A stretch of DNA of 64,000 bases from the NCBI RefSeq assembly GCF_009833095.1, contig NZ_QRCB01000017.1, positions 1-64,000 on the forward strand, given 5' to 3'. The position numbers were made by a program, and so were the translations under genes. Positions 1 to 64,000 of the stretch are shown piece by piece. Positions within the stretch are counted from its first letter, which is position 1. Each line of letters begins with the position of its first letter. The notes under the pieces are model-generated. The model had not been told where the DNA came from. It worked only from the letters and a program-made list of their open reading frames with translations, and did not search any database. Origin of the DNA: Nitrosomonas sp. JL21. GTDB taxonomy: Bacteria; Pseudomonadota; Gammaproteobacteria; Burkholderiales; Nitrosomonadaceae.

Positions 1-20
1 TCAAATTTACTCTTTGCCAT
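1..20 (-). CDS. tuf: Elongation factor Tu, 5' end only (partial)
   Basis: Only the first six codons lie in the window, read leftwards from an ATG at 20..18. They spell MAKSKF, the usual beginning of proteobacterial EF-Tu, the GTPase that delivers aminoacyl-tRNA to the ribosome. An AAGGA ribosome-binding site lies seven bases upstream. The gene follows fusA after about 30 bases, which is the normal order of the str operon. The call rests on that context as much as on the six residues. Confidence 0.8.
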
Positions 21-50
21 GATCCGTTCCTTTTACGCACAATTTTTCAA

Positions 51-2141
51 TTACTTCTTATTGATTATCGCTTCTGCTACATTTTTTGGTGCTTCAGAGT
101 AATGTTTGAATTCCATGGAGTAAGTCGCTCTACCCTGTGTTGCTGATCTCAGTGCAGTGGAATAGCCAAACATTTCTGCGAGCGGCACTTCCGCACGAAT
201 GACTTTTAAACCAGGAATATCTTCCATTCCTTGTATCATTCCTCGCCTTGATGACAGATCACCTACTACATTTCCCATGAAATCTTCGGGAGTTTCCACT
301 TCTACAGCCATCATTGGCTCCAAAAGTACCGGATTTGCTTTACGCATTCCGTCTTTGAATGCAATAGAAGCAGCCATTTTGAATGCATTCTCATTAGAAT
401 CCACGTCATGATATGAACCATCAAATAGCGTGACTTTCACATCGACAACTGGATAACCAGCAAGCACCCCACTCGGCAGAGTTTCCAGCAAACCTTTCTC
501 AACCGCAGGAATATATTCTCGCGGTACTGCACCACCCTTAATTTCGTCAACGAACTCAAAACCCTTCCCAGCCTCATTAGGCTCCATTTTGAGCCAAACA
601 TGACCATACTGACCGCGTCCGCCGGATTGTTTTACAAACTTACCTTCTATTTCAACCGGTTTTCTTATGGCTTCTCGATAGGCAACTTGAGGGGCTCCCA
701 CATTAGCTTCCACACCAAACTCACGCTTCATCCGATCGACAATAATTTCTAAATGCAACTCACCCATTCCAGAAATGATGGTTTGACCAGACTCCTCATC
801 AGTTCGGACTCTAAATGAAGGATCTTCCTGAGCAAGTCTATTCAAAGCTATGCCCATTTTTTCCTGATCTAACTTTGTTTTTGGCTCGACTGCAACATGG
901 ATTACCGGCTCAGGAAAATCCATTCTTTCCAGCGTAATGATTTTTTGAGGATCACACAAGGTATCGCCCGTCACGACATCCTTCAAACCAACAGCAGCAG
1001 CAATATCTCCTGCCCGAACTTCCTTGATCTCATCGCGCTGATTGGCATGCATTTGCAACAACCTTCCGATTCTCTCTTTTTTTCCTTTAACCGGATTGTA
1101 AATAGTATCACCCGAAGTAACGACGCCAGAATAAACTCTGAAAAAGATCAATTGACCGACATAGGGATCGGTTGCAATCTTGAATGCCAAAGCAGAAAAT
1201 GGTTCGTTATCGTCTGCTTTACGTTTATCAGGCTCACCATTCTCTTTTTCGCCCTCAATAGCCAATATATCTGTGGGCGATGGCATAAAATCAATCACTG
1301 CATCCAGCATCGCTTGCACACCTTTGTTTTTAAAGGCAGTGCCGCACATCATAGGGACTATTTCGTTATTGATAGTTCGTGTACGTAGACCATTCTTGAT
1401 ATCAGCAATTTCCAAATCGCCATCTTCAAGATATTTATTCATCAGTTCTTCGTTAGCTTCCGCTGCTGATTCCAGCATTTTTTCGCGCCATTCTCGAGCA
1501 TCGTTCACAAGATTTGAAGGAACATCGCGTTCTTCAAATTTCATACCGCGACTTTCATCATCCCAATATATTGCCTTCATTTTGATCAAATCGATAACGC
1601 CTTCGAATTTATCTTCAGCACCAATTGGCAATTGGATAGGAATGGGTGCAGCTTTGAGTCGGGCTTTAATTTGTTCGTAAACGCGCATAAAATTAGCCCC
1701 GGATCGATCCATCTTATTAACGAAAGCTAGTCGCGGAACTCGATATTTATTTGCTTGCCTCCAAACCGTTTCGGTCTGAGGCTGCACTCCACCTACCGCA
1801 CAAAATACCGTACAGGCTCCATCTAACACACGTAACGAACGCTCCACTTCAATCGTAAAATCCACGTGCCCCGGCGTATCGATAATATTAATTCGATGCT
1901 CCGGATAATTTCCGGCCATACCTTTCCAGAAACATGTCGTAGCAGCCGAGGTAATGGTAATACCTCTTTCTTGTTCCTGCTCCATCCAATCCATCGTGGC
2001 CGCACCATCATGCACCTCTCCAAGCTTGTGAGATACGCCTGTATAAAAAAGTACGCGCTCTGTCGTCGTTGTTTTACCGGCATCAATATGCGCCATGATG
2101 CCGATATTTCGATAACGTTCTATGGGTGTTTTTCTTGCCAC
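51..2141 (-). CDS. fusA: Elongation factor G
   Basis: This 696-residue protein has the full length of bacterial EF-G, the GTPase that drives ribosomal translocation and, with RRF, ribosome recycling in the cytoplasm. The GTP-binding motifs are all visible: the P-loop [10 protein letters not shown] near residue 17, the switch I region with RGITI, DTPGH near 88 and NKMD near 142. The domain IV sequence [10 protein letters not shown] is present near residue 510. It is the third gene of rpsL-rpsG-fusA-tuf, 58 bases after rpsG, and is probably transcribed from the promoter ahead of rpsL. The ribosome-binding site is weak (AAGG about 12 bases before the ATG). Confidence 0.98.
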
Positions 2142-2199
2142 GGTTTATTGCCTTACGTAGATTTCAATTAAAATTACTAATCGATGAAACCAGAATTTA

Positions 2200-2670
2200 T
2201 CAGAATCTGAAATGCGAAAATGCCTTATTAGATTCTGCCATTCTGTGCACTTCTTCTCTTTTTTTAACTGCCCCGCCGCGACCCTCGGCTGCTTCACTTA
2301 ACTCACCCGCCAATCGAGCATCCATCGATTTTTCGCTTCTTTTTCTAGCAGCATCACGCAACCATCTCATCGCCAATGCATTACGCCGAACTGATCTTAC
2401 TTCAACCGGCACCTGATAATTAGCCCCACCCACACGACGACTTTTTACCTCTACAATGGGCCTGACGTTCGTTAATGCTTGCGTAAACACTTCCAAAGGG
2501 TCACCGCCAGTTTTCTTCTGTATATGTTCCAGAGCACCATAAATGATTCGTTCTGCGACTGATTTTTTACCCCGAGTCATCAGCACATTAACAAATTTTG
2601 CCAACTCTACATTGTGATATTTTGGATCTGGCAATATTTCTCGCTTTGGAACTTCTCTACGTCTAGGCAT
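2200..2670 (-). CDS. rpsG: 30S ribosomal protein S7
   Basis: The 156-residue protein matches the length of bacterial S7, which nucleates assembly of the 30S head by binding the 3' major domain of 16S rRNA. The typical start [16 protein letters not shown] and the internal stretches [10 protein letters not shown] and [14 protein letters not shown] are present. A good ribosome-binding site (GAGGT) stands six bases before the ATG. It lies 45 bases downstream of rpsL and 58 bases upstream of fusA. In Escherichia coli S7 represses its own operon by binding the rpsL-rpsG spacer; the short spacer here could allow the same, but I did not identify the binding site. Confidence 0.98.
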
Positions 2671-2715
2671 TGTGCAACCTCATAGTTTACTTCTTGTTAT
2701 CCGATATTCTAGTTC

Positions 2716-3093
2716 TTATGCATTCTTGGGCTTCTTAGATCCATATTTAGATCTCGCTTGTTTGCGATCCTTAACACCGGCAGTATCTAAACTACCTCGA
2801 ATCGTGTGATAGCGCACGCCAGGCAAATCCTTAACCCGGCCACCACGAATAAGAATCACCGAGTGCTCCTGAAGATTATGTCCTTCACCGCCAATATAAC
2901 TGGAAACTTCGAACCCATTGGTCAATCGAACCCTGGCGACTTTACGCAATGCCGAGTTTGGCTTTTTAGGGGTCGTAGTGTATACCCTGGTACACACTCC
3001 TCTTTTTTGTGGGCAATTCTCCAATGCAGGCACATTGCTTTTAATACGCTTAGCAACACGCGGCTTTCGAACTAACTGACTTATTGTCGGCAT
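2716..3093 (-). CDS. rpsL: 30S ribosomal protein S12
   Basis: This 125-residue protein is S12, which sits at the decoding centre and governs accuracy. The start [10 protein letters not shown], the [12 protein letters not shown] loop (streptomycin-resistance region, with the ordinary lysines present) and the [13 protein letters not shown] loop that holds the methylthiolated aspartate are all visible. An AGGA ribosome-binding site lies about eight bases upstream. It is the first gene of the str operon and is preceded by a near-consensus promoter. Unusually, the gene upstream is a yajQ-type gene rather than rpoC. Confidence 0.98.
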
Positions 3094-3238
3094 TTCTATG
3101 TCCTAAAAAACGGGAACGACGCTTGCCGTCCACACTTAAACACTTACATTTATTTGTATTGAAATCGATGCTCAATTATCGCTGCCGCCCCGGATCAACG
3201 TAGCTTAATACGCAATGATGCGACAAAAAAGAGAGCGG

Positions 3239-3267
3239 ATTCTAGGTGGTTTATCCATGCATGTCAA
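3239..3267 (-). promoter_or_regulatory. Sigma70 promoter of the str operon
   Basis: On the minus strand TTGACA (3267..3262) is followed after exactly 17 bases by TAGAAT (3244..3239). This matches the consensus -35 box perfectly and the -10 box at five of six positions. Transcription would start near 3232, giving a leader of about 140 bases before rpsL. A promoter this strong suits ribosomal protein genes. No experimental start is known to me. Confidence 0.8.
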
Positions 3268-3325
3268 GACAAACATCGATCCTGATAAGTGATGCACAAC
3301 CTCCGCATTCCTTTCCTCAATTTTT

Positions 3326-3811
3326 TTAATCCCGAAAATTCTGAAACTGCAACGGAAAATCATTTATGGATTTTTTTACATATTGAATCGCTTCTTGCAG
3401 CACATCTTTCTTGGTGCCGGTCACCCGGACAGTTTCTCCTTGAATGCTAGCCTGTGCCCTCAGTTTGCTATCTTTAAGAATTCTGACGATTTTCTTGGCC
3501 AAATCAGCATCCAGTCCAGTTTTGACAGTCACTACTTGTTTGATTTTATTTCCACTGATTTTTTCAATCTGACCTTTGTCCAAACAACGCACATCAATCG
3601 AGCGTTTAGTCAGTTTGGTTCGCATAATGTCCAAGATTTGCTCTAATTTGAAGTCATCATCAGCAAACACTGTCAATTGAAGATCGGTTTGCTCCACGCG
3701 CACATCAGAGCCTTTAAAATCGAAGCGAGTGCTTATTTCTTTGTTGACTTGATCAACCGCATTTCTAACTTCCTGCTTGTCAACTTCTGAAACAATGTCA
3801 AATGATGGCAT
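3326..3811 (-). CDS. yajQ: YajQ-family nucleotide-binding protein
   Basis: The protein belongs to the YajQ/UPF0234 family of small cytoplasmic proteins; some members bind cyclic di-GMP and act with transcription factors. The start [11 protein letters not shown] and the stretch [10 protein letters not shown] near residue 30 are family hallmarks, and 161 residues is the usual length. I placed the start at the ATG at 3811 because the family begins with MPSFD; the longer frame adds eight residues not seen in relatives. It is the last gene of the leftward argD-argF-argG group, 33 bases after argG. c-di-GMP binding here is only inferred from the family. Confidence 0.93.
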
Positions 3812-3844
3812 GATTAATTTCAATTCCCGTCGCACAAAGCATGA

Positions 3845-5074
3845 TCATTTAGTTGCAGGCTTATTCTTGCTGGCATTCGCCGCGATACGCAATCTGAGCG
3901 CATTGAGTTTTATAAATCCTGCTGCATCTGCTTGATTATATGCACCCGCATCTTCCTCAAAGGTAGCAATATGAGGATCAAACAGAGAATTGGTAGCTGA
4001 GTCTCTCCCTACGACGATGACGTTACCCTTGTATAATTTTAGCCGCACCCAGCCATTGACCTTTTCTTGTGAAGCATCAATCATGGCTTGCAGCATTTTT
4101 CGCTCAGGACTCCACCAGTAACCATTATAAATTAGCGCAGCGTAACGCGGCATCAATTCATCCTTCAAATGCGCCACTTCTCGATCCAATGTGATCGACT
4201 CAATAGCTCGATGAGCTCGCAATAAGATGGTGCCTCCAGGTGTCTCATAGCATCCTCTCGATTTCATTCCGACATACCGATTCTCGACCAGATCCAGTCG
4301 ACCAATACCGTGCTTACCACCCAATTGATTCAGCTTTGCCAGCATGTCTGCAGGCGATAACGAATTACCGTTCAAAGATACAGCATCGCCGCGTTTGAAT
4401 TCGATCTCCGCATACTCGGGTTCATCGGGTGCATTTTCCGGTGACACGCTCCAGCGCCACATCGATTCCTCTGGTTCCATCGCGGGATCTTCGAGGATAC
4501 GGCCTTCATAGGAAATATGCAGAAGATTGGCATCCATGCTGTAAGGCGAACCTGCTTTCTTTTTCATCTCGACTGGGATCCCATGCCGTTCAGCGTATTG
4601 CAGCAATTTCTCTCGAGAGGTCAAGTCCCACTCACGCCACGGCGCGATCACATGAATATTCGGTTGCAGAGCATAATAACCCAGCTCGAAGCGCACTTGG
4701 TCGTTTCCTTTACCGGTCGCACCATGTGAAACCGCATCGGCATGAGTTTCTTGCGCAATCTCGATCTGCCTTTTCGCAATTAATGGTCGCGCGATGCTCG
4801 TACCAAGCAGATATTCCCCTTCATAAATGGTATTGGCCCGAAACATGGGAAATACGAAGTCTCGCACGAACTCCTCGCGCAGATCATCAATATAGATTTC
4901 CTTGACGCCCAATTGCTTGGCCTTCGCGCGAGCCGGCTCAACCTCTTCACCCTGGCCGATATCAGCAGTAAATGTCACCACCTCACATTGATACGTATCT
5001 TGCAGCCATTTCAAAATGACCGACGTGTCCAATCCACCTGAAAAAGCTAACACTACTTTATTGATTTTTTTCAT
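3845..5074 (-). CDS. argG: Argininosuccinate synthase
   Basis: This enzyme joins citrulline and aspartate at the cost of ATP to form argininosuccinate, the penultimate step of arginine synthesis, in the cytoplasm. The 409-residue length is typical. The N-terminal PP-loop AFSGGLDTS (residues 10-18) binds ATP; further family stretches include [13 protein letters not shown] near residue 118 and [11 protein letters not shown] near 262. It follows argF after 67 bases and argD lies further upstream, so the three probably form one transcription unit. An argH gene is not in the window. Confidence 0.98.
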
Positions 5075-5141
5075 TATTTATTAATATGCTCGCTTAATTA
5101 TCCTGTCAGCAGTATTACCGCCATTCTCATCAACAACCGGG

Positions 5142-6065
5142 CTAATTGCCAGCCAATTTACCCAGCAACAAATATTCCATCAATGCCTTTTGAGTATGCA
5201 ATCGATTTTCTGCTTCATCCCACACGACAGATTGCGGTCCTTCCAACACTTCTGCGCTTACCTCTTCACCACGATGAGCCGGTAGACAGTGCATAAAAAG
5301 CGCATCCTTTTTAGCTAATGCCATCATCTCGGCATTGACACAGAATTCAGCAAAATCATTTTTTCTTTGCTCAGTTTCTTCTTCAAACCCCATGCTCGTC
5401 CATACATCCGTTGTCACCAGATCCGCACCCATCACAGCTTTGCGAGGACTGGAAAAAATCTCATAATGGGTGGCATCGATCAATCCAATCTGTTCTGGGC
5501 AGATATCATAACCGGGTGGAGTTGACACATGAACTTTGAAATCGAAAATTTTCGCAGCCTGCAGCCACGTATTGCACATATTATTGGCATCACCGATCCA
5601 AGCCACGATTTTTCCAGAGATGCCGCCCCGATATTCGGTATACGTAAAAATATCGCTCATGATTTGGCAAGGATGATATTTATCGGTCAACCCATTGATG
5701 ACGGGCACTCGTGAATTTTCGGCAAAACGTTTGATAATGTCATGTTCATACGTCCGTATCATGATGAGATCAACCATGCGGGAAATGACTTTTGCTGCAT
5801 CTTCAACCGGCTCACCGCGTCCCAATTGAGTATCACGCGTCGATAAATAAATAGCCGCGCCGCCGAGTTGAAGCATGCCTGCCTCAAATGACAGGCGGGT
5901 GCGCGTCGAGTTTTTGTCGAATATCATTGCCAACGTGCGATCAGTCAATGGCCAATACTGCCGGTATTGCTTGAATTCGTGCTTTATCCAGCGAGCACGC
6001 TCAAAGATGTATTCATATTCCTCACGATTAAAATCAGAGAACTGCAGAAAATGCTTGAATTGCAT
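5142..6065 (-). CDS. argF: Ornithine carbamoyltransferase
   Basis: The enzyme transfers the carbamoyl group of carbamoyl phosphate to ornithine, giving citrulline. The carbamoyl-phosphate motif STRTR is at residues 53-57, and the ornithine-binding HCLP motif lies near residue 264, followed by AHRGEEV. With the start at 6065 the protein is 307 residues, the normal anabolic size; the open frame begins three codons earlier, but MQFKHFLQFSD is the usual start. It lies 48 bases downstream of argD and 67 bases upstream of argG. Confidence 0.97.
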   Translation of the reverse strand: MQFKHFLQFSDFNREEYEYIFERARWIKHEFKQYRQYWPLTDRTLAMIFDKNSTRTRLSFEAGMLQLGGAAIYLSTRDTQLGRGEPVEDAAKVISRMVDLIMIRTYEHDIIKRFAENSRVPVINGLTDKYHPCQIMSDIFTYTEYRGGISGKIVAWIGDANNMCNTWLQAAKIFDFKVHVSTPPGYDICPEQIGLIDATHYEIFSSPRKAVMGADLVTTDVWTSMGFEEETEQRKNDFAEFCVNAEMMALAKKDALFMHCLPAHRGEEVSAEVLEGPQSVVWDEAENRLHTQKALMEYLLLGKLAGN

Positions 6066-6113
6066 ACGCCCCAATGAGCAGCCAATCGCCCTGCATACCT
6101 GTATGCCGGTTAT

Positions 6114-7286
6114 TCAGCTATTCAAAAACTCCTTTATTAACGAACACATCGTATCCACCACCTGCTCGGCCTCGGATTGCTGCATGACGAATGCCGGCAA
6201 CAGGCGCACTACTTTATCGGATGTCACATTGATCAACAATTTCTTGTTCAATGCCGTCTTGACCAGATCAGTACAGGGAACGGCAAGCTCGATACCAACG
6301 ATCAAGCCCTGACCTCGAATTTGCACGACACCCGAAATATCGCGCAGTTGATCGTTGAGCCGATCCCGCATGAAGTCTCCCAGTTTCGTGGCATGACTCA
6401 ATAATTCCTCATCCTGAATCACTGCGAGTGTTTCAAGGGCTGCTGCACAAGCCAGTGGATTGCCGCCAAAGGTAGAGGCGTGATTTCCCGGTTTGAATAC
6501 GTCAGCGGCAACGCCTCGGGCCAGACACGCACCGATCGCCACGCCGGCTCCCAGCCCCTTAGCCAGAGTCATGACATCCGGCAGAATCTCGCTATGCTGA
6601 TAGGCAAACCATTTACCGCTCCGGCCGATTCCCGATTGCACTTCGTCGAGCATCAATAACCATTCATATTGATCGCACAGCTTACGCAATTCACGAAGAT
6701 AATGCGCTTCGGGAATATTCACGCCGCCTTCGCCTTGGAAAGGCTCCACTAAAACTGCAACGATATCTTTATTATTGACCGCGACTTGAGCAATAGCCGC
6801 CATATTGTTATAAGGAACACGCACAAAACCTGTCAATAACGGTTCAAAGCCAGCTTGCACCTTGCGATTGCCGCTGGCCGTCAAGGTTGCCATCGTTCTG
6901 CCATGAAAGGAACGTTCCATGACAATAATGGTTGGCAGTGCAATTCCTCTATTGTGTCCATGCAAGCGGGCAAGTTTGATCGCCGCTTCATTGGCTTCTG
7001 CACCAGAATTGCAAAAGAAGGCTTTGTTCATGCCCGACAATTCAATCAACCGGTCCGCCAGCCGTTCTTGCCTTTCAATATGATACAAGTTGGACGTGTG
7101 AATCAGCTTACCGGCCTGTTCACAGATTGCTTTGGTCAAGCGCGGATGACAATGCCCGAGTCCGCACACGGCAACCCCCGACAATGCATCCAGATAGCGT
7201 TCCCCCTGATCATCCCACAGCCACACGCCTTCGCCCTTCGTGAACGTGACGGGCAGCCGTGAATAGGTATTCATCAAATTAGACAC
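6114..7286 (-). CDS. argD: Acetylornithine aminotransferase
   Basis: This class III PLP aminotransferase makes N-acetylornithine from the semialdehyde and may also act on succinyldiaminopimelate in lysine synthesis. The 390-residue protein has the expected parts: FCNSGAEANEAA near residue 91 for cofactor phosphate binding, LDEVQSGIGR near 218, and the PLP lysine in TLAKGLGAG near residue 247. It is the first gene of the leftward arginine group. The 450-base region ahead of it also carries the candidate structured RNA and the gyrA leader on the opposite strand. I saw no convincing ArgR operator. Confidence 0.95.
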   Translation of the reverse strand: MSNLMNTYSRLPVTFTKGEGVWLWDDQGERYLDALSGVAVCGLGHCHPRLTKAICEQAGKLIHTSNLYHIERQERLADRLIELSGMNKAFFCNSGAEANEAAIKLARLHGHNRGIALPTIIVMERSFHGRTMATLTASGNRKVQAGFEPLLTGFVRVPYNNMAAIAQVAVNNKDIVAVLVEPFQGEGGVNIPEAHYLRELRKLCDQYEWLLMLDEVQSGIGRSGKWFAYQHSEILPDVMTLAKGLGAGVAIGACLARGVAADVFKPGNHASTFGGNPLACAAALETLAVIQDEELLSHATKLGDFMRDRLNDQLRDISGVVQIRGQGLIVGIELAVPCTDLVKTALNKKLLINVTSDKVVRLLPAFVMQQSEAEQVVDTMCSLIKEFLNS

Positions 7287-7503
7287 AACACAACGCTCGC
7301 ATTTATTTTTAAGTGATTTGAATGAAAATTCTGTTGAGGCTTTTCAGTAGACAATATCAGAATATCAGGAAAATTCAGAATAGGGGCTTATCTTTACTTA
7401 TTTGATTGGCTTAATCAAGCTTTTTTCTTTAAAGAATTACTGATTACCGCGATAATACCCCACCCAACACTTCAAAGTTAACTGAGAAATTGCATCAACA
7501 TGT
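7287..7503. other. argD leader / divergent intergenic region
   Basis: These bases separate argD from the RNA candidate. They are AT-rich with no reading frame worth calling. On the minus strand TATTAT near 7451-7456 could serve as a -10 box for argD, but the -35 match is poor. Confidence 0.3.
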
Positions 7504-7509
7504 TAGAAT
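7504..7509 (+). promoter_or_regulatory. Possible -10 box of the structured RNA
   Basis: TAGAAT stands just ahead of the candidate 6S-like RNA and would place a start near 7516. No good -35 hexamer is found at the right distance, so this is a weak call. Confidence 0.3.
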
Positions 7510-7515
7510 GGGCAG

Positions 7516-7692
7516 CCTTAAATTCATATATTTCCGAGAGAACTCTGAGAAACCTTGCGAGCAACGGCCAGGCCAGGCGAAGTAGGATTCAACTTACTCA
7601 ATCCAGGCGTGCGGTAAATTGTATTTTCAGTCTGATCCTTGATTCAATCGCGCAGCAAGGCCGGACACAGTTATTTTCAGAGCTCCCTTTTT
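7516..7692 (+). ncRNA. ssrS: Structured RNA candidate resembling 6S RNA
   Basis: This stretch has no convincing reading frame, but its ends pair. GAG at 7538-7540 pairs with CTC at 7683-7685, CTCTGA at 7543-7548 with TCAGAG at 7677-7682, and GAA at 7549-7551 with TTT at 7674-7676. Further in, CCTTGC (7553-7558) pairs with GCAAGG (7655-7660). A run of six T follows at 7687-7692. The 5' side reads CTCTGAGA...TTGCGAGC...GGCCAG, close to the order of motifs at the 5' end of E. coli 6S RNA, and the length (about 165-175) fits. 6S RNA binds sigma70 RNA polymerase and dampens transcription. The pairing is seen directly; the 6S identity is inferred. Confidence 0.5.
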
Positions 7693-7739
7693 AAAAAATA
7701 CCTCTATTCAATAACTTTGTTTCTCCTACGTCATAACCT

Positions 7740-10304
7740 ATGAATCAATTTGCCAAGGAAACTTTGCCCATCAGCCTCGAAGAGGAAATGCGGCGATCCT
7801 ATCTTGATTATGCGATGAGCGTCATCGTAGGTCGCGCATTGCCAGATGTCCGGGATGGGTTGAAACCCGTGCACCGGCGCGTTCTGTTTGCGATGCATGA
7901 GCTTTCCAATGATTGGAACAGGCCTTACAAGAAATCTGCCCGTATCGTCGGTGATGTCATTGGTAAATATCATCCGCATGGCGATACGGCGGTGTATGAC
8001 ACTATCGTCCGCATGGCGCAGGATTTTTCGCTGCGTTATATGCTCATCGACGGGCAGGGAAATTTTGGTTCAGTGGATGGCGATAATGCAGCAGCGATGC
8101 GCTACACCGAAATTCGCATGTCGCGCATCGCCCATGAATTACTCGCCGATCTTGACAAGGAAACCGTCGACTTCGGTGCCAACTATGACGATTCCGAAAA
8201 AGAGCCGCTCATCCTCCCAGCCAAGATTCCCAATCTGTTGATCAATGGTTCATCGGGTATTGCGGTAGGGATGGCCACTAATATTCCGCCTCACAATCTG
8301 AATGAGGTAGTGAACGCTTGCCTTGCTTTGCTCAACAATCCAGACATCACCATCGATGAACTCATCGACTTCATCCCTGCACCGGATTTTCCGACTGCTG
8401 GAATTATCTATGGTGTGGCGGGTGTAAGAGATGGCTACCGCACCGGGCGCGGCCGGGTCGTCATGCGGGCGCGGACACATTTCGAGGATATGGAAAAAGG
8501 CAGCCGCCAATGCATCGTCATTGACGAACTGCCCTATCAGGTCAACAAAGCCAATCTGCTCATCCGCATCGGTGAACTGGTACGCGACAAGAAAATTGAA
8601 GGCATTTCCGATTTACGGGACGAATCCGACAAATCGGGCATGCGTGTCGTCATCGAATTGAAACGTGGCGAAATGCCCGAAGTCATCCTGAACAACCTGT
8701 ACAAAGAAACTCAAATGCAGGATACGTTCGGTATGAATATGGTCGCCCTGCTGGATGGTCAGCCGCGATTACTGAATTTGAAACAGATATTGGATGCTTT
8801 CTTGCGTCACCGGCGCGAAGTAGTGACGCGCCGCACTGTATTTGAACTGAAGAAAGCTCGCGAGCGCGGTCATATTCTGGAGGGGCTGGCAGTCGCGCTT
8901 TCCAATGTCGATGAAATCATCGCATTGATAAAAGCCGCACCAACTCCGGCAGATGCCAAAGAAAAGCTCATGGCGAGAACCTGGCATTCCAAGCTGGTCG
9001 GGGAAATGCTAGCGCGCGCGATGGCGGATGCTCATGCATTGCGCCCCGAAGGATTGGATGGCACGTTTGGCTTACAGGCACAGGGCTACCGGTTATCCGA
9101 CGCACAGGCCCAAGCCATTCTGGAATTACGCTTGCAACGTCTGACCGGCCTGGAACAGGAAAAGATCGTCGAGGAATACCGCAACGTCATTGACAGCATC
9201 ATCGATTTTTTGGACATCCTCGCCAATCCCGGGCGCATTACCGCCATCATTACTGAAGAACTCGAAACCATCAAACAGCAATTCGGCGATCAGCGCCGCA
9301 GCGAAATCGTGGTCGACACACAGGATTTGAATGTCGAAGATCTGATTGCACCGGCTGATGTCGTGGTCACACTTTCGCATAGCGGATATATCAAATCGCA
9401 ATTACTGGATGATTATCGCGCCCAGAAACGCGGAGGCCGAGGCAAATTAGCCACCAGCACCAAGGAAGACGATTTCATCGACAAGCTGTTCATTGCCAAC
9501 ACGCATGACTATATTCTCTGCTTCTCGAGTCTTGGCCGCGTATACTGGATCAAAGTCTATGAAGTGCCCCAGGGGGGCAGGCAGTCACGCGGCAAACCCA
9601 TCATCAATTGGGTGCAATTGGAAGAAGGTGAAAAAATCAACGCCATCCTGCCCGTCAGAACATTTGATGAAAACCGTTTTGTCTTTATGGCCACGGCATT
9701 CGGCACGGTCAAAAAGACACCCTTATCGGAATTTTCCCGTCCGCGCAATAATGGCATTATCGCGATCGGCCTGGACGATGGCGATTATTTGATCGGCGTC
9801 GAGCTGACGGAAGGCAAGCATGATGTCATGCTGTTTTCGGATAATGGCAAGGCCATGCGTTTCAGCGAAAATGACGTTCGTCCGATGGGACGGGTGGCCC
9901 GCGGCGTGCGGGGTATGAAGCTCGGTTCAGGACAGAAGGTGATTTCAATGCTGGTTGCTGAAAATGAAGATCTTGCCGTCCTGACTGCTACTGAAAACGG
10001 TTATGGCAAGCGCACCCCAATCAGTGAATATACTCGCCATAACCGCGGCACACAGGGCATGATTGCAATTATTACCAGTCCTCGCAACGGCAAAGTCGTC
10101 ACTGCCAAGCTGGTGAAACCGGAAGATGAAATCATGTTGATTACCTCCGGCGGCATCATGATCCGTACCCGGGTCAATGAAGTGCGGGAAATGAGCCGGG
10201 CCACACAGGGTGTTACATTGATCAATCTGGATGCCGGCGAGAAACTGGCGGGATTGGAACGAGTCGTGGAAAGCGAGGACAATGACGATGACAGCGACAA
10301 TTAA
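7740..10304 (+). CDS. gyrA: DNA gyrase subunit A
   Basis: GyrA is the breakage-reunion subunit of gyrase, which introduces negative supercoils with GyrB. The 854-residue protein carries the catalytic tyrosine Y122 in AAAMRYTE, the quinolone-region motif [10 protein letters not shown] (residues 78-87), the GyrA box QKRGGRGK near residue 561, and an acidic C-terminal tail. Residue 83 is threonine where E. coli has serine, and D87 is conserved. The start codon has a poor ribosome-binding site but the N-terminus aligns with the family. It is the first gene of the gyrA-serC-serA-pheA-hisC-tyrA run, with serC only 29 bases downstream. Confidence 0.98.
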
Positions 10305-10333
10305 TGAGCTGATACTTCTGCGGGAAATACATC

Positions 10334-11425
10334 ATGGATCAGATCTACAATTTTAGCGCAGGCCCGGCGGTACTTCCGAAAGAGGTACTGCAGCAAGCAC
10401 GCGATGAGATGCTGGATTGGCACGGCAGCGGCATGTCGGTGATGGAAATGAGTCATCGCGGCAAGGAATTCATGGCAATCGCTGAAACGATCGAACAGGA
10501 TCTACGCGAATTGATCGGTATTCCGGATCATTACAAGATCCTTTTTTTGCAAGGCGGCGCTTCCAGTCAATTCTCCATGGTGCCGATGAACCTGCTGCGC
10601 GGTAAGCAAAAAGCCGATTACATCAATACCGGTCACTGGTCGACCAAAGCCATCGAAGAAGCCAGCCGGTATTGCATCGTGAATGTCGCGGCAACTTCCG
10701 CAGCGGCCAATTTCACCTATATCCCACCCCAGGACGCGTGGCAATTGAGCTCTGATGCCGCCTATGTTCATTACACCAGTAATGAAACCATCGGTGGCGT
10801 TGAATTTCATTGGATACCGGATGTTGATCCCAGCAGCGGCATTCCACTGGTAGTAGACATGTCTTCCGACATTTTGTCCCGTCCTTTGGATATCACCCGC
10901 TATGGATTGATTTACGCCGGGGCGCAAAAAAATCTCGGCCCGGCGGGTCTGACGCTGGTCATCATCCGTCAGGATTTACTGGGAAAACCGCTGCCAGGCA
11001 CTCCCACGTTGTACGATTACCAGATTCACGCAAAAAATGATTCGATGTACAACACGCCGCCAACCTATGCCATGTACATCATGGGCCTCGTGCTCGCATG
11101 GTTGAAACGGCAAGGCGGATTGACCAGCATGGAACAAACCAATCTGACCAAAGCGAATCTGCTGTATGACTTGCTGGACAGTACCGATTTTTATCGCTGC
11201 CCAGTTGCTCGGCCCGACCGCTCCCGCATGAATGTTCCGTTTACGTTGGAAATTCCTGCGTTGGAAGACGAATTCCTTAAACAAGCCCAGGCAATCGGCT
11301 TGCTTCAATTGAAAGGACACCGTTCGGTCGGCGGCATGCGAGCCTCGATCTATAATGCCATGCCGATCGAAGGCGTGGAAAAATTGGTCGCATTCATGAA
11401 GGAGTTCGCCAACCGCTATGCTTGA
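10334..11425 (+). CDS. serC: Phosphoserine aminotransferase
   Basis: This class V PLP aminotransferase converts 3-phosphohydroxypyruvate to phosphoserine, and can also serve pyridoxine synthesis. It is 363 residues long, starts with the family motif YNFSAGPAVLP, and has the PLP lysine in YAGAQKNLGPAG near residue 199. Its 3' end overlaps the start of the following serA by eight bases, which implies translational coupling of two consecutive enzymes of serine synthesis. Confidence 0.98.
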   Translation: MDQIYNFSAGPAVLPKEVLQQARDEMLDWHGSGMSVMEMSHRGKEFMAIAETIEQDLRELIGIPDHYKILFLQGGASSQFSMVPMNLLRGKQKADYINTGHWSTKAIEEASRYCIVNVAATSAAANFTYIPPQDAWQLSSDAAYVHYTSNETIGGVEFHWIPDVDPSSGIPLVVDMSSDILSRPLDITRYGLIYAGAQKNLGPAGLTLVIIRQDLLGKPLPGTPTLYDYQIHAKNDSMYNTPPTYAMYIMGLVLAWLKRQGGLTSMEQTNLTKANLLYDLLDSTDFYRCPVARPDRSRMNVPFTLEIPALEDEFLKQAQAIGLLQLKGHRSVGGMRASIYNAMPIEGVEKLVAFMKEFANRYA

Positions 11426-12611
11426 TCATCCGGCCAAATTCAAGATCCTGACCCTGAATCAGATTTCCTTGCAGGGGTTGAATCGTTTTCACGTCGATGA
11501 TTTTCAGGTCGGGCATGAGATCGCTGATCCGGACGCCCTATTGGTGCGTTCGTACAATCTACTGGACCGGGACATACCCCTCAGCGTCAAAGCGATTGGG
11601 CGCGCCGGCGCTGGAACTAATAATATTCCGGTGCACGCGATGAGTGCCCGGGGCATTCCGGTATTCAATACCCCAGGTGCCAATGCCAATGCCGTGAAAG
11701 AACTGGTGCTTGCAGCCATTTTCTTGGCCGCTCGCAATCTCGTTCCCGCTTTGCATTTTGTCGGCACGCTCGAAGGCAATGACGCAGCGCTGAATCAGCA
11801 AGCGGAAGAAGGCAAGAAACGTTTCTCCGGCATCGAATTGCCGGGGCGTACGCTGGGAATCATCGGTCTGGGAGAAATCGGCCGACTGGTCGCCAACTCG
11901 GCCATCAAACTCGGCATGAAAGTGATCGGTTTCGACCCGAAAATCACCGTCGAGTCGGCCTGGAGCTTATCGGCGGAAGTCAAGAAAGCCCACAGCATGG
12001 AGGATCTGCTGCGCCATAGCGAATTCGTCAGCGTGCACGTCCCGCTCTTGGATTCCACTCATCATTTGATCAATGAAAGCTGCATCAAGATCATGAAGCA
12101 CCATGCTATTCTTCTGAATTTCTCCCGCGGCGCGATCGTTGACGAAGAAGCCGTGCTGGCAGGTATTGCTGCCGGCAAAATCAGAACCTATGTCAGTGAT
12201 TTTCCAAGCCAGCGGCTGCAACAGCAACGATCCGTGATTACGCTGCCGCATCTTGGCGCTTCGACATCGGAAGCGGAAGAAAACTGCGCCGTCATGGTCG
12301 TCAATCAGCTCATCGATTACCTGCAAAATGGCAACATCGTGAATACCGTCAATTTCCCGGATATCGAAATGGAACGCGAATCGCCGTATCGGGTTGCCGT
12401 GGCGAATGCCAATGTGCCCAATCTTCTCGGACAGATTTCCACCAGCATGGCGAACGCCGGATTGAATATTCATAACATGATCAATAAATCCCGCGGTGAA
12501 ATGGCGTTCACGCTGGTCGATGTCGACAGTCCGGTGCAGCAATCGGTATTGAATGAAATTTCGGCAATTTCCGGCGTACTGATGGCGCGCTATTTGCCCT
12601 TGCCGAAATAA
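11418..12611 (+). CDS. serA: D-3-phosphoglycerate dehydrogenase (ACT-domain type)
   Basis: The enzyme oxidises 3-phosphoglycerate to 3-phosphohydroxypyruvate, the first step of serine synthesis. The 397-residue protein has an NAD-binding Rossmann motif GLGEIGRLVA near residue 150, the substrate arginine in NFSRGAIVDE near 233, the catalytic histidine in LPHLGASTSEAE near 280, and a C-terminal ACT domain from about residue 325. It is the short ACT-bearing form. The start ATG lies inside the end of serC, with AAGGAG about 12 bases upstream. Finding serA between serC and pheA is not the arrangement usually described for this supraoperon. Confidence 0.94.
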   Translation: MLDHPAKFKILTLNQISLQGLNRFHVDDFQVGHEIADPDALLVRSYNLLDRDIPLSVKAIGRAGAGTNNIPVHAMSARGIPVFNTPGANANAVKELVLAAIFLAARNLVPALHFVGTLEGNDAALNQQAEEGKKRFSGIELPGRTLGIIGLGEIGRLVANSAIKLGMKVIGFDPKITVESAWSLSAEVKKAHSMEDLLRHSEFVSVHVPLLDSTHHLINESCIKIMKHHAILLNFSRGAIVDEEAVLAGIAAGKIRTYVSDFPSQRLQQQRSVITLPHLGASTSEAEENCAVMVVNQLIDYLQNGNIVNTVNFPDIEMERESPYRVAVANANVPNLLGQISTSMANAGLNIHNMINKSRGEMAFTLVDVDSPVQQSVLNEISAISGVLMARYLPLPK

Positions 12612-12656
12612 CGTCGCGCTTGTGATGAATTATCGTTAACCAGAATTTCACCCTCC

Positions 12657-13727
12657 ATGCTCGAACAACTCAAACAATTACGCGATCAAATCGATGTCAT
12701 CGATGACGAGCTTCTTCAATTGATCAGCAAGCGAGCCACACTGGCCCAGGAAATCGGTAAGATCAAGAAAAGCGGCATCGTTTACCGCCCCGAGCGTGAA
12801 GCACAGATATTGACGCGTATTCAGGCGCACAATCCTGGTCCGATCAGCAATCAGCACATCGGTCATTTTTTCACTGAAATCATGTCATTGTGCCGTGCCC
12901 TGGAAAAACCCATGAGCGTGGCCTACCTGGGCCCCAATGGCACTTTCTCGGAAGAAGCGGCACTGAAACGCTTCGGTAGCGCCATCACTGAAATCGCCTG
13001 CGATTCGATCGACGACGTGTTTCGCAATGTTGAGTCCGACACGGCCAGTTATGGCGTTGTGCCGGTTGAAAATTCCTCCGAGGGCGCTGTGGGCAGAACC
13101 ATGGATCTGCTGCTGCAAACACCGCTCATGATTTGCGGTGAGATTCAATTGCCCGTGCATCAATTCCTGATGGCGCAGCACACCGACCTCACCCGGATCA
13201 CTAATGTTTCTTCGCATCCGCAATCATTGGCGCAGTGTCACCATTGGTTAAAAGCCAACCTGCCGCATGTTCCTACTACTGCATTCATCAATGCAGCCAG
13301 CAATGCCGATGCTGCCCGGCAAGCAGCATCGGATAGTCAAACTGCCGCGATTGCAAGTCGGCGGGCAGCCGAATTGTATGAATTATCGATTTGCGCGGAA
13401 AATATCGAGGACGATCCGAACAATACCACGCGTTTCGTCGTGATTGGCAAACAAGAGACGCTGCCTTCCGGTAAGGACAAAACATCGCTGGTCATGGCGA
13501 CTGATAACCGTTCCGGTGCGATTTACCAATTGCTCGAGCCGCTGGCGCAGCATGGCGTCAGTATGAGCCGGTTGGAATCTCGCCCATCTCGTACCGGACT
13601 ATGGCAATACGTATTTTTTGTCGACCTTGAAGGACATCAACAGAATGAGCAGGTCGCTGCTGCGCTATCCGGTCTGCGTGACCGAGCGATATTCCTGAAA
13701 ATATTGGGGTCATATCCAACAGCTTGA
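12657..13727 (+). CDS. pheA: Bifunctional chorismate mutase / prephenate dehydratase
   Basis: The P-protein turns chorismate into prephenate and then phenylpyruvate for phenylalanine synthesis. Of its 356 residues, about 1-85 form the AroQ chorismate mutase ([16 protein letters not shown] at the start), 90-270 the prephenate dehydratase ([13 protein letters not shown] near 90), and 275-356 the regulatory ACT domain with the phenylalanine-binding ESRPSR motif near 304. It probably shows feedback inhibition by phenylalanine, as in the family. It sits 45 bases after serA; hisC follows. Confidence 0.97.
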
Positions 13728-13798
13728 TCCACGCAACACTCTCCTCATCAATAAGGTTTTCTTTGGCACCTATTTTTCAATCATCAGTTTTTAATCCT

Positions 13799-14917
13799 AT
13801 GAATCTTTGCGATTTTGCTCCGGAATATATCCGCTCCATTCAACCCTACCAACCTGGCAAACCCATTTCGGAATTGGCGCGAGAACTGGGTTTGGATGAA
13901 ACTACCGTCATCAAGCTGGCTTCGAATGAAAATCCCCTTGGCACCAGTCCATTGGCTTTGGATGCGATGATCAATACGCTGCACCAGATCGCATTGTACC
14001 CAGACGGCAGCGGCTATGAATTGAAAGCCGCGCTGTCGAAACGCTATGACATCGATCCTGAACAAATCATTCTCGGCAATGGTTCCAACGATGTGCTGGA
14101 TCTGGCAGCACGCGTGTTTCTGAAGCCCGGCGCAGCGGCGATCTATTCTCAGCACGCGTTTGCCGTCTACCCCTTGGTAGTGCAGATGATCGGCGCGAAT
14201 GGCATTTCAGTGCCTGCGCGCGATTATGGGCACGACCTGCCGGCGATGCTGGATGCGATCACTCCGGAAACCCGCATCGTGTTTATCGCCAGCCCGAATA
14301 ATCCAACCGGCACGCTCTCCACTGAAGAAGAACTGTACTGTTTCATGGAGCGCGTCTCGCGCGACGTACTCGTCGTGATGGATGAAGCCTACTATGAGTA
14401 TCTCCCCGAAGCCAACAAACCGGACAGCATCAAATGGCTGAAGCAATTTCCCAATCTGCTGATCACCCGCACCTTTTCCAAGGTGTATGGCCTTGCCGGC
14501 GCCCGCATCGGTTTTGGATTGGCGCACCCGGACGTGGCCAATTTGATGAACCGCGTGCGCCAGCCGTTCAATGTCAGCAGCATCGGTCTGGTAGGCGCAC
14601 TGGCTGGCCTGCACGATGCCGAATTCGTGCAGAGATCATATGCACTCAACCGTGCCGGCATGCTGCAATTGACTGATGGATTCCGTAAGATGAACATAGA
14701 ATACATACCGTCGTATGGCAATTTCATCAGTTTCCGCGTCATGGGCGACGCAACCAATACACCCAAAGTCTATCAGAGCCTATTGCGGCAAGGCGTCATC
14801 GTGCGGCCTCTGGGCATTTATGAAATGCCTCACCATCTGCGCGTAACGGTCGGCCTGGAATCGCAAAACAGGCGTTTCCTCGAATCGCTTGCTCATGCCC
14901 TCGGCGAATTGACCTGA
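13799..14917 (+). CDS. hisC: Histidinol-phosphate / aromatic aminotransferase
   Basis: This class I/II PLP enzyme makes histidinol phosphate, and members located next to pheA and tyrA often transaminate phenylpyruvate and hydroxyphenylpyruvate as well. The motifs ASPNNPTGT near residue 164 and the PLP lysine in [10 protein letters not shown] near 225 are present. I set the start at the ATG at 13799, giving 372 residues and the usual N-terminus [12 protein letters not shown]. The open frame reaches back to a TTG overlapping the pheA stop, but that extension looks like non-coding sequence. Its place between pheA and tyrA suggests an aromatic role, which is inference. Confidence 0.94.
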
Positions 14918-14975
14918 GTCATCCGATGCCGTCAATTCATTAACCCATTTTCGTGTCATCAAAGATCAACATACC

Positions 14976-15866
14976 ATGCCATTCAATAAGGTTGTCATCA
15001 TCGGTGTCGGTTTGATCGGAGGATCATTTGCCGCAGCGCTTCGCAGAACCGGTCAGGCTCAGCGCATCGTTGGCGTCGGGCGCAGCCAGCGCAATATGGA
15101 ACATGCGCTGGCCCGGCAAATCATCGACGAAATCGCCAGTGATATCGCATCTGCGGTGCACAATGCCGACCTGATTTTTCTCGCGATGCCGGTAGGTCAA
15201 ACCGACGACGTGATGATGCGCCTGGCGCCTCATGTGCAAGCCAATACCATCATTACCGATGCCGGCAGCACCAAGCAGGATGTCATTGCCGCAGCCCGCG
15301 CGCATCTCTCGCTCCAGAACCGGCATCATTTCGTACCCGGCCACCCCATTGCCGGTGCTGAACACAGCGGCGTACAAGCCGCACGCGCTGACCTGTATCA
15401 GAATCGGCACGTCATCCTGACGCCGCTGCCCGAGACTAGTCTCGAGAGCGTCGAGCATATCCGTCAACTATGGCAGGCATGCGGCGCACAGGTCTCGCTG
15501 ATGGCTGCCGATGAACATGACCGCGTGCTCGCCACCACCAGTCATTTACCCCACGTGCTGGCATTTACGCTGATGAATCATCTCAAACATGGCAATCATG
15601 CTGCTGACGATCTGCTGCGTTTCGCTGGCAGCGGTTTTCGCGATTTCACGCGCATCGCCAGCAGTTCCCCGGAAATGTGGCGCGACATTTGCCTGGCCAA
15701 CCGCGATGCGCTGCTGACACAGATTGAAGCCTATCAGGCCGAATTGCACGCCCTGGCCGAGATTCTGCGAAACAACGATGACGAAGCATTGGAGCGGGCA
15801 TTTTCGCAAGCCCGGGCGCTCAGAGAGGACTGGCTCAAGCGCACCAATAAGACGAGCGAATCGTGA
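14976..15866 (+). CDS. tyrA: Prephenate dehydrogenase
   Basis: The enzyme oxidatively decarboxylates prephenate to 4-hydroxyphenylpyruvate for tyrosine synthesis (it could also accept arogenate). The 296-residue protein begins with a Rossmann motif VVIIGVGLIGGSF (residues 6-18) and has the family stretch HPIAGAEHSGVQAA near residue 124 and TSHLPHVLAF near 188. It ends the amino acid run that starts at gyrA. In many betaproteobacteria aroA, cmk and rpsA follow tyrA; here a FecR-domain gene comes next, so the supraoperon is cut short. Confidence 0.96.
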   Translation: MPFNKVVIIGVGLIGGSFAAALRRTGQAQRIVGVGRSQRNMEHALARQIIDEIASDIASAVHNADLIFLAMPVGQTDDVMMRLAPHVQANTIITDAGSTKQDVIAAARAHLSLQNRHHFVPGHPIAGAEHSGVQAARADLYQNRHVILTPLPETSLESVEHIRQLWQACGAQVSLMAADEHDRVLATTSHLPHVLAFTLMNHLKHGNHAADDLLRFAGSGFRDFTRIASSSPEMWRDICLANRDALLTQIEAYQAELHALAEILRNNDDEALERAFSQARALREDWLKRTNKTSES

Positions 15867-16067
15867 CGCAGTATGGCCCGCCCCTTCTTTATTGTCGGTC
15901 AGTAATTTCCGCTTACACAGCTTATGATGCTGATATGAAGGCGCTTCTGTTGGAAATTTCTGGTCATTTAACCATCTTCTTCAGTAACCACAAAGACTTA
16001 CTGGTTAAAAAATCTGTTATTGTCAGTATATAATTTGAATTTTTTTCTGCTCCAGTACTGACATCCC

Positions 16068-16613
16068 ATGCAAGAACCCAAACCTCCGGTGATAGAACCA
16101 TTTACTTTTGTTTTCAGTTGGCGGCGTTTATTGGTGCATAGCGCCATCATGGGCGTATGCGTGACCCTGGGTCTGATGACGTGGTACTTCGGCAAGCCGC
16201 CCAGCGTGCGTTTCTATGAAACCAAGTCTGAAGAATTGACTACGAAGATAGCACCACATATCGACATGGCGCTGGATGTTCGCAGCTCTGTAGCCGTGAA
16301 GGAAAGTCATCCGCTGCAGGTCGAATTGTTCAAAGGCAACGTTTTTTTCAACAGCGCGAGCAATGCGTCCAGTCAGCTTGAAGTCAAAGTCGGCAACGCG
16401 CTCATCAAGGACATCGGCACCCGTTTCAGCATTGAAACGCATAAGGATGGCAGCCATCATATCGCAGTTGCCGAAGGCCACATCAAGATCCATGTCGCAT
16501 CAGGGATCTACCAGATCAATGCACTTGAGCAGGCCGATTTTGATGATATGAAAATCAGCAAGCACATGTTGGCCAGTGAACGAGACGTTGCACCGTGGCT
16601 TTACGGTCAGTGA
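16068..16613 (+). CDS. FecR-domain membrane protein without anti-sigma region
   Basis: A transmembrane segment lies near residues 24-42, followed by a periplasmic part that resembles the FecR domain: VELFKGNVFFNS near residue 84, IKDIGTRFSIET near 112 and VAEGHIKIHV near 134. FecR proteins normally carry an N-terminal anti-sigma segment and sit beside a fecI-type sigma gene and a TonB receptor. Here the cytoplasmic part is only about 23 residues and no such neighbours exist, so classic iron-siderophore signalling is unlikely. It lies 200 bases after tyrA and is closed by a hairpin terminator. The function is unknown. Confidence 0.7.
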   Translation: MQEPKPPVIEPFTFVFSWRRLLVHSAIMGVCVTLGLMTWYFGKPPSVRFYETKSEELTTKIAPHIDMALDVRSSVAVKESHPLQVELFKGNVFFNSASNASSQLEVKVGNALIKDIGTRFSIETHKDGSHHIAVAEGHIKIHVASGIYQINALEQADFDDMKISKHMLASERDVAPWLYGQ

Positions 16614-16674
16614 ATAGCAGGTTGACACGATCTCTCCTTTAGTTCGCCAACCTTGCGCATCGGTATCCAGAAAT

Positions 16675-16708
16675 GAAAATCCCCTGACAAAAAGCCAGGG
16701 GATTTTCT
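16675..16708. terminator. Bidirectional hairpin terminator
   Basis: AAAATCCCCTG (16677-16687) and CAGGGGATTTT (16696-16706) form an 11-base perfect inverted repeat around an eight-base loop. A T-rich end is present on both strands. It separates the rightward FecR-domain gene from the leftward chemoreceptor gene and can terminate both. Confidence 0.85.
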
Positions 16709-16734
16709 TGAGAACCGTCAGAAAAACTTATTGG

Positions 16735-18462
16735 TTAAAACTCTTCCCACTCATCACCCCCGCCGCCTGCAGCAACTTTACGGGGTTGCGCAGTTACCGA
16801 AGATGAGCTCGCCGTTACACTGATAGCGTTCTTTTTAGTGGATGGTCCACGGTTCGGCAGCTTAGTGACCGAAGTTGGACGATTGCTTCTTTTCACCGGT
16901 GTTGCGGTCGAATATCCACTTCCCGTCAATTTAAAGATCGTTACCGCGTGGGTGAGCGCACGTGCCTGTTCCTGCATCGATTCTGCCGCCGCGGCGGCCT
17001 GTTCCACCAAGGCCGCATTTTGCTGCGTCACTTCATCCATTTGCGTTACGGCCTGATTGACTTGCTCGATGCCTGAACTCTGCTCCTGCGATGCAGCCGA
17101 AATTTCACTCATGATATCGGTCACGCGTTTCACTGCATTGACGATTTCATCCATGGTGGCACCCGCCTCGTCAACCAATTGCGACCCGACTTCCACCTTG
17201 CTGACCGAATCATTGATCAATTCCTTGATTTCTTTCGCTGCTGCCGCCGAGCGCTGCGCCAGCGTGCGCACTTCCGTCGCGACCACCGCAAAACCTCGGC
17301 CCTGTTCTCCAGCCCGCGCAGCCTCGACAGCGGCATTCAATGCCAAGATATTGGTTTGAAACGCAATGCCATCGATGACACTGATGATGTCGACAATTTT
17401 TTTCGAGCTTTCATTGATCGAGCTCATCGTTTGCACCACCTGGCCAACCACCGCGCCGCCTTTTACGGCCACTTCGGATGCGCCGGCTGCGAGCTGATTG
17501 GCTTGGCGGGCATTATCGGCATTTTGCCTTACCGTCGAGGTGAGTTCTTCCATCGACGAAGCCGTTTCTTCCAAACTGGAAGCTTGCTCCTCGGTGCGCT
17601 GGCTCAGATCCGAATTACCCGACGCAATCTCGCTCGATGCCGTAGCGATCGAATCTGTACCTGTCCGCACTTTACTGACCAAATCGACGAGATTGTCATT
17701 CATGATCTTCAAGGCTTGCATTAACTGGCCGGTTTCATTGGTTGAATTGACATCGATTTTACTGGTCAAATCGCCGGATGCGACGGCATTTGCTACTGCA
17801 ACGGCTTCATTCAGCGTACCGACGATCGCTCTGATCAAGAGATAACCGATAATCACGGCAAAAATAATGCCTAATAGGATGGCTGTCGCGGTAATCATGA
17901 GAATGCTCTGATAATTGCTTTGCGCTTCAGCGTATTCCTTGGCGGATTCGGTGCGTTGCAGTTCAAGCAGTTTCAGCAGGGTTCCATGAACTGCATCAAA
18001 TTTGCCGCTGGCATCGCCCGTCAGGTTAGCAGCCGCAGCATCATAATTTCCCGCCGTTGCCAATGTTATTGTGCGATTGCGTGATTCCACATAACTATTC
18101 CATTGCTGACTGAATTTTTCGGCCAAGCCTGCTTCTTCCGTCGTCAAATTCGTGGCCATGAACTTTTTCCAGAAATCCGCCAGTTCGGCATCGCGCTGGC
18201 TCGTCATTGCCGTGCGCTCTTTCACAATGTCAGCACTTCTACCATACGCCGACATGGCGGTATTCAGCCGCGCGCGTTGCATGCGATCCAATACCATGCC
18301 CAAATCCCCCAAAGGCACAGCCCGGTCTTCATAGACACCTTTAAAAGAATCATTCGTTTGGCTCAAACCATATACGCCAAGGCTACCCACGCCTATCAGC
18401 AACAACGATAACGTTCCTATAACCAGCATCAATCGTGACTTTATTGTCATATTATGTAGCAT
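16735..18462 (-). CDS. Methyl-accepting chemotaxis protein (4HB type)
   Basis: This 575-residue chemoreceptor has a transmembrane segment at about 11-33, a four-helix-bundle periplasmic sensor domain (about 34-186), a second segment at about 187-210, a HAMP domain, and a cytoplasmic signalling domain. The hairpin tip has the conserved order DGIAFQTNILALNAAVEAAR. The C-terminus ends in EWEEF, close to the pentapeptide of E. coli Tar/Tsr that tethers CheR and CheB, so it may be a high-abundance, adaptation-competent receptor. The ligand is unknown. It starts 54 bases after a cheW gene, with ribosome-binding site AAGGAG seven bases before the ATG. Confidence 0.95.
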   Translation of the reverse strand: MLHNMTIKSRLMLVIGTLSLLLIGVGSLGVYGLSQTNDSFKGVYEDRAVPLGDLGMVLDRMQRARLNTAMSAYGRSADIVKERTAMTSQRDAELADFWKKFMATNLTTEEAGLAEKFSQQWNSYVESRNRTITLATAGNYDAAAANLTGDASGKFDAVHGTLLKLLELQRTESAKEYAEAQSNYQSILMITATAILLGIIFAVIIGYLLIRAIVGTLNEAVAVANAVASGDLTSKIDVNSTNETGQLMQALKIMNDNLVDLVSKVRTGTDSIATASSEIASGNSDLSQRTEEQASSLEETASSMEELTSTVRQNADNARQANQLAAGASEVAVKGGAVVGQVVQTMSSINESSKKIVDIISVIDGIAFQTNILALNAAVEAARAGEQGRGFAVVATEVRTLAQRSAAAAKEIKELINDSVSKVEVGSQLVDEAGATMDEIVNAVKRVTDIMSEISAASQEQSSGIEQVNQAVTQMDEVTQQNAALVEQAAAAAESMQEQARALTHAVTIFKLTGSGYSTATPVKRSNRPTSVTKLPNRGPSTKKNAISVTASSSSVTAQPRKVAAGGGGDEWEEF

Positions 18463-18516
18463 CAGATTCTCCTTTATAATCCTTTCGTAAAATAAATTAT
18501 TGCTAGTTAACGCTCC

Positions 18517-19029
18517 CTAGTTACCACTCTGCTCAATCAAACCCATGTCGCCGCTGCTCATCAGTTTTTCGATATCTATCAATATCAGCATCCGCTGATC
18601 CACTGTCCCCAAACCGACGATATATTCGGTGTCGATCACTGCGCCAAAATCCGGCGTGGAACGAATATGTTCGTCTTCCAGATTGATGACATCCGATACG
18701 CCATCCACCACAATCCCCATTACCCGGCCAGCAACATTCAGTATGATCACTACGGTGAACTGATCATAACTGACGTTTCCCAATCTGAACTTGATCCGCA
18801 AATCGACAATCGGCACGATGATGCCTCGCAAATTCACCACGCCTTTGATGAAATCCGGAGCATTGGCGATTTGCGTAATGGAATCGTAGCCCCGAATTTC
18901 CTGAACCTTAAGTATTTCAATGCCATATTCTTCAGCCCCCAATCGGAACGTCAAGAATTCATTCATGACTCGACTTGCGCCCTCGCCCGATGTATCGGAA
19001 GCTATGCCTACTCCTTGTTCCTGCAACAT
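18517..19029 (-). CDS. cheW: Chemotaxis adaptor CheW (copy 1)
   Basis: CheW couples chemoreceptors to the histidine kinase CheA. The 170-residue protein has the CheW fold: [15 protein letters not shown] near residue 26, [14 protein letters not shown] near 67, and [10 protein letters not shown] near 108. AAGGAG stands eight bases before the ATG. It is paired with the chemoreceptor gene downstream. A near-identical second copy of the same length lies at 20084-20596, so the cheW-receptor pair was duplicated. No cheA, cheR or cheB is in the window. Confidence 0.95.
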
Positions 19030-19095
19030 GACTCATGCTCCTTATAGTTGTTTTAAAAGCATAATTGATCGACACGTTCATGAATCACGCGAATC

Positions 19096-19125
19096 GACAT
19101 GCAGACATGCAGACATGCAGACATA
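19096..19125. repeat. Short tandem repeat, 8-base unit
   Basis: GACATGCA occurs three times in direct succession (19096-19119), followed by a partial unit GACATA. It lies in the non-coding stretch upstream of cheW copy 1. Such a repeat could vary in number by slippage; no function is evident. Confidence 0.8.
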
Positions 19126-19757
19126 CGGATACATTGTAGTATCAATTAACTACTTTATAGATTGACGATTAAACTGGTTTTGATATCACTATTTGACGTT
19201 ATAAGTGGTGCGACTTATGGTTAGCTCATAGACCTCTTCTCATGAGTAATGAAAATTAACGTATTGAAAGGAAGTAAGTTCTTACGGAATATGAATTAAT
19301 ATATTTTGTCGGCTGATTCTTTTTTACCGTTCAGAGAGTATGTTGACATTGCGTAGGAGATTTCCTTCAATAGTTGAACTTGACTGTTGTATCAAGTGTT
19401 TCTACTAAATAAACGACTCATTAAAATTTCCATGAGCTCGCATCTACAGCTTCCTTCAGCGGCTCATGCATTCATCAAGGGCAAAACACAACTATAAAAA
19501 TGGATAGAAACAATTAATTATCAGACAGAGAGGTGCGGAGTTTCACGACATCCCAGGAATCATCTGAGGAGTGTGCATTTCTACTGAAGGATGAAAAGAT
19601 GATTTCTCTGGGTACTCGTGACAATGATCAACAAAATCGCATTGAAATTACTTTGTGCAGTCGCATATTCTGAGCAGCGACATCGCCGTGCAGCGTAGTC
19701 ATTTCATAAATCGTTTCGTGCAATTATAGGCATCAGTTTGGTCGAGATATATCTTAC
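19126..19757. other. Non-coding, probably decayed, intergenic DNA
   Basis: No reading frame or RNA signature is convincing here. The stretch is AT-rich and lies between cheW copy 1 and the recognisable remnant of a second chemoreceptor. It probably represents the eroded remainder of that receptor gene, but I cannot align it by eye. Confidence 0.4.
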
Positions 19758-20045
19758 TCAGATTTCTGCCCGCTTGATGGTTTTGGATATTTCCTAGATT
19801 TCGATTTTGCCGTAACGACATCCTTCGAATCTACCGTAAACGCGGTATTCTTGCGCACGGTTCCAGATATCATTGATGGTCGCCAAGTCGACCGCAGGCA
19901 CGATACGGTTTTCATAGACGGACTTGAAGCCGATATTTGATTCATGAATGCCCACGAATACCCAAGTTACCGGTACCAATCAGCATGTCACCAAGAGACT
20001 GAGCGCGACGATTAACTCGGTTTTAACTGTTATTCCTTTAAGCAT
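19758..20045 (-). pseudogene. Chemoreceptor gene remnant (N-terminal part)
   Basis: Reading leftwards from an ATG at 20045, the frame gives MLKGITVKTELIVALSLLV, an in-frame stop, and then in the same frame GIHESNIGFKSVYENRIVP and further residues up to stops at 19794 and 19758. This matches the intact receptor at 16735-18462 (NDSFKGVYEDRAVPLGDL) in its first transmembrane segment and the start of its four-helix-bundle sensor. A strong ribosome-binding site (GGAGGAG) is still present. The signalling domain is missing. It stands 38 bases after cheW copy 2, mirroring the intact cheW-receptor pair, so it is a decayed paralog. Confidence 0.85.
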
Positions 20046-20083
20046 TTCCCCTACTCCTCCAGTACATCTCAAAAATTTCTGAC

Positions 20084-20596
20084 CTAATTGATGCTGTGTT
20101 CGATCAATCCCATGTTGCTGCTGACCATCAATTTTTCGATATCGATCAATATCAGCATCCGTTCATCCACCGTTCCCAATCCCATGATGTATTCGGTATC
20201 GATCACCGACCCCATGCCGGGTGTGGGCCGCATTTGCTCGGCTTCCAGCGTAATCACATCGGATACGCCATCCACCACTATGCCCATCACCCGGCCAGCA
20301 ACATTCAATATAATGACGACCGTGAATTGATCATAATCCGCTTTTCCCAATCTGAATTTGATACGCATATCAGCGATCGGCACGATAATGCCGCGCAAAT
20401 TGACCACCCCTTTGATGAAATCCGGAGCATTGGCAATCTGGGTAATCGCATCATAGCCACGGATCTCTTGGACCTTCAGAATCTCAATCCCATATTCCTC
20501 GCTACCCAAGCGAAAAGTTAAGAATTCATTCATCGTTCGGCCTGCCGCGGATGCTATCGACTCTGTGTTCTTGCCATCCATCTGTTCCTGAAACAT
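20084..20596 (-). CDS. cheW: Chemotaxis adaptor CheW (copy 2)
   Basis: This is a close paralog of the CheW at 18517-19029 with the same 170-residue length and nearly the same core ([32 protein letters not shown]). The start is placed at the ATG at 20596 because AAAGGAG lies eight bases upstream and the copies then agree in length; the longer open frame adds 21 unrelated residues. Its partner receptor downstream is a pseudogene, yet cheW itself has no disruption, so it may still serve other receptors. Confidence 0.94.
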
Positions 20597-20987
20597 GCTT
20601 CCTACTCCTTTACCTGTCAAATTGAAATCCAGCACACCAATGACAATTCTCGAGCACAAAGAAAATGCTGAACTGGTTATGATTACGACCTAAAATAATC
20701 GATATTGAGAAGGAACGTTTATTGAGAAGGAACATTTTTTTGGGTATTTCTGAATTAACGCTATCATTTCGATATTACGTCATCAAAATCAGATAGTTCT
20801 GATGACATTCAGAAATAATTCCTTTGGAAAATTTCAAGGAAACGAAGCACGACGGGCCAAACGGTGAAGCTCAGTTATGCACGTGCAGCGCATGAACGAC
20901 CAATGAGTATCTGGAGCGTGATTCAGCGCTGCTTGACCGAGTCTCGTCGTTTTACAGAATTTCTTCTTACGATAGGACAATACCGAC
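20597..20987. other. Intergenic region with a direct repeat
   Basis: No gene is visible in these 391 bases. ATTGAGAAGGAAC occurs twice, at 20703-20715 and 20720-20732, 17 bases apart. This is the region between cheW copy 2, transcribed leftwards, and the VOC gene, transcribed rightwards, so it must hold both promoters; I could not fix either. Confidence 0.4.
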
Positions 20988-21377
20988 ATGACTATTCACA
21001 CCATGAATCATTTCACAGTGCTGAGCAGTGATTTGGAAAGGAGCAAGCAATTCTATATCGATGTGCTTGGATTGCAGGAAGGCTATCGGCCACCGTTCGG
21101 GTTTCCCGGCGCATGGCTGTATGCGGGCGGCAATCAAGCGATCTTGCACATCATGGCAAGCAAGCCGATGCCAGCGATAGCAGCCGGTGTCATTGATCAT
21201 ATGGCCTTCACGGCGTCGAATCTACAAGAAACGGTCAATATCTTGAAGCACCACAATATTCCTTATGATTTGCATCGGCTGAAGGGCCTGGAAATATGGC
21301 AATTGTTCTGCCATGATCCGGATGGCGCTAAAGTGGAATTGGATTTCCCCGCCGATGAACCGGAGCCACAACAGTAG
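20988..21377 (+). CDS. VOC-superfamily (glyoxalase/dioxygenase-like) protein
   Basis: The 129-residue protein has the paired beta-alpha-beta units of the vicinal oxygen chelate fold: MNHFTVLSSDLERSKQFYIDVLGL at the start and IDHMAFTASNLQETV in the middle, ending with DPDGAKVELDF. The metal-ligand positions are plausibly H8, H70 and E121. Members include glyoxalase I, dioxygenases and resistance proteins; the substrate here cannot be told. An AGGA ribosome-binding site precedes the ATG. It converges with the M48 protease gene 15 bases downstream. Confidence 0.88.
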   Translation: MTIHTMNHFTVLSSDLERSKQFYIDVLGLQEGYRPPFGFPGAWLYAGGNQAILHIMASKPMPAIAAGVIDHMAFTASNLQETVNILKHHNIPYDLHRLKGLEIWQLFCHDPDGAKVELDFPADEPEPQQ

Positions 21378-21391
21378 TTACTCACCGCGGC

Positions 21392-22171
21392 CTATTTCTT
21401 GCAACTGGGATTCTTTCCTGCTGCGCGTGCTTTTTGCATGAGCGCCGTTGCTTCGGGCAAGCGCTTTTGCAAGTCATGAATGCGGGTTTCATGAGAAGGG
21501 TGAGTCGACATGAATTCCGCTGGCTGACCTTGGCTTGCTTGCGCCATTTTTTGCCATAACGTTACGCTTTCGGCAGGATTGAACCCGGCTTTTGCCATCA
21601 ACTCCAGGCCAATTTCATCAGCTTCGCTCTCGTGCAAGCGGCTGAAGGGCATGATCAACCCATATTGGGCACCCACACCCAACAAACCCATCGCGCTTCG
21701 CCCCAACTCGGTCTGTGGCGCAGCCACAGCGGCAATCAATGAAATACCCACCTGCGCGCCGACTTTCTGAGATAGCCGCTCATTGCTGTGCTTGGCCAAT
21801 ACATGACCGACTTCGTGACCGATCACCGACGCCAGTTGATCTTGATTATCCACCAAGTCCACCAACCCGGTATGCACGCCGATTTTACTGCCGGGCAAAG
21901 CAAAGGCGTTCAGGGTGTTATCCTCAAACACAATCACTTCCCAGTTGCCACCGACCTCGCGCGTTATCGCTGCCGCAATGCAGCGGACAAATTCATTTTC
22001 GCGCGTATTCTGACTCATCTTTTTTTCTTTCTTTAATTCAGAAAAAGCCTGCAACCCCATGCCGTCGATCTGATCATCCGGCATGAACGCGACTTGACTT
22101 CTGCCGGTAGGCGTCGTCGAGCAGGCCGAAAGGATTAATATTCCTATAAAAAACAATATTCTGGTCATCAT
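21392..22171 (-). CDS. M48-family metalloprotease lipoprotein
   Basis: A signal peptide ending in the lipobox LSAC places this 259-residue protein in the envelope as a lipoprotein. The zinc motif HEVGH lies near residue 116, and the third ligand is probably the glutamate of HESEADEIG near residue 179. This resembles the E. coli LoiP/YcaL type of periplasmic quality-control proteases, which cleave misfolded outer-membrane proteins. GAGGAA lies seven bases before the ATG. The specific substrate is unknown. Confidence 0.93.
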   Translation of the reverse strand: MMTRILFFIGILILSACSTTPTGRSQVAFMPDDQIDGMGLQAFSELKKEKKMSQNTRENEFVRCIAAAITREVGGNWEVIVFEDNTLNAFALPGSKIGVHTGLVDLVDNQDQLASVIGHEVGHVLAKHSNERLSQKVGAQVGISLIAAVAAPQTELGRSAMGLLGVGAQYGLIMPFSRLHESEADEIGLELMAKAGFNPAESVTLWQKMAQASQGQPAEFMSTHPSHETRIHDLQKRLPEATALMQKARAAGKNPSCKK

Positions 22172-22345
22172 AAGTAGTTCCTCGCAAAGAATGAATCAGG
22201 GATTTCGTCGTATGGACGAATCGATCAATACAGCAAGCGCTCAAGAAAAAATTCGCTGATCCCGGCTACGCACAGCAGCGCGCGACATCGATCATTTGAA
22301 GTATGATATAACGCTTCTGTCCACGCTATAGAGGAGAATCACAGC

Positions 22346-22552
22346 ATGAACGATCACGTCTATAAAATTATCGAAATCGTCGGCACATCGACCAAAAGCA
22401 GTGACGATGCCATTCAGCAGGCTATCACGAAATCCGGTAAAACCCTGCGCAATCTGGATTGGTTCGAAGTGATCGATACTCGCGGCCATATTGTTGACGC
22501 CAAGATTGCACATTTTCAAGTGAAAATCAAAATCGGCTTCCGCCTCGATTAG
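22346..22552 (+). CDS. Dodecin flavoprotein
   Basis: The 68-residue protein has the dodecin length and pattern: VYKIIEIVGTS at the start, then DDAIQQAITKSGKTLRNLDWFEV, where the tryptophan stacks on the flavin, and a C-terminal strand FQVKIKIGFRLD. Dodecins form hollow dodecamers that store or buffer flavins. A good ribosome-binding site (GAGGAG) precedes the ATG. It stands alone, facing away from the protease gene. Confidence 0.95.
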   Translation: MNDHVYKIIEIVGTSTKSSDDAIQQAITKSGKTLRNLDWFEVIDTRGHIVDAKIAHFQVKIKIGFRLD

Positions 22553-22564
22553 GCTGATCCGTAT

Positions 22565-22596
22565 CGCTGGCTGGCAAACGTTGCACAAAGCCAGCG
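22565..22596. terminator. Hairpin downstream of dodecin
   Basis: CGCTGGCT (22565-22572) and AGCCAGCG (22589-22596) form an eight-base stem with a 16-base loop 12 bases after the dodecin stop. There is no T tract, so it may be a pause or RNA-stability element rather than a true intrinsic terminator. Confidence 0.35.
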
Positions 22597-25637
<3,041 letters not shown>

Positions 25638-25670
25638 CGGCGTCATTAACTCTCAAATGTCTCTCAAGCT

Positions 25671-26222
25671 ATGAATATCAAGCTCAAACAGCGCATCATC
25701 CTGCTGCTCATTGTGTCGCTCCTGGCGGCGTGCGGTTTCAAATTGCGCGGCCAAGTCGCGCCTTTGCCGTTCAAGTCGCTGTATATCACCGCCCCGGAAG
25801 GGCAGATCATCGGCACCGAGCTGGAGCGCATCATCAGCGCATCCTCCCGGACAAAACTGGCTCCCAGCATGGCAGAAGCCGAAGCGACGCTGGAGATCAT
25901 GAATGTGGCCACTGAACGAGGAATTCTTTCCTTATCCGGAGGAGGCCGGGTGCGCGATTTCAATTTGATTTATCGCGTCACGTACCGCCTGCTGGATCAT
26001 CGCGGCGTCGAAATCGTCCCTCCGGCTAACGTTACATTGACACGCATCCTGCCGTTCCTCGATGCGCTGATCCTGGCCAAGGAATCCGAAGAGCGCCTGC
26101 TGCAGAAGGATATGCAGACCGATGCCGTTCAGCAGATCCTGTGGCGGCTCTCAACCGTCAAGTTTCCACCTGAAGATGTGGAAAAACCGGCGGAAACGGA
26201 AAAATCAACGAAATCTGATTAA
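25671..26222 (+). CDS. lptE: LPS-assembly lipoprotein LptE
   Basis: LptE plugs the outer-membrane LPS translocon LptD. The 183-residue protein has a signal peptide with lipobox LAAC followed by GFKLRGQ, which is the hallmark start of mature LptE, and the phrase FKSLYITAPEG typical of the family. It lies 33 bases after leuS and 33 bases before holA, the standard leuS-lptE-holA order of gamma- and betaproteobacteria. Confidence 0.94.
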   Translation: MNIKLKQRIILLLIVSLLAACGFKLRGQVAPLPFKSLYITAPEGQIIGTELERIISASSRTKLAPSMAEAEATLEIMNVATERGILSLSGGGRVRDFNLIYRVTYRLLDHRGVEIVPPANVTLTRILPFLDALILAKESEERLLQKDMQTDAVQQILWRLSTVKFPPEDVEKPAETEKSTKSD

Positions 26223-26255
26223 TGCCGCACATTATTCCCGACATCGTTCTTCAGT

Positions 26256-27314
26256 ATGCGCATCAAGCTCGAACAACTGCCGCAGCATCTAAAAAACCAC
26301 GCTGCTCCGCTTTATACCTTATTCGGCAATGAACCGCTGCTGATTCTGGAAGCCGCCGATTTGATTCGCAATCATGCGCGCGAGCACGGCTTTACCGAGC
26401 GAGCGCTCTTCAGCGTCGATCAGCACTTCGATTGGTCTGAGCTACTGAATGCCGGCAATAATCAATCATTGTTCGCCGACCGGAAAATCATCGATATCCG
26501 CATCCCGTCGGGAAAACCCGGCAAAGAAGGCGGCAAGGCCATCGACGGCTACTGTCGCGCATTGCCGCCTGATACGCTGACGCTGGTCACATTGCCGCGC
26601 ATCGATAAACAAGGCCAAGCCGCAAAATGGTTCAAGGCGCTCGACGAAGCTGGCGTGATGATTCCGGTGTATGCGATTGAACGTGACCAGTTGCCGGCCT
26701 GGATCGAACAACGCCTGGCCAGGCAACAACAAAAAGCCGATTCCGCATCACTGCAATTCATCGCCGATCAAGTCGAAGGCAATCTGCTCGCAGCCCATCA
26801 GGAAATTCAGAAATTGGCGCTGCTGTACCCCAACGGCGCGCTGACCTTCGATCAGATCAAGAATGTCGTGCTGAACGTCGCACGCTACGACGTGTTTCAG
26901 TTATCCGATGCCATGATGGCAGCGGACACTGCGCGCTATGTCCGCGTTCTAACCGGCCTGCAAGGCGAAGGCGTCGCGCCGCTGTTGATTCTCGCCACTC
27001 TCGCTGAGCAGATCCGTCAATTGATCGCAATCCGCACCGGCCTCGACCATGGCCAACCGCCCGCGCAACTCCTGCAATCCGCGCGCATCTGGGGCGACCG
27101 GCAGAAAATCGCGCTGGCCGCCGCGCGCAGGATCGGCATCCCGTCCCTCACTCAGGGATTGGCGCAGGCTGCGTTGATCGACCGCATGATCAAAGGTGTC
27201 GCTCAAGGCGATGTCTGGGATGCGTTATTGCAACTGGGGCTGCGCTTTACGCTTCCTTCATCCGCCGCGCCTGTCAGCATGATTACTCCAACACGATCCG
27301 CTGCAACTTTGTGA
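26256..27314 (+). CDS. holA: DNA polymerase III subunit delta
   Basis: The delta subunit opens the beta sliding clamp in the clamp loader. The 352-residue protein starts MRIKLEQLPQHL and has the family stretches YTLFGNEPLLILEAAD near residue 21 and LVTLPRIDKQGQAAKW near 109. It follows leuS and lptE as in other proteobacteria. Its last 32 bases overlap the end of the convergent PhoD-like gene. Confidence 0.95.
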   Translation: MRIKLEQLPQHLKNHAAPLYTLFGNEPLLILEAADLIRNHAREHGFTERALFSVDQHFDWSELLNAGNNQSLFADRKIIDIRIPSGKPGKEGGKAIDGYCRALPPDTLTLVTLPRIDKQGQAAKWFKALDEAGVMIPVYAIERDQLPAWIEQRLARQQQKADSASLQFIADQVEGNLLAAHQEIQKLALLYPNGALTFDQIKNVVLNVARYDVFQLSDAMMAADTARYVRVLTGLQGEGVAPLLILATLAEQIRQLIAIRTGLDHGQPPAQLLQSARIWGDRQKIALAAARRIGIPSLTQGLAQAALIDRMIKGVAQGDVWDALLQLGLRFTLPSSAAPVSMITPTRSAATL

Positions 27315-28983
27315 CTTTGGCATCCTGTTCGGTCGATCCGTACAAATCCCAGCTTACTTCCTGCTTGCCCTGATCAGTGTTCTGCACATTGATCAATGCA
27401 AAGTTGTTGGTTTTGCAGGGTTCCATCAGCAATTGGAACGCCACGTTCGGATCGCTATTGTCGTCGTCGCGCTGTAAATAGCCGTGATTCTTGACCGCCC
27501 ATGCCAGCGCTGACGCCTGCAGCCACGGCAAGTCATAAGTAATGGCGCTCGACGTCAACTGATACACCAGCGTGTCGGGATAATGTTTATGCGTGAGACG
27601 GAAAGCTGCACCGATGTGCACATCGCCGCTGAGCACATACAGCGATTTGCCATGCGCTTGCGCCGCCTTGAACATCGCATCCAGCAAATCGTCGCGTTCC
27701 ACCCAGTTGGTCTCATGCTCCCATTGATCGCGCATGTCATCCGTGAGCGAGAGAAGATCAAGGTAATTCACGACAAAACTTCTCACATGCACGACCGGCA
27801 CCGGAGAAATGACGAAAATGGCCGAGGCATTCTTGACCGTATCCGATGCTAACCAGTCCTTGAACCGCTGCATCTGCGCCTGACCGAGGATACGGTCATT
27901 GGTCGCACGGGTATAGTCGCGCTGGCCGCGCATGTCCAATACATAAAAGGCCGCCGCGCCCCAGGTGAATGCATAATCGAACTGGCCATCGGGCGTCGTC
28001 GGGTTATGGATATGCTCATACTCGTGATACGTCAGCTTTGCCGCTTCGTACATCTGATAAAACAACGACAATTTTTCATCATCGTCTGCCCAGTCCCACC
28101 AGGAATCGAGCAGATTCTTTCTCTCCTGGTCGTTATATGAACCCCAGCCGTCCAGAATCTCGTGATCATCCCACATCATATAGGTCGGAAAACGCGACAG
28201 CACGCGCCGCAATTGCCGATGCCCCCAATATCCCCGATAAATATCGCGATACCATGAGCGCATCACGTCCACACGATCTTCCGGCCTCACTTCCTTCACG
28301 AATTCCTTGCGATTCTGCTTCAACCATTCCCAGATACTGACTTTGGAATTGCCATCCACGTACACCTGATCGCCGACACCGAGAATGAATTCGCCGTCAT
28401 GCTGATCCAGTTCTTCCCCGAACCGGTCCCACATGTGAATGTTGATCAAATCGAATGAATTCTTCTTATATGGCATATGGCAACTGAATAAACCGAAAGT
28501 CATCGACTTTTGGCCTTCACTCTGCGTACGGAAGCGATTGAATCGGCTATCGGGATCGATCTCCCACGCTGATTTTCGAGTGGTCAAATCGAGTGCAAAC
28601 GCTGCGTAATAATATCGTTGCCCAGGCTTCAAACCAGTGACTTCCCAGACTTCGGTGATATCGTGTGCAAATTCAAGTTTCGAAGCATTGGTGATGGCGG
28701 CGGCGGGAAATTCACGCACCATGTCCGGATGAAAAACGTTCCGCAGAACGAAAATTTCCTGGCCGTTCAGGAGCTTTATTTCAGGATTCCAATCGGCCGC
28801 CATGTCATTCTCGCCCAATATCGGCTCAGGGTTGATGACCATGCGATAGGTATTTTCCTGATACGCCCGCAACCACAGCTTGGTGCTGGTCGTTGTCGTA
28901 TGACCCACGATCACTGCGTTCGTGAGCAGCGGATTGATCCAGGGACGATTGCCTCCCCGGTCATAGAAATCAAATGTTTTCAT
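27283..28983 (-). CDS. PhoD-like metallophosphoesterase
   Basis: This 566-residue protein belongs to the alkaline phosphatase D family of metal-dependent phosphomono/diesterases. Motifs include LGVGDQVYVDG for metal binding, MMWDDHEILDGWG (the WDDHE hallmark) and YVLSGDVHIGAA. I put the start at the ATG at 28983 (MKTFDFYDRGG). That leaves no Tat or Sec signal, so unlike B. subtilis PhoD it is probably cytoplasmic. AAGGCG precedes the start. Its 3' end overlaps holA by 32 bases on the opposite strand. The substrate is unknown. Confidence 0.9.
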   Translation of the reverse strand: MKTFDFYDRGGNRPWINPLLTNAVIVGHTTTTSTKLWLRAYQENTYRMVINPEPILGENDMAADWNPEIKLLNGQEIFVLRNVFHPDMVREFPAAAITNASKLEFAHDITEVWEVTGLKPGQRYYYAAFALDLTTRKSAWEIDPDSRFNRFRTQSEGQKSMTFGLFSCHMPYKKNSFDLINIHMWDRFGEELDQHDGEFILGVGDQVYVDGNSKVSIWEWLKQNRKEFVKEVRPEDRVDVMRSWYRDIYRGYWGHRQLRRVLSRFPTYMMWDDHEILDGWGSYNDQERKNLLDSWWDWADDDEKLSLFYQMYEAAKLTYHEYEHIHNPTTPDGQFDYAFTWGAAAFYVLDMRGQRDYTRATNDRILGQAQMQRFKDWLASDTVKNASAIFVISPVPVVHVRSFVVNYLDLLSLTDDMRDQWEHETNWVERDDLLDAMFKAAQAHGKSLYVLSGDVHIGAAFRLTHKHYPDTLVYQLTSSAITYDLPWLQASALAWAVKNHGYLQRDDDNSDPNVAFQLLMEPCKTNNFALINVQNTDQGKQEVSWDLYGSTEQDAKVTKLQRIVLE

Positions 28984-29191
28984 GATGTACGCCTTAGAAT
29001 GAAAAAAGATCAAGTCGTCGAAATGATGCATTCGAGGCAAACGTGCTACGGACTCGATGAAAAACATGCATCCTGTTGATCAATGAACCTGTCCGGCACC
29101 ACAGCAGCGTTTTTCAACGGCCTGCAAGCTATTGTAACTGCATATCGGCACCGCGCCAGCAGCTTTTTCCAGGCCACGGCCCGCCGCGGCG

Positions 29192-29219
29192 CTGTCATCG
29201 AAACGCGGTATGCTATAGT
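29192..29219 (+). promoter_or_regulatory. Promoter candidate of the PhnB-like gene
   Basis: CTGTCA (29192-29197, four of six to the -35 consensus) and TATAGT (29214-29219) are 16 bases apart. The expected start near 29226 would put the following hairpin at the very 5' end of the mRNA. Confidence 0.4.
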
Positions 29220-29226
29220 TGATCGA

Positions 29227-29247
29227 GCGGGTCGAAGTATGACCCGC
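29227..29247 (+). other. 5' leader hairpin
   Basis: GCGGGTC and GACCCGC form a seven-base perfect stem with a seven-base loop, 37 bases before the ATG of the PhnB-like gene. It could stabilise the 5' end of the transcript or be an operator; neither is proven. Confidence 0.45.
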
Positions 29248-29283
29248 AGTTTCTGCAAAAACCCAATTCTATGAGGACTTATC

Positions 29284-29718
29284 ATGCCAACTCCACTCAT
29301 TCAACCTTACCTGATGTTCGGCGGCCGCTGTGAAGAGGCGCTGGAATTCTACCGCACTGCACTGGGCGCCCAGATTGACATGCTGATGTATCACAAGGAC
29401 AGCCCGGAAGCGCCGCCGCCTGGCATGCTGCCGCCGGGATTTGAGAACAAAGTCATGCATGCGAGCTTCCGCATTGGCGACAACGTCCTGATGGCCTCCG
29501 ATGGCTGCGAAGAAGGTTCACAATTCAACGGTTTTTCGCTGTCCATCGCGGTAGCGACCGAAGCCGAAGCCGATCATTTTTTCAACGCACTAGCGGATGG
29601 CGGCCAAGTACAAATGCCGCTGACCAAAACCTTCTGGTCGCCGCGCTTCGGTATGCTCACCGACCGTTTCGGCATCGTCTGGATGGTCAACGTCGTCGGC
29701 AACGAACACACTGCATGA
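29284..29718 (+). CDS. PhnB-like VOC-family protein
   Basis: The 144-residue protein starts with the PhnB/YjdN pattern (QPYLMFGGRCEEALEFYRTALGA) and ends in TDRFGIVWMVN, typical of the 3-demethylubiquinone-9 methyltransferase-like branch of the VOC superfamily. The function of this branch is not established. A ribosome-binding site GAGGA stands eight bases upstream. The stop codon overlaps the start of the next gene (ATGA), so the two are translationally coupled. Confidence 0.9.
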   Translation: MPTPLIQPYLMFGGRCEEALEFYRTALGAQIDMLMYHKDSPEAPPPGMLPPGFENKVMHASFRIGDNVLMASDGCEEGSQFNGFSLSIAVATEAEADHFFNALADGGQVQMPLTKTFWSPRFGMLTDRFGIVWMVNVVGNEHTA

Positions 29719-29933
29719 ATTCCCGTATTCTGGCTATCGTTGTCACCGTAACGATGGTGACAACAACTGGCTGCACCGCCCAGCAACTCTACACCACCGG
29801 CCAATCGTGGCAGCGTAACCAATGCACCCGGCTGATGGATCAGCAGGAGCGCGAACGCTGCCTGGCCAATGCAGGTGTTTCTTATGAAACTTATAAGAAG
29901 CAGTCTGATCTAGAAAACACGCAAGGAAAGTAA
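29715..29933 (+). CDS. Small predicted lipoprotein
   Basis: The 72-residue product has a hydrophobic signal sequence and a lipobox-like TTGC, giving a mature peptide of about 53 residues with two further cysteines. It overlaps the PhnB-like gene by four bases. I do not recognise a family; small lipoproteins with a C-x(n)-C pattern and an acidic-polar tail are common in proteobacteria. Confidence 0.7.
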   Translation: MNSRILAIVVTVTMVTTTGCTAQQLYTTGQSWQRNQCTRLMDQQERERCLANAGVSYETYKKQSDLENTQGK

Positions 29934-29987
29934 CGATCCGATAGCCGGACACTTCCTATTCATAGACCAACCATCAAGGAGACTCTC

Positions 29988-30419
29988 ATGAATCAAAAGG
30001 TATACAAAGGCAATTGTTTTTGTGGCGCGGTTGAGTTTACCGTGACCGGTGAGCCGGATGCGATGGGTTATTGTCACTGCGAATCCTGCCGCCATTGGTC
30101 GGCCGGCCCGGTCAATGCTTTCACGCTATGGAAACCCGCAGCGCTGCAAATTACGCGCGGCGCGGAAAATATCGGCACCTACAACAAAACGCCGCAAAGT
30201 TACCGCAAATGGTGCAAAACATGCGGTGGCCACATTTTTTCCGAGCATCCCGGCTGGAATCTCATCGATGTATTCGCCCCTATCCTGCAGAATTTTTCGT
30301 TCCAACCGGCCATTCACGTGCATTATCAGGAATCGGTGTTGCGCATCGCGGATGGACTACCCAAGATGAAAGATGTGCCGAAGGAAATGGGCGGCTCGGG
30401 TATCAGCATCGCGGAATAA
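29988..30419 (+). CDS. GFA/CENP-V-type zinc protein
   Basis: The 143-residue protein has the zinc-binding cysteine pattern of the glutathione-dependent formaldehyde-activating (GFA) family: CFCGAV near residue 10, CHCESC near 29 and WCKTCGG near 74. Gfa was proposed to speed the reaction of formaldehyde with glutathione, but many members have other or unknown roles. AAGGAG lies seven bases upstream. It follows the small lipoprotein by 54 bases. Confidence 0.92.
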   Translation: MNQKVYKGNCFCGAVEFTVTGEPDAMGYCHCESCRHWSAGPVNAFTLWKPAALQITRGAENIGTYNKTPQSYRKWCKTCGGHIFSEHPGWNLIDVFAPILQNFSFQPAIHVHYQESVLRIADGLPKMKDVPKEMGGSGISIAE

Positions 30420-30444
30420 AAAACCGGTATTCACGTTGAAGAAC

Positions 30445-30801
30445 ATGACCCTGAACTTTGAAGCCATGAGCGAACAACAGCTATGGGCGATCGCCGATCC
30501 GATCATGGACAACTTGATGGATGCATCAACCCAAGTCGATCACGCCCGGCATGTGCGCGACTTCACCGACCGGCTCAAAGCCATCGTCACGCCGGATTAC
30601 TTGGCACGCATCTGCCAGCAATACCAAACGGAAAAAGGCTACTTCACCACCCGCACCCCCATCGCCATCCTCCGCCGCCCGGACTCGGCGGCAATCGTAT
30701 GGAAACAACGCTTCACCAAAGCACCTGGCGAATTCGTCGCGGAAATGGTGCTGGTGCATCGGGACGGCCGGTATTTAGTCGATCATGTGATGGTGTTTTG
30801 A
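30445..30801 (+). CDS. Hypothetical protein
   Basis: The frame from the ATG at 30445 gives 118 residues with no signal peptide or membrane segment. It has an amphipathic N-terminal half and a C-terminal half rich in beta strands (VWKQRFTK, EFVAEMVLVHRDGRYLVDHVMVF), which recalls small alpha+beta folds of the NTF2/DUF type. I do not recognise a family. It starts 25 bases after the GFA-type gene and is probably co-transcribed with it. Confidence 0.6.
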   Translation: MTLNFEAMSEQQLWAIADPIMDNLMDASTQVDHARHVRDFTDRLKAIVTPDYLARICQQYQTEKGYFTTRTPIAILRRPDSAAIVWKQRFTKAPGEFVAEMVLVHRDGRYLVDHVMVF

Positions 30802-31172
30802 ATTGTCGCACTTTTCAGTCAGGATCTAACTTCTGTAGATAAAGAAAAATGATTATGATGAAAGCCTAGTTGATTCATTCTCATGAAACAAAAGCAGATT
30901 GCACGCAACTTCCCGTGATCGATTTTATCTTTGACGTAATAGTTTTGAGTATCTAATTTTAAATAGTATTTTTTGGAATCGATATGTCGCTTAGAAATTA
31001 CTTGAACCTGACCGACACCGAGCTAGACAGTTCGGTGTTTAGAATCATGCCCGTTCATAGGTTATTGGAATGTTGTAGTGGTCAACTTACCTGGTTGGAG
31101 AGAGAAGTGGTAAGAGGAACCAAGTCTCGAACAAAGGAAATTGATCGATAACATGTTACAGATGATCGCTAT
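30802..31172. other. AT-rich intergenic region
   Basis: Apart from the small frame at 30984-31151 nothing is recognisable. The region is clearly AT-richer than the neighbouring genes. Confidence 0.4.
30984..31151 (+). CDS. Small open frame, possible gene fragment
   Basis: A 55-codon frame begins MSLRNYLNLTDTELDSSVFR and ends at TAA 31149-31151. The stretch VFRIMPVHRLLE resembles the beginning of DUF2971-type proteins, which then continue for 200 or more residues, so this may be the remnant of such a gene. The ribosome-binding site is weak. It could equally be a chance frame. Confidence 0.25.
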   Translation: MSLRNYLNLTDTELDSSVFRIMPVHRLLECCSGQLTWLEREVVRGTKSRTKEIDR

Positions 31173-31982
31173 CTAACGATACCTAGGAATGCCGCGGCCA
31201 TGACCTCCGCCGCCACGTCCCTTACCAAATAATATCGCAGCAGCAACAAAGGCAACGACGCCAACGCCGGCAACTACTTTGTTCCAATCAACGACGGTTT
31301 TATAGAGATGAAAATCCCCGCGCCAGCGCATGCGTTGCCAGATTTCATCCGGCCCCAGTGCATGGGGTTTTCCGACGGCATCCGGCGTGACGGTAATTTT
31401 CTGATCCGCCTGGACCACCACGAATTGCCCAGTATCTTCCCGCGGCATCACTTCGATGGAACCACTGAGCACCATGACATCGGTTTGCTGTTGCGAAACA
31501 CTGATTTGCAATACTGCATTTTTGGCTTGTATTCTGGCATGCAATGTCTCGATATCGTGCAAACAACTCGATGTATCTCCATAGGCATTGCCGGCATTGA
31601 ACCTGTCGATGCGTATTAAGCAGGTTGAATCCGATGCTTTGAATTCAATGCGAGCGCCGCTTTGCATCCCCGCACTTATAAACGCATTGTTCTTTACCGG
31701 TGCGGAAATTTTTACTCGATCGCCATTCAGCAACACACTTTTGCCCGCTGCATAGAGCGTTCCGATGACGGCATTGCTTGCACTGGCGTTATGATGAAGG
31801 CGAAATCCCATATTCTCATCTTGCTCCCAAAAGCCGCTATTTTCAGCAAAATTTCTATCTTGAATGGGCACGGTTTTACAACCGGTCAGCATGATGACAA
31901 ACAGAAACAATAACCAGGTTTGAATGTGAACGCCCGGCTTACACCGCATGCGAAAGAATGATTTGGTTCTTGTGATGTTCAT
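31173..31982 (-). CDS. FecR-domain lipoprotein with glycine-rich tail
   Basis: With the start at the ATG at 31982, which has AAAGGA seven to eight bases upstream, the protein has 269 residues. A lipobox LTGC follows a hydrophobic stretch, so it is probably exported and lipidated. The middle resembles FecR domains (MQSGARIEFKASDS, VMVLSGSIEVMPRED, VVQADQKITVT). Near the C-terminus comes a hydrophobic segment GVVAFVAAAILFGKG and then GRGGGGHGRG. A lipid anchor at one end and a hydrophobic segment at the other is unusual. No sigma factor gene is nearby. The function is unknown. Confidence 0.72.
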   Translation of the reverse strand: MNITRTKSFFRMRCKPGVHIQTWLLFLFVIMLTGCKTVPIQDRNFAENSGFWEQDENMGFRLHHNASASNAVIGTLYAAGKSVLLNGDRVKISAPVKNNAFISAGMQSGARIEFKASDSTCLIRIDRFNAGNAYGDTSSCLHDIETLHARIQAKNAVLQISVSQQQTDVMVLSGSIEVMPREDTGQFVVVQADQKITVTPDAVGKPHALGPDEIWQRMRWRGDFHLYKTVVDWNKVVAGVGVVAFVAAAILFGKGRGGGGHGRGIPRYR

Positions 31983-32133
31983 TTTGCTTTTCCTTTCAAT
32001 CAAAGGTTCCCTGCAAATTTCCGATGAAATCACTGTACTGCAATCTGTCTGAATCGCTACTGAATGGGAAGAACGTAAAAAATTGTCATTCGCCTTGCTT
32101 GCCCTACCATGCTATAAAACCTCTATCTTGTAC

Positions 32134-32139
32134 TATAAT
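32134..32139 (+). promoter_or_regulatory. Candidate -10 box of proA
   Basis: A perfect TATAAT stands 45 bases before the proA start codon, without a clear -35 partner. Confidence 0.3.
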
Positions 32140-32184
32140 TCCCCATCTACTAATCGATAGACTCATACCACTCAGAATTAATCG

Positions 32185-33450
32185 ATGAACACCACAGACA
32201 TAAAAAGCTACATGCAGTCGGTTGGCCAAGCGGCTCGCGCAGCGTCGCGCTTGATTGCGAAAGCGGATACGGCCACCAAGAACCAGGCGCTCACAGCGAT
32301 GGCGGCAGCCATCCGGCGCGATGAAGCGCTGCTGCTGAAAGCCAATGCCCAGGATCTGGACAATGCTCGCGCCAAGGGATTGGAAGCCGCGATGATCGAC
32401 CGCCTGACGTTATCCGCCAAAGGGATCGCGACAATGGCGGAAGGTTTGCTGCAAATCGCCACACTGGCCGATCCGGTCGGCGAAATCAGCGGCTTGAATT
32501 ACCGGCCGTCCGGCATTCAGGTCGGGAAAATGCGTGTTCCATTGGGCGTGATCGGCATTATCTACGAAGCCCGCCCGAATGTGACCGCCGATGCCGCCGG
32601 ACTGTGCCTGAAAGCGGGCAACGCCGCCATTCTGCGCGGCGGTTCGGAAGCAATTCATAGCAACCAGGCCATCGCGCGCTGCGTGCAGGAAGGATTGAAA
32701 TTGGCCGGCTTGCCCGAATCCGCCGTGCAGGTCATTGAAACTACCGATCGCGCCGCAGTCGGTGAATTGATCACGATGAAGGATTTTGTCGATGTGATCG
32801 TGCCGCGCGGCGGCAAGGGATTGATCGAACGCATCGCCAACGAAGCGCGCATTCCGGTCATCAAGCATTTAGATGGCGTTTGTCATGTCTACATTGATGA
32901 TCAGGCGGATGTCGACAAAGCCATAGCCATCGCCGATAACGCTAAAACCCAGCGCTACGGCACTTGTAACACGATGGAAACGCTGCTGATCCACGAAGGC
33001 ATCGCAACCCAAATATTGCCTGCACTGAGTAAGATTTATTTCGACAAGGGCGTTGAATTGCGCGGCGATGATGCTTCCCGCAGTCTTATCCCACAGATCA
33101 AAGCGGCAACTGAACAGGATTGGTACGAAGAGTATTTAGCGCCGATTCTGAGCATACGCATTGTCGCTGGATTGGATCAAGCGATCGATCACATTACCCG
33201 CTACGGGTCGCAGCATACCGACGCGATCGTGACCGAAAATTACACCCGCGCGCGGCGTTTTTTGCGCGAAGTCGATTCCAGCTCGGTCATGGTCAATACT
33301 ACCACCCGCTTCGCGGATGGATTTGAATATGGACTGGGCGCTGAAATAGGCATTTCGACCGACAAGATCCATGCACGCGGCCCGGTCGGGCTGGAAGGAT
33401 TGACCAGCCAGAAATTTATCGTGCTGGGAGATGGCCAGTTACGGCAATAA
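32185..33450 (+). CDS. proA: Glutamate-5-semialdehyde dehydrogenase
   Basis: ProA reduces glutamyl-5-phosphate to the semialdehyde, the second step of proline synthesis. The 421-residue protein has the expected length, the cofactor region [16 protein letters not shown] near residue 118, and the catalytic cysteine in [12 protein letters not shown] near residue 258. proB is not adjacent. The start has a poor ribosome-binding site but fits the family N-terminus. Confidence 0.97.
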
Positions 33451-33513
33451 TTATTTTCTATTCGTTGAGATTACCAGATAGAGAGCGTTCGCGTACCTCG
33501 CCCAAAGGATGTT

Positions 33514-35289
33514 ATGACCAAAGTAATTGAAATAAAAGTACCTGACATCGGCGATTTCAACGATGTGCCGGTGATCGAATTATTGGTTGCGCCCGGCGAT
33601 GCGGTCGAAAAAGAAACGTCGCTGATTACACTGGAAACGGACAAGGCGTCGATGGAAGTGCCGTCTCCGCAACCCGGCGTGGTGCAAGCTCTCAACGTCA
33701 AGGTCGGCGATAAAGTGTCGGAAGGTTCGGTGATTCTGACCTTGGCCGTGACCGAACAATCTACTGCGTCAGACTCTGCGCCGCCAAAACCCGATCAGAA
33801 GCCAGCCGCTTCAGCAGCGCCCCCTGCGTCCGCCGCAACGCCTGCAACTCAAACCGCGCCGTCATCGCCTGCTCCCGCGGCAGACAAGCATGCGGATGTG
33901 GTGGTGCTGGGCGCCGGGCCGGGCGGGTATACCGCGGCTTTTCGCGCTGCCGATCTGGGCAAGCGCGTGATTCTGATTGAGCGTTATCCCACTCTTGGCG
34001 GGGTATGTTTGAATGTCGGCTGCATTCCTTCCAAAGCACTGCTGCATGCCGCTAAAGTCATTACCGAAGCTGCCGAGGCACAGCCGCAGGGCATCACGTT
34101 CGGTCAACCGCAAATCGACCTCGATCAATTGCGCAGTTGGAAAGAATCCGTCATCGGCAAACTGACCAAGGGCCTCAAGGCATTGGCCAAGCAGCGCAAG
34201 GTCGAAATCGTGCAGGGCACGGGAAAATTTGTGACGCCGCGTACGATCCAAGTTGAAACAGCGGATGGACATACGACGGTTTCCTTCGATCATTGCATCA
34301 TTGCGGCCGGTTCCAGCGCAACCCGGATTCCGGGTTTTCCGTATGACGATCCGCGCCTGATGGATTCGACCGATGCGCTGGAGCTTCGCGACATACCGAA
34401 CCATCTGCTGATCATCGGCGGGGGCATCATCGGCCTGGAAATGGCGACCGTGTACTCCGCATTGGGCAGTAAGATCAGCGTCGTGGAATGGATGGATCAA
34501 TTGATCCCAGGCGCTGATCCTGATCTGGTCAAACCGTTGCAGCGCCGCCTGCAGAAGCGCTACCAGGCGATTTATCTGAAAACCAAGGTCACCCGCATCG
34601 AAACTCAGGAATCCGGGCTTATGGTTACGTTCGACGGAGACAATGCACCGGCACCGCAGACGTATGATCGAATTCTGGTGGCGGTGGGACGCCGTCCGAA
34701 TGGCTCCACCCTTGGCGCCGAAGCCATCGGCATACATGTGAATGAACGCGGCTTCATTCCGGTCGATCAACAGATGCGCACCAACCTGCCGCATATCTTC
34801 GCCATCGGCGACGTCGTCGGCGATCCTATGTTGGCGCATAAAGCCACGTATGAAGGCAAGCTGGCGGCCGAAGTCATTGCCGGACATAAAGTGGCCTTTG
34901 ATGCGCGCACGATTCCATCAGTCGCTTATACGGACCCGGAAATCGCCTGGATGGGACTGACTGAGAAGGATGCTCTGCGCCAGGGCATCGAGTTTGAAAA
35001 GGTCAATTTTCCCTGGGCCGCTAGTGGCCGGGCCATTTCGATGACGCGCGAGGAAGGACTGACGCAACTGCTGCTCGATAAGCAGACGCGCCGCATACTT
35101 GGCGCTGGCGTCGTGGGCGTCAATGCCGGTGAATTGATTGCCGAAACGGTGCTGGCGCTGGAAATGGGCGCGGACACGCAGGATATCGGCTTGACCATCC
35201 ATCCGCATCCGACGTTATCGGAAACCATTTTCTTCGCGGCTGAAATGGCCGAAGGAACCATTACCGATCTTTTGGCACCAAAGAAATAA
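33514..35289 (+). CDS. lpdA: Dihydrolipoamide dehydrogenase with N-terminal lipoyl domain
   Basis: This E3 flavoenzyme reoxidises the lipoamide of the pyruvate (or 2-oxoglutarate) dehydrogenase complex. Residues about 1-80 are a lipoyl domain with the lipoyl lysine in ETDKASME near 44, followed by an Ala/Pro linker (about 82-125). Then comes the FAD domain VVVLGAGPGGYTAA near 129, the redox disulfide CLNVGC near 168, and the active-site histidine in HPHPTLSE near 569. E3 with its own lipoyl domain is known from betaproteobacteria. The E1 and E2 genes are not in the window. AAAGGA precedes the ATG. Confidence 0.96.
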   Translation: MTKVIEIKVPDIGDFNDVPVIELLVAPGDAVEKETSLITLETDKASMEVPSPQPGVVQALNVKVGDKVSEGSVILTLAVTEQSTASDSAPPKPDQKPAASAAPPASAATPATQTAPSSPAPAADKHADVVVLGAGPGGYTAAFRAADLGKRVILIERYPTLGGVCLNVGCIPSKALLHAAKVITEAAEAQPQGITFGQPQIDLDQLRSWKESVIGKLTKGLKALAKQRKVEIVQGTGKFVTPRTIQVETADGHTTVSFDHCIIAAGSSATRIPGFPYDDPRLMDSTDALELRDIPNHLLIIGGGIIGLEMATVYSALGSKISVVEWMDQLIPGADPDLVKPLQRRLQKRYQAIYLKTKVTRIETQESGLMVTFDGDNAPAPQTYDRILVAVGRRPNGSTLGAEAIGIHVNERGFIPVDQQMRTNLPHIFAIGDVVGDPMLAHKATYEGKLAAEVIAGHKVAFDARTIPSVAYTDPEIAWMGLTEKDALRQGIEFEKVNFPWAASGRAISMTREEGLTQLLLDKQTRRILGAGVVGVNAGELIAETVLALEMGADTQDIGLTIHPHPTLSETIFFAAEMAEGTITDLLAPKK

Positions 35290-35345
35290 CTAATTCATTA
35301 TAAAACCCATTCTGAATATCGACCGACAACACCATTCCATTATTA

Positions 35346-35762
35346 ATGACCTCGAACATGATTCCTATCAAAACCGTTCTACTATCATGTGCAGTAATGT
35401 TGACGTTGTTCGGCACAGCGCAGAATTCCTTTGCCACACATACTTCACAGCCGGTGCTGGTCGATCCCAAAACCCAGTTTGTCGTGGGAGAGACTATCCA
35501 GTTGCACGGCCGAGTCGATTACAATGAACAGCCTGCGCCAGACGTGCTGCTCAATTTCAAGCTGACGCGCCCGGATGGCGCCGTCGCTGCCGATGAATTC
35601 TACCCCAGCAATGAAAAAGGACAATTTGACTTCAAATTCAATACCCAGAACCAACCATCAGGCACGTATCAGCTCACGATCACTTCGCATTGCCTGGAAA
35701 TTCACCGCTATGCCTGTACCTATAAAAAGGAAACCCTGTCCATTCAGGTCAGCAAGCCGTGA
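35346..35762 (+). CDS. Secreted beta-sandwich-like protein, unknown function
   Basis: The 138-residue product has a signal peptide (residues about 1-31, ending near SFATHT). The remainder has a pattern of beta strands (FVVGETIQLHGRVDY, LLNFKLTRPDGAV, GTYQLTITSHC) that recalls Ig-like or carboxypeptidase-regulatory folds. Two cysteines near the end (SHCLEIHRYACTY) could form a disulfide in the periplasm. It lies about 100 bases ahead of the retropepsin/ATP-grasp operon in the same direction and could be its first gene, but this is uncertain. Confidence 0.65.
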   Translation: MTSNMIPIKTVLLSCAVMLTLFGTAQNSFATHTSQPVLVDPKTQFVVGETIQLHGRVDYNEQPAPDVLLNFKLTRPDGAVAADEFYPSNEKGQFDFKFNTQNQPSGTYQLTITSHCLEIHRYACTYKKETLSIQVSKP

Positions 35763-35859
35763 AGCAAGCCGGCTGATGGAATAACTCCTCGATTCACTGG
35801 CTCCTATTTCACGGCAACACATCCTAAAATATCGTCTACCTACAACCAAAAAATTACTC

Positions 35860-36627
35860 ATGGGAATTGCGCGCTTCATTGTCTCCACCGGCTGCTGTAA
35901 CCAAGCGATCGTTCTAGTCCTTCTGCTGTTGCTTTCCGCGTGCGACATGACTCAACAAGAGGCACTGGCCGAGCGGGAAGCGCGAATCCGCGCCAAGGAA
36001 TCCGAACTGGTCAGCTTATTCGCGGAATTGGTCGAGCAAAAAAAATCCTTGCAACAGCACTCACCCGCTCCTGCGCAGGAAAGTCCTGAACAACCCATCA
36101 ACCCGGGAGATGCTCCCGATCCTTGTGAGACCCAGACCCGTCCCGCGCCATCAGCCCAGCAGCCTACCGCAAAAACTACGGTGCGGACGATACTGGGCGG
36201 CGTCGAAAATGTTTACCTGGATCCTCCCGGCATGGAATTCAGCGCGCGCATCGATACCGGGGCGCAGACGTCATCATTGCACGCGCTCGATATCGTCGAA
36301 TTTGAACGCGATGGCAAACCCTTTGTAAAATTCAGCATGATCCATCCCGAAACCAAAGAAAAAATTCAGATGACCCGGCGCTTGCGGCGCTATGTGCGGG
36401 TCAAGGAACTGGGCAACCGCGAATCGCAGCGGCGTCCCGTGGTCAGGATGCGCGTGGTATTGGCCGACATCGACGAGCGCGTCAACTTCACACTCGAAAA
36501 CCGCAGCCGGTTCAAGCATCAGGTATTGATCGGCCGCAATCTGCTGCAAGACCTTGCCATCGTCGATGTCAGTCAGAAATACACCACCGCCAAGCCCGAC
36601 CGACCTGAACCCGGCGGCGCGAAATAA
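35860..36627 (+). CDS. Retropepsin-like aspartic protease lipoprotein
   Basis: The 255-residue protein has a signal peptide with lipobox LLSAC, a short coiled-coil (about 35-70), a Pro-rich linker, and a C-terminal domain with FSARIDTGAQTSSLHA near residue 127. DTGA is the aspartic protease motif of the RimK-associated retropepsin-like family, often named 'ATP-dependent zinc protease' in databases. It would act in the periplasm. Its stop codon shares one base with the start of the next gene. Comparative work has linked such proteases with ATP-grasp ligases and 7TM transglutaminase-like proteins, as here. Confidence 0.85.
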   Translation: MGIARFIVSTGCCNQAIVLVLLLLLSACDMTQQEALAEREARIRAKESELVSLFAELVEQKKSLQQHSPAPAQESPEQPINPGDAPDPCETQTRPAPSAQQPTAKTTVRTILGGVENVYLDPPGMEFSARIDTGAQTSSLHALDIVEFERDGKPFVKFSMIHPETKEKIQMTRRLRRYVRVKELGNRESQRRPVVRMRVVLADIDERVNFTLENRSRFKHQVLIGRNLLQDLAIVDVSQKYTTAKPDRPEPGGAK

Positions 36628-38177
36628 TGCATTCCAAACTTAAATTGTATGTGCTGGTCGCGTTGATCATGGCGCTAGGGATAGGCTTGATTGCCTATAA
36701 GCACTTCGCGTTGGGATTTCCGTTATTGCCGGATGACAAGAAATCCGTCTGGACGATCGAAGCCAAAATCGATTTCGTTGCGCGCGGTGATCCAGTCATC
36801 GTGTCTTTTGCGCTTCCCGCGGAAACACCCACGACGGTCATTATGGAAGAAGATTTTGCGTCATCCGATTATGGGTTCACTGAACTTTCCACTGCGGCAG
36901 GGCGGCGCGCTCAATGGAGCAAGCGCGCTGCATCTGGCCATCAAACCGTTTATTATCGTGTCAGTGAGTACGAAACGGATCCGCTCGCTGCTCCTCCGCC
37001 TGCTGCGGATTTGCCAACGGAACCTGAAAAACCGGAATTTGACGAAGTCATGAAAACCGCCGCGACGACGCTATTGGATCAGGTGCGCAGCAAATCCGCC
37101 AATACCGAAATCTTCACGCGCGAACTGATCACCTCACTCAATTCGGATACACCCAGTCAGACTCAGAATCTATTGCTCAACGAAAAACCGAGTGAAGATT
37201 ATAAAACCCACCTGATCATCAACTTGCTGGCTTTGGAAGGCATCAGCGCGCGCATCGTGCGCGGGCTCTATCTCGAAGATGGCCGACGCCGCCAATCGCT
37301 GACCAATTTCGTCGAGGTGTATATCGGGAACCGATGGTTATTGTTCAATCAGAATACTGGAAAAATCGGCAAACCCGACGATTTTCTGATCTGGCAGCGA
37401 GGCGATGAATCGCTGCTGGATGTCGTCGGCGGTAAGAATTCCCAGATCTCATTCTCGATCATCAAAAATGTGCACCCCACCCGCACTCTGGTGCTGCGTG
37501 ACAGCATGAACAAGGAGGCGGGCATCATCGATTTTTCGATCTACAGCTTGCCGATCGAGCAGCAGAATGCCTTCAAGATGATTTTACTATTGCCCATCGG
37601 CGCATTGATCGTGGTCATCATGCGGTTACTGATCGGCATCCGCACATCGGGCACGTTCATGCCTATCCTGATTGCATTGGCATTGATCCAAACGACGTTA
37701 CTGACGGGCATCGTGATATTTCTGACGGTGGTCGGCACCGGCCTGCTGATCCGCTCGTATTTGTCGCAGCTCAATCTGCTGTTCGTCGCGCGCATTTCAG
37801 CCGTGATCATCGTCGTCATTGCGATCATGGCCAGTATCAGCATTCTGAGCAACAAGCTCGGGCTTGATCAGGCGATGACCGTGACATTCTTCCCGATGAT
37901 CATCCTATCCTGGACGATCGAGCGCATGTCGGTGCTGTGGGAGGAAGACGGGCCCAGAGAAGTGTTCGTTCAGGGTGGTGGCAGCTTGTTGACGGCGATC
38001 ATCGCGTATCTCTTCATGACCAACCGGACAGTGGAATACCTGACATTCAATTTTCCAGAGCTGATGCTGGTCAATCTCGCGTTGATCCTGATTCTCGGAC
38101 AATATACCGGCTACCGGTTGTCCGAGTTGTATCGATTCCATTCACTGGAACGACGCAATGTTTCTGGCAAGCCCTGA
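36627..38177 (+). CDS. Inactive transglutaminase-like protein with 7TM domain
   Basis: This 516-residue membrane protein has an N-terminal anchor (about 7-25), a large periplasmic part to about 300 that resembles an inactive transglutaminase (LIINLLALEGISARIVRGL, then FVEVYIGNRWLLFN), and a C-terminal block of about seven membrane helices from about 312 to 500. The catalytic Cys-His-Asp set of true transglutaminases is not evident. It begins within the stop of the protease gene and overlaps the ATP-grasp gene by 20 bases, which implies that the three proteins work together. Confidence 0.88.
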   Translation: MHSKLKLYVLVALIMALGIGLIAYKHFALGFPLLPDDKKSVWTIEAKIDFVARGDPVIVSFALPAETPTTVIMEEDFASSDYGFTELSTAAGRRAQWSKRAASGHQTVYYRVSEYETDPLAAPPPAADLPTEPEKPEFDEVMKTAATTLLDQVRSKSANTEIFTRELITSLNSDTPSQTQNLLLNEKPSEDYKTHLIINLLALEGISARIVRGLYLEDGRRRQSLTNFVEVYIGNRWLLFNQNTGKIGKPDDFLIWQRGDESLLDVVGGKNSQISFSIIKNVHPTRTLVLRDSMNKEAGIIDFSIYSLPIEQQNAFKMILLLPIGALIVVIMRLLIGIRTSGTFMPILIALALIQTTLLTGIVIFLTVVGTGLLIRSYLSQLNLLFVARISAVIIVVIAIMASISILSNKLGLDQAMTVTFFPMIILSWTIERMSVLWEEDGPREVFVQGGGSLLTAIIAYLFMTNRTVEYLTFNFPELMLVNLALILILGQYTGYRLSELYRFHSLERRNVSGKP

Positions 38178-39159
38178 AAAACTCAGAAGCTTCGGCATCA
38201 TCGGCATGAACCAGAGAAACGCTGGTTTGATCTCCCGCTATAATCCGCGCCATTTGTTCCCACTGGTCGATAACAAGCTGAAGACCAAATTATTGGCCCA
38301 GAAAGCCGGCATCACGGTTCCTCAGTTGCTCGGTACCCTGCACTATCAGCATGACGTCAAATCGCTGAAAGAACTGCTCCGCCCGCACGATCAGTTCGTC
38401 ATCAAACCCGTCAAGGGCAGCGGCGGCAAAGGTATTCTCGTCATCGTCCGGAATGACCACAATCTCTACTTCAAGCCCAGCGGCGACGCGTTGCAATTGG
38501 CTGACATCGAACGCCATGTATCCAATATTCTGAGTGGTCTGCACAGTCTTGGCGGCAAGCCGGATAGCGTGATGATCGAATCGCTGATTCAACTCGATCC
38601 GGTATTCTCGGACTACAGCTACCAGGGCATTCCCGATATACGAATCATCGTTTTTCTGGGTTATCCGATCATGGCAATGTTGCGGCTCACTACCCACGCA
38701 TCGGATGGCAAGGCCAATCTTCATCAAGGCGCGGTCGGTGTCGGTATCGATATCGGCACCGGCCGAGCGCTGCATGCCGTACAATTTGGCCGCACCGTTC
38801 TGCATCACCCCGACACGCGCAAAACATTCTCCGATCTGGTGATTCCTCACTGGGACAAGCTGTTGCAACTCGCTGCAGCTTGTTACGACATGACCGGCCT
38901 CGGATATCTGGGCGCAGATCTGGTACTGGACCGGGATCAAGGTCCGATGATCATTGAATTGAACGCCCGCCCCGGCCTTGCCATTCAAGTGGCCAACTAT
39001 GCCGGTCTGGCCCCCCGTGTCGCGATCATAGAAACGCTGAAATCCATCGACCCCAGTCCGGTATCACGCGCCGAATTCAGCAAACAGCAATTCTGCGTGC
39101 AAACCGGCCCTCAACCGCCGCGCACCTTGCACACGCGTTCAAGCGACAACGCAGCATAG
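38158..39159 (+). CDS. RimK-type ATP-grasp ligase (alpha-L-glutamate ligase-like)
   Basis: The 333-residue protein has the ATP-grasp fold: a pre-ATP region MNQRNAGLISRYNPR, the glycine-rich loop PVKGSGGKGILV near residue 86, and the metal site IIELNARPGLAIQ near residue 264. Family members join amino acids such as glutamate to peptides or proteins. It overlaps the 7TM gene by 20 bases. An alternative start at 38206 would also fit. The substrate is unknown; cytoplasmic location suggests it modifies a product that the membrane and periplasmic partners sense or process. Confidence 0.88.
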   Translation: MFLASPEKLRSFGIIGMNQRNAGLISRYNPRHLFPLVDNKLKTKLLAQKAGITVPQLLGTLHYQHDVKSLKELLRPHDQFVIKPVKGSGGKGILVIVRNDHNLYFKPSGDALQLADIERHVSNILSGLHSLGGKPDSVMIESLIQLDPVFSDYSYQGIPDIRIIVFLGYPIMAMLRLTTHASDGKANLHQGAVGVGIDIGTGRALHAVQFGRTVLHHPDTRKTFSDLVIPHWDKLLQLAAACYDMTGLGYLGADLVLDRDQGPMIIELNARPGLAIQVANYAGLAPRVAIIETLKSIDPSPVSRAEFSKQQFCVQTGPQPPRTLHTRSSDNAA

Positions 39160-39233
39160 CGGTCCCGCTCAGTTCGCTTATTTCAGCCACGTCGGCTGCG
39201 GAAAGCAATGTGACACTTTGCCGCATCGCGCGT

Positions 39234-39258
39234 GGCCGAATTCTCGCTGAGAATGGCC
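39234..39258. terminator. Hairpin after the ATP-grasp operon
   Basis: GGCC (39234-39237) with GGCC (39255-39258) and ATTCTC (39240-39245) with GAGAAT (39249-39254) form a stem with a two-base bulge and a three-base loop. No T tract follows, so intrinsic termination is uncertain. Confidence 0.35.
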
Positions 39259-39494
39259 GGCGAATGTTGAGATTATCAATGCTCGCCCACTCTGCGATAG
39301 CGGTAACGAGATACTGATGCACTGATCTTGCGGGAATCATTGAGAACCAAAGTTTATAAAGATTCTGCGGCCAGTGCTCCCGCCAGTATCGACAATGACA
39401 TAAATAAAATTTTAGATGGGCACTTTGCGACTGAATATGAATCCTATCCTATTCCTAAACTTAATAAATCCTAACCACAAAAAGGAGAGGTATC
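39259..39494. other. Intergenic region ahead of the Spy-like gene
   Basis: The region from the end of the ATP-grasp gene (39160) is about 335 bases, becomes AT-rich towards its right end, and has no gene. It must contain the promoter of the Spy-like gene, which I could not place with confidence. Confidence 0.35.
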
Positions 39495-40061
39495 ATGGCT
39501 CGCAACAAGCTCATCTTTTTAGTTTCAAGTACTCTGATATTTTTAATTGGCATAGCCTCTATCGCTGTGGCATCCAATAATCCAATCGAGTCTCAAATTG
39601 AAAATAAAAATATCTTACTGGCTCAAGCACAGCAACATTCCCATGAAAAAGAAGCTCTGCATGAGAAACATGACAGACATAAAAAATGGGACAAGCATGG
39701 AAAAGAGCCTGATTATGCTCATATGATCATATCCCATACAGACGCACTGAAATTAAGCGATGAGCAATTAGGAAAAATTGTTCGTTTGCATCTAAAGTAC
39801 GATCAAGAACATAAACAAATTAAACACCAATTGATGAAAAGTGTAAAAAACCTGAAAAGAGAAAGCATGATTCCGAGTACAACGGATGATCAATTACGCA
39901 AGCTTGGGAAAGAACTTGCTGAGAGTGCTAATGCAATGATAGAACATCACATTAATGAACGTAGCGCGATTCATGGCGTTTTAACAGAGGAGCAGCGGAA
40001 ACAGTTGAATTCTCTAAAAATGGACCATGACTCTGATACACATGGCCATAGTCATCACTGA
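39495..40061 (+). CDS. His-rich Spy/CpxP-like periplasmic protein
   Basis: The 188-residue protein has a signal peptide (about 1-26), a His/Lys-rich stretch (HSHEKEALHEKHDRHKK near 48), a helical core with LTxxQ-type motifs (LKLSDEQLGKI near 86 and LTEEQRKQL near 164), and a His-rich tail HGHSHH. This fits the Spy/CpxP/ZraP family of periplasmic chaperones and metal-stress proteins. The His clusters suggest binding of zinc, copper or nickel, which is inference. AAGGAG lies eight bases before the ATG. Its DNA is AT-richer than its neighbours. Confidence 0.75.
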   Translation: MARNKLIFLVSSTLIFLIGIASIAVASNNPIESQIENKNILLAQAQQHSHEKEALHEKHDRHKKWDKHGKEPDYAHMIISHTDALKLSDEQLGKIVRLHLKYDQEHKQIKHQLMKSVKNLKRESMIPSTTDDQLRKLGKELAESANAMIEHHINERSAIHGVLTEEQRKQLNSLKMDHDSDTHGHSHH

Positions 40062-40136
40062 TACTGGTTGCTAACTAGATTGATTTTACTCATAGCAGCT
40101 CAGATCTGAGCCAGTACAGATAAAGGCTGGCATTCC

Positions 40137-40180
40137 GCCATCATTAAAACCCATTCACAGAAACAAGTTTTAATGATGGC
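40137..40180. terminator. 14-base perfect inverted repeat, bidirectional terminator
   Basis: GCCATCATTAAAAC (40137-40150) and GTTTTAATGATGGC (40167-40180) form a perfect 14-base stem with a 16-base loop between two convergent genes. There is no T tract outside the stem, but its position and perfection favour a terminator for both. Confidence 0.6.
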
Positions 40181-40188
40181 TGATGAAA

Positions 40189-40446
40189 TCAATCCACTTT
40201 ATTTTTCATCTCTGAAGACTTGTCCTTAATGGCATCTTTGGCTTCTTCAGTCCGATGTTCCAATTTTTTCTTGGCGCAATCGGTACCTGTTCCGGTACAG
40301 GTTTCTTCATCGATACGGTTGATGGCTTTGCTGGCATCCCGCTTCACTTCATTTTTCTGGGCCTCGCTTTTTTCCAGCACGGTTTCAGCCGCATATCCTG
40401 TTGAAGCAAACATACCCAGCACAAACAGAATCATTAATATTTTCAT
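40189..40446 (-). CDS. Small secreted Lys/Glu-rich protein
   Basis: From the ATG at 40446, which has GAGGAG seven bases upstream, the frame gives 85 residues: a signal peptide ending in GYAAE, then a strongly charged helix-prone region (EKSEAQKNEVKRDASK, EHRTEEAKDAIKDK) with two cysteines in ETCTGTGTDCAKKK. The amphipathic repeats recall stress-related, LEA-like or YtxH-like proteins. I cannot name a family with certainty. Longer upstream starts have no ribosome-binding site. Confidence 0.7.
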   Translation of the reverse strand: MKILMILFVLGMFASTGYAAETVLEKSEAQKNEVKRDASKAINRIDEETCTGTGTDCAKKKLEHRTEEAKDAIKDKSSEMKNKVD

Positions 40447-40849
40447 GATGATCTCCTCATTGGGGTTAATCTTGAGCATTCTCAAAGAATGAGTTGCCAT
40501 CATGCACTTTTTCGCCAAACTCATCTGTACGCGAAAGTACATTCGGATAGCGCGCTGATCATGCCCATTCTGAGGAGGAAATGGACTGTTTGGTTTTTTT
40601 GAAAGCTTCGTTCAACGCAGATTATTGACGGGCTGGACTCGGTCGGATTGACAGCTTCGAGTAAAACCCAGGTGATAAGACCGGTTCTGTAACTGTTACA
40701 CAGGTTATTGACATGCATCTGCTGATCGAACGTATTCTGAAGCGAGCAATATAATCAGCAGCCCTGAGCTATCGCAATTCATCCCACATCGTGTTCAGAC
40801 AGTGAGTGGCGCACCCATGCCAAGCGGCCACTCAACAGTGATTTACGAT
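40447..40849. other. Intergenic region
   Basis: No gene is supported. GAGTGGC (40804-40810) and GCCACTC (40827-40833) form a hairpin just after the stop of the leftward GGDEF regulator and may help end its transcript, though no T tract follows. Confidence 0.35.
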
Positions 40850-42556
40850 TCAATCGCCTACATTCACCACCACTTTGTTACGTCCCCGCTGCTTGGCCTG
40901 ATACAGCGCTTTGTCGGCCGCTTCACTCAGACTGGCGACATCGGGAAAATGCGCCAGGTCGGCGAGACCGCAACTGAAATTCACCGAGAACTCTTCGTCA
41001 TGGCTCAAATGGATCAAGCGTGAAAACACATTTCTGATTTCATCGATGACCTTGGCTGCGGAGCTGGCATCGGTATCATTCATGATCACGGCGAATTCTT
41101 CTCCACCGTAGCGGCCCACGATGTCGGTATCGCGCAGGCGTTGCTTGAGCAATCGCGCCAGGCTCTTCAGCACCCGGTCACCGGCCGCATGTCCATAGGT
41201 GTCATTCACTTTCTTGAAGAAATCGATATCGACCATTGCAAACGACAGCGGCGTGTTCAGGCGCGTGGAACGTCCTACTTCACGTGCCAACTCTTCTTTG
41301 ATCGCCGTGTGATTGAGAAGCCCTGTCAGGCCGTCATGGATCATCAGCGATCGCAATGAGCGCGCGCGCGATACTCGCGCGGTAATGGCTGCGATCAAAT
41401 GCGCAGGGTCGATCGGCTTGACCAGAAAATCGTCGCCGGACAGGCTTTTTGCTTCGGGTTGGGTATTGAAGTCATTCTCGGTGGACAGGTACACGATCGG
41501 CGTGCTGAGGAAACCATCCATCTGTCGGATGACCCGTGCCAGTTCTGTACCGTTGCATTCCGGCATGTACAAATCCATCAGAATGATATCGGGATTGAAA
41601 TCACTGAGAACCTCCAGCAGCCTCATCGGTTCCGGCAAAGCTTTGACGATCATCTCGGCCTGTTCCAGAATCGCCGTGTGATAGGCAAGCACCGTCGGAC
41701 TGTCATCCACGATCAATACCCGAAACGGCTCCTGAATTTGCGACGCGGTAATCAAGTCAAGCTGATCGATCAGTTCCGTGGAGTTGATGGGCTTGGTGAA
41801 GTAAGCGACCCCTCCGGCGCGCACCGCCCCCAACCTGAACGCCATATCATCATGAACGGAAATAAAAATCACCCGGGCCGGGCAAGGCAATTCCCGCTGA
41901 ATGGCTTCCATGACATGAATCCCACCGAGCGTATCTTCAGGAAATTCAACATCCATCAAAATAATGGCGTTGGGTTTATGCAAAATGGCGCTGCGGAACT
42001 TGTCCAGATGATTGAACACTTCAACCTCATAGCCGTAATAGCGTAATTGCAGTGCTAATTCTTGCGCAGCTTCGGCATCATCTTCGACGACGAAAATCAA
42101 ATTCGAGCCATCCGCATCCGGCAAAAACGCATTTTCGTCCGCAACCACCGCCATATCGCTAGTGACCACAGGTTCCTTCTCAGCCGACAGCCTTTTCAAC
42201 TCAAGTATCTGCTGCCAGATACTATCCGCTTGTGCAATATCAGTCAGGCACGCTTCACGCAACAGGCTCTTGAGAATGCGCTCCAAGGCACGCGCTTGGC
42301 TGCTCAGTTCAGGATAACCGAATGTTCTGCCATTGCTGACCAGGTTATGCACAGAACGATGTAATTCCTGTAGAGCTTTATTATCCCAATCGATTTGCAA
42401 CCTCTCCCATAACGCTTCAATTTCAGAAATTCTTTCCGGCAATTCCTGTGTAAAGGAAGCTAATACCAAACGCATTCTTTCTCGAAATTCTTTATGCTCG
42501 CTAGTATCCATAATAAATGTGCCCGGTTCGATTCCATCGTCACGATCAAGACTCAT
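40850..42556 (-). CDS. Hpt-REC-REC-GGDEF response regulator (diguanylate cyclase)
   Basis: The N-terminal 120 or so residues resemble a histidine phosphotransfer domain (LHRSVHNLVSNGRTFGYPEL, the His at the expected place). Two receiver domains follow, with acceptor aspartates in IILMDVEFPE and IILMDLYMPE, and then a GGDEF domain with GGEEF and an upstream RDTD inhibitory site. It should make cyclic di-GMP when phosphorylated and be subject to product inhibition. The start is uncertain: ATG at 42556 is used, ATG at 42511 or GTG at 42586 are alternatives. No histidine kinase gene is adjacent. Confidence 0.9.
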   Translation of the reverse strand: MSLDRDDGIEPGTFIMDTSEHKEFRERMRLVLASFTQELPERISEIEALWERLQIDWDNKALQELHRSVHNLVSNGRTFGYPELSSQARALERILKSLLREACLTDIAQADSIWQQILELKRLSAEKEPVVTSDMAVVADENAFLPDADGSNLIFVVEDDAEAAQELALQLRYYGYEVEVFNHLDKFRSAILHKPNAIILMDVEFPEDTLGGIHVMEAIQRELPCPARVIFISVHDDMAFRLGAVRAGGVAYFTKPINSTELIDQLDLITASQIQEPFRVLIVDDSPTVLAYHTAILEQAEMIVKALPEPMRLLEVLSDFNPDIILMDLYMPECNGTELARVIRQMDGFLSTPIVYLSTENDFNTQPEAKSLSGDDFLVKPIDPAHLIAAITARVSRARSLRSLMIHDGLTGLLNHTAIKEELAREVGRSTRLNTPLSFAMVDIDFFKKVNDTYGHAAGDRVLKSLARLLKQRLRDTDIVGRYGGEEFAVIMNDTDASSAAKVIDEIRNVFSRLIHLSHDEEFSVNFSCGLADLAHFPDVASLSEAADKALYQAKQRGRNKVVVNVGD

Positions 42557-42586
42557 CGCAGCCGATCGAAGATTCTGTGATAACAC

Positions 42587-42911
42587 CTGCTGTCGATACC
42601 CGATGCTTGCACTGCGAATTCATCGGGCCGTAAGCGGCAGTCCTAGCAAAAAGAGGGAATAGCCCATTTCTCGCACGCGCTCACATTGTATAAAAAAAAT
42701 AGTCCCTCGGTTTCACAATTTAAGGATTTGAAGCAATTATTTAATCTTTTGAGGTTTAATTTGATGATTATTTCTGCAGCCGGTAAATGATAATGAGAAA
42801 ATCATCACTGTATCGGCACCGGGATCATCAATTAATCTGGAATTTTTGAATTTTCCTGAGGCGGCCGTACATTTCTCAACACTCATTCACTTTACAAGCC
42901 AAGCATTTCAG
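42587..42911. other. Divergent AT-rich intergenic region
   Basis: No gene is seen. The DNA is clearly AT-rich between the leftward regulator and the rightward hydrolase and is expected to contain the promoters of both. Confidence 0.35.
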
Positions 42912-43817
42912 ATGAAACCCAGTACTTCCAGAAAAATATTCCGTTCCCCCGCGATTCAAATAAGCGCCGTGCTACTCGCCATTACCGCGATGGTCTTTTT
43001 GATGGGTTCATTGTTGACCGCTCCGGCTCCCAGCGCGGTCGCTACGCTGTCAGCGGATTTTCCGGTTGAATCGATACAGATTCCAGCCGCTGATGGCAGT
43101 ATGGTGCATGGCTGGCTATCGCGCGGATATCTCGGCGACGGCGTTGTGTTGCTGGTTCATTCAATGCGAAGCAATCGGCTCGAAATGCTTGGACGAGCCA
43201 GATTCCTGAGAAATCAAGGATACAGCGTGCTGTTCATCGATCTGTATGCGCATGGCGAAACCCCAGGAGAAAACATCAGTTTCGGACTGCACGAATCCGA
43301 TAGCGTCGTTGCATCCGTGAACTATCTGCGGCGCACATTTCCGCGCGAGCGCATCGGAGCCATTGGTGCTTCTCTCGGCGCTGCTGCCATCGTACTGGCA
43401 AAACAGAATCTGAATCTGGATGCGGTCATCCTGGAATCGCTGCACCCTACCATCGAAGAAGCGGTCGAGAACCGCCTGAGGCTTCATTTTGGAGAGTATG
43501 GCACAGTGTTGATGCCGGTGATATTGGCATACCTGTCGTTGCAATTGAACACTGCAATGGATCAACTAAGTCCCATTCATAAGATCGATCATCTGCGTTC
43601 GCCGGTGCTATTCATCGCTGGCACGCGCGATGCCCATACGACGCAGCCGGAAACCGAGCGTCTGTATGCAGCAGCTCGAACTCCCAAAGAATTATGGGTC
43701 GTTCCCGGCGCCGGGCACTTCAATATGCATTCGTATGCTGGCAGAGAGTATGAATATCGAGTCAGCGCCTTCTTAGCCCAATATTTACGTCCCGTCGAGA
43801 CTGATGAGCACCAGTGA
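42912..43817 (+). CDS. Membrane-anchored alpha/beta hydrolase
   Basis: With the start at the ATG at 42912 the protein has 301 residues, a signal anchor at about 15-35, and an alpha/beta hydrolase domain. The nucleophile elbow is GASLG near residue 154; the acid is likely in FIAGTRDAHT near 239 and the histidine in PGAGHFNMH near 271. The open frame extends back to a TTG at 42846 without support. Similarity is to the BAAT/dienelactone-type hydrolases with an N-terminal anchor; the substrate is unknown. Confidence 0.85.
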   Translation: MKPSTSRKIFRSPAIQISAVLLAITAMVFLMGSLLTAPAPSAVATLSADFPVESIQIPAADGSMVHGWLSRGYLGDGVVLLVHSMRSNRLEMLGRARFLRNQGYSVLFIDLYAHGETPGENISFGLHESDSVVASVNYLRRTFPRERIGAIGASLGAAAIVLAKQNLNLDAVILESLHPTIEEAVENRLRLHFGEYGTVLMPVILAYLSLQLNTAMDQLSPIHKIDHLRSPVLFIAGTRDAHTTQPETERLYAAARTPKELWVVPGAGHFNMHSYAGREYEYRVSAFLAQYLRPVETDEHQ

Positions 43818-43924
43818 GGCAATTCAGCAATCATGACGGTATAGCCAAAAGGATTGTGATAAAGTGAGCGCCGTTCCATCGGCATCTTCACGCTACCATC
43901 GCATCTATTTATTCAAGGATCAGA

Positions 43925-44368
43925 ATGAATCACTACCATCATATTCTCATCGCCATCGACTTTTCTGCACAGGGCCATCATGTCGCTCTAAAGGCAAAAC
44001 AGTTGGCGGATCAACTCAATGCCAAACTTCACATCATTCATGTGCTGGATAATATTCCGATGCCGGACACTCCGTATGGACTGGTCATTCCACTGGATGA
44101 AGACTCATCGTATGAGTTGCTGGAAACCGAGAAGAACAAGCTCAAACAAATCAGCGATGAATTAGATATCGAGCCGGCATGCCGATGGTTGATCTGGGGT
44201 GAGCCACAACAGGAAATCACACAATTGGCAGCACAGCAACAGATTGATCTGATCGTGGTTGGTTCTCATGGCCGGCATGGATGGGCGGCGCTGATGGGCT
44301 CAACCGCAAAAGATGTGCTATATCATGCGGGGTGCGATGTGTTGGCAGTCCATTTGCCGGAGTTTTAG
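43925..44368 (+). CDS. Universal stress protein (UspA family)
   Basis: The 147-residue protein starts HILIAIDFSAQGHHVALKAK and contains the ATP-binding motif GSHGRHGWAALMGST near residue 118 (G-2x-G-9x-GS), typical of ATP-binding UspA-type proteins. Such proteins accumulate during growth arrest and stress. AAGGA lies six bases before the ATG. It converges with bamD 77 bases downstream. Confidence 0.93.
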   Translation: MNHYHHILIAIDFSAQGHHVALKAKQLADQLNAKLHIIHVLDNIPMPDTPYGLVIPLDEDSSYELLETEKNKLKQISDELDIEPACRWLIWGEPQQEITQLAAQQQIDLIVVGSHGRHGWAALMGSTAKDVLYHAGCDVLAVHLPEF

Positions 44369-44445
44369 CAAAGTTCTGAAGAGCTCGCGTGGTCAGGTTG
44401 CGTTGAGATCAGAATCAACACGCTCATCTGCTTTATTTGAATCCA

Positions 44446-45252
44446 TCAAGATTTCCAGAATTCCCACCATCCCTTCGCTCCGACTTCCGGCAATTCCCTG
44501 AGAAAGCGGCTTTCCGGAAAATTGATCCGCATCACGCGCTCGGCATCATCGCGCAGATCATACATTTCCAGTTCCTCATAGGCTTTGACCATGATATACA
44601 GGGCTTCTTCGGTCGCCGGTGTTCGCGGATACTCTTTCACCGCATTCTGAGCGCGATTGGCGGCGGCGATATAGGCCTTGCGCTTCATATAATACCGCGC
44701 CGCATGAATTTCACTCATGGCCACCGAATTGAGCAGATACGCCATGCGCTGCCGGGCATCCGCTGCGTATTTACTGTCCGGAAAACGTGTGGCCAGTTCC
44801 TTGAAGTTTTCGAATGACTCGCGCGACGCTTTTGAATCACGCTCACTCATATCCTGTTTGAGCGGCCCCTTCATCAAAAAGCCCATCATGCCCCAGTTAT
44901 CGTTAAAACTCGACAAGCCCTTGATATAGTAAGCATAATCGACATTCGCATGATTGGGATGCAATTTAATGAAGCGATCCGCAGCCGTGATGGCCAGCGC
45001 CATTTCTTCATTCTTATAATGCGCGTAAGCGGTTTCTAATTGCGCCTGCTGTGCTATGCGTCCATAGGGATAACGCGCTTCCAAAGATTCATACAATTTG
45101 ATGGCCGCGGTATAATTGCCCTCGGTCAGCTTATTCTTCGCTTCCGAATAGAATTTATTGGCGGACCAATCCTGTTGATCTTCGGTATGCTCAGGCAATA
45201 ACCCGCATGCAGTGAGCGCCAAGACCAGAATCAACGCTAAACTTCGTAACAT
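44446..45252 (-). CDS. bamD: Outer membrane assembly lipoprotein BamD
   Basis: BamD is the essential lipoprotein of the BAM complex that inserts beta-barrel proteins into the outer membrane. With the start at 45252 it has 268 residues, a signal peptide with lipobox LTAC, and TPR repeats (FYSEAKNKLTEGNYTAA, LYESLEARYPYGRIAQQ, ADRFIKLHPNHANVDY). An ATG at 45264 is an alternative. Its start codon abuts that of the divergent rluD, the usual bamD/rluD arrangement but with no intergenic space. Confidence 0.95.
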   Translation of the reverse strand: MLRSLALILVLALTACGLLPEHTEDQQDWSANKFYSEAKNKLTEGNYTAAIKLYESLEARYPYGRIAQQAQLETAYAHYKNEEMALAITAADRFIKLHPNHANVDYAYYIKGLSSFNDNWGMMGFLMKGPLKQDMSERDSKASRESFENFKELATRFPDSKYAADARQRMAYLLNSVAMSEIHAARYYMKRKAYIAAANRAQNAVKEYPRTPATEEALYIMVKAYEELEMYDLRDDAERVMRINFPESRFLRELPEVGAKGWWEFWKS

Positions 45253-45253
45253 G

Positions 45254-46276
45254 ATGAATTCCATAAAAGACAACGATGCTCCCCCGGATTATAGCGCAAA
45301 GCTGACACCCTCAGCACATGCGCAACCGCAGCAAGACGACATCGAACTGACCATTCCCGGCGATTTTGCAGGATTGCGCCTTGACCAGGCATTGGCCAAG
45401 CTTCTGCCCCATTGGTCGCGCAGCCTGCTGCAAAGCTGGATTGAGGAAAACCATGTTTTAGTCGACGGGCATGCCGCAACCGCTAAACAAAAAGTATGGG
45501 GCAATGAACACATTCATATCGTTCCACAAGCCACTGCCGCAGATTCATGCCATACAGCCGAGGCCATCGGCTTAGCCATCGTCCATGAAGATGATGCGCT
45601 CATCGTCATCAACAAACCGGTCGGGCTGGTCACTCATCCCGGCAACGGCAATTGGCAGGGCACGTTGCTGAATGCTTTGCTGCATCACGCCTCGCAGCTC
45701 GAGCAGGTACCGCGCGCCGGTATCGTACATCGGCTGGACAAGGATACCAGCGGATTGTTGGTGGTTGCAAAAACCGTGATTGCACAAACCCATCTGGTAC
45801 GCCAACTCCAGCAACATACCGCCCAACGCGAGTATCTCGCTGTAGTGCTCGGATCGGTCAATCAGAATGGCATGGTCGATGCGCCGGTCGGCCGGCATCC
45901 CGTGCATCGCACCAAAATGGCGGTAACCCCACGGGGCAAACCGGCGCGCACGCACTATCACGTCATTGAGCGGTTCGAGAATTGCTCGTTGCTTGCCTGC
46001 AGCCTCGAGACGGGCCGCACGCATCAGATCCGCGTACACATGCATTCAATCGGCCACCCGCTGGTGGGCGATCCAGTCTATGGAAACAAGCCGAAAGCTG
46101 CTCGATCCATCGCCGAGGAAATGATAATGAGTTTCAGCAGGCAAGCGCTGCACGCACGGAAATTAACACTGACCCACCCCGACACAGGTCAGAACGTGAG
46201 CTGGGAAGCTGAAATACCGGAAGATATGGAAAATTTGCTGAATGGACTGCGGCAGTACAGCAATAAGGCTCGTTAA
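45254..46276 (+). CDS. rluD: 23S rRNA pseudouridine synthase RluD
   Basis: RluD makes pseudouridines 1911, 1915 and 1917 in helix 69 of 23S rRNA. The protein (340 residues from 45254) has an N-terminal S4 domain (GLRLDQALAKLLPHWSRS), the catalytic aspartate in HRLDKDTSGLL near residue 160, and TGRTHQIRVH near 255. The ATG at 45251 is an equally possible start and would overlap the bamD start. No strong ribosome-binding site is visible. A hairpin terminator follows. Confidence 0.94.
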   Translation: MNSIKDNDAPPDYSAKLTPSAHAQPQQDDIELTIPGDFAGLRLDQALAKLLPHWSRSLLQSWIEENHVLVDGHAATAKQKVWGNEHIHIVPQATAADSCHTAEAIGLAIVHEDDALIVINKPVGLVTHPGNGNWQGTLLNALLHHASQLEQVPRAGIVHRLDKDTSGLLVVAKTVIAQTHLVRQLQQHTAQREYLAVVLGSVNQNGMVDAPVGRHPVHRTKMAVTPRGKPARTHYHVIERFENCSLLACSLETGRTHQIRVHMHSIGHPLVGDPVYGNKPKAARSIAEEMIMSFSRQALHARKLTLTHPDTGQNVSWEAEIPEDMENLLNGLRQYSNKAR

Positions 46277-46324
46277 GCTGCAGGGACTTCTTGAGTGGTT
46301 ATCGATGAGTAGTGCAGCATAATA

Positions 46325-46351
46325 AAAAAATGCGCCCTAAGGCGCATTTTT
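46325..46351. terminator. Bidirectional intrinsic terminator
   Basis: AAAAATGCGCC and GGCGCATTTTT form an 11-base perfect stem around five bases, with T tracts on both strands. It lies between rluD and the convergent outer-membrane protein gene. Confidence 0.88.
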
Positions 46352-46394
46352 ATCATCATATGTCATCAATGCATTCATAGTTCAGACCTCCATC

Positions 46395-47783
46395 TTAGAA
46401 AGGAAGTACGGCATCCAGTGAAAATAGAATCTGATCTTTGTTGCCGCCGAATGGACGGTAGGCAGAGGCTTGCAATGATTCGTGCAACGCATCGACCCGA
46501 TCATAACGGATATTGGGACGGATGTTCAGTTGACTCAATCCCTGCCACGCTATTTTCAATGTCTTCGCCGCTTTCCAGTTGGCACCTATCGTTACCGCAT
46601 AATAATCGGCCGGGGTACTCGCTCCGAGCAAACCGATATTACTGGCATAACTGACACCCAGGTGATTGGTCGCAGCGGTCACCCTGCCTGGCGCAAATAC
46701 CCGGAAACCGTCGCGGTCGCGGAACCACTCGGCACGCACACCAACTGACACGTCAGGCGTCACATCATAATAAAAATGCGAATTCACGCCATACCATTCC
46801 GCATCTTTGACGACACCGGCATAGACATTGTTCGCCAACAGTACGTTATCTGCAAAACCATGATCATGCTGCAAGACCAGATGGGTTTTCTCCGAGAATT
46901 TATGTTTCAGGACAATGCTGTACATTCCCCAGAAACTGCTATTGCGCGTCGAGGTAGTACTACCGGTGCCACTGACATTCAAGGAGGTATTGTGATCATC
47001 GCTGGTCCAGGTAACACCGCCAATGCCACCCCAGTTTTCCATTTGCTTGTCAAAATTGCCATCCCAGCCGCCCGTTCCGCTGCCGCCGATGGTCCCAAAC
47101 ATTGCCGTGAAATTTTTAGTGATCGCGTAATTACCGAGTACGCCCGTGTGAGTAAAGGGCTCGCCATATTGCATGGTATACGCGTGGGTATAGAAGAAAT
47201 TGTTGGGTGCGGGAACCGTTTCATATCCGATGGGCGTATAAAAATGCCCCACTTTGACATTCAACCCATTTCCGAGCGGCGCATACACTTCTGCAAATGC
47301 CTGCGGAATCGCAATGCCATAAGTCCGGCTGGAACTACAACAGATATCCAGATCCCAATTGCCGCGATCCGCCAATGGCCTGCCGTTATTGACATCAAAT
47401 GCGGGATTACCATATGCCTGCGTAAAAATGGCATCGGTACCGAACATGAAATCAGCCCTGAAACCGATATCCCACCCGCTTCCTTCTGTTCTGACACCGC
47501 GTTCAACGAAAAAATTGAGCTGATTCAGTTGAAACCGATTGGCCTGATCAGCAAATGTAACCGGTCCATTGAATCCATGCGTTTGACTGGGATTATAGGT
47601 AGCGCCACCTTGTATCCAGCCACCGATATTAATGCCATTTTCCCTGAGTAATTTAGTAAAGCCGTTATCGGTGCTCATGATCGTGTTCGCTTGAGCACCC
47701 GAGGCACCGATGCCGACCAGCAGCACCCCTCCTGCGAAAACTTGAACCATGCGGTTCGTTTGTTTTTTTAATTGGTATTTCAT
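46395..47783 (-). CDS. Outer membrane beta-barrel protein (porin-2/OmpL-like)
   Basis: A signal peptide ending near GAQANT precedes a 430-residue domain made of alternating beta strands rich in aromatic and glycine residues, ending in DAVLPF with the C-terminal phenylalanine that the BAM complex recognises. Stretches such as GHFYTPIGYETVPAPNNFFY match putative beta-barrel porin-2 proteins. GAGAGGAAAG lies just before the ATG. Substrate specificity cannot be told. Position 165 or so shows a double cysteine (CCSSS), unusual for a porin. Confidence 0.85.
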   Translation of the reverse strand: MKYQLKKQTNRMVQVFAGGVLLVGIGASGAQANTIMSTDNGFTKLLRENGINIGGWIQGGATYNPSQTHGFNGPVTFADQANRFQLNQLNFFVERGVRTEGSGWDIGFRADFMFGTDAIFTQAYGNPAFDVNNGRPLADRGNWDLDICCSSSRTYGIAIPQAFAEVYAPLGNGLNVKVGHFYTPIGYETVPAPNNFFYTHAYTMQYGEPFTHTGVLGNYAITKNFTAMFGTIGGSGTGGWDGNFDKQMENWGGIGGVTWTSDDHNTSLNVSGTGSTTSTRNSSFWGMYSIVLKHKFSEKTHLVLQHDHGFADNVLLANNVYAGVVKDAEWYGVNSHFYYDVTPDVSVGVRAEWFRDRDGFRVFAPGRVTAATNHLGVSYASNIGLLGASTPADYYAVTIGANWKAAKTLKIAWQGLSQLNIRPNIRYDRVDALHESLQASAYRPFGGNKDQILFSLDAVLPF

Positions 47784-48167
47784 TCTTTCCTCTCAAAATT
47801 ATAAAAAAAACATCCAACTAAGGATCCAAAAACCATAACCCCTTTATGGAAAGCACTCTAACATCGAATTAATCGAAGGGTCAAACAATTCGCGTCGAGC
47901 TGCCAGGAGAGAAAATACCACAAAAGTATCATGGAAGAACAATCGGAAAGCACTAACACATACCTTCGAGCGATTGGCGACGACATCACCTCGAAGCCCC
48001 ATTTACGGTCAGCATCACCTCGCATCAAAATTGTCAGGAGTTAGCTCACGCACGAACATAATGAGCCGATTCGTTGCCACCCCGACTTCTTTCTGCATAT
48101 ACACCGACACCGCAACAAGAAATGACGATACAATTCCGCTACCTTCATTTCCTTCCTGGAAATCACC
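47784..48167. other. Divergent intergenic region
   Basis: About 380 bases between the porin gene and the YchJ-like gene. I see no gene or RNA; the left end is the leader of the porin gene. Confidence 0.35.
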
Positions 48168-48578
48168 TTGGCTCATCAAAAGTCTGACATTCAATCTCTG
48201 CGCTGCCCATGCGGCGCCGAGCCGCGTTATATCGATTGCTGCGGCCGTTTTCTGGATAATGGCGAGATGCCGGATACGGCAGAAATTCTGATGCGCTCGC
48301 GCTATACAGCCTATACGTTGCACCGGGAAAAATATCTGCTGGCGACCTGGCATCCGTCCACCTGCCCCTCATCACTGGAATTGACACAGTCCCCTACCCC
48401 GCACTGGCTCGGACTGACGGTAAAACGGCATCTGCAATCCGACACTGACCACGCCATCGTAGAATTTGTCGCTCGTTATAAACTCAATGGAAAAGCGCAC
48501 CGCTTGCACGAAATCAGTCGTTTCATTCGCGAAAACCATGCATGGCGCTATATCGATGGCGATATCCTTGAGAACTAG
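48168..48578 (+). CDS. YchJ-family SEC-C zinc protein
   Basis: The 136-residue product begins with a SEC-C-like zinc motif (RCPCGAEPRYIDCCGRFL) and continues with the YchJ/UPF0225 signature LMRSRYTAYTLHREKYLLATWHPST. The role of the family is not established; SEC-C motifs bind zinc and, in SecA, SecB. The most plausible start is the TTG at 48168, since no ATG stands ahead of the zinc motif in this frame. The ribosome-binding site is weak. Confidence 0.9.
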   Translation: MAHQKSDIQSLRCPCGAEPRYIDCCGRFLDNGEMPDTAEILMRSRYTAYTLHREKYLLATWHPSTCPSSLELTQSPTPHWLGLTVKRHLQSDTDHAIVEFVARYKLNGKAHRLHEISRFIRENHAWRYIDGDILEN

Positions 48579-48751
48579 AGCAGTGCTCATCAAAAATTCT
48601 GAAAGACAATCGTATCTGGTGCCAGTGCTTTGAAATCAGACTTAATTTGCCCATCTACCGCAACAGTGACATAAATCACAGTCATACCGTCAGCACAGAC
48701 TTATCATTTCATCTGGGAAAAACAATCAAGCAGTCAAAAGGGAGCGCCAAG

Positions 48752-49873
48752 ATGAACAGGTTGATCGCTATAAGCTTAGTACTGATGCTAAGTTCGCTCA
48801 ATGTCATGGCGGATTATTTCAATACCGCTCGAACTGAAAAAATTTTTGGTATTTTCCTGACTGAAAGTGCTCAACTCGATGAAGTAGACGCTCACAGCAA
48901 CTCGTTCGGATTCTGGCCCAGGACGCTGGAGGAAATTACCGAATACCTCGATGTCAATAATAATAAATTGCTGCCCGTCATGAAGATCAATCATTTTCTG
49001 CTGGATGCAGACACCGGAATTTACCATGATGATGTCTCCGGCATCATCGCCGCGATAGAACGATCCACGCTGCATCAGCGAAACATCCTGTTTTTTATGG
49101 ATGAACCGATGTGGAACGTGCGTGGAGAATGCGTCATACGAAATAAAACACCTGCCTGCCACGAAGTAGCCAATCGATATGTGCAAACGCTCGATACTCT
49201 GCGCAGGGCGGGACAAGCGTTGCGGCAACGGTTCCCGGGGTCAGGAATCATGCACATCGAGGCATGGACCGAACTGACTCTGCAGAAAAGAGAATTTCCT
49301 GATGAAAAAGTCGTCGTGCTGGATGACGCTGAGTACTTGGGCTTCGATTGTTATGGCGCCATTCATCGCTGCGGATCGCAAGAGTATGGCTACCGTCATC
49401 AGGTTGAATACGGCGAATGGGTATGGAGTGCCATGATGACTCTGGAAGCGAACAATTCCATCGGACGCAAATTATTGTTGGTGCCAGGCACGTTTCTGGC
49501 AGAAGAGTACTTCGATGATATCGAGACCCTCCTGGAACAGATCGCATTCTATGCCTGGGTGCTGCAGCAATCCGACAAAATCGGCGGGTTTGGCGCATTC
49601 CTGTGGGGAGACATGATCGAAAGAAGCAAATATTTTACCGGCGCACGGCATATTCCGGCAGTTACTAGTTTCCTCGCATTCATCTCGAGGCTGTATGGTG
49701 TGCAGGATTTGACTGAACAACAATGGAACTGCATTGCCAGTACACGCTCGTGTACTCAGGCCACGGTTCAATCCTCCGGAATCACAATGTCGAGTAGCGA
49801 ATCGCAATCACCTCAAGTTCCTCCCTTCCTCCCGGGGTATGCAACGCCACAACGTCGCCTTCGCGCGCCCTGA
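48752..49873 (+). CDS. Secreted protein of unknown function
   Basis: From the ATG at 48752, which has AGGGAG eight bases upstream, the protein has 373 residues with a signal peptide of about 20 residues. The rest has alternating strands and helices (IFGIFLTESAQ, NILFFMDEPMWN, IMHIEAWTELT, YLGFDCYGAI, IGGFGAFLWGD), a pattern like a TIM-barrel glycoside hydrolase, with acidic residues at strand ends. I do not recognise a family. Its last 92 bases overlap the end of greB on the opposite strand, and that tail (SSSESQSPQVPPFLPG) looks unstructured. Confidence 0.65.
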   Translation: MNRLIAISLVLMLSSLNVMADYFNTARTEKIFGIFLTESAQLDEVDAHSNSFGFWPRTLEEITEYLDVNNNKLLPVMKINHFLLDADTGIYHDDVSGIIAAIERSTLHQRNILFFMDEPMWNVRGECVIRNKTPACHEVANRYVQTLDTLRRAGQALRQRFPGSGIMHIEAWTELTLQKREFPDEKVVVLDDAEYLGFDCYGAIHRCGSQEYGYRHQVEYGEWVWSAMMTLEANNSIGRKLLLVPGTFLAEEYFDDIETLLEQIAFYAWVLQQSDKIGGFGAFLWGDMIERSKYFTGARHIPAVTSFLAFISRLYGVQDLTEQQWNCIASTRSCTQATVQSSGITMSSSESQSPQVPPFLPGYATPQRRLRAP

Positions 49874-50333
49874 GCAGTGCCTTGGCTAATGGCGAAATCC
49901 AGCTGATATGGCCGCGACCGGGATCGGCCTCATCCATCCCGACGATGCTGTAGGTATTTTCTTGGCCTTGCACATTGCAGACTGTCACGGTAGCCCCGAA
50001 AAATACTTGATCGCATTCGCCGCGTAGCGCCGGATCGACTACCTCCGCGCTATCCAATCTTTTGGACAGAAAACGCAGGCGCCGGTCGATTTCGCGCAAG
50101 CGCCGCTTGCCGTAGATATAATCGCCATTTTCCGAACGATCGCCGTTCGATGCGGCCCAAGTAATAGTTTTGACGAGTTCCGGACGCTCCACTTTCCACA
50201 ATTGATCAAACTCGTCTTTCAACCGCTGATGGCCTGCTGGCGTAATGTAATTTTTCACACCTCGCGGCAATTTCGGAGTGCCGTCGGGCGTGTCATCGTT
50301 GTCTTCGTCTTCCTTGGTAAACGCTTTGTTCAT
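49782..50333 (-). CDS. greB: Transcription elongation factor GreB
   Basis: GreB rescues backtracked RNA polymerase by stimulating transcript cleavage. The 183-residue protein has the N-terminal coiled-coil with RSENGDYIYGKRRLREIDRR, whose acidic tip (D and E of SENGDY) acts at the polymerase active site, and the C-terminal FKBP-like domain with WISPLAKALLRAREGD. The extra N-terminal acidic stretch fits GreB rather than GreA. The 3' end overlaps the preceding convergent gene by 92 bases. Confidence 0.95.
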   Translation of the reverse strand: MNKAFTKEDEDNDDTPDGTPKLPRGVKNYITPAGHQRLKDEFDQLWKVERPELVKTITWAASNGDRSENGDYIYGKRRLREIDRRLRFLSKRLDSAEVVDPALRGECDQVFFGATVTVCNVQGQENTYSIVGMDEADPGRGHISWISPLAKALLRAREGDVVALHTPGGREELEVIAIRYSTL

Positions 50334-50536
50334 ATTTAAAGGGAAATAATCTCACGTGAAACACATTACGATATCGAGCCTGGGTGAACGTTCAAGACGA
50401 GCCAATAAATTCACTCCATATCCTGCCGTTACCCATCCATTCCATCCGTCTTGATTCCAGAATCGATCAGTCCAATCAATTTGTTACGGTCATGTATAAC
50501 CGCTAACGCTAATAAAATAAATTGCGCTCATGCCAT
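50334..50536. other. Intergenic region
   Basis: About 200 bases between greB and the SMR gene, both leftward. No gene or clear signal is seen. Confidence 0.3.
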
Positions 50537-50869
50537 TCAGTGTGAAATGCTCTGAGAAAACATATTGATCACCGCCACCCCCAAAACAATCAGTACCAAA
50601 CCGATTACCGCAGCAATATCCAGCGTTTGCCCGAGAAAAAGCCAGCCGCTCAGTGCAATCAGCACCACGCCAACCCCGGACCAGATGGCGTAGGCAATGC
50701 CGACCGGAATGGTTCGCAGCGTCAGCGATAAAAAATAAAACGCCAGCACATATCCGGCCACGACGATGACCGATGGCCACAAGCGCGTGAATCCTTCGGT
50801 CGTTTTAAGGTATGAGGTTGCGATCACCTCACTGACGATCGCGGCGGCAAGTATCATCCAATGGTGCAT
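50537..50869 (-). CDS. Small multidrug resistance (EmrE-type) transporter
   Basis: The 110-residue membrane protein has four helices and the SMR hallmarks: the membrane-embedded glutamate in AAAIVSEVIATSYLK (E14) and the stretch IPVGIAYAIWSGVGVV. Such antiporters exchange protons for lipophilic cations. AGGAG lies about 12 bases before the ATG. It follows the hydroxypyruvate reductase-like gene by 24 bases and may be co-transcribed with it. Confidence 0.94.
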   Translation of the reverse strand: MHHWMILAAAIVSEVIATSYLKTTEGFTRLWPSVIVVAGYVLAFYFLSLTLRTIPVGIAYAIWSGVGVVLIALSGWLFLGQTLDIAAVIGLVLIVLGVAVINMFSQSISH

Positions 50870-50893
50870 TCCGGTATTTTCTCCTATTTCAGT

Positions 50894-51880
50894 TCAGCGT
50901 TGACCGGCAGCGCTCGAGTGCAACGCATCCATGATTTGATTGAAAGGCTCGTTCCGAAAGAAATGCCTGATATTGCCTGCCAATTGATCCAGCAAACGCT
51001 GCCTGGATTCCCGGCTGGCCCAAGCGATGTGCGGCGTCACAATCAGATTTGGCGGCAGCTGCCGCAACATACTATTGTCCGCGCCGGGCGGCTCTTCCTG
51101 GATCACGTCGAGGGCCGCACCGGCAATGCGATGCGTACGCAAGCTGTGCAGCAAGTCGGCCTCATTTACTAATTGGCCACGTGCAGTATTGATCAGCAAC
51201 GCCGAGGGCTTCATGAGTTCAAATTCCCGGCGGCTGATCAGTTGGTGCGTCTCTTGCGAGTAAGGACAATGCAGTGTAATCACATCCGCGTCCCGCATCA
51301 CGTCATCGAATGCCATCCTGCCCGGACACGGCAATTTCCCCTTATGATCGGCAATCAGCACCTGCATGCCAAAGGCTCGGGCAACTTCAGCTACTGCCTG
51401 ACCCAGCTCACCAAATCCAATGATACCCAGCTTTTTTCCGGACAGCTCCTGAATATCATAATCCAACGGGCAAAAAAATCTGCTGGCCTGCCAACCGCCT
51501 TCTTTCACCAGCGCCTGATAATCGACAAAATGGCGCGCCAGATTCAGCATCAGCATGAACACATGCTGCACCACCGAGGGCGTGGCATAGCCGCGCACAT
51601 TGCATACCGGCACGGCATGCTCGGCCGCAGCCGCAAGATCGATGTTGTTATAGCCGGTCGCCGCCACGCAAATCAATTTCAGATGCTTTGCCGCAACGAT
51701 CGCTTCATGGCCGATATATACCTTATTGCTGACGGCCACGTCAGCACTTTGAATACGTTCCAGCACGTCCTGTTCAGACGAATCATCAAAATACTGCCAC
51801 GGCGAGATCGCCCGCTCCATTGATCCGCAATCCATATCACCGCGAGTTACGGAACCGAAATCAAGAAAAACTGCGCGCAT
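50894..51880 (-). CDS. hprA: D-2-hydroxyacid dehydrogenase (hydroxypyruvate/glycerate type)
   Basis: From the ATG at 51880, with GGGAGGA six bases upstream, the protein has 328 residues. It shows the Rossmann motif GIIGFGELGQAVAE near residue 150, the substrate arginine in NTARGQLVNE near 233, and the catalytic histidine in TPHIAWASRESRQR near 285. The GYNNIDL and AWASRES stretches match NADH-dependent hydroxypyruvate reductase/glycerate dehydrogenase (HprA) more than SerA, and it lacks an ACT domain. It would return hydroxypyruvate to glycerate. The exact substrate is inferred. Confidence 0.88.
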   Translation of the reverse strand: MRAVFLDFGSVTRGDMDCGSMERAISPWQYFDDSSEQDVLERIQSADVAVSNKVYIGHEAIVAAKHLKLICVAATGYNNIDLAAAAEHAVPVCNVRGYATPSVVQHVFMLMLNLARHFVDYQALVKEGGWQASRFFCPLDYDIQELSGKKLGIIGFGELGQAVAEVARAFGMQVLIADHKGKLPCPGRMAFDDVMRDADVITLHCPYSQETHQLISRREFELMKPSALLINTARGQLVNEADLLHSLRTHRIAGAALDVIQEEPPGADNSMLRQLPPNLIVTPHIAWASRESRQRLLDQLAGNIRHFFRNEPFNQIMDALHSSAAGQR

Positions 51881-52084
51881 CTCATTCCTCCCGTCAGGAT
51901 CGAAAATCATATCATAACGCGATGCACCAGCGTTTCAGCGGTTCTGTTCTTTATGATCGCCAAAGGGAATACAGCATGAGGTACAGCCATGGTCGCAAAC
52001 ACCACCGTCTGGGTATGCGCTATTCGCACCAAATGATGGATGCAGATCACTTGCAAAACCGACATGAATTCCAGCTCAAAGAAG

Positions 52085-53266
52085 TTACTTGGCGATCGTG
52101 ATACTGGGCACGCCGACGCGCGGGATATCGGTGACGGTCATCTGGAACAGCAAAAACAGCAATTGAAATGCATCGCGATTCCAGCGGGCATAGGGACCGG
52201 TAGTTTTCACCGCATAAAACCGATCATTCCAGCGCACTGAAATATCCGCCTCGGATGGAGGCAGGCGCGAAGCCACCAATTCCATCGTCAAATCAGGATT
52301 TTCATCGTTGAGAATTTGAGGCGTCCGAAGATCTTTATCGACATGATAGCCTGCTTCAGCACCGAGCGCTTTACCCAGGAAACCAAGAATCGCATGGAAA
52401 CTCCTGAGCCGGAACACGCCCCGCATCGGCCACCCCCCGCCATAGTGATCGGCACGGATATCGAATGCGATATCGCTGACATCCCAATCATCCGCCATAT
52501 TGTTCAGTTGATCACGTTCATCATCGGAAAGAAGACCCGGATCGTAATTGGTGATCAGAATCGGCCCGGTCGTGTGCTTGCGCAGCGTATACGTATTGCT
52601 GACCGGATCATGGCGCACGCTGAATTCCTTTTGCAATGCCTGAAAGCCTTCCGCCTCGATGGCGCGGGCGGGAACGGTCCAGGTATGAATGAGCGGCAAC
52701 GGCTCGGCATACAATTTGTTGTCATCCTGAATGGCTGATAAATGCAGCACCACCCGGCGGAACATCTCGTAGTTGCTTTTATCGCGCGGGCTGTTGCGAT
52801 AGATTTGATAATGCGGAGATTGGAACAGGCGCACTTCCTGCGCCATCATGCGCAATAGCAAATCGACGTCATAACGCTGCCGCAATAATAAGGTCAATTT
52901 GTTTTGTGGAAACGGCGTCAACAGCCGTTGGGTGAAATCTTCTCCTTCGATCGGAACGATGCTGATGGTCGGGTTTTCAGCGAAGGTGCCGCCAAAAATC
53001 GGCATTATCGAGGCGCCGGCAAGTCCGCCGGGCGAAGGCATGGCACCGGCGTTGGCCTGAAAACTGAATGTTGCCGCGATATTCGATACCCCGGTGAAAT
53101 GGATCGGCTGTCGATGATAGGCGCGCGCAATATTGATCAGCAATTGCTGCGACAACGCATCGGTTACTGCATCATCATACGCGATGACGGCCCGGTTCAG
53201 CGCAATCGGCGACACACAACCGGCCAACAGTCCAACCATCAGGACAAAGAGCACCCATCGCAGCAT
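52085..53266 (-). CDS. Predicted lipoprotein of unknown function
   Basis: From the ATG at 53266 the protein has 393 residues with a signal peptide and lipobox LAGC. Early on it reads LNRAVIAYDDAVTDALSQQLLINIARAYHRQPIHFTGV, an arrangement seen in conserved proteobacterial lipoproteins without known function; several later parts are beta-rich. The open frame extends 32 codons upstream, but that overlaps the preceding gene and lacks a signal peptide start. It begins seven bases after the stop of the PAS-GGDEF-EAL gene, so the two are in one operon. No enzymatic motif is seen. Confidence 0.75.
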   Translation of the reverse strand: MLRWVLFVLMVGLLAGCVSPIALNRAVIAYDDAVTDALSQQLLINIARAYHRQPIHFTGVSNIAATFSFQANAGAMPSPGGLAGASIMPIFGGTFAENPTISIVPIEGEDFTQRLLTPFPQNKLTLLLRQRYDVDLLLRMMAQEVRLFQSPHYQIYRNSPRDKSNYEMFRRVVLHLSAIQDDNKLYAEPLPLIHTWTVPARAIEAEGFQALQKEFSVRHDPVSNTYTLRKHTTGPILITNYDPGLLSDDERDQLNNMADDWDVSDIAFDIRADHYGGGWPMRGVFRLRSFHAILGFLGKALGAEAGYHVDKDLRTPQILNDENPDLTMELVASRLPPSEADISVRWNDRFYAVKTTGPYARWNRDAFQLLFLLFQMTVTDIPRVGVPSITIAK

Positions 53267-53273
53267 ACTGAAA

Positions 53274-56200
53274 CTAGGCAGTGAGCCGATGCGCCTGTTC
53301 AACCAGCAATTTTTCAAATGCTTTCCCCTTGATGGCTTCCGAATATAAGAATCCCTGCACATAATCGCAGCCGAACTGCGTCAACAGATCTTGTTGTTCC
53401 TTCGTCTCGACCCCCTCGGCGATGGTCTTGATGTCCAATTTGTGCGCCATCATGATGATGGCTTCTACCAACGTGCGGTCGGTTTCGCTATCGATCAGCT
53501 GATTGATGAAGGAATGGTCGATCTTGAGATAATCGATATCGAATTTCTTCAGATAGGAGAGCGATGAAAAGCCGGTGCCGAAATCATCGATCGATACTTC
53601 GATGCCGTTATTGCGAAATTCCAGCAGATATTCCTGCACCACCGACGAATCTTTCAGCAGCAAGCCCTCGGTAATTTCAACATTCAGGCAACTGCCAGGC
53701 AGCCCCAGTTCAGTCAATTTCTCCAGCCAGTTAAATTTACTCATGAATTTGAACTGAATGGGCGACATGTTGATGCTGATCTGAATGATGTGATCCAGCC
53801 GTTTTTGCCATTGATGAATAAAAGCGATCGATTGTTTGAACACCAATTCGCCGATATCCAGAATCAGGCCGCTTTCCTCAGCCAGCGGAATGAACGTCGT
53901 CGGACTGATCATGCCGCGCCGTGGATGTTTCCAGCGCACCAGCGCTTCCGCCTTGATCATGCGGCCACTGTGCAATTCCAGGATCGGCTGATAATAGACG
54001 TGCAACTCTCCTCGCGCGATTGCCTGCCGTAGATCATGAATCAGGGCCATTTTTTCATGCGCTTGCTGTTGCATGGAATGAGTGAAATGACAAAAACGGT
54101 TGCGCCCCTCCAGCTTGGCTGCATACATGGCCTGATCGGCATGTTTCATCAGACTTTTCATGTCGGCGCCATCCTGGGGATAGAACACGATGCCGATGCT
54201 GGTGGAAATATAGTAATTGGTGCGATTCTGATTGAAATTGAACGGCTTGTTCAATTGCAGAATGATATGCTGCGCAACCGATTCAACACGTTGAATCTCG
54301 ACTGAATCCGATAGGATGACCGCAAATTCGTCGCCACCCAGGCGCGCCACGGTATCGGTTTCCATCACGCACGATTTCACGCGGATGGCCACTTCGCGCA
54401 ACAAATCATCGCCCTTGTCATGCCCCAGCGTATCGTTGATATCCTTGAAGTGATCCAGATCCAGAAACAGCATGGCCAGAGGTGTGCCAGTACGGCGCAA
54501 TTTCTTGATTTTGGCTTCCAGCCGTTTTTTGAACAGATTACGGTTGGGTAAGCCAGTTAATTGATCATAATTCGCCTGTGACAAAATCAGCTCGTCATTT
54601 TTCTTCTTTTCGGTGATGTCGGTGAACTGCGATACATGAAAATGAATGCGCCCATCGGCATGCCGAATGACACTGACACTCAGCCACTTGGCATGAACGG
54701 TACCGTCTTTGCGCGCATCCCAGATCTCGCCCTGCCAATGATCTTCGTTGAGCAATCGGTGCCGGATCTCCTGGTAGAAATCAGTATCATGTCGTCCGGA
54801 ACGGAATATTTCAGGACTCTTGCCCATCACATCGGCGATGTCATAGCCGGTCATGCGCGTAAATGCCGGATTGATTTGGATGATCAGGTCATTCTCATCG
54901 GTCACCATGATGGCTTCGTTACTCGACTGGTAAATCGCTGCGGCCAGACGCATCGAGTCATTGGCCTGTTTCTGCTTGGTGATGTTCTGATAGATACCGA
55001 GTACACCGATGATTTCATGGGTGACACTCAGTAGCGGCACTTTTGAAGTTTCTATCCACAACGATTCTTCGCTAGCATTTTTGAGCGATTCTTCATAATA
55101 TAGTTTGGAAATACCTGAATCGATCACTTGCCGGTCATCAGCTCGATAATGGTTCGCCTGCTCTTCGGTCCAGCTCAGATCATAGTCGGTCTTACCGATG
55201 ATTTCTTGCATTGACATGACGCCCGCATCGCGTGCAAACGAAGGATTGCAGCCCAGATAGCGGGAATCCCTGTCTTTCCAGAAAATGCGCACCGGCGCCG
55301 TGTCGACAATCGTTTTTAATAGATTGCGCGATTCCGCCAGCTCGGTTTCCTTTATTTTCTGGTCGGTAATATCGGTAATCGTCCCTACATATCCCAACAC
55401 ATTGCCATGCTGATCACGCTCAGCCTGGGCATGCCCGAGAATCCAGGTAATTACTTTTTCCTTGGTCTGGAAGCGATACTCGGAGATGAATTGCCGTTGA
55501 TACTGCACTGCCCTGCCCCACTCATTCATGACGCGCTCGCGGTCTTCCGGATAAATGGCTGTAACCCAGCCAAAATCAAGCGCCGTTTCTGCGTCCATCC
55601 CGGCAATCAAGCACCAGCGCTCATTGACATACAAACATTTGCCGGTCTCGTCGGTTCGGAAAATACCCACCGGCGCAACTTCCGTGAGGCTGCGAAACAA
55701 TTGCTCATTGTTGCGCAGTGCGATTTCCATGTGTTTCTGCCGGGTAATATCGACCAGCACGCCCCGCCAGCGGGTACTGCCATCATTCTCCCGGCTGGGA
55801 ATCGAATAACCCCGCAACCATTTCTCGCCATGCGGCGTCGTTACCGGATATTCATGCGACCAAGGCAGTAAGTTCTTCATAGATACAAGCATCGAGGCAT
55901 CGAGCTCGGCTATGGCTTCCGCATGAATCTGCTTGAAAATGACGCCGACATCCGCCATGCAATCCATTGCGGGAACGCCGATCAAGTCGGCGATGCCTTC
56001 GCTCATGAACGGCATCGAACGGCCTCCTTGGGCATCGATACAGAACTCATAGACTGCGCCGGGGATGCTGGCGATAAAGTCTCGAAACCGTTTCTCGCTC
56101 AGCCTCAACTCCAAGGTGCGCTGCACCACGGTACGTTCAAGCGTTTCATTCAGACTACGGATTTCGCTTTCGGCCGCCTTGCGTTCCGTAATGTTACGAA

Positions 56201-56600
56201 AAATGCCGCGGGTCGCGATCGGTATGCCATTGATGGAATACAGACTGAGATTGCCTTCCACGATGACCACACGCCCATCCTTGGTCAAAAAAGGCACTTC
56301 CATGAGCCCCAGATTTTCTCCAGCCATGATGCGCTGGATGGTTTCAAGACATTCCGCATGATGATCGGGATGGATGATGCTGAAGATCGTCAAGCCGGCG
56401 ACATCGTCGGTTGAGTATCCGAGCAGCTCGCGCCACGCCCGATTGACGAAAAGGAAACGCCCATCCGGCGTCACGCTCTGAATTAAATCGTTGACACCAT
56501 CGAACAACTCTCTGAGTTGCTCATCACTCAAGATCGTGGAAATCGGAACTGTTGTGCTCACGCAGGAGGACTCTCTCGAAATGACTTCATCGTTAATCAT
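53274..56600 (-). CDS. Five-PAS GGDEF-EAL protein (c-di-GMP enzyme)
   Basis: The 1108-residue protein has no membrane segment. About five PAS domains (roughly 26-143, 166-290, 298-418, 425-545, 548-668) precede a GGDEF domain with intact RLGGDEF near 755 and an EAL domain (about 850-1100) with KAEALVRW, NVEITEG, DDFGTG and KTIAEGVET. Both catalytic sets look intact. The RxxD inhibitory site is absent (METD), so product inhibition of the cyclase is unlikely. The PAS domains may sense redox, oxygen or ligands. A lipoprotein gene follows in the same operon. Confidence 0.93.
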   Translation of the reverse strand: MINDEVISRESSCVSTTVPISTILSDEQLRELFDGVNDLIQSVTPDGRFLFVNRAWRELLGYSTDDVAGLTIFSIIHPDHHAECLETIQRIMAGENLGLMEVPFLTKDGRVVIVEGNLSLYSINGIPIATRGIFRNITERKAAESEIRSLNETLERTVVQRTLELRLSEKRFRDFIASIPGAVYEFCIDAQGGRSMPFMSEGIADLIGVPAMDCMADVGVIFKQIHAEAIAELDASMLVSMKNLLPWSHEYPVTTPHGEKWLRGYSIPSRENDGSTRWRGVLVDITRQKHMEIALRNNEQLFRSLTEVAPVGIFRTDETGKCLYVNERWCLIAGMDAETALDFGWVTAIYPEDRERVMNEWGRAVQYQRQFISEYRFQTKEKVITWILGHAQAERDQHGNVLGYVGTITDITDQKIKETELAESRNLLKTIVDTAPVRIFWKDRDSRYLGCNPSFARDAGVMSMQEIIGKTDYDLSWTEEQANHYRADDRQVIDSGISKLYYEESLKNASEESLWIETSKVPLLSVTHEIIGVLGIYQNITKQKQANDSMRLAAAIYQSSNEAIMVTDENDLIIQINPAFTRMTGYDIADVMGKSPEIFRSGRHDTDFYQEIRHRLLNEDHWQGEIWDARKDGTVHAKWLSVSVIRHADGRIHFHVSQFTDITEKKKNDELILSQANYDQLTGLPNRNLFKKRLEAKIKKLRRTGTPLAMLFLDLDHFKDINDTLGHDKGDDLLREVAIRVKSCVMETDTVARLGGDEFAVILSDSVEIQRVESVAQHIILQLNKPFNFNQNRTNYYISTSIGIVFYPQDGADMKSLMKHADQAMYAAKLEGRNRFCHFTHSMQQQAHEKMALIHDLRQAIARGELHVYYQPILELHSGRMIKAEALVRWKHPRRGMISPTTFIPLAEESGLILDIGELVFKQSIAFIHQWQKRLDHIIQISINMSPIQFKFMSKFNWLEKLTELGLPGSCLNVEITEGLLLKDSSVVQEYLLEFRNNGIEVSIDDFGTGFSSLSYLKKFDIDYLKIDHSFINQLIDSETDRTLVEAIIMMAHKLDIKTIAEGVETKEQQDLLTQFGCDYVQGFLYSEAIKGKAFEKLLVEQAHRLTA

Positions 56601-57046
56601 GACATGACTTGATGATGACTGCGGAAGCTCTGAAGACCACTGCGCTCGCTACCTTTGTCAGAGCTATCTCATTGTGCATTTGAATTCAGGCATGTCTCAC
56701 CCGGCACTATCTCTTAGGGAACTTGATTTTAATCTAAAATACATAAGCCTATAGAAATTTATGCGAGAACTGTAATTTTTAAACAACACATCTGCGCTGA
56801 TCCGTTGCCCTATCAGGACTCATCGCAAATTTCCTCCCATACTCTAGAAACAGTCACCGGAATCGCTGATCATTGCTCCCGGCAACTCGGTTGTAGCATA
56901 AGTTCCCTGTCGAACAACAAGTTGTCAAAAATGAGTTGAGTCAGTGAAAGACATATAGCATACTAGCGCGCGTGATTGATCTATTCGACCAATCCACAAC
57001 CATCATCAACGGTGTCACTCTATTTCGTTTTTTCACAGGCATTGTC
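56601..57046. other. Divergent intergenic region, leader of sdaA
   Basis: Nearly 450 bases without a gene. The right end has TTGAGT (56935-56940) followed after 18 bases by CATACT (56959-56964), a weak sigma70-like pair. I looked for a glycine riboswitch and saw none of its conserved core. Confidence 0.3.
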
Positions 57047-58426
57047 ATGTTCATCAGCGTTCTCGATCTTTTTAAAATAGGCATCGGCCCGTCCAGCTCA
57101 CACACGATGGGACCGATGGTGGCCGCGAAGGATTTCCGTGATCGGATCCAGGCGTTTGTGTCCAGCCATCCTATGCCGTCTTTCCTGCATGTCCGATGTA
57201 CCTTGCGAGGCTCCCTGGCATTCACCGGCAAGGGACACGCCACTGATCGCGCCGTGACTTTGGGAATGCATCGATACACGCCGCTGGCATTGGCGAAATT
57301 GGATGTGAATGAATTGTTTCAGGCATTGTGGTCAGAAACGACGTTTCAGATCGACGAAACCGTCGTCATTCACTTCAATCCCGCTGAAGATATCGTTTTC
57401 GATCGTGGAGATCCGCTGCCGGAGCATCCCAACGGCATGATTTTTCAATTGCTGGATGGCACGGGCAAAACATTGCTCACGGAAACCTACTTTTCAATTG
57501 GTGGTGGATTCATCAACACGTTGGCCGAGATTGGTCAGCTGGTCGCGCCGATAAAAATGGAAGCCGTCAGTTCCTGCGGTTTTCCGTTCGATTGCGCCAA
57601 TCAAATGATGAAAATGTCGACCGACAGCGGTTTATCGATAGCCGCGATGAAACGCAGCAACGAATTGGAACGCATAAACGAACAGGCACTCAATGATGGA
57701 CTGGACGCCATCTGGGATGCGATGCGGACTTGTCTCGAACGAGGACTGGTGGCAGAAGGCCGGTTACCGGGCGGATTGAACATCAAGCGCCGCGCCCATT
57801 CGTTATATCTGCAATTGCAGAACAATCCCGAAAAAGCGACGTTGAATGATTGGCTGTGCGCCTACGCGATGGCCGTCAACGAAGAGAATGCCGCCGGTCA
57901 CATGGTTGTCACTGCCCCCACCAATGGCGCAGCAGGCGTGATACCGGCGGTAATTTATTATGCGGTGAAGCATGAAGGCGCAACACCCGAACAAGTTCGT
58001 GATTTTCTGCTGGTGGCCGGAGCCATTGGCGGTTTGATCAAACATAACAGCTCGATTTCAGGGGCCGAGGTCGGTTGCCAGGGCGAAGTCGGCTCCGCCT
58101 CCGCGATGGCTGCATCCGGCTTATGCGCGATCAAGGGCGGCACCACAGAGAAAATCGAGAATGCGGCGGAAATTGCACTGGAACATCATCTCGGCATGAC
58201 CTGCGATCCGGTGGGAAGTCTGGTTCAAGTCCCCTGCATCGAACGCAACGGTTTTGGCGCCATCAAGGCCTATACTGCGGCATCGCTTGCAATCCGCGGC
58301 GATGGCCAGCATTTCATGTCACTCGACAATTGCATCGCCGCGATGAAACAAACCGGCTTGGAAATGTCGATCAAATTCAAGGAAACTTCATTGGGAGGCC
58401 TGGCGGTCAGCATTACCGAGTGTTGA
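57047..58426 (+). CDS. sdaA: L-serine dehydratase
   Basis: The enzyme deaminates L-serine to pyruvate with a 4Fe-4S cluster. From the ATG at 57047 it has 459 residues and starts with the family hallmark FISVLDLFKIGIGPSSSHTMGP. The C-terminal domain has SGAEVGCQGEVGSASAMAA near residue 343, whose cysteine binds the cluster, and further cysteines near 384 and 394. A GTG start at 56972 would add 25 residues not seen in relatives. It stands alone as one transcription unit. Confidence 0.96.
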   Translation: MFISVLDLFKIGIGPSSSHTMGPMVAAKDFRDRIQAFVSSHPMPSFLHVRCTLRGSLAFTGKGHATDRAVTLGMHRYTPLALAKLDVNELFQALWSETTFQIDETVVIHFNPAEDIVFDRGDPLPEHPNGMIFQLLDGTGKTLLTETYFSIGGGFINTLAEIGQLVAPIKMEAVSSCGFPFDCANQMMKMSTDSGLSIAAMKRSNELERINEQALNDGLDAIWDAMRTCLERGLVAEGRLPGGLNIKRRAHSLYLQLQNNPEKATLNDWLCAYAMAVNEENAAGHMVVTAPTNGAAGVIPAVIYYAVKHEGATPEQVRDFLLVAGAIGGLIKHNSSISGAEVGCQGEVGSASAMAASGLCAIKGGTTEKIENAAEIALEHHLGMTCDPVGSLVQVPCIERNGFGAIKAYTAASLAIRGDGQHFMSLDNCIAAMKQTGLEMSIKFKETSLGGLAVSITEC

Positions 58427-58445
58427 TGCGTTCGATGGGTGAGCG

Positions 58446-59795
58446 TCAATCTGGATGCAATTTCCGGAAAATGTGCCGCAACCCTGTCACTACGAAAAAA
58501 ACGCTCAAAACTATCACCGGGATCGCCATGCCGGTCACCAACTCGACATCGAGATCATATCCTGCCGCCTTCAGGGCCTTCAGGCCGTACCCAAGTATAC
58601 CGAGCAGATAATAACTCAATACCACGACCGATAAACCTTCGACCGTCTCCTGCATGCGCAACTGCACATGCGCGCGATTGTCCATCGATTTCAGCAAATC
58701 GCGGATCTGGGCTTCCATCGATAAGTCGACGCGGGTGCGCAATAACGCCGAGGCACGCCCCAACCGCGTCGACAACGTTTCGAGTTTGGTATGAACCAGT
58801 TCGCACGTGCCCATCGCGGAAGACAGTCGCTGGATCATGAATTCCTGCAGCATTTGCAAGCCTTCGATCCGCTCTTCGCGCAGCTCGGTAATACGCAATT
58901 TGACAATATCGTAGTATGCCCGCGACGCATTGAAGCGATGGCTGGTTTGTGCCGACATCCGCTCAGTCTCAGCCGCCAGTCTCGTCAATTCCTCGAGCAG
59001 GTGCTGTTCATCTTCTATGCTGTTGGTTTCGACATTGCTGGCAATCAGCGCCGCCAGCCGTTGATCAGCCCGAGCCAATTGCGGAATGATCCTGCGGGTG
59101 ATCGGCAATGGCAGCATGGCCAGCATGCGGTAGGTTTCGATTTCCAGTAAACGCTGCACCAACCGCCCGACTTGGCGGCTGCGCAGATTCTCGTCATGAA
59201 TCAGAATGCGGCCGAAATTATCCTTGTGAATCTGGTTGTCGCTCCATACGCTGGCCGCCCCACCGGCCACTTTGGAACCGATGACTGTGCCGGAAGCAAA
59301 CAACGTCACCAGCTCATGCAAACTGCGCTTCGGCCGAGAACGGTCTTCCAGCGCAATATGCGTCGCCACCAATAATTCGCCCGGCAAGCGTGCGACCCAT
59401 TCCGCCGGCACATCGTCGATCGCGGGATGCTCAAATGGAACCTCAAAAGCCTTGGCGCGATAAACGGTATAGGTCGAATACTCAGTATGACGTTCCCAAC
59501 GCAAGCGGAATTCGCCAAAGTCGGCGCTGAAATCGCTCTCATGCGCGCTAGGCGGATCGACGCTATAGTGCGCGCATAATTCCCCGACCAACTGACGCTC
59601 CTGCTCAACCCGGTCGCGCTCGGACATCAATACCAGATGGGAAAGCTGGAAAGGAGGCGTCAATAACTCATAGGCGACCGAATTCAGTTCGGTATGTAAT
59701 TCGACTCTTTCCGGATATTCCGGCACCCGCAGCGACGGCTGCTGAGAAAATTGTTGCTCTGCCGACGATGCAGAGAATAACGTGCGCACATCCAT
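58446..59795 (-). CDS. DUF3422 family membrane protein
   Basis: From the ATG at 59795, which has AAGG eight bases upstream, the protein has 449 residues. It matches the DUF3422 pattern: an N-terminal domain (HTELNSVAYELLTPP, WERHTEYSTYTVYR), a long helical/coiled middle part, and two C-terminal membrane helices (LSVVVLSYYLLGILGYGL and AIPVIVLSVFFVV) with VVLSYY-GY typical of the family. The family's function is unknown; a cytoplasmic part with a C-terminal hairpin in the membrane is the likely topology. Confidence 0.92.
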   Translation of the reverse strand: MDVRTLFSASSAEQQFSQQPSLRVPEYPERVELHTELNSVAYELLTPPFQLSHLVLMSERDRVEQERQLVGELCAHYSVDPPSAHESDFSADFGEFRLRWERHTEYSTYTVYRAKAFEVPFEHPAIDDVPAEWVARLPGELLVATHIALEDRSRPKRSLHELVTLFASGTVIGSKVAGGAASVWSDNQIHKDNFGRILIHDENLRSRQVGRLVQRLLEIETYRMLAMLPLPITRRIIPQLARADQRLAALIASNVETNSIEDEQHLLEELTRLAAETERMSAQTSHRFNASRAYYDIVKLRITELREERIEGLQMLQEFMIQRLSSAMGTCELVHTKLETLSTRLGRASALLRTRVDLSMEAQIRDLLKSMDNRAHVQLRMQETVEGLSVVVLSYYLLGILGYGLKALKAAGYDLDVELVTGMAIPVIVLSVFFVVTGLRHIFRKLHPD

Positions 59796-60156
59796 AAACA
59801 TAACCTTAGTGAATTGAAAACGTGGTGTTATTGCATAATAAGGCAATGGCCAAACAGGACATAGCATACCGAATTAACATGACCTGCCGGTGAATCTTTT
59901 ATTACAACGCATGAACCTGAATAGCAGTATCAACACGAGCTTCAGGCAGGATTTTCCCGAAAACGATACTCGGCAAATCCTCGCCCAAACCGGTCAACAC
60001 ATGTTTTCCATCGTTGCGCCGAGCGCTTTGCCATCATCGCTACCCCGGCATTTTTTACTAGTACATTGATGAATGTTCTGTGTATCATCTTTCATGCGAT
60101 GCCCGACCTTGGCCGCACAATATGACCCAATTACTATACAAACACAGGGGAAAATC
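59796..60156. other. Intergenic region
   Basis: A 59-codon frame (59890-60069, GTG start) lacks a ribosome-binding site and family similarity, so I do not call it. The right end is the leader of the small membrane protein. Confidence 0.35.
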
Positions 60157-60618
60157 ATGGGTGCCATTTTTTTTTATATCTTCGTTTATTTCGTTGGATA
60201 CTACGGTTCCAACATTCTGAATATGCTCACCGTACGACCGCTGGTGAACAATCGTTATATGGCCGCATTAATGCCCGTTTACGGAATTGCCGCGATGCAT
60301 GCCTACATGATCGTCACCCGGCCATTGCCGGCAGGTGCTGACATCACGGTTGAATATGCATTGCTGGTGTTCGTCACGCTGCCGGTGGTGGTAGTGACGT
60401 TGGGCGCAACCTATTTCATGTGGAATAATAAACCCAAGCAGGACGAACAAGTGGAACATTCGCCCGCTCGACCTGATCACTTTCCGACTGAAGCGCTTAA
60501 CCGCGAAACGCCATTATCCGGCACACACGCTCAGCCTGGAAGTAGTGAATCAGCCAATGCATCAACTACTCCTGCGGCTGATACCGCAGAGAAATCCGGC
60601 GACACCAAACCTCATTGA
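60157..60618 (+). CDS. Small membrane protein with acidic/Ser-rich tail
   Basis: From the ATG at 60157, which has AGGGG six bases upstream, the protein has 153 residues. It has about three membrane helices (about 3-22, 37-55 and 70-90) and then a soluble tail of about 60 polar residues (Pro, Ser, Thr, Glu). I do not recognise a family. A longer frame starting at 60073 has no ribosome-binding site. Confidence 0.65.
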   Translation: MGAIFFYIFVYFVGYYGSNILNMLTVRPLVNNRYMAALMPVYGIAAMHAYMIVTRPLPAGADITVEYALLVFVTLPVVVVTLGATYFMWNNKPKQDEQVEHSPARPDHFPTEALNRETPLSGTHAQPGSSESANASTTPAADTAEKSGDTKPH

Positions 60619-60688
60619 TAAATTTCTGAAAAACTCCTGCGTTCGGTCATTGGCTGCTGCAAAACTTCCCTGACTGCGCCGAACAGGA

Positions 60689-60740
60689 AAAAACACGTTT
60701 CAACCAGAATTCCGCTTGCAGGCTGAATCCGGTTGAAACG
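60689..60740 (-). terminator. Intrinsic terminator of the thioesterase gene
   Basis: On the minus strand CGTTTCAACC (60740..60731) pairs with GGTTGAAACG (60705..60696), with further imperfect pairing inside. A T-rich tract (GTGTTTTTT) follows at 60695..60689. It lies about 100 bases after the thioesterase stop codon. Confidence 0.6.
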
Positions 60741-60837
60741 GTGCTACTCAGAAACAGCAAAAAAACCTCATCAACACAGAAAGCCGTATTGTTCCCTCAC
60801 AAAGTGAAGCAAACGATGATTGAGGTTTACGAATTGG

Positions 60838-61311
60838 TCAGGGTCTATCAACCATGACATGCTCTTTTTGTGCGCTCAACGTGCCATGATCAATGATTGC
60901 CAGCGTCAAACGGGAAATCGCGACCCGCTTGCCTGTGGCTTCCTCGATGATATCCGTTTGCCAGACCTGCGTGCGGCGGCCGGTATGGAGCGGGGTGCAG
61001 ATGCCAATGACATGGCCTTTGGTCACTGCCCGGATATGGTTGATGTTGAGTTCCAGCCCCACCGCGCGGTAGTGTTCCGGATCGATCGTCATCCAACCCG
61101 ACACGCTGCCCAGCGTTTCCGATAATACGCAACTGGCGCCGCCATGGAGGATGCCGAACGGTTGCGTCGTGCGCTTGTCCACCGGCATTCTCCCCTTCAG
61201 ATAATCCGGCCCCAGTTCTATGAACTGGATACCGATATGTTCTCCCATATTTGCATTCCGCAAACCTTCCAAATAATCGATCGTATAATCTTTAAACCAT
61301 ACTGAACTCAT
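60838..61311 (-). CDS. Hotdog-fold thioesterase (PaaI/YdiI-like)
   Basis: The 157-residue protein has the hotdog motif QPFGILHGGASCVLSETLGS (residues about 50-69), where the HGG and glutamate positions form the acyl-CoA thioesterase active site of the PaaI/YdiI group, and LNINHIRAVTKGHVIG later. Relatives hydrolyse aromatic or 1,4-dihydroxynaphthoyl-CoA thioesters. AGAGGA lies eight bases before the ATG. A thiolase gene is upstream on the same strand, so a role in fatty- or aromatic-acyl-CoA turnover is possible. Confidence 0.9.
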   Translation of the reverse strand: MSSVWFKDYTIDYLEGLRNANMGEHIGIQFIELGPDYLKGRMPVDKRTTQPFGILHGGASCVLSETLGSVSGWMTIDPEHYRAVGLELNINHIRAVTKGHVIGICTPLHTGRRTQVWQTDIIEEATGKRVAISRLTLAIIDHGTLSAQKEHVMVDRP

Positions 61312-61735
61312 AGCCCATTCCTCTCGTAATCATTGTCCTCTACAGTGACTGGATAACTGCTGGTTGTCCTCAGCGATGTCAATTGTGAGATCCGAATTAT
61401 AGTGCAATGAAGGGGCTTGGCGAACTGCTGGAATACCTACGATACGGTAATGGAGGAAAACATGACGCGAAAATTTTATTCTTCAACTTTTGTACCAATT
61501 GATCTCGCCACATCGCAACGATAAAAACCATCCAGACCAATCTCATCGCTTACCGGTAACAGACGGTAACAGAGTGAATCATCTGGAAAACCATCACGGC
61601 AAAATAGGATGTTTCAATCCAGAGCACATTGGAAGTTATCGATTCTCAATCGAGGATGGGTTTAGACAAAAGTAGTTGACGCGAATGAGTAGAATTTGCT
61701 CTCAGCAAACATTCCCACTCACGAACGATAGATTT
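61312..61735. other. Intergenic region between thiolase and thioesterase
   Basis: A 20-codon frame at 61462-61524 on the plus strand has a strong ribosome-binding site (GGAGG) but ends at once; it could be a remnant or a chance. GGTAACAGA occurs twice in a row near 61555. No gene is called. Confidence 0.4.
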
Positions 61736-62935
61736 TTACAACGCCTCAAACACGCCCGCAGCACCCATGCCGCTGCCGACGCACATGGTGACCATACCGT
61801 ATTTCTGGTGGTGCCGCCGCAGTCCGTGCAGCAGTGTCGCGACACGGATCGAACCGGTGGCCCCCAAAGGGTGACCCAGCGCGATGGCGCCGCCCAGCGG
61901 ATTCACTTTGGCGCGATCCAGTCCAAGGTCGCGAATCACGGCCAGGCTTTGCGCTGCGAATGCCTCATTCAGTTCGATCCAGTCGAGGTCATTCTGTTTG
62001 ATGCCGGTCTGTGCTAATACCTTCGGAATCGCTTTGATCGGGCCAACGCCCATGATTTCAGGCGGCACACCGATCACCGAGTAGCCGATGAACCGTCCGA
62101 GCGGTGACAGGTTATAGCGTTTCATTGCCGCTTCGCTCATCAGCACGACAGCACCCGCGCCATCGGACATCTGCGAGCTATTGCCGGCGGTCACCGATCC
62201 TTTGGCGGCAAATACCGGTTTCAATTTCGCCAGTACTTCCAGACTGGTATCGGCTCGCGGCCCTTCATCAGTACCCTTCACGACGATTTCTTCCCGCACG
62301 GCATGCGCCGCCAGGTCGGGATGCTTCTCATCCACCGGATACGGTGTGATTTCCTGCTTGAATTCTCCCGTTTCGATCGCTTTCATCGCGCGCTGATGAC
62401 TGGTCAACGCAAACTCATCCTGATCTTCGCGCGAGACATGCCATTGTTCTGCCACTTTCTCGGCCGTCATTCCCATGCCATACGCGATGGCGACATTTTC
62501 TTCATGCTCGAACATCGCCGGATTCATCGATACTTTGTTCCCCATCATCGGCACCATGCTCATGCTCTCGGTGCCAGCGGCGATCATCACATCCGCTTCA
62601 CCGAGACGAATACGGTCCGCCGCCAACGCCACCGATTGCAATCCGGACGCACAGAAGCGGTTGATCGTCATACCCGGCACATTGTTCGGAAAACCTGCCA
62701 ATAACAGAGCCACACGGGCAACGTTGATGCCCTGTTCCGCTTCCGGCATGGCGCAACCGACGATCACGTCTTCAATTGCTGCGGCATCGAGTCCTTCGCA
62801 TTGCTTCATCACGGCCTGCAGCACATGCACCAGCATGTCGTCCGGACGCACATGCTTGAACATGCCGCGCGGCGCTTTGCCCACCGGCGTGCGCGTAGCA
62901 GCGACAATATAGGCTTCTTGAGTTTGCTTGGTCAT
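61736..62935 (-). CDS. fadA: Acetyl-CoA acyltransferase (3-ketoacyl-CoA thiolase)
   Basis: The enzyme cleaves 3-ketoacyl-CoA in beta-oxidation (or condenses acetyl-CoA). The 399-residue protein has the acylated cysteine in [11 protein letters not shown] near residue 92, the histidine in GHPLGATG near 353, and the second cysteine in [10 protein letters not shown] near 385. GGAG precedes the ATG. It lies 51 bases after the fused dehydrogenase/hydratase gene, as in fadN-fadA-type operons, so both probably act together in fatty acid oxidation. Confidence 0.96.
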
Positions 62936-62986
62936 AGATTTCTCCGTGTATCGTCGATTTTGGATGCCTGTTCGGATGTGGATTTA

Positions 62987-64000
62987 TCAGTTTCTCAACG
63001 GCTTGCCGGTTTTCAAGGTATATTCGATACGCGCCTGGGTTTTTTCGGTAGCGATCAGTTCCATGAACGCGGCACGTTCCAACTCCAGGAACCAATCTTC
63101 ATCGACCAGGCTGCCGGGCGTCAAATCGCCACCGCACATCACATGCGCCACTTTATTGCCAATCAGGAAATCATGTTCGGAAATGAATCCACCTTCCCGC
63201 AAATTGACCAATTGGCTCTCGATCGTCGCAATCCCGGCGTCGCCTGCGACCGGAATCTCGCGCGTGCGCAGCGGCGGGCGATAACCTCTTTCAGCCAGCG
63301 CCAGTGCCTGAGCCTTGGCCACATACAGCAACTCAAACCGATGCATCACGATGATGTCGGCTGGCCGCAAATAACCGAATTCCTTCGCTTGCTCTGCGCT
63401 TTTGGCCAGCTCGGCCATCGCCACGGTCTGGAAATAATGCTTCAGTTGCGGGAAAGGATCGCCGTCGATGGTATTCTGTGCCGCGCGCATCGCGAATTCC
63501 TTGCAGCCCCCGCCCGCTGGCAGCAAGCCCACGCCCGTTTCCACCAAGCCGATGTAACTCTCCAACGTCGCGACCGCACGGTCGCAATGCATCACGAATT
63601 CGCATCCGCCGCCCAGCGCCAAGCCATCCACGGCGGCGACGGTGGGAATCATCGAATAACGTAACGCCTGCGAAGTCTGCTGGAACACCTTGATCATGCC
63701 GTCGACTTCGGCCAGTTTCTTGGCCATCAGCGCATCGGCCAAATCGAGTTCGCGCGCAACCTGCAACACGGTAGCCTGAGCCGATTTCTTGAATTTTCTC
63801 AGGAAAGACTGCAAGGGCGAAGGTTTGGAGGGCGCAGCCGGTGCACTACCGTGCTGAGCAGCCGATTTGGGCCGTTCCGTCGCCTTTTGTAAATTGGCGC
63901 CCGCCGAAAACGGCGGTTCAGTCTGCCAGATTACGAGCGCGCGCCAATGCCGTTCAGCTTCCTGAATAGCGTGTTGCACACCTTCCAGCACGTCGATGCC
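62987..64000 (-). CDS. 3-hydroxyacyl-CoA dehydrogenase/enoyl-CoA hydratase fusion, 3' part
   Basis: The gene runs off the right edge; only the C-terminal 337 residues are here. They hold a crotonase-type domain: PPFSAGANLQKA near the left of the domain, AAVDGLALGGGCEFVMHCDRAVA for the oxyanion hole, and YIGLVETGVGLLPAGGG with the catalytic glutamate. In the FadN type of fused beta-oxidation enzyme the hydratase lies at the C-terminus, behind the dehydrogenase part, which fits. The thiolase gene follows 51 bases downstream, so this is a beta-oxidation operon. Confidence 0.9.
   Translation of the reverse strand, partial: GIDVLEGVQHAIQEAERHWRALVIWQTEPPFSAGANLQKATERPKSAAQHGSAPAAPSKPSPLQSFLRKFKKSAQATVLQVARELDLADALMAKKLAEVDGMIKVFQQTSQALRYSMIPTVAAVDGLALGGGCEFVMHCDRAVATLESYIGLVETGVGLLPAGGGCKEFAMRAAQNTIDGDPFPQLKHYFQTVAMAELAKSAEQAKEFGYLRPADIIVMHRFELLYVAKAQALALAERGYRPPLRTREIPVAGDAGIATIESQLVNLREGGFISEHDFLIGNKVAHVMCGGDLTPGSLVDEDWFLELERAAFMELIATEKTQARIEYTLKTGKPLRN

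Follow-up and report, generated by a model that had tools for sequence, protein, structure and literature searches.

An rloABC-type operon of Nitrosomonas and the association of retropepsin genes with the triad state of RloB proteins

Three overlapping genes in a 64,000-nucleotide stretch of Nitrosomonas sp. JL21 DNA (contig NZ_QRCB01000017.1; this whole stretch is called the window) almost certainly form the Nitrosomonas rloABC operon, and they add a new member to a kind of operon that was characterised in Pseudomonas aeruginosa in 2025 (accessible text of PMC12239564). What is new here is the comparison of triad state with retropepsin adjacency across RloB types. Where the Cys-His-Asp triad of the transglutaminase-fold domain of RloB is kept, no secreted retropepsin is adjacent, and where the triad is lost one is usually found next door, which suggests that hydrolysis, once done by RloB, was probably handed on to a separate retropepsin (RloA).

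Layout and products of the operon

Direct reading of the window (Table 1) confirmed the coupling of three genes by 1- and 20-base overlaps that had been described in an earlier interpretation made from the letters alone (the sequence-only reading), and both overlaps are retained in relatives. With gene starts set by alignment with the window operon, the spacings measured by script were -1 between A and B in 45/51 Nitrosomonas-group loci, and -20 (47/51) or -14 (4/51) between B and C; the A-B-C order, joined by overlaps in the window, was kept as a single unit in these relatives. Across a class-wide sample of 143 genomes, PF05618 lay upstream in 20 and TIGR02291 downstream in 23 of 27 PF14402 places, with both neighbours present at 19. 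The motifs LLSAC, DTGA, KGSGGKG and ELNARPG were all found in the window, and the Pfam search placed the three proteins over the cut-offs of PF05618, PF14400 with PF14402, and PF14397, respectively. Co-conservation of the three genes and conservation of the catalytic residues, on which the sequence-only reading had staked a joint system, both held, and its account of the operon, the families and their co-occurrence was correct. Promoter and terminator predictions (4 and 5 sites compared to 4.2 and 4.5 expected) were uninformative.

Table 1. Features of the window and the loci assigned to Type II
Feature	Position or loci	Strand	Remark
Secreted small protein	35346..35762	+	MBG/MG2-like, below Pfam cut-offs
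RloA gene	35860..36627	+	Stop TAA at 36625-36627, read from the window sequence
RloA-RloB stop/start overlap, 1 base	36625..36629	+	Kept in 45/51 Nitrosomonas-group loci
RloB gene	36627..38177	+	ATG has one base in common with the RloA stop
RloB-RloC overlap, 20 bases	38158..38177	+	-20 in 47/51 Nitrosomonas-group loci
RloC gene	38158..39159	+	20-base overlap with RloB
Type II loci	L162, L164-L170, L180-L184		Intact triad; 7TM protein and RloC-type ATP-grasp in tandem

RloA is an exported retropepsin-like peptidase, a type familiar mainly from retroviruses, with its catalytic Asp in D-T/S-G-A. The lipobox LLSAC (Cys28, Asp at +2) is followed by a linker region and a retropepsin domain (approximately residues 111-245) that carries catalytic Asp132 within DTGA and conserved Arg192 and Arg215, and the protein scored 118 bits against PF05618 (cut-off 27). 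Among 78 RloA sequences, Asp132, Gly134 and Arg192 were present in 78, Ala135 and Arg215 in 77, and residue 133 was T in 52 and S in 26; in the class-wide set, window included, Asp132, Arg192 and Arg215 were each found in 54/54. Judged from sequence, Arg192 and Arg215 (23 apart) would match R114 and R137 (also 23 apart) in the P. aeruginosa enzyme, where the R114A and R137A forms show poor cleavage and do not rescue in vivo (accessible text of PMC12239564). The protease domain lacks cysteine in window RloA and throughout the 51 Nitrosomonas-group rows, and hence cannot form the disulfide that periplasmic orthologs are described to have; a cysteine-free protease domain occurred in 8/54 class-wide RloA. 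As a regular expression found a lipobox in 8/54 of this set, the window is not alone in having a lipid anchor. Asp at +2 acts as an inner-membrane signal in the lipoprotein sorting rule, and it was rejected as such for RloA: relatives often have Asn, and others Glu, Lys, His, Gln, Ser or Ala, and because of this variation we make no sorting claim. Against the narrower NCBIfam models, window RloA scored 102 of 210 bits (RloA3), 79 of 250 (RloA2) and 73 of 280 (RloA1), and window RloB scored 388 of 900 bits (RloB), all below cut-off, and the window proteins are therefore not filed under those names.

In RloB, a single N-terminal helix precedes a periplasmic transglutaminase-fold domain, and about seven membrane helices come after it; this bore out the periplasmic transglutaminase-like part and seven helices read earlier and refined that reading by the extra N-terminal helix. 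The protein has no cysteine among its 516 residues and has E/T/N at the C/H/D triad positions, and it thus joins an inactive transglutaminase-fold domain to seven helices. It scored 169 bits against PF14400 and 358 bits against PF14402 (cut-off 25), while the candidate family PF14401 gave no match. In a structural comparison of the model, the best match of the domain (residues 37-284) was 3isr, entered in the PDB as a putative cysteine protease (Z 15.7, rmsd 3.9, 220 aligned), and transglutaminases and TgpA were also matched at Z ~6-7. Matches of the 7TM region to RnfA (Z 8.2) and NqrD (Z 6.5) were partial, fell below the tool's trust level for helical proteins and were rejected.

RloC, the downstream ATP-grasp protein, scored 320 bits against PF14397 (cut-off 31.4) and 456 bits against NCBIfam TIGR02291 (cut-off 314). 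Its structural matches included ArgX 3vpb (Z 18.1) and RimK 5zct (Z 17.6); the fold was nearest to ArgX/LysX/RimK/cyanophycin synthetase, and RloC is predicted to be a cytoplasmic ligase. Lys83, SGGKG, Glu267, Asn269 and Arg271 were each present in 79-80 of 80 RloC sequences, and the matches listed for RloC at E 0.001 include no PgsB family.

The small secreted protein encoded upstream, which had been suggested to belong to the unit, conserves Cys116 and Cys124 in all of 46 rows. It preceded the operon in 45/52 Nitrosomonas-group loci (two of the seven without it, L033 and L041, sit at contig edges) but in 0/27 loci outside the group, indicating at most a genus-level addition whose membership of the unit is uncertain.

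Triad state and retropepsin adjacency

From 141 distinct PF14402 places, 80 were read (every one of the 25 scoring below 200 bits and 55 of the 116 above), and 79 RloB-like loci were counted after a weak match without RloB (L179) had been dropped. Four types were named once triad state and neighbours were known. Two loci (L177 and L178) are incomplete; L177, which has no Cys and has RloA upstream, stands outside the 55 Type I loci. Type II is a single clade of 13 of the 79 loci, with the full Cys-His-Asp triad in 13/13, RloC in 13/13 and a retropepsin beside RloB in 0/13. In a weak match (E 0.0012), the three triad residues aligned with the same residues, Cys, His and Asp, in 3isr, the only PDB entry that a Type II domain matched by sequence. 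At one Type II locus RloB and RloC are fused in a single 838-residue frame, in L165 RloC is split over two frames, and in L167 the RloB frame is broken. Type II loci also hold a TPR protein (13/13) and a barrel-like protein (11 of the 12 loci of sufficient length). No PF05618 match was found in 7/13 Type II genomes (completeness 88-99%), and the unlinked PF05618 genes of the other six resemble RimB.

In contrast, the triad was kept in 0/55 Type I loci, and likewise not in the window operon, and RloA lay directly upstream in 52/55 (50 by script rule, and L193 and L202 from coordinates). One Type I genome (G355, 99% complete) gave no PF05618 match, and another (G120, 94% complete, 6% contamination) held only a RimB-like PF05618 gene and no RloA-type one. 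Type III, a further clade, lacked the Cys in 8/8 loci, and in 5/8 RloB was abutted by a retropepsin in head-to-head or tail-to-tail orientation; these pairs occur where the stretch holds no RloC of the TIGR02291-type family. The stretches of L171 and L174 contained no secreted retropepsin, with a retropepsin ~5 kb off in the genome of L174 (G294), and L176 had only a RimB-like retropepsin 2 kb off. No signal peptide was found in the frame of the L173 retropepsin. Two bins combined types: G033 (86% complete, 6% contaminated) carried a Type II locus plus a Type I operon with RloA, and G381 a Type II locus plus a Type III copy that has a retropepsin of the secreted type.

On the RloB tree, Types I, II and III each form one side of a branch (supports 85, 97 and 100), so the contrast in triad and retropepsin reflects few evolutionary events rather than 76 independent ones. 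Iyer et al. in 2009 reportedly predicted the association of these rlo-type families and may already mention active forms. The accessible parts of the literature, including PMC12239564, PMC12096838 and PMC10318531, contain no recognisable treatment of a triad-intact RloB.

A possible pathway and its alternatives

According to the accessible text of PMC12239564, P. aeruginosa RloA cleaves stretches of 8 or 10 glutamates in vitro but not of 6 or fewer, RloA is required for hypo-osmotic (low-salt) growth, and the effect of losing the rloA proteases is suppressed when rloB or rloC is lost too; the published Pseudomonas work, as far as its text was accessible, also reports effects of the rlo operon on hypo-osmotic survival, biofilm and cell-wall-antibiotic sensitivity. 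The earlier statement that substrates are not established is thus half outdated, since at least eight glutamates are cut in vitro, and it stands for the natural substrate.

As a whole, the following explanation has in our judgement an even chance of being right. RloC, a putative cytoplasmic glutamate ligase of the RimK/ArgX kind, would extend an acceptor or make a free polymer, most likely a poly-alpha-glutamate run; RloB, coupled to RloC, would convey or retain this product at the inner membrane; and RloA, a lipid-anchored periplasmic retropepsin, would cut it, uncut product being harmful to the envelope. The RloB domain would descend from an active Cys-His-Asp transglutaminase-fold enzyme, its cleavage step having passed to the separate RloA and binding or presenting having stayed with the dead domain. 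The ligase substrate, the conveyance and the natural product are what we infer. Trimming of a ligase product in the periplasm, as proposed by the sequence-only reading, fits the P. aeruginosa genetics and polyglutamate cleavage cited above, with the activity of RloC putative, whereas sensing of the product across the membrane found no support, and conveyance or retention by RloB fits at least equally well.

Type II enzymes could also carry out ligation instead of cutting, in which case the Type II domain would join what RloC makes to an acceptor in the envelope, Type I RloA would trim, and the two would not be equivalent, with no hand-over. Transferases and proteases alike use the transglutaminase fold, the RloB model itself matches transglutaminases and TgpA, and the TPR and barrel-like genes suggest that Type II chemistry may differ. 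However, the best structural match in the window and the only PDB sequence match in Type II are both the putative cysteine protease 3isr, and in 5/8 Type III loci a retropepsin also abuts a Cys-less protein, in other gene orders; we consider joining unlikely, if a serious contender. The pattern might instead be lineage history, Type II having branched off ahead of the arrival of RloA, with no relation between triad and retropepsin. The position of every type on one side of a branch speaks for this and gives the pattern small statistical weight, but the five Type III adjacencies arose in a further Cys-less clade and in two orientations, and with 1-3 PF05618 genes in each Type III genome adjacency by chance should, on rough judgement, be rare, leaving this account rather improbable. 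That RloA targets RloB or the RloB-RloC complex (regulated sensor proteolysis) rather than a glutamate polymer would suit the tight RloA-RloB linkage and coupling and the Type III pairs without RloC of this family in the stretch, but is quite improbable given the length-dependent glutamate cleavage, the failure of R114A and R137A to rescue (accessible text of PMC12239564) and the class-wide invariance of the arginines thought to match them.

Hand-over of cleavage from RloB to RloA could be part of a broader scheme, which we put forward with little confidence. RloB-RloC would form the centre of a machine in the envelope, whose product, an acidic poly-amino-acid (poly-alpha-glutamate) or something polyglutamylated, would be made in the cytoplasm and then carried outward by it; the older form (Type II) would span the envelope via the TPR protein and an outer-membrane barrel, its own Cys-His-Asp domain cutting or transferring, and in Type I, including the window, the enzyme would be dead and a retropepsin recruited. 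If true, this would be a so far unseen exported polyglutamate system in Gram-negative bacteria. The Type II relatives offer a direct way in. Should an intact RloB domain stand in for RloA, this would fix both the step of cleavage and its location; where the product goes is hinted at by the TPR and barrel-like genes.

Comparison with known systems

PgsB-PgsC (poly-gamma-glutamate synthase) resembles the operon only as a works-like idea, a glutamate ligase beside a small membrane protein. By eye, the 7TM domain and PgsC/CapC have a common G..G...P..IA and P..I...(I/L).R pattern. Homology found no support in profile searches: hmmscan to E 10 gave no PgsC/CapC family, hhalign scored 16.7 with one PgsC sequence (100 shuffles up to 27.6) and 15.4 locally with a shallow profile of five (at most 23.8 in 60 column shuffles, and 15.3 for the reversed profile), and the hhalign probability was under 1%. 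Literature searches found nothing relevant on PgsC/CapC with transglutaminase or 7TM, and none on OsrA/B/C.

RimB-RimK, which polyglutamylates ribosomal protein S6 (accessible text of PMC11957791), likewise pairs a retropepsin with an ATP-grasp glutamate ligase of related families and fold. Unlike window RloA with its signal/lipobox, RimB lacks a signal peptide, and no membrane protein is encoded at the rim locus; RloC, and the whole window genome, stayed below the TIGR00768 cut-off for RimK. Type II operons have the same tandem of 7TM protein and RloC-type ligase as the window and differ by the triad, the lack of an adjoining retropepsin and the TPR and barrel-like genes.

The closest counterpart is rloABC of P. 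aeruginosa (RloA PA14_41690, RloB PA14_41710, RloC PA14_41730; PMC12239564), in whose accessible text the word 'lipoprotein' is absent. In contrast to periplasmic orthologs with the described disulfide, the window RloA protease domain is cysteine-free, and in contrast to P. aeruginosa, with three RloA plus RimB, the own-genome search returned a single PF05618 gene, the one inside the operon. With one retropepsin gene and RimB not detected, the window Nitrosomonas is a natural minimal version of a system that otherwise has the same three families, order and presumed topology, an RloC over the TIGR02291 cut-off, the catalytic Asp with what appear to be the same two substrate-binding arginines, and a triad-less transglutaminase-fold domain on a 7TM protein.

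The rloABC operon and its genomic setting

The sequence-only reading had described a coupled operon with a lipobox (LLSAC) and the motifs DTGA, KGSGGKG and ELNARPG, and our reading of the sequence agreed on all three genes, their motifs and their overlaps, RloA and RloB having 1 base and RloB and RloC 20 bases in common. Among the Nitrosomonas-group loci measured, the RloA-RloB spacing was −1 in 45/51 and the RloB-RloC spacing was −20 in 47/51 and −14 in 4/51.

Coordinates of the rloABC genes and of other features discussed in the text
Feature	Location	Strand	Observation
RloA	window 35860-36627	+	PF05618 over cut-off
RloB	window 36627-38177	+	PF14400 and PF14402 over cut-off
RloB 7TM part	window 37600-38040
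RloC	window 38158-39159	+	PF14397 and TIGR02291 over cut-off
Secreted protein	window 35346-35762	+	conserved ATHxSxP after signal
LTXXQ-family protein	window 39495-40061	+	directly 3' of rloC
Adjoining frames, own genome	G000:C9:86213-89169		783 and 858 residues
Long frame, window's genus	G206:C64:3892-5382		673 residues
Fused RloB-RloC	L170:3076-5592		838 residues
RloB-like gene beside RimB-RimK-like pair	L175:1703-5754
RloB-like gene beside RimB-RimK-like pair	L185:1465-5719

The secreted protein, in which Cys116 and Cys124 do not vary (46 rows), lies directly 5' of rloA in 45/52 Nitrosomonas-group loci versus 0/27 others. The LTXXQ-family protein is presumably Spy/CpxP-like, and a relative of envelope-stress chaperones would fit the rloABC neighbourhood.

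The loci nearest to that of the window are from Nitrosomonas, in agreement with the origin of the window (contig C17) in that genus. When the window's own genome was searched (3.17 Mb assembly, completeness 99.99%), one copy of each of the three families was found. No second PF05618 gene was detected there, and thus no RimB, a cytoplasmic cousin of RloA (PMC11957791). TIGR00768 (RimK family) gave no match over the cut-off and ten below it in this genome. The same genome holds two adjoining frames with ATP-grasp matches (L084, L086, L090), perhaps, at a guess, a cyanophycin synthetase pair. PF05618 was present in 41/81 genomes of the window's taxonomic family, comprising 40/41 of its genus versus 1/40 others; at least two matches occurred in 17/41 genus members, the window's genome having one. 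One frame from the genus carries three PF05618 matches and is possibly a multi-domain retropepsin.

Among 143 genomes of the class, 26 had PF14402 (over cut-off in 25), 40 had TIGR02291 (over cut-off in 20) and 65 had PF05618. At the 27 PF14402 places, PF05618 lay no more than 1 kb upstream of the match in 20, TIGR02291 lay just downstream in 23, and both were present in 19. Larger searches, of partly overlapping sets, found PF14402 in 79/369 class and 65/398 phylum genomes, with scores falling into two bands (>=286.8 bits and <=191.5 bits).

Conserved residues and model folds

RloA was aligned from the window, the Nitrosomonas group, Marinobacter and a few others (n=78), leaving out of 79 loci L033 (no RloA) and L041 (RloA fragment only), both at contig edges. 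Asp132 and Arg192 were conserved in 78/78 and Arg215 in 77/78, as was each of the three in 54/54 of a class-wide set that included the window. The catalytic motif was DTG in 52 and DSG in 26 of the 78; the Ser form, DSGA in place of DTGA, was seen in the Marinobacter loci and in L031, L032, L035 and L052. In the class-wide set of 54, the protease domain had two cysteines in 39 sequences, no cysteine in 8 and a different number in 7.

The ATP-grasp residues of RloC were conserved in 79-80/80. The RloC model (pLDDT 85.2) was nearest to ArgX 3vpb (Z 18.1, rmsd 3.0, 218 aligned), followed by RimK 5zct (Z 17.6, rmsd 2.8, 212 aligned) and cyanophycin synthetase 7wae (Z 17.1, rmsd 2.9, 217 aligned), all within 1 Z unit of each other, and the top Foldseek match was RimK 7qys. 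In the RloB model (pLDDT 79.6), residues 37-284 superposed on 3isr, a putative cysteine protease (Z 15.7, rmsd 3.9, 220 aligned), the second-ranked match reaching only Z 8.2. The 7TM part weakly resembled RnfA (Z 8.2) and NqrD (Z 6.5), with scores below those that the tool rates as trustworthy for helical folds.

The RloB triad and neighbouring retropepsins

From 141 distinct PF14402 places we read 80, among them the whole low score band (25 places), and sorted them into types by aligning RloB on the Cys-His-Asp triad and scoring neighbours in stretches of <=9.1 kb. In Type I (55 loci and one truncated; the window is of this type as well), the triad was found in 0/55, RloA was directly upstream in 52/55 (50 picked up by the script's distance rule and two more, L193 and L202, by their coordinates) and RloC was present in 54/55, the remaining locus being at a contig end. 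In Type II, the triad and RloC were both present in 13/13 loci, and an RloA-like gene was found in 0/13 stretches. Type III (8 loci, one truncated) lacked the Cys in 8/8 and had no RloC of the TIGR02291 kind in its stretches, and Type IV (2 loci) had the 7TM part without the transglutaminase domain, with RloC present. Every Type II (n=4) and Type III (n=2) protein that was scanned also matched Transglut_core (PF01841), at 59-64 bits; window RloB had no match at E 0.001. The triad residues of the Type II protein L112 lined up with the Cys, His and Asp of 3isr (weak match, E 0.0012).

Seven of the 13 Type II genomes had no PF05618 match at all, with completeness of 88% (G602, G567) or 97-99% (the other five), and six had one or two. 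The unlinked retropepsins fetched from these (L246-L251) showed a RimB-like GWRE pattern and no signal peptide by eye, and the two remaining matches sit in other loci of the same bin (a Type I operon in G033, a Type III copy in G381). RloA was not adjacent in three Type I loci: one of these genomes (G623) carries an unlinked retropepsin with a signal peptide (L252), another (G120) a RimB-like retropepsin only (L254), and the third (G355) no PF05618 match at all.

In Type III, a retropepsin gene abuts RloB in 5/8 loci, in a head-to-head (L163, L172) or tail-to-tail (L173, L175, L178) arrangement, with a signal peptide visible by eye in L163, L172 and L178. L171 and L174 had no retropepsin in the stretch, the genome of L174 having one ~5 kb off, and the sole retropepsin at L176 was a RimB-like one at a distance of 2 kb. 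Cys-less RloB thus has a retropepsin neighbour in three gene orders, two of them without RloC (the third being the Type I tandem), which adds weight to the triad/retropepsin pattern. L175, which also lies beside another retropepsin, and L185 physically link RloB-like genes and RimB-RimK-like pairs.

On a tree of the 7TM domain (84 rows), which we rooted on Type III, each of the four types was set apart by a single branch (supports 85, 97, 100 and 100 for Types I to IV). On the RloC tree (69 rows), Type I was one clade (support 97) and Type II required two changes. The pattern thus rests on few events. The intact triad matches the catalytic residues of the superfamily and would therefore most simply be ancestral, in which case Types I and III would have lost it.

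In the Type II locus L170, RloB and RloC are fused in one open frame with PF01841, PF14402, PF14397 and an intact triad, which speaks for joint action of the two and for a cytoplasmic C-terminus of RloB; the L170 branch was very long and its placement unsure on the 7TM-domain tree, and long on the RloC tree too. A similar protein followed downstream in 13/13 Type II loci (BLAST cluster). Both members scanned were TPR proteins, and all 8 inspected by eye showed a membrane helix at the N-terminus. After it, in 11/12 loci long enough, L170 being the exception, came a protein whose length from stop to stop was 377-481 residues, two frames being cut by the stretch end. Most had, by eye, a signal peptide and the aromatic/leucine end of outer-membrane barrels; of 2 scanned in Pfam, one gave a sub-cut-off barrel match and one no match. 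A barrel-like open frame was also seen by eye 5' of a Type IV pair (L186). The TPR and barrel-like genes hint at a path to the outer membrane but do not prove it.

Proposed mechanism and the Pseudomonas rlo system

Most likely, RloC would ligate glutamate in the cytoplasm, RloB would take up or move the product, and RloA would cleave it in the periplasm; product left uncut would be harmful, which would explain why the effect of losing the protease is relieved by loss of RloB or RloC. In Type II, the cutting, or a related transfer, would fall to the domain of RloB itself. This scheme builds on Pseudomonas genetics and demonstrated RloA cleavage, and we infer the remaining steps. An exchange between an intact RloB triad and a neighbouring retropepsin is not what a specialist would expect, and is directly testable.

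The rlo operon of P. aeruginosa was described in June 2025. According to that report, growth on salt-free medium depends on three secreted, mutually redundant RloA proteases and their catalytic Asp is essential; RloA cleaves runs of 8 or 10 glutamates and leaves those of 6 or fewer uncut, and R114A and R137A do not rescue (PMC12239564). In another bacterium, vesicle output is reported to have risen when a gene for an inactive transglutaminase was disrupted (PMC12096838). Arg192 and Arg215 of window RloA probably correspond to R114 and R137, having the same spacing of 23 residues. Unlike the published proteins, 51/51 Nitrosomonas-group RloA have no cysteine in the protease domain. The rloABC finding in the window is real and belongs to a system already published in 2025, to which the window adds an rlo operon member with one protease.
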